Source: Myxococcales bacterium
GTDB taxonomy: Bacteria; Myxococcota; Myxococcia; Myxococcales; JAJYLH01
Length of the DNA: 41,984 nt
Reading direction: 5' to 3'
NCBI GenBank assembly: GCA_021787845.1
Contig: JAJYLH010000050.1
Location: 1-41,984 of the forward strand
Position numbers and translations under genes: made by a program. Positions 1 to 41,984 of this stretch are shown one piece after another. Position 1 is the stretch's first letter. Each line of letters begins with the position of its first letter. The notes under the pieces were generated by a model. The model was given only the letters and a program-made list of their open reading frames with translations, had not been told where the DNA came from and did not search any database.

Positions 1-96
1 GGCCGGGCACGAGGGCGGTGGCAACGAGCGAGGTCCGTGGGCCCGGCCGCCTCAGGGCGAGCGGGAACGACAACCTGAGATGTCTGGATACCCAGC
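1..96 (-). mobile_element. Foldback MITE-like element, copy 1 (partial, cut by window edge)
   Basis: All 96 bases are the exact reverse complement of 17685-17780, the left part of the complete 255-bp element at 17685-17939. The terminus is GGATACCCAGC at 86-96. The next nine bases (97-105, CTGTGCAGG) should be one copy of the target duplication; the other lies outside the window. The element sits directly in front of motif I of a cytosine methyltransferase and carries an ATG at 80 that is in frame with the remaining coding part. The perfect identity of the shared part suggests recent movement. Confidence 0.85.
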
Positions 97-97
97 C

Positions 98-586
98 TGT
101 GCAGGGTCCGGGGCATGGAGTGAGCCCTACCGGCTGGCCGGCTACGATGTGCGCCGGGTCACCCTACCCGATGGAGATGTCCGGACCTTTGTTCCTCCAT
201 CGTCGGTTTGGGGTGTGCTCGCTGCGCCACCCTGCACCGAGTTCTCGCTCGCGAAGAACGGGCATTCCCGCGACTTTGTGCGCGGGATGGAGACCGTCAA
301 CGCCTGCATGCGCATCATCGCGCAGGCGAAGCCGCGGTGGTGGGCGCTCGAGAACCCGGGCTCTGGTTATCTCGCGCAGTTCCTCGGAACTCCCCGGGAC
401 ATGTTTCAGCCCGCGGACTTCGGTGATTCTTGGACGAAGCGGACGGCGCTCTTGGGTGAATTCGTCCTTCCTGAGCGTGGCCCGTATGTCGTCCCGGAAC
501 GGTCCGCGATGGATCGGTCTTCCGCGGCGGAACGGGCGATCACACCGCCGGGTTTCGCGCGCGCTTTCTGTCGCGCCAACCCCTGA
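98..586 (+). pseudogene. Phage-type DNA cytosine-C5 methyltransferase, 5' end disrupted by the element at 1-96
   Basis: The remaining 162 residues start at what looks like motif I (CAGSGAWSEPYRLAGYDV, the usual F/C-x-G-x-G loop that binds SAM). They continue with the motif IV catalytic loop APPCTEFS (nucleophilic Cys), a motif VI-like ENP (WWALENPGSGYL) and the segment FGDSWTKRTALLGEF, which is typical of short phage-encoded cytosine methyltransferases. The C-terminal ITPPGFARAF also fits, so the 3' end seems natural. The N-terminal beta strand before motif I is missing because the foldback element ends at 96. An ATG inside the element (80) could start a shortened protein, but without the start of the SAM-binding fold activity is doubtful. 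It lies just beyond the 3' end of tRNA-Thr, a common integration site for phages and islands. The family assignment is good; loss of function is inferred. Confidence 0.78.
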
Positions 587-665
587 CCTGTCGTCGGCTG
601 GCGAGAGCTGACGCGTGCTGTCGTTTTCGCGCGTGCTCGCCGGTCGTCGGTTGCGCGCGAGAGGC

Positions 666-741
666 TGGAGCCGACGAGCGGACTTGAACCGCTGACCTGC
701 TGATTACGAATCAGCTGCTCTACCAACTGAGCTACGTCGGC
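666..741 (-). tRNA. tRNA-Thr (anticodon CGT)
   Basis: Read on the minus strand, a seven-base acceptor stem GCCGACG pairs with CGTCGGC, followed by discriminator T and an encoded CCA (666-669). The D-arm contains AGCTCAGTTGGTAGAGC, the anticodon stem-loop is CTGATTCGTAATCAG with CGT as anticodon (reads ACG, threonine), and the T-arm contains GGTTCAAGTCC. The 76-nt length and all invariant positions fit an intact tRNA. Its 3' end faces the phage-type methyltransferase fragment, so it may have served as an attachment site. Confidence 0.95.
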
Positions 742-809
742 CCTCACGGCCGTGGACGCTTGGTAGCAGACCGGGCCGAGCAGGGCAAGCCCAATCGCAC
801 CGCGCGCGA

Positions 810-1649
810 TCACGGCGGGTGGGAGGCATCCTTCAGCGCGAGAACGCGCGCATAGACCTCCTGCCGCGGCAGGCGGTAGTCGCGCGCGAGCGCCTTCGCG
901 ATGTCGCCCACGTGCTCCCCCGCCGCCAGCCGCTCCCGTATCGCCTCGTCGAGAGGTGGCAGCGCTTCCGCTTCGGGAGACGGCTCCCGCCCACCTTCTA
1001 CGACGATCACCACCTCGCCCCGCGCGCCCGCCGCGAAGCGCTCGGCCAGCTCCGGCAACGGTCCGCGCACGACCTCCTCATGCACCTTCGTCAGCTCCCG
1101 CGCGACCGCCGCCCGTCGCGGCCCGAGCGCGCGCGAAAGGTCCGCGAGCGTCTCGCCCGTCCGATTCCCCGCCTCGTACAGAATCGCCGTCACCCCCGAG
1201 CGCGCGACCTCCCCCAGCGCCGCCCGCCGCGCGTCCCCTTTGCGCGGCAGAAAGCCGAGGAAGAGGAACCGGGACGAGTCGAGCCCCGAGGCGGACAACG
1301 CCGCCACCGCCGCGCTCGGACCCGGAATCGGCACCACCGCGACGCCCGCGTCCAGGGCCGCGTCCACCAGCTTCGCGCCGGGGTCGCTCACCGCCGGGGT
1401 GCCCGCGTCGGTCACCAGCGCTAGCGATTGCCCGGAGCGCAGCCGCTCGACGAGAGGGCTTACGCGGTCCCGCTCGGCGAAGGCCGGCAGGCTGAAGAGC
1501 GGCCGCGAGAGGCTGAAATGGGTCAACAGCTCCCGCGTGCGCCGGGTGTCCTCCGCCACCACCAGGTCGACCTCCCCCAACACCCGCCGCGCCCGGGGCG
1601 ACAGATCCTCGAGGTTCCCGATCGGCGTCGCCACGACGAAGAGGGTCAC
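810..1649 (-). CDS. rsmI: 16S rRNA (cytidine-1402 2'-O)-methyltransferase RsmI
   Basis: RsmI methylates the ribose 2'-OH of C1402 in the decoding centre of 16S rRNA, using SAM, in the cytoplasm. The 279 residues match the usual family length. The N-terminus LFVVATPIGNLEDLSPRA is the family hallmark, followed by AEDTRRTRELL, the SAM-site loop LVTDAGTPAVSDPG, and PIPGPSAAVAALSASGL of the tetrapyrrole-methylase fold. The C-terminal third contains the TKVHEEVVRG segment seen in RsmI. It lies six bases downstream of the yraN-like gene on the same strand, the common bacterial pairing, so the two are probably co-transcribed together with the ATPase gene upstream. Nothing looks damaged. Confidence 0.95.
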   Translation of the reverse strand: MTLFVVATPIGNLEDLSPRARRVLGEVDLVVAEDTRRTRELLTHFSLSRPLFSLPAFAERDRVSPLVERLRSGQSLALVTDAGTPAVSDPGAKLVDAALDAGVAVVPIPGPSAAVAALSASGLDSSRFLFLGFLPRKGDARRAALGEVARSGVTAILYEAGNRTGETLADLSRALGPRRAAVARELTKVHEEVVRGPLPELAERFAAGARGEVVIVVEGGREPSPEAEALPPLDEAIRERLAAGEHVGDIAKALARDYRLPRQEVYARVLALKDASHPP

Positions 1650-1655
1650 GCTCTC

Positions 1656-2069
1656 TTAGCTCCCATCCTCGCCGACCGACGCGTCGAACGCCGACTCGAC
1701 GTGGACGAATTGGGGCTCGCGTCTCGCATCGAGCGAAAGACCGACCACGTCGAACCGAAGCGGGCGGGCCTCGAGACCGGCGCGCCAGACATAGTCCGCC
1801 GCCGCTCGGAGAATGCGCCGCTGCTTGGCGACTGTGACGCTCTCGAGCGGGTCCACTACCGACCCCCGCTTGCGCTTTCGGACCTCGACGAAGACGACGA
1901 GCTCGCCCTGGGCCATCACCAGGTCGACTTCGCCCCCACGGGCGACGTGGTTTCGCGCGAGCGGGAGGTAGCCCTGACGGACGAGGAACGACTCGGCGAG
2001 GGTTTCGGCGCGTTGCCCGGCCCGGCGGCGGGAGCGCGCCCGAGCGCGACGCCTGGCAGGAGCGCTCAC
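1656..2069 (-). CDS. YraN/UPF0102-family endonuclease-like protein
   Basis: This is a small (137 aa) restriction-endonuclease-like fold protein of unknown precise role; the family sits next to rsmI in many genomes. After a very basic N-terminus come GQRAETLAESFLVRQGY, RNHVARGGEVDLVMAQ and VVFVEVRKRKRG. These give the GEVDL Asp and the E-V-(K) half-site of the PD-(D/E)xK nuclease core; here the usual Lys of EVK is Arg followed by Lys. The start is chosen as GTG at 2069 because it overlaps the stop of the upstream ATPase gene (GTGA, four bases), which implies translational coupling, and because it gives the family length. A longer upstream reading would only overlap the ATPase gene. Nuclease activity is inferred from the fold. 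Confidence 0.88.
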   Translation of the reverse strand: MSAPARRRARARSRRRAGQRAETLAESFLVRQGYLPLARNHVARGGEVDLVMAQGELVVFVEVRKRKRGSVVDPLESVTVAKQRRILRAAADYVWRAGLEARPLRFDVVGLSLDARREPQFVHVESAFDASVGEDGS

Positions 2070-3871
2070 GCAGCCTTCTCGGCGCGGCCGACCGCCACGA
2101 GGTGATCGACCACCCCTGGCGGCGGAGCCTCGAACGCCCGGACGAGCACCTGGGTCGAGCTGCCGAGCGCCTTGAGCATCTTCACGAAGAGGGCGCGATG
2201 GCTCGTGTCGACCATCACGCTCGGCTCGTCGACCAACACGGGAAGCTTGAGCGCTCCCGCTAGCCGTTCGGCCAGCGCCAGCCGCACGCCGAGCACGACC
2301 AGGTCCCGGTCGGCCGGCGACAACCCCCCGATCGGTCCTTTCGCCCCGCCAGCGGCGACCACGTTGAACCCGCTCTCGCGCGGCTCGACCGCGACGAAGC
2401 GCCGGTCGGTCAAGGCGACGAGGTACTGGCCGAGCCGCTGGCCGAGCCCGCGCAAGAGGTCCGTCACTTGGCTCCCGGTCGCCTCGGCCGCCCGGGCGAT
2501 CGGCGCGGCGAGCGGGTCGTCGACGGTCGAGGTCAAGCCCAGCACCTCCTCGCAGACCTGGACTTCGCGCCGGATCGCTCCGGGGTCGCGGGAGAAGCCG
2601 AACGAAGTGACGAGCGCCTCGCGTTCCGCGAGCTGGGCCGCGAGCCCGTCCCGCTCTTGGGCGACGCCGGCGACCTGCGGGTCGCTCTTCACCTCCTCGA
2701 GCTCGCGCAGGAGGGCGACCCTGCGCGCCTCGAGGACGTCGCGCTCTTCCAGCTTGGCCGAGAGGGCTGCTGGAGAGCCCGCCTCCAAGAGCCGCATCGC
2801 CTCGTGGACGGGCGCCGTGTCGGCCTCGTACTGTTTCTCGATCCGCTTCTCGATCTCCAGGAGGTCGGAAAGGCGGCGGCGGCCTCCCTCCGCCTCCTCG
2901 ACGACCCCGACGAAGCGCCAGGCGGCGAACGCGGCGACGGCGAACCCGGCGGGAACGAGCCACCAGAGCCAGGCCCAGCCGAGGACGAGGGCGAGCGCGG
3001 CGCAGGCGAGGCCCCCGCCGACGCCGCCGAGCAGCATCTGGTCCTTCCACAACGCGGCCCGGCCGGGCGCGGCGACGGTCTGGCGCTCGTACTCCGCCTG
3101 CTTGCGCTTGAGCTCGGCGAGAGCGCCTTCTCTGTGCGCTTGCGCTTCGGGATAGTCCCGAATCTTCTGCTCCAGGCCCTGGGTGGCCTCGCCCAGCCGC
3201 CGGAACGCCAGCGCCTTCTGCTCCAGCTCGGAGATCTGCTCCTGAAGCTCGTCGACCCGCCGGGTGGTCTCCGACAGCTCGCCGATCCGAATCTGGAGCT
3301 GAAAGACCTCGTCCTGCACCTTCTCGAAATCGACCGCCTTGACGAGCTCTTGCTTGAGCCGGGGGAGCTTCTGGCGCGCCTCGTCCGCGGTGAAGCGCAG
3401 GTCCGTCTCCTCGGAGGTGGGCGAGAGCGCCGCCGGCTTCCCGCCACTCTTCCCGGTGCCCGCCTGGCTCGGCAGCGACGCCTGCTGGAGGAAGAACAGG
3501 TCGCGAAAGGCTTCCGGGGGCGGCAGACCCACCTGCGTCGCGAGGGCCTGGGCGACCTCGCCCTCCTCCTGGGCGACCGTCACCGGAGGCCCAGCGGCAT
3601 CGCTTCTGAGGAGCGTGCGGCCGCGGTCGAAATCGCGCACGACCCGCCAGGTGTGGCCGTCACGGCCGAGGATGGTCAGGGCCGCCTTGCGAGGAGTGGC
3701 GACGGCGGCGAGCTTGAGGCCGTCGTCGGAGGCCGGGTAGAGGACCGCGCGGATGAGCAACCCGAACTCGACCTCGCGGCCGACCAGGGCGTTGAGGCCG
3801 GCCTTGAGGGGAATCCGAGCGGTGGCCGGAAACCCGACGACGTTCTGGACGGCGATTTCGGTCAGGAGCAT
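2066..3871 (-). CDS. SMC/RecN/YhaN-like AAA protein with central membrane hairpin and degenerate Walker A
   Basis: The 601-aa protein has the layout of YhaN-type ABC ATPases: an N-terminal head half (residues 1-130), coiled coil (about 165-275), two hydrophobic segments (about 277-320), more coiled coil (about 320-430) and a C-terminal head half. The C-terminal half has a signature-like LSPADRDLVVLGVRLALAE and a Walker B-like LPVLVDEPSVMVDT. Where the P-loop should be (GxNGxGKS) the protein reads LNALVGREVEFG, with no glycine-rich loop and no GKS/T, so canonical ATP binding is not expected. It is the first gene of the run leading to the yraN-like gene and rsmI and overlaps the former by four bases. 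Its role is unknown; a membrane-linked DNA or envelope organiser is possible. The alignment to the SMC superfamily is convincing; the loss of ATPase activity is inferred. Confidence 0.75.
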   Translation of the reverse strand: MLLTEIAVQNVVGFPATARIPLKAGLNALVGREVEFGLLIRAVLYPASDDGLKLAAVATPRKAALTILGRDGHTWRVVRDFDRGRTLLRSDAAGPPVTVAQEEGEVAQALATQVGLPPPEAFRDLFFLQQASLPSQAGTGKSGGKPAALSPTSEETDLRFTADEARQKLPRLKQELVKAVDFEKVQDEVFQLQIRIGELSETTRRVDELQEQISELEQKALAFRRLGEATQGLEQKIRDYPEAQAHREGALAELKRKQAEYERQTVAAPGRAALWKDQMLLGGVGGGLACAALALVLGWAWLWWLVPAGFAVAAFAAWRFVGVVEEAEGGRRRLSDLLEIEKRIEKQYEADTAPVHEAMRLLEAGSPAALSAKLEERDVLEARRVALLRELEEVKSDPQVAGVAQERDGLAAQLAEREALVTSFGFSRDPGAIRREVQVCEEVLGLTSTVDDPLAAPIARAAEATGSQVTDLLRGLGQRLGQYLVALTDRRFVAVEPRESGFNVVAAGGAKGPIGGLSPADRDLVVLGVRLALAERLAGALKLPVLVDEPSVMVDTSHRALFVKMLKALGSSTQVLVRAFEAPPPGVVDHLVAVGRAEKAA

Positions 3872-4198
3872 CGCATCCGGTCCCCAGCGGCCCTGGCGCT
3901 AGCTCGTTTCAGGGTAGCACGAGGATTCGCGGCGGGCGGAAGAAGGATGGCGTCGCCTTCCGGCCCCTTCGGCGGCTCTCCCGCTCGAGGTCCGCGCCGG
4001 CGCGCCACCTGGTCCCCTCGGGTCGGCGTGGCCTCCACGAGACGTGGGCGTGCCGCCGCCTCGAAGGCGACAAGCGCACGGAAAGCCGAGCGCCTCGTGA
4101 GGGCGCGACGGCTCGGGGCCCTTGCCGATGGACGGGGGTGACTAACTTCGCCGTGGGGACCCGGCGAAAGTAGGCGCACGAACCCAAGGGAGGGATGC
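3872..4198. other. Divergent intergenic region, no gene seen
   Basis: This 327-bp gap separates the ATPase gene (leftwards) from the outer-membrane barrel gene (rightwards). I see no convincing coding sequence; the short open frames on both strands are Arg/Pro/Ala-rich as expected by chance at this GC content. It should hold both promoters. The only clear signal is the ribosome-binding site AAGGGAGG at about 4186-4193 ahead of the barrel gene. Confidence 0.6.
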
Positions 4199-4825
4199 AT
4201 GCGGCAGACTCTCATCGCACTGGCGGTCGCGGCGCTCGTCGCGCCGGCCGTCGCGCAAGCGCAGGACTACGGACCGAACTACGGCGAGGAGGAGGTGACG
4301 CCCCACCGGATGGGACGCAGCCTCGGCATCATGGGCGACGTCGGCGTCAGCCACTACAACCGGCACCTCGCCCACGAGACGAACACCGGCGTCGGGTACG
4401 GCGCGACGGTCGACCTGAGCCCGCAGCGCAACATCGGGCTCGAGCTCGGGTACGACGGCGGCGTCAACGACCTGTCGAGCAAGTTCTCGTCGGATGGCCG
4501 GCTGGTGACGAACGAGATCGGCGGTGACTTGCGGGTCAACCTGGTGCCGGCGACGTACTCGCTACCGGGCCACTTGAAGCCGTTCCTCTTCGGCGGCGCG
4601 TTCTACCACCGCATCGACACGCAGGGTTTCACGCCGGGCATCAAGGACAACACCAACGCCTTCGCGCTGCCGGTGGGCGCGGGTGTCGAGGTCGACGTCG
4701 GCAAGCGCTTCCTCGTCGGCGCCCGGTACACCTACAACTTCCTGTTCAACGAGATCAACCAATTGGGCGGGCGGAGCGACTTCTGGACGGCGACGGTGGA
4801 CCTCGGCGCCCGGCTGCAGCGGTAG
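4199..4825 (+). CDS. Outer-membrane beta-barrel protein (OmpA/OmpX-like barrel fold)
   Basis: A cleavable signal peptide (MRQTLIALAVAALVAPAVAQAQ, cut after AQA) is followed by about 185 residues of alternating polar and hydrophobic strands with aromatic girdle residues (GYGATVDLSP, IGLELGYDGG, PFLFGGAFYHRI, FLVGARYTYNFLFNEI, FWTATVDLGARL). This fits a small eight-strand outer-membrane barrel of the OMP_b-brl type. The ATG at 4199 is preceded by AAGGGAGG at ideal spacing; a nearby ATG at 4195 is in another frame. No periplasmic OmpA domain follows, so it is a stand-alone barrel. Its ligand or role cannot be told from sequence. It is monocistronic and ends at a hairpin shared with moaE. Confidence 0.8.
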   Translation: MRQTLIALAVAALVAPAVAQAQDYGPNYGEEEVTPHRMGRSLGIMGDVGVSHYNRHLAHETNTGVGYGATVDLSPQRNIGLELGYDGGVNDLSSKFSSDGRLVTNEIGGDLRVNLVPATYSLPGHLKPFLFGGAFYHRIDTQGFTPGIKDNTNAFALPVGAGVEVDVGKRFLVGARYTYNFLFNEINQLGGRSDFWTATVDLGARLQR

Positions 4826-4850
4826 CGAAGAGCGCTAGGGCACACGGTGG

Positions 4851-4878
4851 GCGGGCGGTCCGCGTGAGGGCCGCCCGC
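4851..4878. terminator. Bidirectional hairpin terminator between the barrel gene and moaE
   Basis: An 11-bp stem (GCGGGCGGTCC with GGGCCGCCCGC, one T:G pair) closes a six-base loop and is followed by a T-rich stretch (TCGTTCTTCTCC). It lies between two convergent stop codons, 26 bases after the barrel gene and 45 bases after moaE. Confidence 0.7.
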
Positions 4879-4922
4879 TCGTTCTTCTCCTCGTACCTGG
4901 AACGGCTGTCAGACGCTGGCCG

Positions 4923-5327
4923 TCAGGAGCCCTCCACCCACTCGGCGCCGCTCTCGGTGACCTCGCGCTTCCAGATTTCCGCGCGAGCCTTCACCTGGTC
5001 GATCGCGTACCGGCAGGCTTGGAAGGCCTCCGCCCGGTGCGGCGCGGCCGCGGCGACGACCACGCTCAGCTCCCCGGGAGCGCACTCGCCTAGCCGATGG
5101 TGGATCGCCACCTGGGCGCCCCCGATGCGGGACGCCTCCTCGGCGATGCGCGCGAACGTCTCGAGCGCCATCCGCTCGTGCGCTTCGTACTCGAGGCGCA
5201 GGACCCGGCGGCCGTGCGAGGTGGCGCGCACGGTGCCGAGGAAGGTGACGACCGCTCCGTCCCGGTCGGTCGAGACCTCCTGGACCGCGCGGCCGGCGTC
5301 GAGCGGGCGCAATTCGAGCGCGTGCAC
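4923..5327 (-). CDS. moaE: Molybdopterin synthase catalytic subunit MoaE
   Basis: MoaE is the large subunit of molybdopterin synthase, which inserts two sulfurs carried on the MoaD C-terminus into precursor Z (cPMP) during molybdenum cofactor synthesis. The 134-aa protein has GAVVTFLGTVRATSHGR, LEYEAHERMA, IHHRLGECAPGELSVVV, HRAEAFQACRYAIDQVK and IWKRE, including the two lysines of the active site. The start is GTG at 5327, which begins one base after the moaD stop codon, so the pair is tightly coupled. No other moa gene is in the window. Nothing is unusual about the sequence. Confidence 0.95.
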   Translation of the reverse strand: MHALELRPLDAGRAVQEVSTDRDGAVVTFLGTVRATSHGRRVLRLEYEAHERMALETFARIAEEASRIGGAQVAIHHRLGECAPGELSVVVAAAAPHRAEAFQACRYAIDQVKARAEIWKREVTESGAEWVEGS

Positions 5328-5328
5328 C

Positions 5329-5571
5329 CTACCCTCCCGACACCGGCGGCAGGAGCGCGACCTCGTCGCCGTCCGCCAGGAGCTCCTCCGGCTCGCACAG
5401 CTCCGCGTTGCGCGCGAACCGCACGGCCCGCAAGGGCACGAGCTTCGGATGGACCTCGAGCGCCCGGGCGACGGCGACCTGGACCGTCGCGCGCTCCGGC
5501 AGGTCGAGCTCGTCGCGGGCGGTGCCGGCGCGGTCCTTGAGCGAAGCGAAGTAGCGGATTTCGACGCGCAT
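5329..5571 (-). CDS. moaD: Molybdopterin synthase sulfur-carrier subunit MoaD
   Basis: MoaD is the ubiquitin-like sulfur carrier of molybdopterin synthase. The chosen ATG at 5571 gives 80 residues starting MRVEIRYFASLKDRAG, the family's first beta strand, and ending in LLPPVSGG; the terminal Gly-Gly becomes the thiocarboxylate. An open frame continues further upstream, but that part is low-complexity and too long for the family, so it is left out. moaE follows after one base. The 160-bp region upstream is shared with the divergent yggX-like gene. Confidence 0.93.
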   Translation of the reverse strand: MRVEIRYFASLKDRAGTARDELDLPERATVQVAVARALEVHPKLVPLRAVRFARNAELCEPEELLADGDEVALLPPVSGG

Positions 5572-5731
5572 GCTCGCGTGCGAGTCTAGCGTGCCGTTTG
5601 CCGAGGCGCCCCATCGGGGGCTCCCCTCTCGACGCCTGGCGCCAACGAGCGCGATTGCCCTTGCGTTCGCGGGCAGGTCTTCGCTATGCGATGCGCCGCT
5701 CGACCCTCGTCGGGCTCGGAAGGAGAGAGCG

Positions 5732-6007
5732 ATGGCGCGAACGGTCAGGTGCGTCAAGCTCAGCCAGGAGCTGCCGGGGCTCGACTACCCGCCCTTCGGC
5801 GGCGCTCTCGGAGAGCGTATCTGGCGCGAGGTTTCGGCCCAGGCGTGGCAGACCTACGTCGATCACTTCAAGATGATCATGAACGACTATCGCCTCCAGG
5901 GCGGCACGGAGCTGGCGACCAAGGCGTTCCTCTCCGAGGCCGAGAAGTACTTCTTCGGCGAAGGGTCGAAGCTGCCCGAGGGGTACGTTCCCGAGCAGCC
6001 GAAGTAG
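5732..6007 (+). CDS. yggX: YggX-family Fe(II)-trafficking / oxidative damage protection protein
   Basis: The 91-residue protein equals the family length. It has the conserved CVKLSQELPGLDYPPFGGALGERIW with the single conserved Cys near the N-terminus, then QAWQTYVDHFKMIMNDYRL. YggX proteins protect iron-sulfur clusters from oxidative damage; the mechanism is debated. The ATG at 5732 has AAGGAGAG about six bases ahead. The gene stands alone, divergent from moaD and convergent with the GH57-like gene. MoaD/MoaE and YggX have no strict functional link, so adjacency is probably incidental. Confidence 0.92.
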   Translation: MARTVRCVKLSQELPGLDYPPFGGALGERIWREVSAQAWQTYVDHFKMIMNDYRLQGGTELATKAFLSEAEKYFFGEGSKLPEGYVPEQPK

Positions 6008-6050
6008 AGCGCGCGAGGGCGGCGAGCGCCTGGGCCCCGCGGGAGGACCT

Positions 6051-7184
6051 CTAGAGAGGCGGGCGATCTTCGGCTTCCCGTCCGGCGGCGCCCGACTCCG
6101 CGGCGAGGGAATCGGATAGCTCCTGGATCCCGCCAGCGATGCCCTCCGGCAGCAGCGGTTCGAGACGGCTCAGCGTCGGCCGCAGCGCGAACAGATCCCG
6201 ATCGCTCCCCTCGCGCCAGCGCGACCCGCGCCAAGCGCGGTCGATCGCCCAGCGTAGCGCGCGCACGTCCGGCAGCGCCGACAGTCCGCGACGGTCGAGC
6301 ATCGCCGCCGCCCGCGCCAGGCGCGCCAAGAGCTCCCAGCGCAGCTCCTGCCGGCGGTCGCCTGGCTCTCGCCAGGGCGCGAAGGCCGTTCCCCGCAGGA
6401 GCTCTTCGTCCGATGCCTCGGCGCTACTCGGCAGCGGTGCCGAGCAGCCATCCAGCCGGAAGTGGAACAGGAGGTCCTGCACGCGAAACGTCTGTCGTCC
6501 GGCGAGCAGCTCGACGAGCGCCCGCGGCGGCGGCGAGCGCGGCGTCAGGTCGAGCGCGACGACCCGGAAGCGCGCGAACGGTTGCGCGAGCCTCTCCGGC
6601 GGCGACAGGAGGTCCGAGCGCGAGCGCGCCTCGCCCGCCGCGGCCCGTTCGCTCATCGCGCGGCTGACCGGGAGCAGGAAGAGCCCGGGGAAACCTTGCG
6701 CCGCGTCGACCCGTTCCCCAGCGGCGGCCGGCCCGCTCAACGCGCGCTCGTCGGTGAGGACCATCTCGTATCCGCGCTTGAGCGCCGCGGCGAGCACCCG
6801 CTGGCTTTGCGCGAGCGCGGGCGGCCACAGGCAGGTCGGCCGGTAGAGCGAGCCGAACATCCGCGCGCCCGCCTCGTCGGAAAGCTCGAGCTGCCGGTCC
6901 GCCTCGGCGAGCGGCAAGAGCGGCAAGACCGCCCCGTGGGCCGCGGTCGCGCACAGCTCGACCCGCCGCTTCGCGGCGAGCACCGCCATCTCGGCGACGA
7001 GATCGTGACACCCGTGGCGCTCGAAGGCGGTGAGGGCGGCGGCGCTCACGGCGAGGTTCACGTGCGCGAGCTCGTGGGTCCCGACGGCCGCCAGGATGGG
7101 CTCCGCCGCCGCTGCTAGCCAGCGGGTGGGGTGCCGCCCGGCGTCCTCGGGCAGGTCGAGGCGAAGACAGACCACCCAGAACAT
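6051..7184 (-). CDS. GH57-like glycosidase/deacetylase-fold protein, possibly inactive
   Basis: The N-terminal 230 residues resemble the (beta/alpha)7 barrel of glycoside hydrolase family 57: MFWVVCLRLDLPEDAG at the start, LAAKRRVELCATAAHGAVLPLLP in the place of the AHxxLP motif, then LYRPTCLWPPALAQSQRVL in the place of the family's G-x-W-x-P-E-x-A motif, and RGYEMVLTDERAL. In that third motif the usual Glu is replaced by Ala, and the helical C-terminal third (from about residue 250) is poorly conserved, so catalysis is uncertain. GH57 enzymes act on alpha-glucans such as glycogen. The start is put at 7184 (MFWVV) because the fold begins there; a GTG at 7211 would add nine residues. It is divergent from the DehI-like gene across a 223-bp gap. 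Confidence 0.62.
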   Translation of the reverse strand: MFWVVCLRLDLPEDAGRHPTRWLAAAAEPILAAVGTHELAHVNLAVSAAALTAFERHGCHDLVAEMAVLAAKRRVELCATAAHGAVLPLLPLAEADRQLELSDEAGARMFGSLYRPTCLWPPALAQSQRVLAAALKRGYEMVLTDERALSGPAAAGERVDAAQGFPGLFLLPVSRAMSERAAAGEARSRSDLLSPPERLAQPFARFRVVALDLTPRSPPPRALVELLAGRQTFRVQDLLFHFRLDGCSAPLPSSAEASDEELLRGTAFAPWREPGDRRQELRWELLARLARAAAMLDRRGLSALPDVRALRWAIDRAWRGSRWREGSDRDLFALRPTLSRLEPLLPEGIAGGIQELSDSLAAESGAAGREAEDRPPL

Positions 7185-7407
7185 CGCCGTCCCCGAACGA
7201 ACGTGCGGCACGAGCCCCTGGAACGACCCGGCCGCGCGAATCGGCTTCGCTTTCGAGAATAGGGTCGGCCCTCTCGCCTGGCATCGACGGGCCGGACCGT
7301 CGGCTCAACGAGGATCAGTGCGGATCGAAGGCGCACGCCCTAGCTTGTCGTCCCGGAGCGGCGCCGCGACGCGCCGGGCGAGCGTGGGCGGCGAAAGGGC
7401 TTGGCGA

Positions 7408-8283
7408 ATGCTGGAGCACATCCGCGAGGGCGAGGTGCCGGCGGAGCTCGCGGGCGCCTTTCGAGACATCAAGCATTCGCTCCGGCTGTCGTACGTGCCG
7501 CTGTTCTTCCAAGCGCTCGCGCCCGTGCACGGCGCGCTCAAGGCGGTCTGGCGCGAGCTCAAGCCGAACGCGCGCACGCGGGCCTTCGAGGAGGCCGCCG
7601 AGGACCTGCGGGTCGAGCTCGTCCATGCCGCGGTCGATTTGGGCACGCCTCTCATCGAGCCGGTCCTCCAGTCGGCGGGGTTCGACGTCGACGAGTTGGA
7701 CGAGCTGCGCGATCAGGTGCTGCTCTTCCAGTACGCCGACCCCAAGCTGCTGCTCTGCTGCAAAGCGCTAGGGCCGTCGCTCGACGGCGAACGGGTCGGC
7801 GGCGTGCGTCTGGCAGCACCGCTCCTGGCGACCGTTCCCGACACGGCGGAGCAGGAGCTGCCGGAACTGCACCTCTCGACCGAGCACCCGGGCGGCATCG
7901 CGGGCGAGGTGCTGGGGGAAATCCTCCGGCCGGCGCACCTGTCGGTGCCGACGGTGGGCTTGCGGGCGCTGACGCACTGGCCGGCCTTTCTCGAGCTCGC
8001 CTGGGAAGAGCTGTCGCCGGTCCTCCGGCACCACGGCCTCGAGGATGCCTTGAACGAGGTGTCCGCCGCGGCGGCACGTCGAGCGAGAGCGCTACCGCAC
8101 CCCATCGAGCTGCCGCCCGACCGCTTCGAGAGCCCGCACCATCACGCGCATGCGGTGCGGGTGACCGGCCTCTTCGCGCAAGCCCTGCCGAGGCTCGCCT
8201 TGTTCTCCACCCTGCTGCGCGTGTCGCTCGACGGGCCCGAGGACGCGCTCGAGCCGCCCTACCCGATCGTCTGGGAAACGTGA
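7408..8283 (+). CDS. DehI-family (2-haloacid dehalogenase-like) helical protein
   Basis: The all-alpha protein of 291 residues is built of two similar halves, each with an I-K-x-x-L-R-x-x-x-V-P-x-x-F motif: FRDIKHSLRLSYVPLFFQAL near residue 20 and EILRPAHLSVPTVGLRAL near residue 180, each followed by a W/L-rich helix (AVWRELKP, LAWEELSP). This is the pattern of group I haloacid dehalogenase DehI and its many uncharacterised relatives. Whether it dehalogenates anything is unknown; most genomic members have no assigned substrate. The ATG at 7408 has a GAAAGG sequence upstream. The frame is open further 5' but that part lacks family similarity. It may be co-transcribed with the following transglutaminase-like gene (57 bases away). 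Confidence 0.65.
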   Translation: MLEHIREGEVPAELAGAFRDIKHSLRLSYVPLFFQALAPVHGALKAVWRELKPNARTRAFEEAAEDLRVELVHAAVDLGTPLIEPVLQSAGFDVDELDELRDQVLLFQYADPKLLLCCKALGPSLDGERVGGVRLAAPLLATVPDTAEQELPELHLSTEHPGGIAGEVLGEILRPAHLSVPTVGLRALTHWPAFLELAWEELSPVLRHHGLEDALNEVSAAAARRARALPHPIELPPDRFESPHHHAHAVRVTGLFAQALPRLALFSTLLRVSLDGPEDALEPPYPIVWET

Positions 8284-8340
8284 ACCGCCTCTGGCGCGTG
8301 GCGGCAGCCCCAAGACAGCCGCGTGCTACGTTCTGAGCCG

Positions 8341-9966
8341 ATGAACCGCCGGTGGGCGTTGGTCGTGGTCGGCGTCACGCTGCCGTCGCTCTTCGCGACC
8401 GCGCCGGCGAAAGGCCTGGCCAGCGCGTTCGGCGGCGGCCGTGTCCACCTCGGCGTTCCCGAACTCGAGACGATGGTGGTCCCGCCGGTCGCCGCACCGA
8501 CTCCCTCCGAGGCGCGCTCTCTCTCGGAGCTAGCTCGCGGCGACGGGTCCTACGAAACGCTGCTCGCCGTCGCGCTCGACGTCAGCGGCGTCGTTCGGCA
8601 GCAGCGCCGCCGCCATCTGGAAGCGCTGGCGGGTGCCGATCTCCAGAGGCTTCGGGAGCGGCTCGCCGGCGTGACCGACCCGGCGCGCAAGGGCGCGCTG
8701 CTCCTCAAGCTCTTGCATCAAGCGGTGTTCCGCCGCTACGCGTCGGAGCAGACCTATCCCGCGGTGGTGCTGGAGAGCGGAGTCTACGACTGCGTCTCCT
8801 CGGCGATCCTCTACAACGTCTTCGCGGCCGGTCTGGGGCTCGAGACCGAGGGGATGAAGCTGCCGTCGCACGCGTACAGCGCACTCTTGGCCGGCCGCCG
8901 CTACGAGGTGCAGACGACCGTTCCCGACGGGTTCGACAAGAAGCTCAGCGGGAGCGCTCTCGAGACCTTTTTGCGCGAGCGGCACTTGACCGGCCGGCTG
9001 GGCGCCATCGGACGACCGATTTCGAACGCGCAGCTCTTCGCCCTGGTGATCGAGAACCGGATGTCGATGCACCACGACGGGCCGATGCCGGCCGGGGGGC
9101 CCCGGAGGGAGCCGGCGTTGCGGGTGCAGCGGCTCCTGACCGAACGGCTGACGCTGCTCGTTCCGGGCGACCGCCGCTACCAGCGCAACTGGGTGGCGGC
9201 GAACCAGCAGCTCGCAGGGTGGCTGAAGGGGAGCCGGCCGGCGGAAGCGTTCGCGCTGACCGAGGTGGCGCTGAAGGCGGCGGCGAAGACGCGCAGCCGC
9301 TCGATCGTCGAGGCGGCGCGGATGAACGTCATCGCGTTCACCCATGCCTCGATGCGGGCGAGCTTCGCCGGCGGGAAACCCGAGCAGGCGGCGGCGGTCG
9401 AGCGTCGGGCGGAGGAGCTGCTCGGTTGCCCGAAGGCGTCCGAGTGCGCCGAGCTCTGGTCGATGGCGCGACCGGAGGGCTGGAGCGCCGCGAAAGCGCG
9501 GCTCGACGCGGGCGACGCGGCCGGCGCCTGGCGAATCGTGCAGCTCGTTCCCCGGCCGCTGACCGATCCGCAGGACCGGATGAACCTCGTCTTCTTCGCG
9601 ACCCACGAGGCGATGGGCCGCTTTGCCCGAGGAGACCGGGCGGGCGCGGAGAAGCTGGTCTCGACGGCGCTCTCGCTCCTCCGGTGCGCTTCTGGGGGAC
9701 CTGCCTGCGCGAACATCGCCGACTGGATGAGCGGCCGGTGGTTCGACCTCGACCCGCCCCGCGCGGTCGCCTGGGCCCGCCGCGCGTATCTGTTCGATCG
9801 CGCGAGCGCGAATGCCCGGCAGAACTACGTCGCCGCGACGCACGACCTCCTCAACGCGTTGCTGAAGCGCTCCGCCTGCCGCGACGCGATGGCCGCGGTC
9901 GACGGGCTGCGCGCCGACGGCATCGAAGATGCGCCCGCGCAGAACGCGGTCCGCCAGTGCCGGTGA
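8341..9966 (+). CDS. Secreted transglutaminase-like protein
   Basis: A 541-aa protein with an N-terminal signal peptide (hydrophobic WALVVVGVTLPSLFA, then APAKG). Residues about 120-230 form a transglutaminase-like cysteine protease core: VYDCVSSAILYN with Cys151, then KLPSHAYSAL with His177, and RYEVQTTVPDGF in the place of the third catalytic strand. The C-terminal 300 residues are helical and TPR-like (repeated A-x-x-x-x-A helices, and CPKASEC, CASGGPACANI cysteines). Homologous domains act as proteases, amidases or cross-linking enzymes; the substrate here is unknown and a periplasmic role is inferred from the signal. It is convergent with the ceramide glucosyltransferase-like gene. Confidence 0.7.
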   Translation: MNRRWALVVVGVTLPSLFATAPAKGLASAFGGGRVHLGVPELETMVVPPVAAPTPSEARSLSELARGDGSYETLLAVALDVSGVVRQQRRRHLEALAGADLQRLRERLAGVTDPARKGALLLKLLHQAVFRRYASEQTYPAVVLESGVYDCVSSAILYNVFAAGLGLETEGMKLPSHAYSALLAGRRYEVQTTVPDGFDKKLSGSALETFLRERHLTGRLGAIGRPISNAQLFALVIENRMSMHHDGPMPAGGPRREPALRVQRLLTERLTLLVPGDRRYQRNWVAANQQLAGWLKGSRPAEAFALTEVALKAAAKTRSRSIVEAARMNVIAFTHASMRASFAGGKPEQAAAVERRAEELLGCPKASECAELWSMARPEGWSAAKARLDAGDAAGAWRIVQLVPRPLTDPQDRMNLVFFATHEAMGRFARGDRAGAEKLVSTALSLLRCASGGPACANIADWMSGRWFDLDPPRAVAWARRAYLFDRASANARQNYVAATHDLLNALLKRSACRDAMAAVDGLRADGIEDAPAQNAVRQCR

Positions 9967-10027
9967 GGGGTCTTCGCGGAACCGGAAAGGTCCGGGTGCG
10001 TTCTTCGCCGTCGTGCGCTCGCGCTGG

Positions 10028-10071
10028 TCAGACCGATCGGTCGGATCGGACCGATCGGTCCGATCGACGCT
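10028..10071. repeat. GATCGG palindromic array 1
   Basis: The gap between two convergent genes contains iterations of GACCGATCGGTC and GGATCGG that can form nested hairpins. The same motif appears at 12319-12363 and 15921-15955. A bidirectional terminator or a repeat-derived structure are both possible. Confidence 0.7.
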
Positions 10072-10088
10072 CGCCTGTCGAAAGTGCG

Positions 10089-11273
10089 CTACGCCGCCTC
10101 GCCTTCGGTCCGCTGGGTAGCGAGAGCGGTTTCGGGCTCCGGCAGGGCGAGCCTGGTGCCAGGAAGGACCCGTAACCGGTTGCCGCGCCAGTCGACGTGG
10201 TTGCTGAGAAGCCCGTGCAGCCAGGCGGCGGCGATGCCGAGCTCCCGCAGCGGTGCCGCCAGGAAGGCGAGGGGCGGCAATCGCGTCGGCCGCAGGCGCG
10301 TCGCGACGGCGAGGTCGCAGGCCGACTTGGCCCCGATGCAGCAGAGGAGCGCCAGCGCTGTCCGCGGCTCCGGATCGAGCGCGAACCCGAGGAGCGCCAG
10401 CGCGCTGGGGGTCAGGAGCGCTTGCGCCAGGTAGGTCGGCGTGCCGACCGCCTGCCGCTGCATCACGCTCCAGCGGGAGAAACGCCGGAGGAACTCGAGC
10501 ACCGTCCGGCGCCGGGTGACGTTGAAGACCGGCTCCAGCCCGACCACCACCCGGCGTCCGAGCGCCTTCGAGACCCATCGTCCGAGCAGGTAGTCCTCGG
10601 CGAGCACGTCCTTGACCGACTGGAAGCCGCCCAGCGCCTCGAGGTCGACGCGCCGGAAGGCCATCGACTTGCCGACCACGATGTCCTGGCCCGCGAAATC
10701 CTTGGCGGCGATCATGCTCGAGCCGGTCGAGATCATGTGCAGGTTGTCGAGCAGCGCGCCGAACGACCTTTCGCCGACGCCGACGGTCGGGTGGGTGACG
10801 AGCCCCACGTCAGCGCTCTCGAAGAGCGACGCGATTTCCGAGAGGTAACCGGGGCCGACCTGGACGTTCGAGTCGCTGACGACGAGGAGGTCGAAGCGCG
10901 CCGCGGCGGCGAGAGTGATGAGCTGATTGACCTTGGGGTTCAGGCCGGGCTCGCCGCGCTGGACGACGGCGCGCACCCGGCCCGGATGGCGGGCGGCGAG
11001 CGCCTTCGCGAGCGGCCACGCGGCGTCGCTGACCGAGCGCACGCCGAGCACCACTTCGTAGCGCGGGTAGTCGAGAGCGGTCGCGAAGAGCTCGAGGTTC
11101 GCCTCGAGGTCGTCGTCGACGCCGCACAAGGGCTTGAGAATCGAAATCGGCGGGGCGGCGCGCGGGCGGGCGCGCGCGGGCGCGGGGCGACGCCAGACGG
11201 CCGCCACATGGAGCGCGGCGATGACGATCCCGAAGGCCGCGGCGGCGAACAAGACCAAGCTGAGGGCGTGCAT
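10089..11273 (-). CDS. GT21-family ceramide glucosyltransferase-like glycosyltransferase
   Basis: This membrane-anchored family 2-fold/GT21 enzyme transfers a sugar from a nucleotide sugar to a lipid acceptor (ceramide in the founding members; other lipids in bacteria). An N-terminal membrane helix (MHALSLVLFAAAAFGIVIAA) is followed by SILKPLCGVDDDLEANLELF, LLVVSDSNVQVG (D-x-D region), VLAEDYLLGRWVSKALG (D3) and RRFSRWSVMQR (R-x-x-R-W), all diagnostic of GT21, then three C-terminal hydrophobic segments. The ATG at 11273 is preceded by a strong GGAGGTGGAGG; the frame continues upstream without similarity. Myxobacteria make sphingolipids, which fits but does not prove a ceramide acceptor. It is divergent from exonuclease III across 168 bp. 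Confidence 0.85.
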   Translation of the reverse strand: MHALSLVLFAAAAFGIVIAALHVAAVWRRPAPARARPRAAPPISILKPLCGVDDDLEANLELFATALDYPRYEVVLGVRSVSDAAWPLAKALAARHPGRVRAVVQRGEPGLNPKVNQLITLAAAARFDLLVVSDSNVQVGPGYLSEIASLFESADVGLVTHPTVGVGERSFGALLDNLHMISTGSSMIAAKDFAGQDIVVGKSMAFRRVDLEALGGFQSVKDVLAEDYLLGRWVSKALGRRVVVGLEPVFNVTRRRTVLEFLRRFSRWSVMQRQAVGTPTYLAQALLTPSALALLGFALDPEPRTALALLCCIGAKSACDLAVATRLRPTRLPPLAFLAAPLRELGIAAAWLHGLLSNHVDWRGNRLRVLPGTRLALPEPETALATQRTEGEAA

Positions 11274-11441
11274 CCTCCACCTCCGCTTGCTGCAAGTAGC
11301 GGCGGGACGTGACGCCCCTCGAACGGTTGGGAAACATCTTCGCGGCCACGAAGATGGCGACCGCAGGGCGCTTCCGGTGACGAACCGGTGACCGTGCGGC
11401 TTTCGTCCGAAGCCGCCTTGCACTAGCCTTCCTGGTCACCG

Positions 11442-12215
11442 ATGCGCATCGCGACCTGGAACCTGAACTCCATTCGCGCGCGGCACGACCGGCTGCTCGC
11501 CTTTCTCGCGCGGCAGAAGCCCGACGTCGTCTGCCTGCAGGAGCTGAAGGTGGTGGAGGAGAGGTTCCCGCGGCAGGCGCTCGCCGACGCCGGGTACCAG
11601 AGCGTCGTCAACGCGCAGAAGACCTACAACGGCGTGGCGATCCTCTCGCGCGAAGAAGCGACCGACGTGCGGCTCGGTCTTTCGGACGGTGTCGAGGACC
11701 CGCAGGCGCGCTTCGCGTCGGCGGTGATTCTGGGGGTGCGGGTGGCGAGCGTGTACGCGCCCAACGGGCAAGCCGTCGGCAGCGACAAGTGGTTCTACAA
11801 GCTCGCCTGGATGAAGCGGCTGCGTGCTTGGCTGGAGCGCAACTGCAAACCAGAAGAGAAGCTGTGCCTCTGCGGCGACTTCAACGTCGCGCCCGAACCG
11901 ATCGACGTGCACGACCCGGCAGCGTGGGAGCCGACCACGCTCTACCACCCGGAAGCGCGAGCGGCGCTCGCCGAGCTGACCGGATGGGGGCTCGTCGACG
12001 CGTTTCGCGCGAAGCACCCGGGCGAGCCGAACCTCTATTCGTGGTGGGATTACCGGATGCTCGGGTTTCCGAAGAACCGCGGCCTGCGCATCGACCACCT
12101 CCTCGCGACCGCGCCGCTCGCGCGCGCGTGCACCGAGGCGTTCATCGACCGCGACGAACGCAAGGGCAAAGAACCCAGCGATCACGCGCCGGTGATTGCC
12201 GAGTTCGAGGTCTGA
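11442..12215 (+). CDS. xth: Exodeoxyribonuclease III
   Basis: The 257-aa enzyme belongs to the AP endonuclease/exonuclease-phosphatase family. It cleaves DNA at abasic sites and has 3'-exonuclease activity in base excision repair. All active-site motifs are present: MRIATWNLNSIRAR, CLQELK (metal Glu), SVYAPNG, LCGDFNVAP (Asp/Asn), YSWWDYR, LRIDHLLAT and PSDHAPVIAEF (catalytic His). Length matches the family. The ATG at 11442 begins the conserved first strand. It is monocistronic and converges on the ASH/VWA lipoprotein gene. Confidence 0.96.
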   Translation: MRIATWNLNSIRARHDRLLAFLARQKPDVVCLQELKVVEERFPRQALADAGYQSVVNAQKTYNGVAILSREEATDVRLGLSDGVEDPQARFASAVILGVRVASVYAPNGQAVGSDKWFYKLAWMKRLRAWLERNCKPEEKLCLCGDFNVAPEPIDVHDPAAWEPTTLYHPEARAALAELTGWGLVDAFRAKHPGEPNLYSWWDYRMLGFPKNRGLRIDHLLATAPLARACTEAFIDRDERKGKEPSDHAPVIAEFEV

Positions 12216-12467
12216 GGAAGAGCGGTGGCGATGCCATCTCCCGGCAGCGCTCCTGCCCTACCGGACCCTGACTGGCGCGCCGCGGGGATGGCCTCGCTCT
12301 CCGGTCCTGCGTGCCCCCGCCGATCGGACCGATCGGTCGGATCCGTCGGATCGGTCCGATCCTTCCTGCGATGCCGTTGATTCGCGGCTCCGGCTCCACC
12401 CGGGCCGGGGGTTGAAGCGCCAGCTCCACGGGCCCGCTGGCCTGCCGCCGGCAGCGCTCCTGCCTTC
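12216..12467. repeat. Repeat-rich gap with GATCGG palindromic array 2
   Basis: No gene is seen between the convergent xth and ASH/VWA genes. At 12319-12363 there is a second array of GATCGGACCGATCGG-type palindromes. It is flanked by two direct copies of GGCAGCGCTCCTGCC (about 12243-12257 and 12450-12465). Together they look like one composite repeat that may also end transcription from both sides. Confidence 0.65.
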
Positions 12468-15400
12468 CTACGGCGTCGGCGGAGGGCACGGCACCGGGTA
12501 GGTGATGGTGACGGTCTGGTTCGGTCCGGGGCCGCGGCCATTGTCGAAGACCACCGCGCCGTAGAGGCCGATCGTCGGATCGAAATGCCAGTTCGACGAC
12601 CCGTCGGACGCGGTCTCGGGAACGTTCTGCCCGTCGATGGAGACCGTCACGTTGCGTCCGTCCGGCGCGTGCGAGAGCGGGAAGACCGACCGGGGCGTGA
12701 ACGCGTCCTGGCCGATCTTGGTCAGGATGCCGTTCCAATCGGGCGAGCAGATGTCGGCGACGATGCCGCCGAGCGCGTTGATCACCTGCATGTACCGGGT
12801 GCCGACGCCCTCGGCGGTCGGGCAGGACGGCAGGCCGATGACCCCGGAAGCGGTCACGAGGTCCGGCCGCCCCGGCTTGAGCGAGAGGAGGAACTGCACG
12901 TAATAGTTCGGGTCCGCGACGATGGTCCCGCTGCCGTCGGTGCCGTCGTCGGCGTCGGTCACCCACAGGACGTAGAGCGACGCGTCCGGCCGCAGGAATC
13001 CCGCGTTGCCGTCGTTCGGCTGCGGCGTGTTCGGGTCGTCGGTGTTGTCGATGAGCGGCGGCGACAGAGCGCGGCGCATCGCTTCCAGCCCCTGTTCGTC
13101 CCAGGTGCAGGTGCCGACGTTCACGTTCTCGGCGAAGACCTGCGCCAGGTTCGGCGTCTGCGGGGTGAGGATGCGCGGGCGCGAGTTGTCGACCGGGAAG
13201 AAGCGGCCGTCCTCGCCCCCGTAGGCGCCACCCGGACAGTCGGCCCAGCCGCCGCGGTAGGGGGTGAGCCCGGTGGTGGTGACCGCGATGTGGAAGTCGA
13301 TGTGGTTAGCGAGAGCGGTGCGGATGAGCGCGGGAAAGTTGGCCGCGAGGAGCCCCTGCTTGTCCTGCATCGACCCCGAGTTGTCGACGACGAGGAGGAA
13401 GTCGACCTTGTTCTGCACGGGCAGGGTGAAGGTGTCGGTCTGGGTCGGCCGAAGGTCGGCGTGACCGGTCAAGGGAACCATCACCGGTGCCGGAGAGAGG
13501 TCGGTCTGGATGTCGAGCGGGGCCGAGTCGTCGCCGGCGACCTTGGGGGCGTAGGTGACGGAAATGAGCACGTCGTCGCCGGGCTGGAGGATGCGCGCGC
13601 CGCCGCCGGCGTCGATGGTGAAGGCGTCCGAGGTGCCCTGCCCGATGGTGACGCCGCTGATGCCGACCGGGACGTTGCAGGCGTTTCGCACCTGGACCGA
13701 CTGCTGCGGCGGCTGGCAGGCGAGTCCGACGTCGCCGAAGTCGAGGTGATTCGGATCGACCGCCAGGCAGGGGGCGAGACCCGTTCCGCTGAGCGGCACC
13801 GCCCCCGTCGGGTTCGCCAGGTCGGACATGTCGAAGTCGACCTCGCCCAAGTAGCTCGCGTTGGTGCCGTCGGGGGTGAAGTCGACGGGCACGAAGAGGC
13901 TCTGGCCGGGGTCGATCATCCGGGTCGACACCGGCGTGATCGCGAACTCGGGCGCCGTCGCGGGGGAGAGGCGGACGTTCGCGACGGAGCACTCGTTCTG
14001 GCCGACGTTGGTGATGCGGAAGGAGAGCTCGGCTCTCGTCTTCACGGTCACCGCGCCGAAATCGAGGCTCGGCGGCACCACTTCCCAGGAGCAGGGGCCG
14101 AGCTGGGAGGCGGAAGCGATCAGGGGGACCAGGACCTTCGGGTCGTTCGGATCGTTGGAGTCGATTTCCAAGGTCGCCGTCGACTGCCCCGCCAGGGCCG
14201 GCGTGTAACGGACGAAGAGGTAGACCTGCCGTCCCGGCGCGATGGTGAGCGGCGGCGCGTTGTTCGGCGGCACCAGGGTGAACTCGGCCGAGCCGGTGAT
14301 CTCGAGGTTCGTCACGACGAGCGGCGTCGCCGGGTTCGTCCCCAGGTTGCGGATGACGACGTTCTTGTCCACGTGCAACCCGACAGCGGTCCTGGGGTAC
14401 CCGAGCGGATTCGGCACCACCTGGATGCTCGGCCCGCCGCCCGTCCCGGTGACCGGCACCGCCAGCTCTTGCGGCGCTTGCCAGGAGGGGTCCTGGTACT
14501 CGACGACGAGAGAGCCCGACTTCGCGTTCATGTTCTCGGGGTCGAACACCACCGGCAGCGTCACGCTCTGCGCGTGCCCGAGCGCCAGCGGCACCGGCGG
14601 CAGGGCCCCGACGGTGAAGTCCGGGGCGCTCCCTTTCGCGAAGAAGAATCGCGTCAGGTCGACGGTCGCGGTGCCTTCGTTGGTGATGGTGGTCGTCTTG
14701 GTCGCCGGCTGGTGCGGGGGCGTGAAGCCGTAATCGAGCGAGGGCGGGTTCGCGACCAGGGTCGCGGCGATGCCGTTGCCGGTGAGCGCGATGCTCTCCG
14801 ACTGGCAGCTCGGGCAGGGCTGGACGACGACGGTCGCGGTGTGCCCACCCAGGCGCATCGGCGCGAACTGAACGGCGACCGGCCGGCTCGACTTCGGCGG
14901 CACGAGCACGGTTCCGGTCGGCGTCGCGGTGAAGAAGGCGGCATCGGTGCCGGTGGGCGTCTGAACGGAGACCTCGGCGGTGTACGGCTGGGTGTTCGTC
15001 AAGGTCACGTTGAGCGTGCGCGTGGTGTGGATCGCGACGTCGCCGAAGTCGAGCGCGCCCGGCCCGACCTGCGCGTCGGCGAGGATGCCCAGGCCCTTCA
15101 GGTCGACCGACGCTTGCGGCGTCTCGGTCGAGTCGGTGGGGATGAAAAGGCGCACGGCGCGCCGGCCCAGCACCGTCGGCGCGAACGAGACGGCGACGGT
15201 GGTGCTCTCGCCCGCGAGGAGGACCTCGTGCTGAGCGGCACCGGTGACGAAGTCCGCGAGCGCCGGCTGCTCGAACGACAGCGGCTCGAGGGTCAGCGGC
15301 GCGCGGCCGACGTTGCGCAGCGACAGGACCTCGACGCTGCGGCGGCCGAGGGCGACCGCTCCGAAGTCGACGAGCGGTTCGACCTGAAGGGTTCCGCTGA

Positions 15401-15515
15401 CGCCCTGGAGTTGGTCGGTCGAGCAGCTCAGCGCCAGGACGAGGCCCAGCCAGGCGAGCGCGCGAGCTGAGGGCTTGCGGTTGTGCGCTCGGACACCGCT
15501 CGTGGCGATCGGCAT
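12468..15515 (-). CDS. Lipoprotein with six ASH-type (choice-of-anchor D) repeats and a C-terminal VWA domain
   Basis: The 1015-aa surface protein has a lipoprotein signal ending ALAWLGLVLALSC (lipobox LALSC). Six beta-sandwich repeats of about 110 aa follow, each opening with the ASH-type pattern V-x-P-x-x-x-D-F-G-x-V: VEPLVDFGAV, VGPGALDFGDV, VANPPSLDYGF, VVPNPLGYPRT, VVPPSLDFGAV and VDPNHLDFGDV, each followed by an R/T-N-x-G strand. The last third is a von Willebrand A domain: VDFLLVVDNSGSM carries the MIDAS D-x-S-x-S, then ASLYVLWVTDADDG. It is probably exposed at the outer membrane and involved in adhesion or scaffolding; the partner is unknown. The ATG at 15515 places the lipobox 30 residues in; an upstream ATG would give an over-long signal. 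It is divergent from the MYXO-CTERM protein. Confidence 0.82.
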   Translation of the reverse strand: MPIATSGVRAHNRKPSARALAWLGLVLALSCSTDQLQGVSGTLQVEPLVDFGAVALGRRSVEVLSLRNVGRAPLTLEPLSFEQPALADFVTGAAQHEVLLAGESTTVAVSFAPTVLGRRAVRLFIPTDSTETPQASVDLKGLGILADAQVGPGALDFGDVAIHTTRTLNVTLTNTQPYTAEVSVQTPTGTDAAFFTATPTGTVLVPPKSSRPVAVQFAPMRLGGHTATVVVQPCPSCQSESIALTGNGIAATLVANPPSLDYGFTPPHQPATKTTTITNEGTATVDLTRFFFAKGSAPDFTVGALPPVPLALGHAQSVTLPVVFDPENMNAKSGSLVVEYQDPSWQAPQELAVPVTGTGGGPSIQVVPNPLGYPRTAVGLHVDKNVVIRNLGTNPATPLVVTNLEITGSAEFTLVPPNNAPPLTIAPGRQVYLFVRYTPALAGQSTATLEIDSNDPNDPKVLVPLIASASQLGPCSWEVVPPSLDFGAVTVKTRAELSFRITNVGQNECSVANVRLSPATAPEFAITPVSTRMIDPGQSLFVPVDFTPDGTNASYLGEVDFDMSDLANPTGAVPLSGTGLAPCLAVDPNHLDFGDVGLACQPPQQSVQVRNACNVPVGISGVTIGQGTSDAFTIDAGGGARILQPGDDVLISVTYAPKVAGDDSAPLDIQTDLSPAPVMVPLTGHADLRPTQTDTFTLPVQNKVDFLLVVDNSGSMQDKQGLLAANFPALIRTALANHIDFHIAVTTTGLTPYRGGWADCPGGAYGGEDGRFFPVDNSRPRILTPQTPNLAQVFAENVNVGTCTWDEQGLEAMRRALSPPLIDNTDDPNTPQPNDGNAGFLRPDASLYVLWVTDADDGTDGSGTIVADPNYYVQFLLSLKPGRPDLVTASGVIGLPSCPTAEGVGTRYMQVINALGGIVADICSPDWNGILTKIGQDAFTPRSVFPLSHAPDGRNVTVSIDGQNVPETASDGSSNWHFDPTIGLYGAVVFDNGRGPGPNQTVTITYPVPCPPPTP

Positions 15516-16126
15516 GGCTGGTGGTCCCCCCGGCGCCGGCGAGGGCCGGCCCGATACCGGGCGATTCAAGAGCCGCGCCAACCGAAATCCCGTCGCTGCG
15601 CGAGGTGTCCGGCCGGGATGGAGGGAATGGTTTTCCCGGATGTGGCGCGAACGCGCACACCTCGGGAAGCGGGTGATCGCTCGAAAACAAGCCGGAAAAG
15701 GGTAAGGCCGACGAGGCGAACGCGCACCGGGTGAAAACCACCCTTCGCGCCCTCCCGACCGGCCGACCGGCTACCTCCTCGAGGAATGGGAACCGGCGCG
15801 CGCTGTTCCGATCGGCCGCGCCTCGACGGGCCGCCGGCGATCGAAGGCGGCGGTCCTGGTGGCGTGGCAGAGCGCCGGCAGTCGACGGCGCGGGCGCGGG
15901 CGGATCGCCTCGCTTGAACGATGACCGATCGGTCCTATCCGTCCGATTGGTCGGGCCGCCGGCGATCGACAGCGGCGGTCCTGCTGGGCATGGCGACCAC
16001 TGCCCGCTCTTCGACTGCGCTCCAAGGCTCTCGCCTGCGTTCCGCCCAGGCTCGCGGGAGCACGAGCCCAGAGCGAGACGGCAATTCAGCGCCGGCATTC
16101 GACAGCGGCAAACGAAGGAGGTCTTG
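15516..16126. repeat. Divergent intergenic region with GATCGG array 3 and a 35-bp direct repeat
   Basis: This 611-bp region has no convincing gene. It holds two near-identical copies of a unit starting GGGCCGCCGGCGATCGA and ending GGCGGTCCTG (about 15828-15862 and 15953-15987). Between them, at 15921-15955, lies a degenerate GACCGATCGGTC/TCCGATTGGTC array like those at 10028 and 12319. Promoters for both flanking genes must lie here; the right end carries a strong AAGGAGG site at 16114-16121. Confidence 0.65.
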
Positions 16127-17014
16127 GTGAATCGAGTCTCGGCAAGTCGCATCATTTTCGTCGCGGGCGTGGCCCTGGGCGGCCTCGCGTCCGTGCCCGC
16201 GCGCGCGAGCGTGCTCTGGCGCGGCGACTTCTCGACCGGCGATCTCTCGCAGTGGCAGCAGGTGCAGGAGGTCGACCGCGACCGGCTGCAGGTGGTCGGG
16301 ATGGACGGCGGCGACGGCTTCGCGCTGAAGGTGACGGTCCGCCAGGGCGACAACCCCATCGACGCGAGCGGCAACCGCAACGAGCTGGAGGCACCGCCGA
16401 ACGAGCCCGAGGGCAGCGAGCGCTGGTACCACTGGCAGGTGCTCTGGCCACAGAGCTATCCGACCGAGGACACCTGGCAGCTCTTCACCCAGTTCCACCA
16501 CACCGGCGCGAGCGGTTCGCCGCCGGTCGAGTTCTACGTCAAGGGCGAGCAGGTCTGCCTCCGGGTGCAGGGAATCGACCGCTGGTCGGCGCCGCTCGTG
16601 CGGGGCGCGTGGCACGATTTCGTCTTCCACGTCCGCTGGTCGCCGGCGGTCAACCACGGCTTCGTCGAGCTCTGGTACGACGGCGAGCAGGTGCTCGACC
16701 GCCTCGACGCGGCGACGATGTACGAAGGCGAGGGCGTCTACCTGAAGCAGGGGCTCTACCGCGACGCGAGCATTCAGCCGGAAGCGACGCTCTTCCTGCG
16801 CGGGACCGTGGTCGGGACGACCCGCCAGGACATCGTGCAGGGCAGCAGCGCTCCACCTGTGACGCAGGGCTCGGGCAGTGCGAGCGGCGGCGCGGGAAGC
16901 GGGAGTGCGGGAAGCGGTGGCGGCGGCTGCGCGTCGACCGGCGCCGGAGCGCTCGCGCTCGTCGGCGCCCTGGGGCTGCTCCTCGCGAGACGGCGCAAGG
17001 CACGCGACGGCTGA
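16127..17014 (+). CDS. Secreted polysaccharide-lyase-like protein with MYXO-CTERM sorting tail
   Basis: The 295-aa protein has a signal peptide (IIFVAGVALGGLASVPARA), then a concanavalin-type jelly-roll domain of about 210 residues. The domain opens with LWRGDFSTGDLSQWQQVQ and includes GNRNELEAPPNEPEGSERWY, LFTQFHH, WHDFVFHVRWSP and YLKQGLYRDA, resembling the heparin-lyase-I/alginate-lyase-like 'polysaccharide lyase' family. The C-terminus is a Gly/Ser linker, then GGGGCASTGAG, a membrane helix and LLARRRK: the MYXO-CTERM tripartite tag, with an invariant Cys thought to be processed for surface anchoring. GTG at 16127 is chosen because AAGGAGG stands seven bases ahead and the signal peptide starts there. 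Substrate is unknown. Uronate cleavage is plausible from the fold but catalytic residues were not verified. Confidence 0.78.
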   Translation: MNRVSASRIIFVAGVALGGLASVPARASVLWRGDFSTGDLSQWQQVQEVDRDRLQVVGMDGGDGFALKVTVRQGDNPIDASGNRNELEAPPNEPEGSERWYHWQVLWPQSYPTEDTWQLFTQFHHTGASGSPPVEFYVKGEQVCLRVQGIDRWSAPLVRGAWHDFVFHVRWSPAVNHGFVELWYDGEQVLDRLDAATMYEGEGVYLKQGLYRDASIQPEATLFLRGTVVGTTRQDIVQGSSAPPVTQGSGSASGGAGSGSAGSGGGGCASTGAGALALVGALGLLLARRRKARDG

Positions 17015-17078
17015 GCACGATCCCCGAGCCGGCGCCTGAATGCGAATACCGCCTCGCGATGAAGGCCCACGGTCGGCT

Positions 17079-18869
17079 ATGACACGAGCGAGCCGGCCGA
17101 CACGTCGGGCCGATCGGTGCCAACTGATGGTGCTCCATCGCCAGACCGAGCGCAGACTGCGGGCGAGCGTGCCCCTGCTGCCGTCGATCATCCTGGCGCT
17201 CGCGCTCGTCGTTCTCGGGTGGCCGAGCCGATTCGCGAACATCGGCTCCGTCGCCTACCCCGCGCTGCTGGCGGCTTTCGCGGGGCTCTCGCTGTACGTC
17301 TGCACGCGGCTCGAGCAGCCTTTCGTCGCGACGCTGATCATCCTCACGACAGCGGCCTACGCGCCGGGTCTGGGCAATGCCGTGGTCCACGGCGCCCTCC
17401 TCCCGGGCGCCGAGATTCTGCCCGACGCCGCCAGCACCCGGGACGCGGTCTGGATGCTGCTGTTCTTCCTCGCCGTCCCCACGGTCGTCTCCTGGCTCTT
17501 CGTTCCGGCCTGGCAAGCGGTGCTCCCTCGCGTGCGAACCGAGGACAGGACGACGAGACGTGGCTATGCCCTAGGGCTGGGAGCCTTGATTGTCCTATCG
17601 TTCATCGCGTCCTTGAACAGCGGCGCCTGGACCGACTACGGCGGCGCGACCGGCGGGGACACGAGCAACGGCGCCTTTCGGCTTGCTGGGTATCCAGACA
17701 TCTCAGGTTGTCGTTCCCGCTCGCCCTGAGGCGGCCGGGCCCACGGACCTCGCTCGTTGCCACCGCCCTCGTGCCCGGCCCTCGAAGGGCCGTGAGGGCT
17801 CGGCACAGCCTGTGCCACCCTCGCGCTCGCCCTTCGAGGCCCGCGCATGCTTGCCGTGCTCCATTCATGCTCCGTGGGCGCGGGCACCTCAGGGTGAGCG
17901 GATCGGGGACCAAGACACCTGAGGTGTCTGGATACCCAGTTTCGGCTTTCCTATTTCTACGCTCCGGCGCTCCTGAGTGCCTTTGGCATCGCCGCCAGCG
18001 TGCTCATCGAGGCCTACGCGCAGCGCCGAAAGGCCGCCTACCGCCACCTCTGGGCCTTGCTCGGCATCCTCTTCGTTCTCTTGTTCATGACCCAGATACG
18101 CCGATTCATGCTCTTCGCGATGGTGCTGGCCGTAGTCCTGCTCGCGAGCGAGGTGCCGGCCATCGTCCGGTTGCTGCGCTCGCCGCGCCAACTGCTCGTC
18201 CTGTCGGCGTCGTTTGCCGTGGTAGGCGTGATCGTCGTCATCGGCAGCGCCGCCTGGCGCGCGAGCGCTCAGCGTTTCCAGACGAACTCTGTCACCGTGC
18301 GCTTGTCCGACACGATGAGCCAGCTTGGTACGGTGAACGAGCAGGCGACGCTCCGGACGGATCGCCAACGGCTGACGTATCTCTGGCTCGATGCGTCGAC
18401 CATCCAGGTCGCGCCGCAGATCGCGGGCAGCATGAGCCTGGACGACATGTTTTCCGGCACGGTCATCAGCAGCATTCCCGGAGTGCTCTATCCAGACAAA
18501 TACAAGTACCCGCCGGTCGCGTGCGAAAGCGCGTTCGTCAGGCTCGGCGTCCTTCGCGACCTCCCATGCACCGCGCAGGCCGAGGGCTTCATCGCCGACG
18601 GCATGTGGGGCGTCGCGGTGGTGGCGATCGTCTGGGGGATCGTGCTCGCGCTGGCGACCGCTCTGTTTCGCCGGCGCACCGTGCTCGGCCAAGTCCTGGC
18701 CATCCATCTCATGGTTCCACTGATAGGGCTCGAGACCTCGGCGTTCCCGATGGTCCGTTCGGCCCGGCTGGCATTGCTGGGCGGAGTCGCGGTCGTCTTG
18801 CTCGCCGCGCTCGCGCGCCTCGCCTTGAGCCCCCGATTACGCGTCCAAAGGGAGGTCTCGCAGCGTTGA
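17079..18869 (+). pseudogene. Wzy-like O-antigen/polysaccharide polymerase split by a 255-bp foldback element
   Basis: The first part (17079-17684) encodes several hydrophobic helices and ends ...TSNGAFRL. The second part (17949-18869) continues in the same frame with SYFYAPALLSAFGIAAS and further helices, ending in VQREVSQR. Between them is the element at 17685-17939 plus a duplicated nonamer TTTCGGCTT (17676-17684 and 17940-17948) that codes Phe-Arg-Leu. Removing the element and one nonamer gives one uninterrupted protein of about 508 aa, practically the same length as the second polymerase at 19801-21330. With the element present, a stop occurs at 17727-17729. The C-terminal half has the SIPGVLYPDKYKYPP and GFIADGMWGVAVVAI loops typical of polysaccharide polymerases. 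The start ATG (17079) is tentative; 17127 is an alternative. A GTG at 18000 could start the second part separately. Confidence 0.85.
17685..17939 (+). mobile_element. 255-bp foldback MITE-like element, copy 2 (complete)
   Basis: The ends are GCTGGGTATCCAGACA (left) and TGTCTGGATACCCAG (right), inverted repeats that continue imperfectly through the subterminal CCTCAGG-T/TGAGCGG segments. The two halves can fold onto each other almost along their whole length around the central palindrome GGCACAGCCTGTGCC (about 17805-17819). It is flanked by an exact 9-bp duplication TTTCGGCTT. No transposase is encoded; the small open frames inside are not protein-like. The first 96 bases are identical to the partial copy at 1-96. 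The mobilising transposase is not in the window. Confidence 0.92.
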
Positions 18870-18943
18870 AGGGAGCGCCGGACGCGGCCAGGTCTGATAG
18901 GCTCCGCCGTGACGCGCGGCGTGATGCCGCGGGACTGGAATCG

Positions 18944-19672
18944 ATGTCATCCTACCGACGGCGCATCTATGACGCCTACGTGCGGGCAGGTTGCGTTGGC
19001 GTTCCCCTGAAGGTCGAGGAGGCGTTCGCGCAGCAGCGCCCGTATCTCGACCAGGTGGTGCGACGCCACTTTCCTGCGGACCGGACGACGCCGGTGCTGG
19101 ATCTCGGCTGCGGCGCCGGAACATTGCTCGCCGCGGCGCAAGCGGCCGGGTACGCCCGGCTGATGGGCGTCGATGTTTCCCCCGAACAGGTCGCGCGGGC
19201 GCGGGAACTCGGCATCGAGGTCCGCCCGGGCGACCTTCTGGAAACGTTACGGGACCTTCCCGAGGCGTCGCAGGGCGTGGTGACGGCGTTCGACGTGCTC
19301 GAGCACTTCACCAAGGACGAAATCGTGCCGTTCGTCGACGGCGTGTACCGGGTGCTGCGTCCTGGCGGGCGATGGATTCTGCACCTGCCGAATGGCGCTT
19401 CCCCTTTCGGGGGTGCCATCCGCTACGGCGACTTCACCCACGAGCTCGCGTTCACGCCGAAGTCGCTCCGGCAGCTCCTCGTGTCGAGCGGCTTTTCCGA
19501 CATCCAATGCTTCGAGGATCGCCCGGTCGTCCACGGGGTCAAGAGCGCGGCGCGGCGAGTCGTCTGGACGGGCATTCGCACGCTCTTGCGCCTGTATCTC
19601 GCGGCTGAGACCGGCGATCTCGGACGCAACGCGGTGCTCTCGCAGAACCTCTTGGCGGTCGCGCGACGATGA
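18944..19672 (+). CDS. Class I SAM-dependent methyltransferase of the polysaccharide locus
   Basis: The 242-aa protein has a complete Rossmann methyltransferase core: motif I TPVLDLGCGAGTLLAAAQ, LMGVDVSPEQVARAREL (acidic loop), GVVTAFDVLEHF, and YRVLRPGGRWILHLPNG. It resembles Methyltransf_11/23 enzymes that modify sugars or lipid-linked glycans in surface polysaccharide clusters. The ATG at 18944 starts the conserved YRRRIYDAYV region; the open frame that extends far upstream in this frame is a shadow across the broken polymerase. It lies between the two polymerase genes, on the same strand and within 130 bases of each, so it is probably part of one transcript. The actual substrate is unknown. 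Confidence 0.85.
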   Translation: MSSYRRRIYDAYVRAGCVGVPLKVEEAFAQQRPYLDQVVRRHFPADRTTPVLDLGCGAGTLLAAAQAAGYARLMGVDVSPEQVARARELGIEVRPGDLLETLRDLPEASQGVVTAFDVLEHFTKDEIVPFVDGVYRVLRPGGRWILHLPNGASPFGGAIRYGDFTHELAFTPKSLRQLLVSSGFSDIQCFEDRPVVHGVKSAARRVVWTGIRTLLRLYLAAETGDLGRNAVLSQNLLAVARR

Positions 19673-19800
19673 GCGTCGAACGCGAGCGCCCAACGGTTTG
19701 AGGCTTCGGGGGCGGTCGCGACACGAGCCTGCCGACCGGCCGGAAGAGCTTCGGCCAGGCGTCTGTTGTGCCGCTGTTCGATTGAACGAAGGAGCGTTCC

Positions 19801-21330
19801 TTGGCGGTCGCAAGCACGAGCAGGCGAGCTGAGCGCACGGGTCGGCCAACAGACCTTGCGACCGCGCGGCTGCGCCGCCAGCGCCTCTGGCTCATGGCGC
19901 TCCTCGCGGGGCTGCTTGTCTTCTATGCCATCGCGCACGGCACCGGTGCGTCGAGGCTGATCTGGGTCGCGAACGCGCTCGGTCCCACCGTCGTCGCGAT
20001 CTCCTTGGGGGTCGCCGCGCTCTTGGGTCTGCGCGCGATCCCGAGCTTCGTGTGGACGGCTTACTTCTGGGTCCTCGCGTCATCGGCCGCCTTCTTCGGG
20101 GTCGGCCCGCTGGCGCACGTTTTCGGCGATGCGGCGACGCTCGCTTCGCTCGATGTGATTCTGCCGGTCACGCCCGAGAAGCTGCTCTTCACCAACGCCC
20201 TCGATGCCGCCGGTCTGCTGATCTTCCTTCTCGGCGTTCACATCATCGAGGCCCTCCTCCCCTTCCAAAGCGACGAGGCATCTCCGTCACGCCACCACAC
20301 CACGTTCCGGCCCGAACACGTCGCGGTGCTCTTCCTTGCCCTCGGCGGCGCGCTCGAGTTCGGCCTGCTGCTTCCCCGCGACCTCGGCGCCCTCGACGTC
20401 ATCGTCCCTGGCGTGTTGAACAGCCTGGGCCTGCTCTACATTCTGGGTCTGATCGTCGCCGCGTATCTCTCGGTGCAAAGCGCGCGGTGGCAGGTCGCCC
20501 TCTGGGTGCTTTGGATTCCCGAGGTCGTCGCATCGCTGCTTCGCTTCTCGAAGCAGAGTCTGGTTCTGGCCTTGGTTCTTCCACCCATCGGCGCCTTTCT
20601 CGCTCACGGGCGGCTCCGGCGCCTGGCGATGTGGGGAGCGATCGCCGCGATGGCGTACTATGTGGACACGCCCCTCGTCAACTGGGGACGAGAACACCTC
20701 GGGGGCGCGCCGACGAACAACGTTCAAGCGGCGTTCTCCCAGCGCCTGGGTTCCGTCGAGCAGTACTCGGCAAGAGCCGATGCCGGCCCGGTCGACGAGC
20801 CCGAGGCCCAGGGCTGGTGGACTCGCCTCGACTACGCTCCGCCCCAGACCTTTGCGGTCCAACGGTACGATCGGGGCCTGCCCGGACACTCGCTCGCGGC
20901 TGCCACCTATGCTTGGATTCCGCGCGCGATTTGGCCCAACAAGCCGATCTTGACCCAGGACGGGGTGGAGTTCTCTACCATCTTCAGCGGAAACAGCAGG
21001 AACAGCGTGGGCCTCGGTATCTTTGGCGAGGGATACTGGGACGACGGCTGGATCGGAGTTGTCCTCCTCTCGCTTATCGCCGGCCTCGTCTACGGTCTAT
21101 ACTCCTGCCTGACCCTCAGGTGGATGCAGCGACGCGCGTTCGTCTACCTTCCGCTGGTGTCGATGGGTATTACGGCGGGCCTCGGGCTCGTCGGGCGCTT
21201 TGCCGAGGCCGTGGTCGGCGGGTTCGCTATCTTCTGTGCCTACTGGCTGGCGGTCTGGCTCCTGGAGACGGTCGCCGTGAACTCGGTGCGCTCGACGCGC
21301 CTGGGGCACCGGTCGCGGGCCATACCCTGA
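19801..21330 (+). CDS. Wzy-like O-antigen/polysaccharide polymerase
   Basis: The 509-aa integral membrane protein has about ten to twelve hydrophobic segments (for example LWLMALLAGLLVFYAIAHG, VVAISLGVAALLGL, LIFLLGVHIIEALLPF, VGLGIFGEGYWDDGWIGVVLL). It carries the large periplasmic loop with IPRAIWPNKP and GLGIFGEGYWDDGW that marks the O-antigen polymerase (oligosaccharide repeat-unit polymerase) type. The start is TTG at 19801 with GAAGGAG at 19786-19795 at good spacing; no better ATG lies nearby. It is the intact counterpart of the split polymerase just upstream, which may be a diverged paralogue of equal length. Polymerisation of a surface glycan at the outer face of the inner membrane is inferred from the family. 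Confidence 0.82.
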   Translation: MAVASTSRRAERTGRPTDLATARLRRQRLWLMALLAGLLVFYAIAHGTGASRLIWVANALGPTVVAISLGVAALLGLRAIPSFVWTAYFWVLASSAAFFGVGPLAHVFGDAATLASLDVILPVTPEKLLFTNALDAAGLLIFLLGVHIIEALLPFQSDEASPSRHHTTFRPEHVAVLFLALGGALEFGLLLPRDLGALDVIVPGVLNSLGLLYILGLIVAAYLSVQSARWQVALWVLWIPEVVASLLRFSKQSLVLALVLPPIGAFLAHGRLRRLAMWGAIAAMAYYVDTPLVNWGREHLGGAPTNNVQAAFSQRLGSVEQYSARADAGPVDEPEAQGWWTRLDYAPPQTFAVQRYDRGLPGHSLAAATYAWIPRAIWPNKPILTQDGVEFSTIFSGNSRNSVGLGIFGEGYWDDGWIGVVLLSLIAGLVYGLYSCLTLRWMQRRAFVYLPLVSMGITAGLGLVGRFAEAVVGGFAIFCAYWLAVWLLETVAVNSVRSTRLGHRSRAIP

Positions 21331-21385
21331 TCGAAAGTCCATCGAAAACCATCGGTCCGCCGTAAGGCGAGGTCGAACGCCACGG

Positions 21386-22459
21386 TCATGCCGTTCTTCC
21401 AGGGTCAGGGAGCGCCCCGACCTGCTCCAGCATCCACGCGACGCGATCGCGGTTGCTGTAGCCGGCATCCAGGCAGCGCTGGCGGCCGGCGCGGGCGATG
21501 CGCTGGCGCTCGTCCGGATGGGCCAGGTAGTAGCGAATCTTCTCGAGCGCTTCCGCGTCGGTCGCGAAGAACTCGGCTTCCGTGCCCTCCTCGAACAGCG
21601 CCCGATGCTCGTCCGTCCGTTCGGCCAGCATGAAGGCGCCGCAGGCGGGAATCTCGATGCTCCGCTGCGTCTGGCGGTCCCGATTCACCTTACGCAAGAA
21701 GGCGAGGTTGATGTCGAACGCGCACATGATCTTCACGTACGTCTCGCCGTACTGGCTCGGCCCCGCGACTTCGAACTTCCCGCCGAGCTCGCGCTGGGCG
21801 CGCTCCCAACCGTTGCCCCACACCTTGATGGGCACGCCCTGCTCCGCCAGCCAACGAATGGTGTGCGCGCGCTCTTCCTCCGCGGTTCCGATGAACCCCA
21901 CTGGACCTCCCCAACGCTGGCGCTCGTCGGCAGTGACCGCCACCGGCCGGTGGAGGTGCGAATCGTAAGCGTTGGGAACAAAGAGAACTCGCGGACAACC
22001 CTCGTTGCGCAGCTCCTCGACCCCGTAGGTCTTGGTCGTGAAGTACAGATCGTACAACGGCAGGGTGCGCAGGAAGTTGGGAGATCCGTTCGCCGGGTTC
22101 ATCATGTCATCGGGCGAATAGCCCACGATCCGGGCCGCCGGACAACGCTGGCGGATGCCCTTGAGCGCTCGCGGGGGCAACTCCACGCCCTTGTCGATCC
22201 AGACGACGTCGAAGTGGCCTTCTCGGACGGCGGCCCAGAGCTTGGGCGTCAGACGTTCGTCGCCGAGAAAGCGACTCAGGCCCCGCCGGCGTAGCCGAAC
22301 CCCGAGACCGCCGAGCAGGCTCCGGTCGGTGACCGAGGACATTCCGAAAGGCACGACCCGATGCCCGTTCTCCTCCAGCGACCGCATTCGCTGTGCGTCG
22401 GTGCCGCCGAAACCTTGGGCCAAGGCGGCGACGTAGAGGATGTTCAGATCACGCGGCAT
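21386..22459 (-). CDS. CgeB-type family 1 glycosyltransferase A
   Basis: The 357-aa GT-B protein starts at the first Rossmann strand (LNILYVAALAQGFGG), with FDVVWIDKGVELPPRAL, RIVGYSPDDMMNP, LYDLYFTTKTYGVEEL, VGFIGTAEEERAHTIRWL, VKIMCAFDINLAFL, IEIPACGAFMLAERTDEHRALFEEGTEAEFF and HPDERQRIARAGRQR. This is the Glyco_trans_1_2 (CgeB-like) pattern, including the EIPACG-E-F nucleotide-sugar site. Donor and acceptor are unknown. It overlaps the 3' end of glycosyltransferase B by 11 bases, so both are co-translated. They converge on the polymerase gene and very likely build the same surface glycan. Confidence 0.88.
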   Translation of the reverse strand: MPRDLNILYVAALAQGFGGTDAQRMRSLEENGHRVVPFGMSSVTDRSLLGGLGVRLRRRGLSRFLGDERLTPKLWAAVREGHFDVVWIDKGVELPPRALKGIRQRCPAARIVGYSPDDMMNPANGSPNFLRTLPLYDLYFTTKTYGVEELRNEGCPRVLFVPNAYDSHLHRPVAVTADERQRWGGPVGFIGTAEEERAHTIRWLAEQGVPIKVWGNGWERAQRELGGKFEVAGPSQYGETYVKIMCAFDINLAFLRKVNRDRQTQRSIEIPACGAFMLAERTDEHRALFEEGTEAEFFATDAEALEKIRYYLAHPDERQRIARAGRQRCLDAGYSNRDRVAWMLEQVGALPDPGRTA

Positions 22460-23672
22460 GGCATCGGTTCTCGCTCAAGAGCCCGGCCTGCCGGAACACC
22501 GAGCCCCAGCGCGCCAAGTAGGTGTGGTCGCGCAACGCCCGCTCGCGGCCGGCCTCGCGAATGCGCGCCGCCTCGTCCGGGTGGTCGAGAAGATGTCGTA
22601 TCTTCCGAGCGCAGTCGCGCTCGTCCCGGTAGGTCACGACCTCGCGTCCGACGTCGAAGACCAGCCGCAGCTCGGGGTTCTCCTGGGTCAGGTAGAGACC
22701 GCCGCTCATCGGGACTTCGAAGTCGCGTCCTTTGAGGCACACGAGGGACCGCGAATACCCGACGCCGCCGAAGCCGAGGTTGATGCGGCTACGCGAGTAG
22801 AGCCGAACCATCTCCTCGTCGGACAGAGGTCCGTTGGGCCAACCACGACCGAAACACTCGACCAGAACGCCCCTCCTCGCCAACCGCTCGATGAACTGAG
22901 GCCGCCATCCGTAGCGGGCGCCGACGAAGGAGACATCGAATTCGAACGGCACCTCGTGGGGCCGGTGCAAGCTCGGCAGCGCGGCCTCCGGCGCGAACAC
23001 CGCGAGGCCGCCGTGGACCGCGTACTTGACCACCGACGCGGGCGCGTTGGTCAGGGTCAAGTCGACGCTGGAGGCGATCGCGGCCGGAGTCGAGTAGCGA
23101 CCGCCGACGCGAGGCCCGGGGAAGTTGAGCTTGTCGTCCCAGCAGAAGTTGAAGACCGCCGCTCCGCGGCCCGCCATCTCGCGCAGGGTCTCGGGAGCGG
23201 TGTTGTGTCCGGACAGGTATCCGACCACCGCGTCGACGGGTCGAACCGACTGCGCGTCGTCGAAAGCCGCGAGCATCGCGCGGTTCATCGCGTCCCGGCG
23301 AGACGCCCAATCCGGCGCGCGGTCGTCGAAGCCGAGCGACCTCCATTCGAACACGGTCACCCGACCGAACGGCGCGAAGGCGACTGGCAGCACCGCTTCC
23401 CAGTTCGCGAGCGGATAGGCGAGAAACAGATGCAGCTCGCCGATCGCCGCTGGCGGCCGGCCCTCACGCCGCGCCGCGATCCGGCTCCGCACGGCCTTCC
23501 ATAGCTCGGGGTCTTCGAGCGCGTGCCCGCCGCTCGCTCGCGCCCGCCACTCGTATTTCCATTGCGACCGCGTGGCGGCCAGCGCCTGGAGCGGACCCTT
23601 GACCGCCGCGTTCAGGCGGCGCGCCGCCGGAATGTTCTTCAGCGTCTCACGAAGCGACATGCCAACCGTCAT
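22449..23672 (-). CDS. CgeB-type family 1 glycosyltransferase B
   Basis: The 407-aa protein is related in layout to the preceding enzyme: HLFLAYPLANWEAVLPVAF, RPVDAVVGYLSGHNTAPETL, FNFCWDDKLNFPGPRVGGRY, SVDLTLTNAPASVVKYAV, FDVSFVGARYGWRPQFIERL, RINLGFGGVGYSRSLVCLKGRDFEVPMSGG and HPDEAARIREAGRER. RDFEVPMSGG is its version of the sugar-nucleotide motif. The start is put at 23672 (MTVGMSLRETL); ATG at 23660 is almost equally good. It is the first gene of the minus-strand pair. A specific sugar cannot be named. Confidence 0.85.
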   Translation of the reverse strand: MTVGMSLRETLKNIPAARRLNAAVKGPLQALAATRSQWKYEWRARASGGHALEDPELWKAVRSRIAARREGRPPAAIGELHLFLAYPLANWEAVLPVAFAPFGRVTVFEWRSLGFDDRAPDWASRRDAMNRAMLAAFDDAQSVRPVDAVVGYLSGHNTAPETLREMAGRGAAVFNFCWDDKLNFPGPRVGGRYSTPAAIASSVDLTLTNAPASVVKYAVHGGLAVFAPEAALPSLHRPHEVPFEFDVSFVGARYGWRPQFIERLARRGVLVECFGRGWPNGPLSDEEMVRLYSRSRINLGFGGVGYSRSLVCLKGRDFEVPMSGGLYLTQENPELRLVFDVGREVVTYRDERDCARKIRHLLDHPDEAARIREAGRERALRDHTYLARWGSVFRQAGLLSENRCHAA

Positions 23673-24063
23673 CACCGCCCTACGCGACCAGAGCCGCGCG
23701 ATGCTGCCGCCGCCGGGGCCTCCTGTCAAGGCTGAGAGGCATGGCCTTTGCCCAGGGTGCGGCGGTTCGCCCCCTCCCCGACCCTTCCCCGCAAGCGGGA
23801 GAGGGAGGCGAAGATCGCCTTCGCGAAGGCATCCGTCGGGCGGGGGCTTGTCCCCCGCCGCGTCATCGGCATCCAGGAACGGCGGGGGACGAGCCCTGGG
23901 ACGAGCCCCCGCCCTACGCTCCCGTGAATACGCGCGCGTCGAGGCCGTCAGAGCGTTTCGCCCGGAACGTCGGGCACCGCTTCGTCCTTCGACTGACTCA
24001 GGATGAGCGGAAACTCAGGATGCGCGGCAACTGGCGTGTCCTCCGTTCTTCGTGCTCCGACCG
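23673..24063. repeat. Divergent intergenic region with dispersed inverted repeats
   Basis: No gene is seen. Three repeat types are stacked. At 23770-23808 there is a CCCTCCCCGACCCTTCCCC...GGGAGAGGG inverted repeat. At 23835-23916 lies a long imperfect hairpin (GGCGGGGGCTTGTCCCCCGCC against GGCGGGGGACGAGCC...CCCGCCC). At about 23981-24012 comes a CCTTCGACTGACTCAGGATGAGCGG arm of the family that also lies inside the next gene. The promoter of the efflux operon must be here or nested in these repeats. Confidence 0.65.
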
Positions 24064-25647
24064 ATGGCCTTGCGCTCGTGGACAGCCTCTCCGCTCGTCG
24101 TCGCGCTGGTCGCGGCGGTGCCGGCGAGTGCCCAGCCCAAGGCGTCGAAGCCGCTGACCCTCGACGAAGCGCTGCGCCTCGCGAGCGTCGCGAACGCCCG
24201 GTTGCCGGTGGCGGCGGCGGCGATCGACCTCGCCAAGGCCGGGGTCGACGAGGCGCGCGCGGCGCGCAGGCCGACTGCTGAGCTGGATGCCGACCTCCGT
24301 GTCACGGCTCCGTACCTGACCTACGGTCCGTCGGAGACGGTGAACGAGGAACGGCTGATGGCCGCCGGGCAGTACCCGCTCTACACGGCGGGCGCGCTCG
24401 AGGCGGGCACCGCGGCGGCCGAGGCACGGCTCGCCGAGGAGGGCGCGCGCTTTCGCGTCGCCGAGAAGGATCTCGACTTCGAGGTGCGGCTGGGCTACTT
24501 CCAGCTTGCGCAGGCCGACGCCGAAATCGGTATCGTCCGGCAGGGCTTGGCGCAGCTTCACGACTACCTGACCGACCTGCGCGAACGCGAGGCGGCCGGA
24601 CAAGGCATCACGGCGGACCGGCTGCGAACCCAGGTGCGCATCGACGACGAGCAAGCGCGGCTCGCCACCCTCGAGCGGCAGCGGCAGGCGGCGGCCCTCG
24701 CGCTCAACGATTTGCTCGGCCGCGACCCGACGACGCCGATCGTCCTTGCGCCGTTGCCGGAGCCGTGGAAGGAAACCGGCGGCAGTTCCGCTCTTCCCTC
24801 GACTGCGCTCGGGATGAGCGGGACGAGCGCACGGCCGGAGCAAAATACTAGCCCGGCGGGGCGAACCTCGGCAAACGGATCCTCTGCGTCATCGATTCCC
24901 GCTCATCCCGAGCGCAGTCGAGGGGCGAGCGGGACGAGCGCACGGCCAGAGCCAAATACTAGCCCGGCGGGGCGAACCTCGGCAAACGGATCCTCTGCGG
25001 CATCGACTCCCGCTCATCCCGAGCGCAGTCGAGGGACGACCGGGAGCCGCCGGAGCGGCGGACCGTCGACCGGAGTCCCGCCCTGGACCCAGCTTCCCGA
25101 GATCGACGAGGCGCACGCCGCGATATCCGCGTCCGAGGCCACGGTTCGCGAGACGCAAGCGAGCCACAGGCCGCAGGTCGGCTTGACCTACGACGCGGGC
25201 TGGTACGGTCCGGGCTTCACCGCGGATCCGCCGCACGACGGTCCGCTTCAACGGCTGCGGGACGACTTCGGCATCTCGGTGGGCGTCGGGGTGCGCTGGG
25301 CGTTCTTCGATCCAACCTACCTCCCCAGATTGCAGGCGGCCCAAGCCAGCGTGCGCGCGGCCGAGGATCAGCTCGTCGTGACGCGGCGACTCGCTCGGCT
25401 CCAATGGGACAGCGCCAAAGCGAACCTCGACGCGCTCTCGCGGGAGCTCGAGCTGCGCCGCCAAGCGGTACCGCACGCGCACGATTCCTACCTGATGGCC
25501 GAGAGCCTCTACCTCGGCGGAGCGGGCACGTCCTTGGATGTGCTCGACGCTTTCACCCAATGGATGGACGCCCAGACCGCGCTGTCGGACACCGTGTTCG
25601 CCTGGCGCCTCGCCCAAGCCCAGATGCAACGATGGGGGACGCCATGA
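24064..25647 (+). CDS. TolC-family outer-membrane efflux protein with in-frame repeat insertion
   Basis: The signal peptide (ASPLVVALVAAVPASAQ) is followed by KPLTLDEALRLASVANARLPVAAAAIDLAKAGVDEARAARRPTAELDAD-type sequence that opens TolC proteins (long quoted segments avoided: residues about 30-80). Two TolC-type helical/strand repeats occupy roughly residues 30-240 and 345-527. The second repeat has ASEATVRETQASHRPQVGL and ending LSDTVFAWRLAQAQMQRWG. Between them, residues about 243-333 are low-complexity Ser/Gly/Pro/Arg-rich and come from a tandem palindromic repeat inserted in frame (see 24793-25060). TolC proteins form the outer-membrane channel of tripartite pumps; the adaptor and pump genes follow. 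The ATG at 24064 is chosen because the signal peptide begins there. Confidence 0.85.
   Translation: MALRSWTASPLVVALVAAVPASAQPKASKPLTLDEALRLASVANARLPVAAAAIDLAKAGVDEARAARRPTAELDADLRVTAPYLTYGPSETVNEERLMAAGQYPLYTAGALEAGTAAAEARLAEEGARFRVAEKDLDFEVRLGYFQLAQADAEIGIVRQGLAQLHDYLTDLREREAAGQGITADRLRTQVRIDDEQARLATLERQRQAAALALNDLLGRDPTTPIVLAPLPEPWKETGGSSALPSTALGMSGTSARPEQNTSPAGRTSANGSSASSIPAHPERSRGASGTSARPEPNTSPAGRTSANGSSAASTPAHPERSRGTTGSRRSGGPSTGVPPWTQLPEIDEAHAAISASEATVRETQASHRPQVGLTYDAGWYGPGFTADPPHDGPLQRLRDDFGISVGVGVRWAFFDPTYLPRLQAAQASVRAAEDQLVVTRRLARLQWDSAKANLDALSRELELRRQAVPHAHDSYLMAESLYLGGAGTSLDVLDAFTQWMDAQTALSDTVFAWRLAQAQMQRWGTP
24793..25060 (+). repeat. In-frame palindromic/tandem repeat inside the TolC-like gene
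   Basis: A 111-bp unit (37 codons, SGTSARPE...HPERSRG) is present twice in tandem (from about 24817 and 24928). It is bounded by an inverted arm: CCTCGACTGCGCTCGGGATG at 24797 on, with its reverse complement at 24897-24923 and again at 25008-25034. The arm family recurs in the RND gene (28754-28780, 29141-29167) and before this gene (about 23981). Insertion keeps the reading frame and lies between the two TolC halves. Confidence 0.85.
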
Positions 25648-26231
25648 AGCAGGGTCAGCGTTGGTCGGACTCGCTTGCCGTCGTTCGCGGCAGATGGAGC
25701 CGGACACATGAGTGTCCGGGTTCATGCACGGCCTGGAATGCTATTAGTCGTTGCGAAAGTAGTCGGAGTCGGAGTCTCGTGGCACAGGCGTCCTCGCCTG
25801 TGAAAGCCACAACGAAGGCTACACGGGCGGGGACGCCCGTGCCACGACTGATGATGCGAGGTGCAGATACTTTCGCAACGATTAATATCGGTGGTGCTGG
25901 GCTTGCCCGGCGTCCGGCCAGGGGCCGGGCACCACTGGGGACATGTCGATTGCATTGCCTTCACTCGGACAGTGACGTGTCCGGCTCCATCCGCTCTCGG
26001 CGCGGTCCGGGAGCGCGTGCGTCATGGACCGTTCGCGGCAGATGGAGCCGGACACGTGAGTGTCCGGGTACAGGCAGGGGCCGTAACCAACTCGATGATG
26101 GCGCGCTGCCGGCTCACCTGCCGGGCCGACGGTCGGGCACCGCCAAGGCACCTCGGGCGCCGTGCCTGAACCCCGACACCTACGTGTCCGGCACCCACGC
26201 GCCTTCCGGGAACCGCGGGCAACTGCGCGGC
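25648..26231. repeat. Repeat-filled gap between TolC-like and adaptor genes
   Basis: The 584-bp gap has no independent gene. It holds two composite elements with inverted CCGGACAC...GTGTCCGG hairpin arms: arms at about 25684-25712 and 25964-25995, then about 26032-26072 and 26165-26195. The first pair encloses the 144-bp element at 25743-25886. The segment GTTCGCGGCAGATGGAGCCGG occurs in two direct copies (25679 and 26028, approximate). One reading frame remains open across the whole gap, from an ATG overlapping the TolC-like stop (25644) into the adaptor. Confidence 0.8.
25743..25886 (+). mobile_element. 144-bp palindromic MITE-like element, copy A
   Basis: The ends are inverted repeats of ATTARTCGTTGCGAAAGTA. 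Inside is a nested hairpin (GTGGCACAGGCG...CGCCTGTG and GGGCGGGGACGCCCGTGCCAC). The sequence is nearly identical to copy B at 28880-29023 and exactly the same length, which is 48 codons. No clear target duplication was found. It encodes nothing by itself. Confidence 0.88.
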
Positions 26232-27272
26232 ATGCTTCCGTGGTCGGCACTTCTTCCTGCTCTCGCACTTCTTTGCGCATGCCCGAGCCACTCGCATTCG
26301 GAATCTTCGCCGGCTCCGACCCTCGCGGCAACGCCGGTGACCGTGGCGCGGGTGCGCCGGCAGACGCTCGACGTGCTCGTCAGCGGTCCGGGGCGGACCG
26401 AGGCCATCGACCAGCAGCTCGTGCGCGCGCCGTTCGACGGCGTCTTGACTTCCTTGCGGGTGCAGGACGGTGACCGCGTCTGGCCGGGCGAGGTGCTGGC
26501 CACGGAAGTCTCGACGAACAGCCAGGCGGCGCTCCGGGGCGCGCAGGCCCTGCTCGCCGCCGCGCGCACGCCCGAAGAGAAGCGGAGCGCCCGCCGCGCG
26601 ATGCAGCTCGCCAAGCGCAGCCTCGTCGCCGTGTCGCTGCGGGCACCGAAGAACAGCGTCGTCGTCAGCCATCAGGTCAATTCGGGCGCGGTCGTCGCCA
26701 AAGACGAGACGCTCGTCACCCTCGCGGCGACCGATTCCTTCGTCTTCATCGCGCAGATCGCCCAGTCTGATCTCCCCGACGTCCATCCGGGCCTGCCGGC
26801 GCGCATCGTCCTCGTCTCCCGTCCGCAAGGGATTCCCGCCCGGGTCCATGCCCTGCTGCCCACGTCGAGCGGCAATGATCTCACCGCGCTCGTCCGACTC
26901 GACTTCCAGCCGCGCAGGGCCCCTCCCGCGGTCGGGCTCTTCGGCACCGCGCAAATCATCGTCGGCGCTCATCCGAACGCCGAGGTCGTGCCGCCGCAAG
27001 CCATCCTGCGTAACGACATCACCGGCGTGACCCGCATCGCGCTGATCAGCAAGGACCACCACCTGCGCTGGACCGACGTGACGACGGGCATCGAAACTCC
27101 GAGCGCGGTCGAGATTGTCAAACCCGTCCTGCCCTCGGGCGCGTTCGTCGCCGTCGACGGACAAGTCGGACTGTCCGACGGCGCGCCGGTCGCGCCGACG
27201 TTGCAAGGATCGAACGGGACCGCGCCTTCGGATCTGGCGGATGGCCCGAAGGCGCCGGGTCGCACCCGATGA
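26232..27272 (+). CDS. RND efflux periplasmic adaptor (HlyD/MFP family lipoprotein)
   Basis: The 346-aa membrane-fusion protein begins with a lipoprotein-type signal (WSALLPALALLCAC). It has the first beta/lipoyl half (TPVTVARVRRQTLDVLVSGPG, VRAPFDGVLTSLRVQDGDRVWPGEVLA) and a very short helical hairpin (QAALRGAQALLAAARTPEEKRSARRAMQLAKRSL). The second lipoyl half is VSLRAPKNSVVVSHQVNSGAVVAKDETLVTLA, and beta-barrel strands follow (FVFIAQIAQSDLPDVHPG, AILRNDITGVTRIALI). It should bridge the TolC-like channel and the pump. The start is set at 26232 by the signal peptide; the frame is open back to an ATG at 25644 that overlaps the TolC-like stop. It overlaps the pump start by four bases (ATGA). 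Confidence 0.85.
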   Translation: MLPWSALLPALALLCACPSHSHSESSPAPTLAATPVTVARVRRQTLDVLVSGPGRTEAIDQQLVRAPFDGVLTSLRVQDGDRVWPGEVLATEVSTNSQAALRGAQALLAAARTPEEKRSARRAMQLAKRSLVAVSLRAPKNSVVVSHQVNSGAVVAKDETLVTLAATDSFVFIAQIAQSDLPDVHPGLPARIVLVSRPQGIPARVHALLPTSSGNDLTALVRLDFQPRRAPPAVGLFGTAQIIVGAHPNAEVVPPQAILRNDITGVTRIALISKDHHLRWTDVTTGIETPSAVEIVKPVLPSGAFVAVDGQVGLSDGAPVAPTLQGSNGTAPSDLADGPKAPGRTR

Positions 27273-30200
27273 CCTCGCTCGTGCGCCAGGCGCGCGGTCG
27301 GGCGGCGGCGATCTTCGTGCTGGTCGCGGTCCTCGTCGCCGGCGGCGCTTGGGAATTCACCCGGCTGCCGTCGGCCATCTTCCCGTCGGTCACGTTCCCC
27401 CTGGTGAACGTCATCGCGGACGTCGGCGAGGAGCCGGCGGCGCAGATGATGCCGACGGTCACCCGGCCCTTGGAGGACGCGATTCTCCGGGTGCCCGGCA
27501 TCCAGGTCGTGCGCTCCACGACCTCGCGCGGGTCGTCGGAGATCTCCGCGCAGTTCGCCTGGGGCACCGACATGAAGGTCGCGCTCCAGCGCACCGAGGC
27601 GGAGGTCCAGCGCGTGCGCCCGAGCCTGCCGGCGCAGACGCAAATCGACACCGAGTGGATGAACACGGCGACCTACCCGATTCTGGGTTACGCGCTCACC
27701 TCGAACACCGAGACCCAGGCGGAGCTGTGGGACCGCGCCGAGTACATCCTCAAGCCAGAGCTGATTCGGATCTCCGGCGTGTCGCAAGTGCAGGTTCAAG
27801 GCGGCCGCCAGCGGGAATTCCAGGTGCGCTTGAACGGCGCCACCCTGACGGGTCTGGGCCTCACCGCGGCGGACGTGGTCGATGCGATTCACAAGAACGA
27901 CCGCGTCCTCTCCGCGGGGCTTCTGGAGAAGAACCACGAGCTGTACCTGACGCTGGTCGATGGACAGGTCACCGGGCTCGGCGTGCTCGAGAACATCTCG
28001 GTGCCGCTTCCCGACGGCGGACCGCCGGTCAAGCTGACCGACCTCGGAACGGTGACCGTCGCCAACGCGGTCTCGTACATCCGCACGACCGCCGCGGGCC
28101 AGGAAGCGGTTCTTCTCAACATCGTCCGGCAGCCGTCCGCGAACACCGTCGCCATCGCGGCGGGCGTGAAGCAGCTCTTCCACGACCATCCGGACCTGCT
28201 GCCCTCGGGCGTCCACTGGTCGAGCTTCTACGACCAGGCGCGGTTCGTGAGCCAGTCGGTCAACGGCGTGCGCGACGCGATTCTCATCGGCGTCGTGCTG
28301 GCGGCGCTGGTGCTTCTCATCTTCCTCCGCCGGCCGGGCGTGACGCTGATCGCGGTGCTCGCGATTCCGGTGACCGCCGCCATCGTGATTCTCGCGCTCG
28401 CGGTGACCGGCCAGACCGTGAATCTGATGACCCTCGCCGGGGTCGCGGCCGCGCTGGGGCTCATCGCGGACGACGCCATCGTGGTCGTTGAAAACATCCA
28501 GCGCCATCGCGAAGAGGGCAAGCCGCATCCCGCGGAGAGCGGGCTCTCGGAAATCCTGCCGGCGTTGATCGGTTCCAGTCTCTCGACGATCATCATCTTC
28601 CTTCCGTTCTCGCTCCTCGCCGGCGTCGTCGGCGCGTTCTTCAAGCCGCTCGCGCTGACGATGGCCGCCGCTCTCATCGTGTCCTTCTTCATTGCCCTGC
28701 TCGCCGTGCCCGTCGCGGTCGGTCTCATCGAGCGCAAGCCGCGACCCGCTCGTCCCTCGACTGCGCTCGGGATGAGCGGGGAAGATCCGCAGGAGGCCGG
28801 AGGGGCACTGCCTCCCGATACTCGGGAAGGCAGCGAAACCGAACGGACACCCGCTGGGATGAGCGGCGAAGGTCCGGGCATTAATCGTTGCGAAAGTAGT
28901 TGCGGTCGGGGTCTCGTGGCACAGGCGTCCTCGCCTGTGAAAGCCACAACGAAGGCTACACGGGCGGGGACGCCCGTGCCACGACTGATGATGCGAGGTG
29001 CAGATACTTTCGCAACGATTAGTCTGCCTCCTGAAACTCGGGAAGGCAGCGAAACCGAACGGACACCCGCTGGGATGAGCGGCGAAGGTCCGGGTACACT
29101 GCCTGCTGAAACTCGGGAAGGCAGCGAAACCGAACGGACACCCGCTCATCCTGAGCGCAGTCGAAGGACGAGCGGCGTTGGTGCCGCCTGGGCCAAGATG
29201 GTCGACGCGCTCGCCCGAGGGTACGACCGGTTCACGGGGCTGCTCTTTCGGCATGGCTGGTTGGGCACGCTCGTCACCCTCGGGCTGTTGGTCGTGGCGG
29301 CGCGGATCTATCGCCAGATGGGAACCGACTTCCTGCCGGCGATGGACGAGGGCTCGATCGTCATGGACTACTGGACGCCGCCGGGCACCTCGTTGACCGA
29401 CACCGATCAGATGCTGCGGGTCGCCGAAAAGCAGATCGTGGCGACGCCCGGCGTGGTCAGCTACTCGCGCCGGCTCGGAACGCAGATGGGCTTTTTCATC
29501 ACCGAGCCGAACACCGGCGACTATCTCATCAACCTCGCCCCGCGCCAGAGCCGGCGACCCATCGGCCAGATCATGGACGAGCTGCGCCAGCGCATCGCCG
29601 CGGTCGAGCCGGCGATTCACACGGACTTCGGACAGGTGCTGGAAGACAACATCGGCGACCTGACCGGCGGCACGCCGCAGCCGGTGGACGTGAAGATCTT
29701 CGACGATGACCCGACCCTCTTGAAACGGCGGGCGCGCGAGGCGGCGACGCTCGTCGCGCAGGTACCGGGAATCCGGGATGTCTTCAACGGCATGACCATC
29801 GCGGGGCCGGCGCTGGAGGTCCGGGTGCATCCCGAGGCGGCGGCGCGCTACGGGCTTTCGACCGACTCCGTCGAGGCCGCGGTCGAGCCGGCGCTGGTCG
29901 GAACCGTCGCCGGGAGCGCGCGCGTCGGTGAGCGGGTCTACGACGTGCGGGTGTTCGTCAATGCCGGCGACGGCGCGGCGAACCTGAAACGGTTGCCGGT
30001 GCGGCTGCCCAACGGCAAGCTCCTGCCGCTCGGGAGCGTCGCCAGCGTCCAGACCGGTCCGCCGGAGACCGAAATCGACCGCGAGAACCTGCGCTCCTAT
30101 CTCGGCGTCACCGCGCGCCTGTCCGGACGCGATCTCGGCAGCGCCATCCACGACATCCAGCAGACGCTCAAAGCCCACCTGCCGCGCGCGCCGGGGATGA

Positions 30201-30772
30201 GCATCGAATACGGCGGCATGTACGCGCAGCAGCAGTCGTCGTTCGCCGAGCTGTTCATCGTGCTGCTCGCGGGGCTGGTGCTCGTGAGCATCGTCGTGCT
30301 CTTCGAGTTCGCCGACTGGCGCGCGCCGATTGCGACGACGCTCACCGCCCTCGCGTCGCTCGCGGGCGTGCTCGAGCTCCTGAAGCTGACCGGGATGACC
30401 TTGAACATCTCGAGCTACGTCGGCGCCATCATGATGGTCGGCATCGTCGGGGAGAACGCCATCTTCGTCATCCACGAGGGCAAGCTCGAGCTCCAACGCG
30501 GCCTCCCGACCGCGCAAGCCTGGACCGAGGCGTCCCGCCGCCGACTGCGCCCGGTCGCGATGACCATCCTCGCCACCGCCCTCGCCCTCAGCCCGCTCGC
30601 CCTCGCCCTGGGAGAAGGCTCGCAGCTCATGCAACCGCTCGCCATCGCTGTGATCGGAGGCTTCGTCCTCTCCGGACCCGCGGTGCTCTTCCTCTTGCCG
30701 TCCGTATACGCGCTGCTCGACCCCAAGGGGAGGCTCGGACGCGGGCCGGCTCAGGCGATCGACGCCGCTTGA
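27269..30772 (+). CDS. RND-family efflux pump (AcrB/MdtB/CusA-like) with a repeat-derived cytoplasmic insert
   Basis: The 1167-aa inner-membrane transporter is longer than the usual 1020-1060 aa because of an insert. The N-terminus (FTRLPSAIFPSVTFPLVNV) and porter segments are typical. TM4 has GLIADDAIVVVENIQRH with the paired Asp of the proton relay. The C-terminal half shows GTDFLPAMDEGSI-like sequence (MGTDFLPAMDEGSIV), FGQVLEDNIGDLTGG and GIVGENAIFVIHEG. Residues about 495-635 (28752-29172) are Ser/Gly/Glu/Arg-rich repeat translation. They lie in the cytoplasmic linker after the first membrane bundle (VAVGLIERKPR) and before the second half (AAWAKMVDALARGYDRF). Whether the longer linker is tolerated is untested, but there are no stops or frameshifts. 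A strong hairpin follows the stop. Substrate is unknown. Confidence 0.92.
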   Translation: MTSLVRQARGRAAAIFVLVAVLVAGGAWEFTRLPSAIFPSVTFPLVNVIADVGEEPAAQMMPTVTRPLEDAILRVPGIQVVRSTTSRGSSEISAQFAWGTDMKVALQRTEAEVQRVRPSLPAQTQIDTEWMNTATYPILGYALTSNTETQAELWDRAEYILKPELIRISGVSQVQVQGGRQREFQVRLNGATLTGLGLTAADVVDAIHKNDRVLSAGLLEKNHELYLTLVDGQVTGLGVLENISVPLPDGGPPVKLTDLGTVTVANAVSYIRTTAAGQEAVLLNIVRQPSANTVAIAAGVKQLFHDHPDLLPSGVHWSSFYDQARFVSQSVNGVRDAILIGVVLAALVLLIFLRRPGVTLIAVLAIPVTAAIVILALAVTGQTVNLMTLAGVAAALGLIADDAIVVVENIQRHREEGKPHPAESGLSEILPALIGSSLSTIIIFLPFSLLAGVVGAFFKPLALTMAAALIVSFFIALLAVPVAVGLIERKPRPARPSTALGMSGEDPQEAGGALPPDTREGSETERTPAGMSGEGPGINRCESSCGRGLVAQASSPVKATTKATRAGTPVPRLMMRGADTFATISLPPETREGSETERTPAGMSGEGPGTLPAETREGSETERTPAHPERSRRTSGVGAAWAKMVDALARGYDRFTGLLFRHGWLGTLVTLGLLVVAARIYRQMGTDFLPAMDEGSIVMDYWTPPGTSLTDTDQMLRVAEKQIVATPGVVSYSRRLGTQMGFFITEPNTGDYLINLAPRQSRRPIGQIMDELRQRIAAVEPAIHTDFGQVLEDNIGDLTGGTPQPVDVKIFDDDPTLLKRRAREAATLVAQVPGIRDVFNGMTIAGPALEVRVHPEAAARYGLSTDSVEAAVEPALVGTVAGSARVGERVYDVRVFVNAGDGAANLKRLPVRLPNGKLLPLGSVASVQTGPPETEIDRENLRSYLGVTARLSGRDLGSAIHDIQQTLKAHLPRAPGMSIEYGGMYAQQQSSFAELFIVLLAGLVLVSIVVLFEFADWRAPIATTLTALASLAGVLELLKLTGMTLNISSYVGAIMMVGIVGENAIFVIHEGKLELQRGLPTAQAWTEASRRRLRPVAMTILATALALSPLALALGEGSQLMQPLAIAVIGGFVLSGPAVLFLLPSVYALLDPKGRLGRGPAQAIDAA
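28752..29172 (+). repeat. In-frame composite repeat inside the RND pump gene
   Basis: The outer inverted arms are CCCTCGACTGCGCTCGGGAT (28754-28780) and its near reverse complement at 29141-29167. Inside are three direct copies of a segment beginning ACTCGGGAAGGCAGCGAAAC (at 28820, 29036 and 29111). Copies 2 and 3 are 75 bp apart. Copies 1 and 2 are 216 bp apart, i.e. one 72-bp period plus the 144-bp element at 28880-29023. The whole block stays in the pump's frame. Confidence 0.88.
28880..29023 (+). mobile_element. 144-bp palindromic MITE-like element, copy B
   Basis: This is the second copy of the element at 25743-25886, with the same inverted ends (ATTAATCGTTGCGAAAGTA left, the reverse complement right) and the same length. 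It lies inside a tandem array in the RND gene. Comparison with the neighbouring array unit gives an approximate empty site (CCGGGTACACTGCC). Being 48 codons without a stop in this frame, it adds residues rather than breaking the gene. Confidence 0.88.
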
Positions 30773-30809
30773 ACGCGAGGAACGGTCATTGCCCGACAAA
30801 CAGTAGGAT

Positions 30810-30845
30810 GGGCAGTCCCGGAGCCCGCAGGGCTTCGGGCTGCCC
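30810..30845 (+). terminator. Strong hairpin after the RND pump gene
   Basis: GGGCAG...CTGCCC encloses a second paired block (CCCG with CGGG, GCCC with GGGC) around a three-base GCA loop, 37 bases after the pump stop. There is no long T-tract, so a transcript-stabilising or repeat-derived hairpin is also possible. Confidence 0.55.
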
Positions 30846-31015
30846 GTCGTTCCAGAGCGACTGTGTGACGACAGGCCGACGTCGCCTGAGTCGTCCAGAA
30901 GATCCGGAACGATCGCTCTCCGACGGACAGCCCGCCGAGCGCGAAGAACGGCGCTCGACTGGACTGTCCATCCCACTGGCTTGTCGGCGGCCTGACCTCG
31001 CTTGTCGGCGCGGGG

Positions 31016-31160
31016 CTTCTAGAAAGTGGGCGACGCCTTCTAGCAGAAGGGCGATGGCTTCTAGAAAATGGGCGATGGCTTCTAGTAAATGGGCGGTGGC
31101 TTCTAGAAAATGGGCGATGGCTTCTAGAAAAAGGGCGGTGGCTTTTAGAAGGCCGGGGAC
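31016..31160 (+). repeat. 21-bp tandem repeat array (six full units plus a degenerate seventh)
   Basis: The units start at 31016, 31037, 31058, 31079, 31100 and 31121, with consensus CTTCTAGAAAATGGGCGATG plus a final G. A degenerate unit follows from 31142. Each unit contains the palindrome TTCTAGAA or a variant. The array is AT-richer than its surroundings. A further related unit occurs beside the ISL3-type end at about 31526. Confidence 0.92.
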
Positions 31161-31402
31161 GGGACAGGGACAGCGGCAAGATGCCCCGGGGATGACCCTC
31201 GGGCCGGAGGGGAGACGCCGCTCACCCCTCCTCTCCGACCTTCCCCGCCATGAGCAATCGTTGGACCCGGACACGCGACTGTCCGGGTCTTCCACCACGC
31301 TGTGCCTCCCGGACATCACGTGTCCGGCTTCCCCGATCGAGGCGTCCTGCGCAGATTCTGTCCAGCCTATCCGGTTCACACAATTTGACGTCGGCGACCG
31401 GT

Positions 31403-31468
31403 TTGAGCCGCGCAGCGTTAGCCCGCGGGCGACGCCTCGAAACCGCGGGCTCACGCCACGTGGCTCAA
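31403..31468. repeat. Long stem-loop repeat
   Basis: TTGAGCCGCGCAGCGTTAGC near the left and GCTCACGCCACGTGGCTCAA at the right pair over about 26 bp with a few mismatches, around a CGACGCCTCGAAA loop. It looks like a dispersed palindromic unit rather than a terminator, as no gene ends here. Confidence 0.75.
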
Positions 31469-31507
31469 GCCCAATGGCCATCACGAGTGCGTCAACAGGA
31501 TAGGCAT

Positions 31508-31524
31508 GATTCTGTCGAGGAGCC
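31508..31524. repeat. ISL3-type terminal inverted repeat, solo end
   Basis: ATTCTGTCGAGGAGCC is the reverse complement of GGCTCCTCGACAGAAT, matching the end of the transposase remnant at 41500 (GGCTCCTCAACAGAAT) and of the 224-bp element at 34368-34591. No matching left end was identified nearby. Confidence 0.6.
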
Positions 31525-31696
31525 TTAGAAAATGGGCGGAGGCTCGTCCCCGCCGTGGTTGGATAGCCGATGACGCGGCGAGGGGCATTGGCATCGTGAG
31601 CGGCATCGCAGCCGCGACGGGCCGGGGTCGAACACCTGCGCGTTCCCTTCCAGGATGCTGGCCTTCGGGCGGCATCTGTGGCACCTTGCCGGCGCC

Positions 31697-34243
31697 ATGG
31701 CTCAAGCCCCTTTCCTCGACCTCGCTGCCCGCGGCCCGGACGCCTTCCTGGACACGTTTCTCGCGCACGTCGGCGCGCGGGGGCTGTCGCTCTACCCGGC
31801 GCAGGAGGAGGCGGTGCTCGCGCTCGCCGACGGGCGGCACGTCATCCTGCACACGCCGACCGGGTCCGGGAAGAGCCTGGTGGCGCTCGCGCTCCACGCG
31901 AAGGCGGTGTCGGAGCGGCGCCGGTCGGTGTACACGAGTCCCATCAAGGCGCTGGTCAACGAGAAGTTCTTTGCGCTCTGCGACCTCTTCGGTCCGGACA
32001 ACGTCGGCATGCTCACCGGCGACGCCAGCATCAACCGGGAGGCGCCGGTGCTCTGCTGCACCGCCGAGATTCTCGCGAGCTGGGCGCTGAAGGAGGGCGA
32101 GAAGACGCCGGTCGACGCGGTGGTGATGGACGAGTTTCACTACTACGCCGACCGCGACCGGGGCGTCGCCTGGCAGCTTCCGCTCCTCTTGATGCCGAAG
32201 GCGCAGTTCGTCCTGCTCTCGGCGACGCTGGGCGACATGACCGACATCGCCAAGCGCATCGAGCAGCGCACCGAGCGGCCGGTGGCGATCATCCAGCGCA
32301 CCGACCGGCCCGTGCCGCTGTCGTTCGAATATCGGATGACCGCGCTGCACGAGACCATCGCCGAGCTGGTGCGCACCGCGCGGGCGCCGATCTACGTCGT
32401 CAGCTTCACCCAGCGCGCGGCCGCCGAACAGGCGCAGAACTTGACCAGCGTCAATCTCCTCAGCAAGGAAGAGAAGGAGCGGATGAAGGAAGCGCTGTCG
32501 GGCTTCCGCTTCGATTCGCCTTACGGCAAGGAGCTCCAGCGTTTCCTGCGCGCCGGCGTCGGCGTCCACCATGCCGGGCTCTTGCCGAAGTACCGGCGGC
32601 TCGTCGAGCGGCTCGCGCAGGCGAACCAGCTTCGCGTGGTCAGCGGCACCGACACCCTCGGCGTCGGCGTGAACATCCCGCTGCGAACCGTGCTCTTCAC
32701 CCAGCTCTGCAAGTTCGATGGGGAGAAGACCGTCATCCTCTCGGTGCGCGAGTTTCACCAGCTCGCCGGCCGCGCCGGGCGCAAGGGTTTCGACGAGCAG
32801 GGTTGGGTCGTCGCCCAGGCGCCCGAGCACGTCATCGAGAACCTCGTGCTCGAGGCCAAGGCCAAGGGCGGCAAGAAAGTGGTGAAGAAGAAGCCGCCGG
32901 AAAAGGGTTACGTCCATTTCGACGAGGGCACCTTCAAGCGGCTGCAGGAGCGCCCGCCGGAGCCGCTCGAGTCGCGGTTCGAGGTGACGCACGGGATGCT
33001 CTTGGCGCTGTTGCAGCGGCCGGAGGAGCAGAACAGCGCTCGCGGCGGCGGGTACCGGAAGCTTCTGGAGATCGTCGCGCTCTCGCACGAGCGCCCTTGG
33101 AACCAGCGGCAGCACAAGCGGCACGCGGCCGAGCTCCTACGCGCGTTGCGCCGAGCAGGGCTCGTCGAGGTCGCGCCGCACTTCGATGCCTGGCCGCAGC
33201 GGCGCTCGGGCTCGATGCTCCAGCTGCGCGCGGACTTGCAGCGCGACTTCTCCTTGCCGCAGACGCTGTCCTTGTTCCTCGTCGGCGCGCTGGAGCTCTT
33301 TTCGCCAACGTCCGAGACCTATGCCCTCGACCTCGTCTCGCTCGTCGAGTCGATTCTCGAAGACCCGCGGGTCGTGCTCTTCGCGCAGCTCCATCGGGCC
33401 AAGGGAGAGAAGATCGCCGAGCTGAAAGCGCAGGGGGTGGAATACGAAGAGCGCATGGCCGAGCTGGAGAAGGTGGATTATCCCAAGCCGAACGCCGAGG
33501 TGTTGTGGGGCGCGTTCGATCTGTTTCGCGAGTCGCATCCGTGGGTCGCGGCGGAGAACGTGCGGCCGAAGAGCATCGCCCGGGAGATGTTCGAGCGCGG
33601 CGCGACCTTCGACGAGTACGTTCGCGACTATGGTCTGGAGCGCTCGGAAGGGGTGCTGCTCCGGTACTTGAGCGAGGTCTACCGGACCCTGGAACGCTCG
33701 GTGCCGCAGAGCGCGGCGGATGAACGGCTCCAGGAAATCGTGGCGTACCTGCAAGTGACTTTGGAGGCCGTCGACTCGAGCTTGCTCGACGAGTGGGAAG
33801 CGCTGCGGCATCCGGAGGACCTCGTCGCGCGCGCGCGGCATCAGCCGGTGCCGGCGCGCAAGCGAGACCCGGCCGCGGACCCGCGCGCGTTCGTCGCTCG
33901 CATCCGCGCGGAGCTGCATCAGTTGACCCGCCTCATCGGACGCAAGCAGTTCGCGGAGGCGGCGGAGGTGCTCTTCGATCCGGAGCGTGCCTGGACGGCT
34001 GCGGAGATCGAAAAAGAAACCGCGGAGATCTTCACGGCGCACGGCGGGCTCGACCTGACGCCGCGGGCGCGGCAGAGCCATCTGACCCAGGTCGCGGAGG
34101 CCGGGCATCGACGCTGGGACGTGACGCATCGGCTCCTCGCCAACGACGGCGACGAGTTCTGGATGCTCGACGCCTTCGTCGACCTCGAAGCCGAGCGCCC
34201 GGACGACGCGCCGCTGATTTCGCTCCGAAGAATCGGGACGTGA
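31697..34243 (+). CDS. Ski2-like DEAD/DEAH superfamily 2 helicase with DUF3516-type C-terminus
   Basis: The 848-aa protein has a full SF2 helicase core: Walker A HTPTGSGKSLVALALHAK, TSPIKALVNEKF (Ia), VVMDEFHYYAD (DEFH box), LLSATLGDM (III), GVGVHHAGLLPKYRRLVERL, VSGTDTLGVGVNIPLRTV (V) and QLAGRAGRKGFD (VI). This is the Ski2/Mtr4 arrangement. The C-terminal 450 residues (VHFDEGTFKRLQERPPEPLESRF onward) match the domain of unknown function attached to such helicases in actinobacteria and myxobacteria, thought to act on RNA. The ATG at 31697 is chosen because MAQAPFLDL is the natural helicase N-terminus; an ATG at 31655 would add 14 residues out of repeat-rich DNA. It stands alone, convergent with the helical-barrel gene. 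Confidence 0.9.
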   Translation: MAQAPFLDLAARGPDAFLDTFLAHVGARGLSLYPAQEEAVLALADGRHVILHTPTGSGKSLVALALHAKAVSERRRSVYTSPIKALVNEKFFALCDLFGPDNVGMLTGDASINREAPVLCCTAEILASWALKEGEKTPVDAVVMDEFHYYADRDRGVAWQLPLLLMPKAQFVLLSATLGDMTDIAKRIEQRTERPVAIIQRTDRPVPLSFEYRMTALHETIAELVRTARAPIYVVSFTQRAAAEQAQNLTSVNLLSKEEKERMKEALSGFRFDSPYGKELQRFLRAGVGVHHAGLLPKYRRLVERLAQANQLRVVSGTDTLGVGVNIPLRTVLFTQLCKFDGEKTVILSVREFHQLAGRAGRKGFDEQGWVVAQAPEHVIENLVLEAKAKGGKKVVKKKPPEKGYVHFDEGTFKRLQERPPEPLESRFEVTHGMLLALLQRPEEQNSARGGGYRKLLEIVALSHERPWNQRQHKRHAAELLRALRRAGLVEVAPHFDAWPQRRSGSMLQLRADLQRDFSLPQTLSLFLVGALELFSPTSETYALDLVSLVESILEDPRVVLFAQLHRAKGEKIAELKAQGVEYEERMAELEKVDYPKPNAEVLWGAFDLFRESHPWVAAENVRPKSIAREMFERGATFDEYVRDYGLERSEGVLLRYLSEVYRTLERSVPQSAADERLQEIVAYLQVTLEAVDSSLLDEWEALRHPEDLVARARHQPVPARKRDPAADPRAFVARIRAELHQLTRLIGRKQFAEAAEVLFDPERAWTAAEIEKETAEIFTAHGGLDLTPRARQSHLTQVAEAGHRRWDVTHRLLANDGDEFWMLDAFVDLEAERPDDAPLISLRRIGT

Positions 34244-34367
34244 GAGGCACGGCCGACCAGGAGGTACGATGGGTGGAGCGCAAGCGTAGCCCATCGTCCT
34301 CAGCCATCGCCGTTCGATGGGCTCCGCTCCCTACACCATCCTACGGTTTTGGCGGGGCTATTAATCG
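34244..34367. repeat. REP-like hairpin after the helicase gene
   Basis: ACGATGGGTGGAGCGC at about 34266-34281 and GGGCTCCGCTCCCTACACCA at about 34319-34338 are imperfect inverted repeats, with GCCCATCG/CGATGGGC in between. It is a dispersed hairpin of the type often found after genes in high-GC genomes and may serve as terminator. Confidence 0.55.
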
Positions 34368-34591
34368 GGCTCTCCGACAGAATCTGTGTGTGGAAAGCGC
34401 CGCTCGGGAAGCCGGACACGTGAGTGTCCGGGTTGGGCAGTGCCATTCGCCGCTCTCCGACCGTCCTGTCGCCTGACGCGAAGATCTTGAGGTGCTGTTC
34501 TCGCGATCGACGAATGCGGTGCCTGCACCCGGACACTCACGTGTCCGGCTTCCTTCTCGCCCGCAACACGCACAGATTCTGTCGGAGAGCC
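34368..34591. mobile_element. 224-bp non-autonomous element with ISL3-type ends
   Basis: The ends are GGCTCTCCGACAGAATCTGT and its reverse complement. The inverted repeats extend imperfectly for about 75 bp per side and include the CCGGACACGTGAGTGTCCGG hairpins. The terminal 20 bp match the end of the ISL3 transposase remnant at 41500 except for a few bases. It encodes no protein. An 8-bp target duplication is not evident (ATTAATCG left, TTTCTTCC right), so it may have recombined after insertion. Confidence 0.8.
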
Positions 34592-34619
34592 TTTCTTCCA
34601 ATGCCGCGGCCACACGCTC

Positions 34620-35624
34620 TCAGCGCGGAACCGGCGTGTGCTCGACGGCGAAGAGAACCGACTGGGCGACGATGCCGTCCGCGGCGCGGGCGAGCGACCC
34701 GCGCGCGAGGTGCGCCAGACCGGCGCCGCCATCCTCCGTGCGGGCGAGCTCACCCGCCGTCGTCAGGTCACCCACCGCTCGCGCCGCGCCGATGCCGAAC
34801 GCGGTCGCCGCGCTGCCGACACCCATCAGGATGGGCCCGGAATCCGCGTCGCCCCGACGGTCGACGCCCGGCGGCCATTCGCGCAGGCCCGCGAAAGGAC
34901 CGAAGTCCACTCGGTAGCGCGCGCGGTAACGCCGCCAGAGGTCGCGCGCCGCCGGAAGGTCGAACGAGGCGAGGTAGCGCACGGACCACGACAACGCACA
35001 GCCGCGGGGGAGCCGTGAGGTAGCAGTGCTGCCGGTCACCTCCGAGTAGGGCAGGCCGGTCGCGCGGTCGGTCGCGTGGTGGTCGAGCCAGTCGAACCAT
35101 TCGCGCGCGGGGGCGTCGTGCAGGTGCGTGCCGCGTATTCGATCGACCAGCGCCAGCGCCGCGAGCATCGCCGAAACGTCCGCCGGCCAGCGCTGCGACG
35201 ACGAGGCGTAGGACGGAGCGTTGCGCCGCGGGTCGCGGAGGATCGCGGTCGCCAGATGATTCGCGAGGCGGTCGATCAGCGCGGCGTGCAAACGATCCTT
35301 GGCCACCCGCTCGTGTTCCGCGAGGACGAACAACAGGTGCGTGTAGAGCAGGTTGTCTCGCCCCAGCTTCACCGGCGCCGCGCCTTTCCACGGCCGCACG
35401 CCCGGCGACAGCGCAATCGCCACCAGCCGGTCGAGACAGCCGGCGTTCTTCGTCTCCGCGCAGCCTTGCGCGAGGTTCGAGAGGACGATCATCCGGAACC
35501 CGCGGGGGACGCGCTGGCGATGGAACGTCGCTTGCGGGTGGGCGAGGAAGGCCCGAATCGCCGGCGGAAGCGCCGGGCGTGCGGGCAGAGCGGCCAGCAC
35601 CAACGCCAGAGCGAGCGCGTTCAT
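34620..35624 (-). CDS. Secreted alpha-barrel-like protein (linalool dehydratase/isomerase-like), function unknown
   Basis: The 334-aa protein begins with a short signal peptide ([20 protein letters not shown]). Its repeated helices and sequence blocks DNLLYTHLLFVLAEHERVA, WFDWLDHHATDRATGLPYSEV, RGCALSWSVRYLASFDLPAARDLW, FAGLREWPPGVDRRGDADSGPI and GVGSAATAFGIGAARAVGD recall the alpha6/alpha6 barrel of linalool dehydratase/isomerase-like proteins. The enzymatic role cannot be assigned. The start ATG overlaps the stop of the sensor kinase gene by four bases (ATGA), so it is translated with it and may belong to the signalling output or input. The similarity is from memory of motif layout and is moderate. 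Confidence 0.6.
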   Translation of the reverse strand: MNALALALVLAALPARPALPPAIRAFLAHPQATFHRQRVPRGFRMIVLSNLAQGCAETKNAGCLDRLVAIALSPGVRPWKGAAPVKLGRDNLLYTHLLFVLAEHERVAKDRLHAALIDRLANHLATAILRDPRRNAPSYASSSQRWPADVSAMLAALALVDRIRGTHLHDAPAREWFDWLDHHATDRATGLPYSEVTGSTATSRLPRGCALSWSVRYLASFDLPAARDLWRRYRARYRVDFGPFAGLREWPPGVDRRGDADSGPILMGVGSAATAFGIGAARAVGDLTTAGELARTEDGGAGLAHLARGSLARAADGIVAQSVLFAVEHTPVPR

Positions 35625-37120
35625 GGCAACGTCAAGGTGAACGTGGTGCCTCTTTCGGCGCTGCATTCGACGCTCACCTCGCCGCCGTGCGCCCGCGCGA
35701 CCTGCCGGACGATGGGAAGCCCGAGACCGCTCCCGCCCTCCGCGGCGCGGGTGGTGAAGAAGCGGTCCCAGATGCGGCTCAGATTCGCCGGGCTGATCAC
35801 CGGCCCGACGTTGTGGACGGTCGTCGCGAGCCCGCCGTCGGTGTCGACCACCCGGACGGTGACGCGGGTGTCGGGTTTCGCATGCTGGCGCGCGTTGTCG
35901 ACGAGGTTCCCGAGCGCGCTGACGAGATGCGCCCGCCGGCCCTGGACCTCGCGCCGCTGCGCCTCGTAGCGCACGTCGATGGGCGCGCCGGGGCTCGTGC
36001 GCGCGCACGCCTCCCGCACGATCGACTCGAAGTCGCAGGTCTCGTTCGGCGCCGGGTCGGCTTCGAGCCGCGACAGCTCCAAGAGCCGCGTCACCAGCCG
36101 GTCGAGCCGCTGCGAGTCGGCGAGCATGTTGCGCAGAAAGCGGGTGCGCGCTGCGGGATCATCGGCAGCGCCGTCGAGGAGCAGCTCCGCCGCCCCTCGG
36201 ATGGAGGTCAGCGGGCTCTTGAGCTCGTGGCTCAAGTTCGACGCGAGCTCCGCCACGTCGTGCGCGCGCGCGTCGAGCCGGTCGGTCAGCGCCTGGAACG
36301 CCCGCGCCAGCTCCCCGATCTCGTCGTCCCGGCTGAGCTCCAGCCGGCGGGAGCGGTCCTGCCTCGCGAGAGCGCTGGCGACCCGCGTCAGGTGCTCGAG
36401 CGGCCGCGAGAGGGTGGCGGCGAGGAACAGGGTGAGCAGCAGCGTCGCCGCCAGCGCGCCGGCGAAGAGCTTGATGAGCGAGGTCCGGAGCCGGTACATC
36501 GCCTTGAGCACCGGAATGCTCGACCGCGTGAGGTACACCACCGCTTCTACCCGCCGTCCGGGACCGAGGACCGGCAGCGCGCTGAAGAGGTAGAGCCGGT
36601 GGCCGTTGACGTAGATCCGCGTCGCCGCGCCGTAATGGCCGGCGAGCGCCCGCTTCACTTCCGGGCGCTGGCTGATGTCGTCCGCCGGCGTCGTCGACCG
36701 CCCGGCGCCGCGCGGCCGCTCGTTCTCGAGGCTGTCGATCGCGTAGCTCAGGCTGAGCCGGGGCGGCTGCGCTTCCTCTCCCTCGGGGGGCCCCCCGCGA
36801 TGGCTGTCGGCGACGAGGTGCCCGCTGGCGTCGAGCAGCCGGATGCGGGTCCGGGTCTGACGGGCGATGGCCCGGAGCATCGGCTCGCGCGTGCTGAGCT
36901 CTAGCCCTGCCGGGTCTCGTTGCAGCTCGGCCGCGAGGACCTGACCTTGGTGGATCATGTCGGTCTCGAGCTCGCGCAGCATCTCGCGTTCGTAGAAGTG
37001 CGCGAAGCCCGCGCCGATGGAGGGAATCGCGAGCACGAGGAGGTTGACGACCAGGAGGCGGAACCGAATCGACGCGAAGGGCTTGCGCAGCTTCGGAGGA
37101 AGAAGGCGCGGCAGCTTCAC
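35621..37120 (-). CDS. Membrane sensor histidine kinase
   Basis: The 499-aa kinase has TM1 ([20 protein letters not shown], residues about 20-40), a periplasmic sensor of about 175 residues, and TM2 ([21 protein letters not shown]). A HAMP linker ([17 protein letters not shown]) and the H-box [20 protein letters not shown] with the phosphoaccepting His follow, then N-box [12 protein letters not shown], a short G1, F-box RIWDRFFT and G2 [13 protein letters not shown]. The sensor domain resembles that of CreC-like kinases ([18 protein letters not shown]). The ATG at 37120 overlaps the regulator's stop by four bases and its own stop overlaps the next start, so regulator, kinase and barrel protein form one coupled operon. 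The signal is unknown. Confidence 0.92.
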
Positions 37121-37806
37121 CGATCGAGCTCGCGGGCGCGATAGCCCAAGCCATGCACGGTCTCGATGGGATCCACCCCGAGCGGCCGCAGCTTGGCGCG
37201 CAGGCGCCGAACGTGGGTGTCGACGGTGCGCTCGGTCACGTGGGTGTCGTCGGCGTAGCAGCGGTTCATGAGCTGCTCGCGCGAGAGCACGTGGCCCGGC
37301 CGTTCGATGAGCGCGCGAAGGATGGCGAACTCCATCATCGTCAGCGCCACGCGGTCGTCGCCGACGCGGACCTCGTGGCGGGGGACGTTCATCACCAGCG
37401 CGCCGTGGGCCAGCGTCTGCTCAGGAGGGCTCCCGTCGAGCGTGCCCTGCGTGCGCCGGAGGAGCGCTTTGACTCGTGTCGCCAGCTCGCGCGGCGAGAA
37501 GGGCTTGGTGACGTAGTCGTCGCCGCCCAGCTCGAGGCCGAGGATGCGGTCGACCTCCTCGGCGCGCGACGAGAGGAAGACGATCGGCAGCCCGCCTCTG
37601 GCGCGCAGTTGCCGGCAGACGGACAGGCCGTCGAGCTCGGGCATCAGGATGTCGAGGACGGCGAGGTCGACCTTGCCTTCCGCCGCGCGCGCTATCGCCT
37701 CGACGCCGTTCGTCGCCGTCACCACCCGGTGCCCGTCACGCTCCAGCGCGTACTGCACCACGTCGCGGATGTTCGCCTCGTCGTCGGCAACCAGGATCGT
37801 GGCCAT
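37117..37806 (-). CDS. OmpR/PhoB-family response regulator
   Basis: The 229-aa protein has a receiver domain ([19 protein letters not shown] with the acidic pair, [13 protein letters not shown] with the phosphorylated Asp, [26 protein letters not shown] with the conserved Lys). A winged-helix DNA-binding domain follows ([54 protein letters not shown]). It should bind direct repeats in target promoters when phosphorylated by the overlapping kinase. Upstream lie only 74 bp before the stop of the next minus-strand gene, so the promoter is in that gap (an AT-richer GAACGAATTGCTCTACGATT is seen there). Confidence 0.94.
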
Positions 37807-37880
37807 CGAGAACCTCGGGGAAATCGTAGAGCAATTCGTTCGAAAGCGCGTTGGCCGTGCATTGACGGCCTCACCCCCCG

Positions 37881-38522
37881 CTACCGCGCGCCCCCTTCCG
37901 CTTCGGCGTCGTCGGCGAGAATCGCGTCCAGCCCTTCGACCCGTGACAGGATTTCCGTCACCAGGTCGCGCGTCTGGGCGCCGGGCGCGCCGGCGAGACG
38001 CACCACCTCCGCTTGCACCCGCAGTTGCCCGAGCAGCTCCCGAACCTCGTCCAGCTCGCGAGCGAACCGATCCCGCAAGCCCCGCAGCCGCCGGATGTTG
38101 TTGGCTCTCGACTGCGCTGCCGCCGCTGCCCGCGTGTCGCCGCGCGCCACGAACTCCGCGTGCCGCGCCTCCGCCGCCGACTCCGAGAAGTCCGGTTGCG
38201 CGAGGAGCCGATCGATCTCCGTGATCCGCTCCATCGCCAGCCGGATGCGCAGCGCCAGCACTTTCGCCGCCTGTCCGCTCGGCAGGAGCGCTGCCAAGGG
38301 CGTCCCCTCGATGCGCCCGAGCGCCTCGAGAAAGCCGGCGTCCTCGGGCGCGACCGCGGCGACGTGCGGCTGGAGCAGAAATGGCCCGTACAGCGGCCAG
38401 AATGCGAAGGCGAGCAGCACCTCTGCCGGCCGCCTTCGGCCGGCGCGCGCCTGCGTGAACGCCCACCCAGCGACACCGGTGCCGATGAGCGCGTAGAGCA
38501 GCGCCAATTCCGGGAGCCTCAT
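37881..38522 (-). CDS. Membrane-anchored coiled-coil protein, unknown
   Basis: The 213-aa protein has two N-terminal membrane segments ([17 protein letters not shown] and [16 protein letters not shown]). About 130 charged residues follow with heptad-like leucines ([38 protein letters not shown]), probably cytoplasmic coiled coil. I do not recognise a family. The ATG at 38522 overlaps the stop of the upstream membrane gene by four bases, so the two proteins are made together and may form a complex. Confidence 0.7.
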
Positions 38523-39538
38523 CGCGACACCTCGGTGCGGTAGATGCCGCGAGCGGAATCCCACGAGGTCGAGACCGACTCGAACAGGCTCCCTTCGAGC
38601 GGCCGCAGGAAGGTCACCTGGCCCGACGGGTGCGCGAGGAACGGCCGCAAGGTCCAGGACATCTGCGCGCCGACGAGGGCGAAGACCAGCATCGTCGTCA
38701 CCAGGACGAGCCGGCTGACGCGGCCCGCTTGCGCCAGCCCTCGGCGGAAGAGCTGCAGGGTAGCGGCACCGGCGACGGAGCACGCGACGAACGTCAGGAG
38801 GATGGTCACGTGGTAGCCGAGGCCGACGAGCCAGGCGAGTACGAAGAGCGGCGCCAGCCCGGCGAGAACGGTGCTGCCTAGCGCCAGCGAGCCGAGCACC
38901 AGCGCGAAGTCGCCGCGGACGTCGGTCTGGCCGTCCATCGCCGAACGCAGCGCGCTCAAGGCCGGCGACGCGAGGCAGGCGGTGAAGAGGACCGCGAGCG
39001 GGAGCTTCATCGCCGCGAAGAGGATCTGCCAGCCGCCGTGCGAGAGCCCCAGCGTAGCGCCGAACCCGGCCGCGCAGACGAGGATGGTCAGGAGCATCGT
39101 CCGCGCGATCACCGTCAGCTCGTCGGTTTCGGCGATGCGGTGCAGGAAGCGCCCGCGGTCGCGCAACAGCTCGTCGACGAGGCCGAACGGCGCGGGCGTG
39201 TCGAGGGGTGAGAGTGACGCCGCTTCCAGGGGCAGCGCGGTCGACGAAGCGCGCGACGCCGGTTCGACGGCCGGAGCAACGTTCGCGGGCGGTACGCTCG
39301 GACAGGCATTGTCGCAGATGACGCTACAGTGCTGGCACTCAGCGCGGCCCACCACGCGACATGCGCCGCCTTTCGGACAGGTCGCGTCCTCAGGGGACCC
39401 CGGAGGGTCGGCCGGTCCGGCCGGCGGCGGAGCGATGCGCGGGGTCTCGGGAACGGACGCCGTGTCGGGCAGCGCCCAGACTTCGAGGTCCGTCGTGCTG
39501 GGGATCAGGAGCGGAGTCGATTGGGGTTCGGCGTTCAT
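38519..39538 (-). CDS. Multi-pass membrane protein with N-terminal Cys-rich motif, unknown
   Basis: The 339-aa protein has a proline-rich N-terminal tail of about 60 residues and then a six-cysteine segment ([18 protein letters not shown] followed by SVICDNAC, residues about 54-79) that could bind zinc or another metal. Five to six membrane helices follow (for example [60 protein letters not shown]). The hydrophobic part has a Yip1-like feel, but the family is not established. The gene is coupled to the coiled-coil gene (ATGA overlap) and preceded at 30 bases by another membrane gene. Confidence 0.72.
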
Positions 39539-39568
39539 CGGAATCTCCTCGTGGTGGTGGGCTGGGGG

Positions 39569-40090
39569 TCAGGACCGGAACAGGTTGACGACAAGGCAAA
39601 CGCCAAGCCCGAGCGCTACCGCTGCCCAGGTGACGAAGGCGGTCTGCGCGAGCGGGCGCGGGTGGTCGGCGCCGGCGAAGAGACGCCGTTCGAGGAGCCG
39701 CAAGCCGGCCACCGCGCCGAGCCCGACCGTTCCGTACGCGAGCGCCTCGGGCAGGTCGGCCCCGGTCCCGGTGGACACGAGGAAGAGCAGCGCCGGCACC
39801 AACCCCAGGAGCGCGAGGCCGGCGTCGCGCATCGCGCGCGCGAGCTGCTCGACCAGCTCCCCGAGCGGCGCCGCGTGCCCCGCGAGCGAGAGCGCGATGT
39901 ACAGCGCCGGCAACATCAGCAGGGCGACCCCGAGGTAGAGCGCCGGCAGCGCCACCGCGAGCTTCGCCGCGTGCCGAACGGAACCGCTCCCGCCTGGCAG
40001 GCCGAGCGCCAGGCCCGCGAACCCGGGGCCCGCGAGCGTCAGGCCCACCTCGCGCGGGCCGACCGAGCTTCTCTTCGTCTTCCCGGTCAT
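39569..40090 (-). CDS. Four-to-five-helix membrane protein, unknown
   Basis: The 173-aa protein starts with a basic tail and has hydrophobic segments VGLTLAGPGFAGLALGL, LAVALPALYLGVALLMLPALYIALSL, AGLALLGLVPALLFLV, YGTVGLGAVAGLRLL and AFVTWAAVALGLGVCLVV. No catalytic motif is visible. The ATG at 40090 is preceded by AGGAG at good spacing (GCAAAGGAGAACAAAG), making it the first gene of a three-gene membrane set (39569-40090, 38519-39538, 37881-38522). It is not clear whether transcription continues into the two-component genes. Confidence 0.72.
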   Translation of the reverse strand: MTGKTKRSSVGPREVGLTLAGPGFAGLALGLPGGSGSVRHAAKLAVALPALYLGVALLMLPALYIALSLAGHAAPLGELVEQLARAMRDAGLALLGLVPALLFLVSTGTGADLPEALAYGTVGLGAVAGLRLLERRLFAGADHPRPLAQTAFVTWAAVALGLGVCLVVNLFRS

Positions 40091-40268
40091 CTTTGTTCTC
40101 CTTTGCTCCGGCATCCGTTGCCGGACAGCGAGGAGGGACGATGCGCTCGGAGAATGGCTTTCGTTGTGCGCCGGCGAGGAGAGTCGACGGAGAAGCTGTG
40201 ACGAAATCGTGGCGGGCGCTGGGGCGCGACGTTCCGTGCCCGACTCGGCGGGCGACGCGTCGGACGGC

Positions 40269-40299
40269 TTGACACGTGGCGGTTTGACCGTGCTATCCT
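40269..40299 (+). promoter_or_regulatory. Sigma70-like promoter candidate
   Basis: A perfect TTGACA at 40269-40274 and TATCCT at 40294-40299, preceded by TG, lie 40 bases upstream of the ATG at 40339. The 19-bp spacing is longer than ideal. The position fits the secreted helical-repeat gene. Confidence 0.45.
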
Positions 40300-40338
40300 G
40301 GAAATCGACCCTTTGGCCGAGTGGAAGTTGAGGACACC

Positions 40339-41148
40339 ATGACCCTCGAGCGTTTCCACCTGGCGGGCAGGCCCGCGTCGGCAGGCGCAGCTCCCCGAAC
40401 GCCGATGGCCATACCGTTGAACGCCCACGGCCCTCGCCGATTGTTTGCGTGCCTTGTCGCCGGGGTCCTGCTCTCGAGTCCCCGTGTGGTGGCATCGACG
40501 GCCGGCCCGACCGCGAGTGCCGAGCAGCCCAGCGCCATCGCCCACTGGCCACCGACGGACCCCACGATTCTCTATTCGCCCACCCTCCGCGAGGCGCTCG
40601 AAGATCTCCGGGCGGGTAGAAGCGTCGCGCCGGGCGCGCCATTCGACTACGAACGACAGGGTAGAGCCATCATCGAGCTGGTGCGAAGAGGGCCTCCGCC
40701 CTTGCCGCCCGAGGCCGTTCGGGAGCTCGACGCAGGATGGCGTGCCGCGGAGCGGCAGGATGTCTTCGGCGCGGTGGTAGCCTATCAAGCGGCAGCGACG
40801 CTCGCCCCCTGGAGCGCCGACGCGCAGCTCGGAGCGGCACTCGCCTACCTCGACATGGGCCTCGGTTCCCGCAGCGTCAAGGACCTCGACCTCGCTCGCA
40901 TTCACCTGGAGCTGCTGGAGGCGGCCCCGGCGACTCCGGCCTTGCGCGCCTGGGCGGCTGCCCAGCTCGAGCGCCTGGCACCGATCGAGGCCGGCATCGA
41001 GAATCGAGAAGCCGCAGCGAGTTCGCCGCGCGACCTGCGGATGGTGGCCCTACGGACGGTCGGCCTTCACCGTGGACATCGACTTTCCCGGGAACAATTA
41101 TTCCTATCTTTTCGGAGCGGGGGAACGCATCGGGGCTGCGTGGCGACC
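40339..41148 (+). pseudogene. Secreted TPR-like protein, 3' end replaced by an ISL3 remnant
   Basis: The intact N-terminal part has a signal peptide (RRLFACLVAGVLLSSPRVVAS) and TPR-like helices (VRELDAGWRAAERQDVFGAVVAYQAAATLAPWSADAQLGAALAYLDMG in overlapping pieces, residues about 135-190). The ordinary frame looks coding up to about codon 233 (SSPRDL, near 41035). Beyond that the same frame uses rare codons (TTA, CTA) and gives no protein-like sequence. The neighbouring +1 frame instead reads WWPYGRSAFTVDIDFPGNNY, which looks protein-like, up to about 41145. A frameshift followed by truncation is the simplest reading. From about 41150 the sequence is transposase. A promoter candidate lies upstream. 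Boundaries are approximate. Confidence 0.6.
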
Positions 41149-41149
41149 G

Positions 41150-41500
41150 TGCGCGCCTACCTTGCTCAAGGAAGCGCTCGACGGGCTCTGGCTCTACGGT
41201 TCGACCTACTGGGCAGGCTGGCACTTGGACAAGTGATGCAAACGCGCCATGCGCTCCCGGCTGGAGCCCTTCAAGAAGCTCGCCCGCTCCCTGCGCAATC
41301 ACCGGCAGCTCATCCTCAACTGGTTCGACGCCCTCAAACAGATCTCCACTGCCGCCGTCGAAGGCCTGAACACCAACGCCAAACTCGCCCTCAGAAAAGC
41401 CCGCGGCTTCCGCACCTACGAAGCTCTCGAAACCGCTCTCTACCATCAACTGGGCTGTCTCCCGGAGCCCGAGTTCACGCACAGATTCTGTTGAGGAGCC
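41150..41500 (+). pseudogene. ISL3-family transposase remnant with its terminal inverted repeat
   Basis: Reading in one frame from about 41156, the sequence gives TLLKEALDGLWLYGSTYWAG, WHLDK-stop-CKRAMRSRLEPFKKL, ISTAAVEGLNTNAKLALRKA, RGFRTYEALETALYHQLG and LPEPEFTHRFC, the C-terminal part of ISL3-type DDE transposases (glutamate in VEGLN). A TGA at 41234-41236 replaces an expected Trp, and everything before about residue 1 of this tail is missing. The stop codon after THRFC lies inside the right inverted repeat, whose reverse complement is GGCTCCTCAACAGAATCTGT (41481-41500). This overlap is normal for the family. The remnant is dead but supplies the ends shared by the 224-bp element at 34368. 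Confidence 0.85.
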
Positions 41501-41705
41501 TTGTTCCGATCCGCCGCCGCGTTTCCGTCGGGGAACCGTTCCTGTCCACACCTCGCCCTCATCGCTGTTCTGTTACCTTCCCGCTCGTGGTCGGGTCGCC
41601 TTGCGATGCGAACGCGCCGCAAAGATCGTAACCTCCGGGGACCCGCGTGCGCGGAGTCGGTTGCCGGCGGGAAAACCGGCCGACCGAGGGGCGGAGGTGG
41701 ATGGG

Positions 41706-41879
41706 GTGAGCGTGTCGACCGCGGACGGCAAGAAGGTCGCGACGGTGACGGCGTCGGAGGGAACGCTCCTCGTCAGCACCGACCTGCACGGCAATTGGGA
41801 CGACTTCGCGCGCCTGCGCCAGGTCTTCCTCGACAGCGAGGCCCGCGGCGAGCATCCGATTTGGGTGCGGCTATTCTGA
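41706..41879 (+). pseudogene. Calcineurin-like metallophosphoesterase, truncated after 57 residues
   Basis: GTG at 41706 is preceded by GGAGGTGG at suitable spacing. The protein begins SVSTADGKKVATVTASEG and then GTLLVSTDLHGNWDDFARL, the first metal-binding motif (D-x-H-G-N) of calcineurin-like phosphoesterases, continuing to GEHPIWV. At that point a family member would go on to the GD motif. Instead the frame turns to RLF and stops at 41879. The homology stops abruptly at about 41868, consistent with an insertion or deletion junction. The missing part may lie beyond the window. Confidence 0.65.
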
Positions 41880-41984
41880 AACCACATGGAGATGAGCCTT
41901 CTGGTGGGCTGGGGCGGAGCGTAGGATGACGTTGCGTGGGTTGCCGTCGGCGTAGCGGGAGAGGTGGTTGCGCGCCTGTTCGCG
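41871..41984 (-). CDS. Partial open frame at right edge, possibly part of an inserted element
   Basis: The last 37 codons of a minus-strand frame run off the window and read REQARNHLSRYADGNPRNVI and onward to HLHVVSE, ending at a TAG at 41871-41873. It begins right where the metallophosphoesterase homology stops, so it may be the end of a transposase or cargo gene of an insertion. I do not recognise the family. The ordinary-looking composition supports a real gene, but the evidence is thin. Confidence 0.35.
   Translation of the reverse strand, partial: REQARNHLSRYADGNPRNVILRSAPAHQKAHLHVVSE

Follow-up and report, generated by a model that had tools for sequence, protein, structure and literature searches.

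A candidate phylum-wide, membrane-anchored Rad50-type clamp working without ATP: a dismantled ATP machine with its fold, hairpin and locus kept

The window, by which we mean the whole stretch of 41,984 nucleotides that was analysed, carries a cluster of three genes on its reverse strand. The features to which the analysis refers are as follows.

2066-3871, reverse strand: Rad50/YhaN-type pseudo-ATPase gene, 601 amino acids, ATG start, single copy (from orthologues and fold)
3464-3871, reverse strand: N-terminal head lobe, residues about 1-136, P-loop absent (from the secondary structure of the model and a Rad50 alignment that starts at residue 1)
3755-3784, reverse strand: degenerate Walker A position, residues 30-39, reading VGREVEFGLL (from sequence and alignment)
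2900-3061, reverse strand: hydrophobic hairpin between both coiled-coil arms, residues about 271-324 (from Kyte-Doolittle peaks and model helices)
2075-2470, reverse strand: C-terminal head lobe, residues about 468-599, with the degenerate signature LSPADRD and the Walker B-like VLVDEP (from a profile match to Rad50 and column counts)
1656-2069, reverse strand: yraN (UPF0102, PD-(D/E)XK nuclease fold), 137 amino acids, GTG start (from PF02021 and the motif)
810-1649, reverse strand: rsmI-type gene (TP_methylase relative), third of the cluster (the homologous M. xanthus gene matches PF00590; tblastn in relatives)

The frame at 2066-3871 translates into 601 amino acids with no internal stop, and a search of its own genome with this protein returned one match. 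Its TGA stop (2068-2066) and the GTG start of yraN (2069-2067) overlap as GTGA. The first-pass annotation had described the gene as uninterrupted and translationally coupled to a yraN-like gene; the open frame and the overlap are both real, and the identity of the neighbour follows from PF02021 (E 3.1e-22; 79.2 bits against a cut-off of 23.6). The motif E-(V)D...E-V-(K/R) is present in it as GEVD...VEVR.

Several other elements lie around the cluster. On the rsmI strand, a tRNA-Thr (CGT) follows that gene closely at 666-741, and the ORF at 406-813 that spans it is probably spurious. Near the contig end, a short ORF at 80-583 gave a sub-threshold match to a C-5 cytosine methylase (17.4 against 22 bits). 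Upstream, at 4199-4822, where most relatives carry rplS, we observed a divergent gene for an outer-membrane beta-barrel (PF13505).

Two head lobes at the ends of the 601-residue protein each lead into a coiled coil, and a hydrophobic hairpin lies between the coiled coils. AlphaFold2 was run on the protein together with 23 named orthologues, 24 sequences in all, so that detail near the lost P-loop is unreliable. The model of the window protein (pLDDT 79.3, pTM 0.49) found its best PDB match for the head in Rad50 (3qf7; Z 24.9, rmsd 2.9, 274 residues aligned, 18% identity), with SMC heads ranking after Rad50. For the model of the Myxococcus xanthus orthologue (L092), the comparison with Rad50 gave Z 26.0 and rmsd 2.9 over 277 residues. 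In the models and the structure comparison, the N- and C-terminal lobes, joined by the coiled coil, together make up the head fold. By sequence alone, a profile of 30 of the same-order orthologues (A1) matched lobe II of Rad50 with E 2.3e-9. The head initially labelled "SMC/YhaN-like" thus stands, with a Rad50 fold in the model and a Rad50 match by profile.

Domain databases were less informative. Pfam gave the protein 16.4 bits for SMC_N against a cut-off of 40 and no match to PF13514 (AAA_27); as scores fell below the cut-off or were missing, membership of the whole protein in SMC_N, AAA_27 or the NCBIfam Rad50 families was rejected. Weak Pfam matches to RVT_N, DUF2203 and viral P10 were taken as coiled-coil noise. 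Among the members scanned, no Pfam or NCBIfam model covers the family as a whole above its cut-off, and the family is without a model of its own in either collection.

Between the coiled-coil arms, Kyte-Doolittle averages over 19 residues reach 2.15 in the segment starting at residue 279 and 1.71 in that starting at 306. The model places helices at 278-297 and 299-361, in a less confident block (pLDDT 67-79). A hydrophobic peak of at least 1.5 was found in 152 of the 153 orthologues that we read; a second peak within 45 residues reaches at least 1.0 in 143/153 and at least 1.5 in 77/153, so that 76/153 proteins failed the strict two-peak membrane test. Hydropathy thus supports the membrane hairpin proposed earlier, which occupies the place of a hook or hinge and probably sits in the membrane.

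At the Walker A position, between the model strand 26-30 and the helix 36-44, the protein reads ALVGREVEFGLLIRAVLYP. There is neither a GK[ST] at this position nor a lysine anywhere in residues 24-52, and by the alignment P-loop relatives have 4 residues more in this loop. The first-pass annotation had read VGREVEFG here and had recognised no P-loop, and we agree with it. The two other frames of the same strand were likewise without a P-loop.

The protein has a single GK[ST], at residue 140 (SQAGTGKS). It falls in the linker that follows the first lobe, where residues 138-158 are disordered in the AlphaFold2 model (pLDDT below 50). We considered GTGKS (residues 138-142) as a displaced P-loop and rejected it. 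Since SQAGTGKS lacks the leading Gly/Ala of Walker A, and since only 3 of 144 P-less relatives carry a GK[ST] at residues 125-165, we take this motif as chance.

Of the 156 loci given, 154 matched, and after one partial paralogue was dropped 153 orthologues were read for the pattern [GA]x4GK[ST] in residues 16-60 (one of them, L022, by eye). The P-loop was absent in 144 and present in 9. Nor does a complete Walker A occur elsewhere in any of these 144 proteins. Absence that recurs on this scale is not chance.

Outside this sample the family is also widespread. With the window protein as query, 56 of the 60 same-order relatives yielded an orthologue; profile A1 yielded one in 139/147 genomes of the class and 168/195 of the phylum, with a single strong-scoring member in each genome. 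Eight of the 147 class genomes gave no match to the profile, so the gene is not universal. The genome of the window belongs to the order of Myxococcus. A narrower profile recovered the family in Myxococcus, Corallococcus, Pyxidicoccus, Archangium, Hyalangium, other Myxococcaceae and one record titled Comamonas. That record (L091, BNCN01000016.1, Comamonas sp. KCTC 72670) holds a Myxococcus-type locus with 87% identity to the M. xanthus protein and looks mislabelled.

In several other classes the family is very divergent (L220-L228, L071-L076), with several end branches above 1 in the tree; many of these loci adjoin rplS or yraN, and some show neither in the flank examined. Four same-order genomes of 2.1-3.0 Mb gave no family match (G021, G134, G135 (genus g17) and G015), and yraN is kept in three of the four. 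The gene may therefore be one that a shrinking genome can do without.

Across 11 pairs of named orthologues, dN/dS was 0.11-0.34, with 0.08-0.20 for the two head lobes. Selection on the family is purifying. If this were an ordinary SMC/YhaN-type ATPase gene that had decayed or been sequenced wrongly, its product would also lack the P-loop and could score below the SMC_N cut-off, as this protein does. The frame is open, however, the motif is equally missing from most orthologues and from the other frames, and the protein is under constraint; we therefore rejected decay or frameshift, which we regard as hardly credible. The earlier suggestion of a conserved pseudo-ATPase has accordingly held: its missing P-loop is shared across the clade, and no close orthologue with a normal P-loop was found among the genomes read from the window's class. 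We hold the identity of the family as a conserved pseudo-ATPase with high confidence.

The remainder of the ATP site is also altered. Column counts were made over the 135 P-less members that reach the profile end and over the 9 P-loop members. The window protein reads LSPADRD at the signature, where of an LSGG-type motif the serine alone is kept. Among P-less relatives this serine position is proline in 100/135 and serine in 12/135; the fourth-position glycine is kept in 3/135. None of the 9 P-loop members keeps either residue. As the signature is degenerate even in P-loop members, it was lost before the P-loop or independently of it.

At Walker B, the first acid is E in 79/135 and D in 51/135 P-less members (acidic in 130/135) and D in all 9 P-loop members, while the second is D in 103/135 and E in 13/135 of the P-less relatives; the window protein has VLVDEP. 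The switch histidine is absent from the window protein (QVLVRAFE). At its position the six commonest residues in P-less members (A, G, P, S, T, R) account for 124/135, and P-loop members carry S, D, K or A. A histidine follows one position later in 62/135 of the P-less relatives. The first-pass annotation had described the C-terminal head as intact, with signature-like and Walker B motifs remaining. This is right for the Rad50-like fold only: VLVDEP fits Walker B, but the half is not catalytically intact, as the signature and the switch histidine are mostly degenerate.

For comparison, the long paralogues of the phylum, which we take to be YhaN-type from their motif, read LSDGSRDQLFLALRL, PVILDDVLQG and TQVIYFTHH, and the corresponding motifs in the family are LSPKDIDLYYLALRM, LPPADRDLCFLALRL and similar. 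Two residues are newly conserved in the P-less proteins, the H of QVLHVT (115/135) and the D of LPPxDxDL (127/135). This conserved Asp and His may hint at a new use for that face of the head.

Traces of the ATP site persist, namely the canonical-looking Walker B D-E and the signature serine of the window protein and the histidine after the switch position in nearly half of the P-less relatives. One could propose a still-active NTPase with a non-canonical nucleotide site, to which the almost always acidic first position of Walker B, the VLVDEP of the window protein and the linker GTGKS would lend themselves. Against this, the loop of the window protein is shortened and has no lysine nearby, the signature and, mostly, the switch histidine are lost, and the linker motif is not common to relatives. 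We consider such an activity very improbable.

All 9 P-loop members come from a single family (f11), in a different class of the phylum, and represent every genome of that family in the set (G147-G155). Their P-loops read, for example, VGGPGSGKT and VGGPGTGKS. Five of the nine pass the cut-off of Pfam AAA_23, and among the members scanned only P-loop members pass generic AAA models; PF13514 matches two of the nine, below its cut-off. Since rplS lies directly upstream in 9/9, as it does in 145/151 loci overall (those with at least 600 bases upstream), these proteins are orthologues by position.

Because the family has the fold of a P-loop ATPase, the motif is probably ancestral. Most likely, the ancestor had it, and it was lost at least once and stayed lost. 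In an unrooted tree of 82 of the rows read, for which the P-loop columns were left out, the P-loop members fall into a single clade (SH-aLRT 100), and f10, a P-less family from the class of the window, groups beside f11 with a support of 90. A single loss is compatible with this tree if the root falls on the branch of the P-loop clade, and midpoint rooting together with class membership suggest several. Rooting with three YhaN-type paralogues gave an outgroup that was not one clade and had long branches, and hence no usable root.

A pseudo-head might also serve as the regulatory half of a heterodimer, pairing with a YhaN or SbcC-type head that is active and controlling the ATPase of this partner. 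Candidate partners occur in some relatives, where second long frames match the family in their C-terminal lobe: 1270 amino acids in G033 (E 1e-8), 1137 in G112, 1490 in G098 and 1190 in G099. Moreover, the four paralogues from elsewhere in the phylum that were fully read all have P-loops, three GPNEAGKS and one GANGSGKS. The genome of the window, however, has no second family member; the next match (E 0.01) covers coiled coil only. It contains one weak PF13514 match over the cut-off (22.3 bits), and this search says little, since PF13514 matched in 14/14 control genomes and exceeded its cut-off in 13. A pseudo-head without a signature would, besides, not sandwich the ATP of its partner in the canonical way. 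We rate a heterodimer as improbable. The frames in G033 and G112 (G033:C1:198810-199142 and G112:C1:8437989-8438321, both under the Myxococcus genus code and both with E about 1e-8) are perhaps YhaN or SbcC-like.

In M. xanthus the gene order is trmD, rplS, pseudo-ATPase gene, yraN and rsmI. The high frequency of rplS directly upstream has been given above; the window is one of six exceptions, with its rplS on another contig (C68). The nuclease gene is a less constant neighbour. The earlier annotation asked whether the gene always adjoins yraN, and it does not: of the 131 loci whose flank runs to 500 bases or more, yraN is directly downstream in 99 and somewhere within the flank examined in 107, so that rplS is the steadier neighbour. 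Of the 130 loci whose downstream flank extends for 1400 bases or more, 106 contain an rsmI match there.

YraN itself was found in 178/195 genomes of the phylum. It is present in three genomes that gave no match to the pseudo-ATPase gene (G021, G134, G135), and G100, which carries the pseudo-ATPase gene, gave no YraN match. Obligate pairing with YraN was rejected on this co-occurrence. As both co-occurrence and linkage are incomplete, we read the pair as an ancient cluster of genes whose partnership is not strict.

The same neighbourhood could speak for a membrane factor tied to translation or the ribosome and transcribed together with trmD-rplS and rsmI. The constancy of rplS upstream and the frequency of rsmI, an rRNA methyltransferase gene, favour such a role. 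In the window, however, the gene stays with yraN and rsmI while rplS is on another contig, the fold is that of the DNA-handling Rad50/SMC heads, and ribosomal operons often carry unrelated genes along. Linkage to rplS and trmD could thus reflect a translation role or mere co-transcription, and we find the former unlikely to be the function of the protein.

We lean slightly towards reading the family as a phylum-wide, membrane-anchored, ATP-independent scaffold of Rad50/YhaN type without ATP-binding motifs. With each half of the composite site missing, a canonical ATP sandwich would form neither in a homodimer nor between this head and an active one; this, together with the lack of a second family member in the own genome, is why an ATP-independent scaffold is favoured. 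Without such a sandwich, the heads would either stay together permanently or be bridged by a different ligand, DNA or protein. The hairpin would take over from a zinc hook or hinge by inserting into the inner membrane, and the coiled coils would hold a pair of heads in the cytoplasm. The protein may then tether or clamp nucleic acid, along with the enzymes that process it, at the membrane without using ATP, a mechanism that we put forward tentatively. The cargo would perhaps be DNA, possibly with YraN. The adjacent nuclease is a speculative, non-obligate candidate for a client. Roles in DNA uptake, repair or the envelope, as raised in the first-pass annotation, are a guess.

YraN is placed in the PD-(D/E)XK family in PMC1189080, and PMC12455585, citing a preprint by Hardy and others, describes it as a helicase-associated nuclease that aids transformation. 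Our search of the open-access literature, made without locus tags, found no paper on the family, though one may exist, none on YhaN with Rad50, and, for rplS/yraN/rsmI, none featuring yraN.

Our understanding of SMC and Rad50 proteins is built on heads that open and close with ATP as the driving force. A conserved, syntenic family in which the head fold survives without P-loop and signature lets one ask what this fold does without ATP, and the P-loop-bearing branch and M. xanthus as a tractable host make the question askable. The chances seem even to us that the whole picture holds, that is, a phylum-wide, membrane-anchored Rad50-type clamp that works without ATP, in which the ATP machine has been dismantled and the fold, hairpin and locus kept. 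If true, it would be a natural test of a Rad50/SMC head with ATP taken out.

The known systems compared include defence ATPases (Lamassu LmuB, JetC, PtuA and others). The sole P-loop member tested (L065) matches LmuB and mad3 with E about 1e-9, its best stretch being the P-loop segment, whereas the window protein reaches E 0.0012 or worse and comes from a housekeeping locus that is near-universal in the class. Assignment to a defence system was rejected for lack of score and of context. SMC proteins (SMC_N, PF02463) are similar in the head fold (Z about 20-21) and weakly so, below the cut-off, in the SMC_N profile, but at 601 residues the window protein has no room for long arms and a hinge domain, and it lacks the P-loop.

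Like the family, YhaN has a hydrophobic segment within its coiled coil, and one paralogue of the phylum (L131) shows such a segment too. The long paralogues further share with the family the signature-helix pattern D-x-x-x-L-A-L-R-L and an hhhDD Walker B. The four that were fully read differ from the family in their P-loops and in the length of their frames (911-1196 amino acids), and their label comes from the motif and not from a PF13514 score.

Differences from Rad50/SbcC concern the ATP site, the apex, the size and the locus. The window protein is without P-loop, LSGG signature and switch histidine, and has a hydrophobic hairpin at the apex; the CxxC zinc hook is absent too, the only two cysteines being at 290 and 440. 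It measures 601 amino acids against about 850-1050, as taken from the end residue numbers of the matched Rad50 and SbcC chains. No mre11/sbcD-like neighbour was present among the M. xanthus genes scanned, and in the window the neighbours are yraN and rsmI; for the family they are yraN, rsmI and rplS. What the family has in common with Rad50/SbcC is the head fold (Z about 25-26), the profile match to lobe II (E 2.3e-9) and a split head joined by an antiparallel coiled coil.
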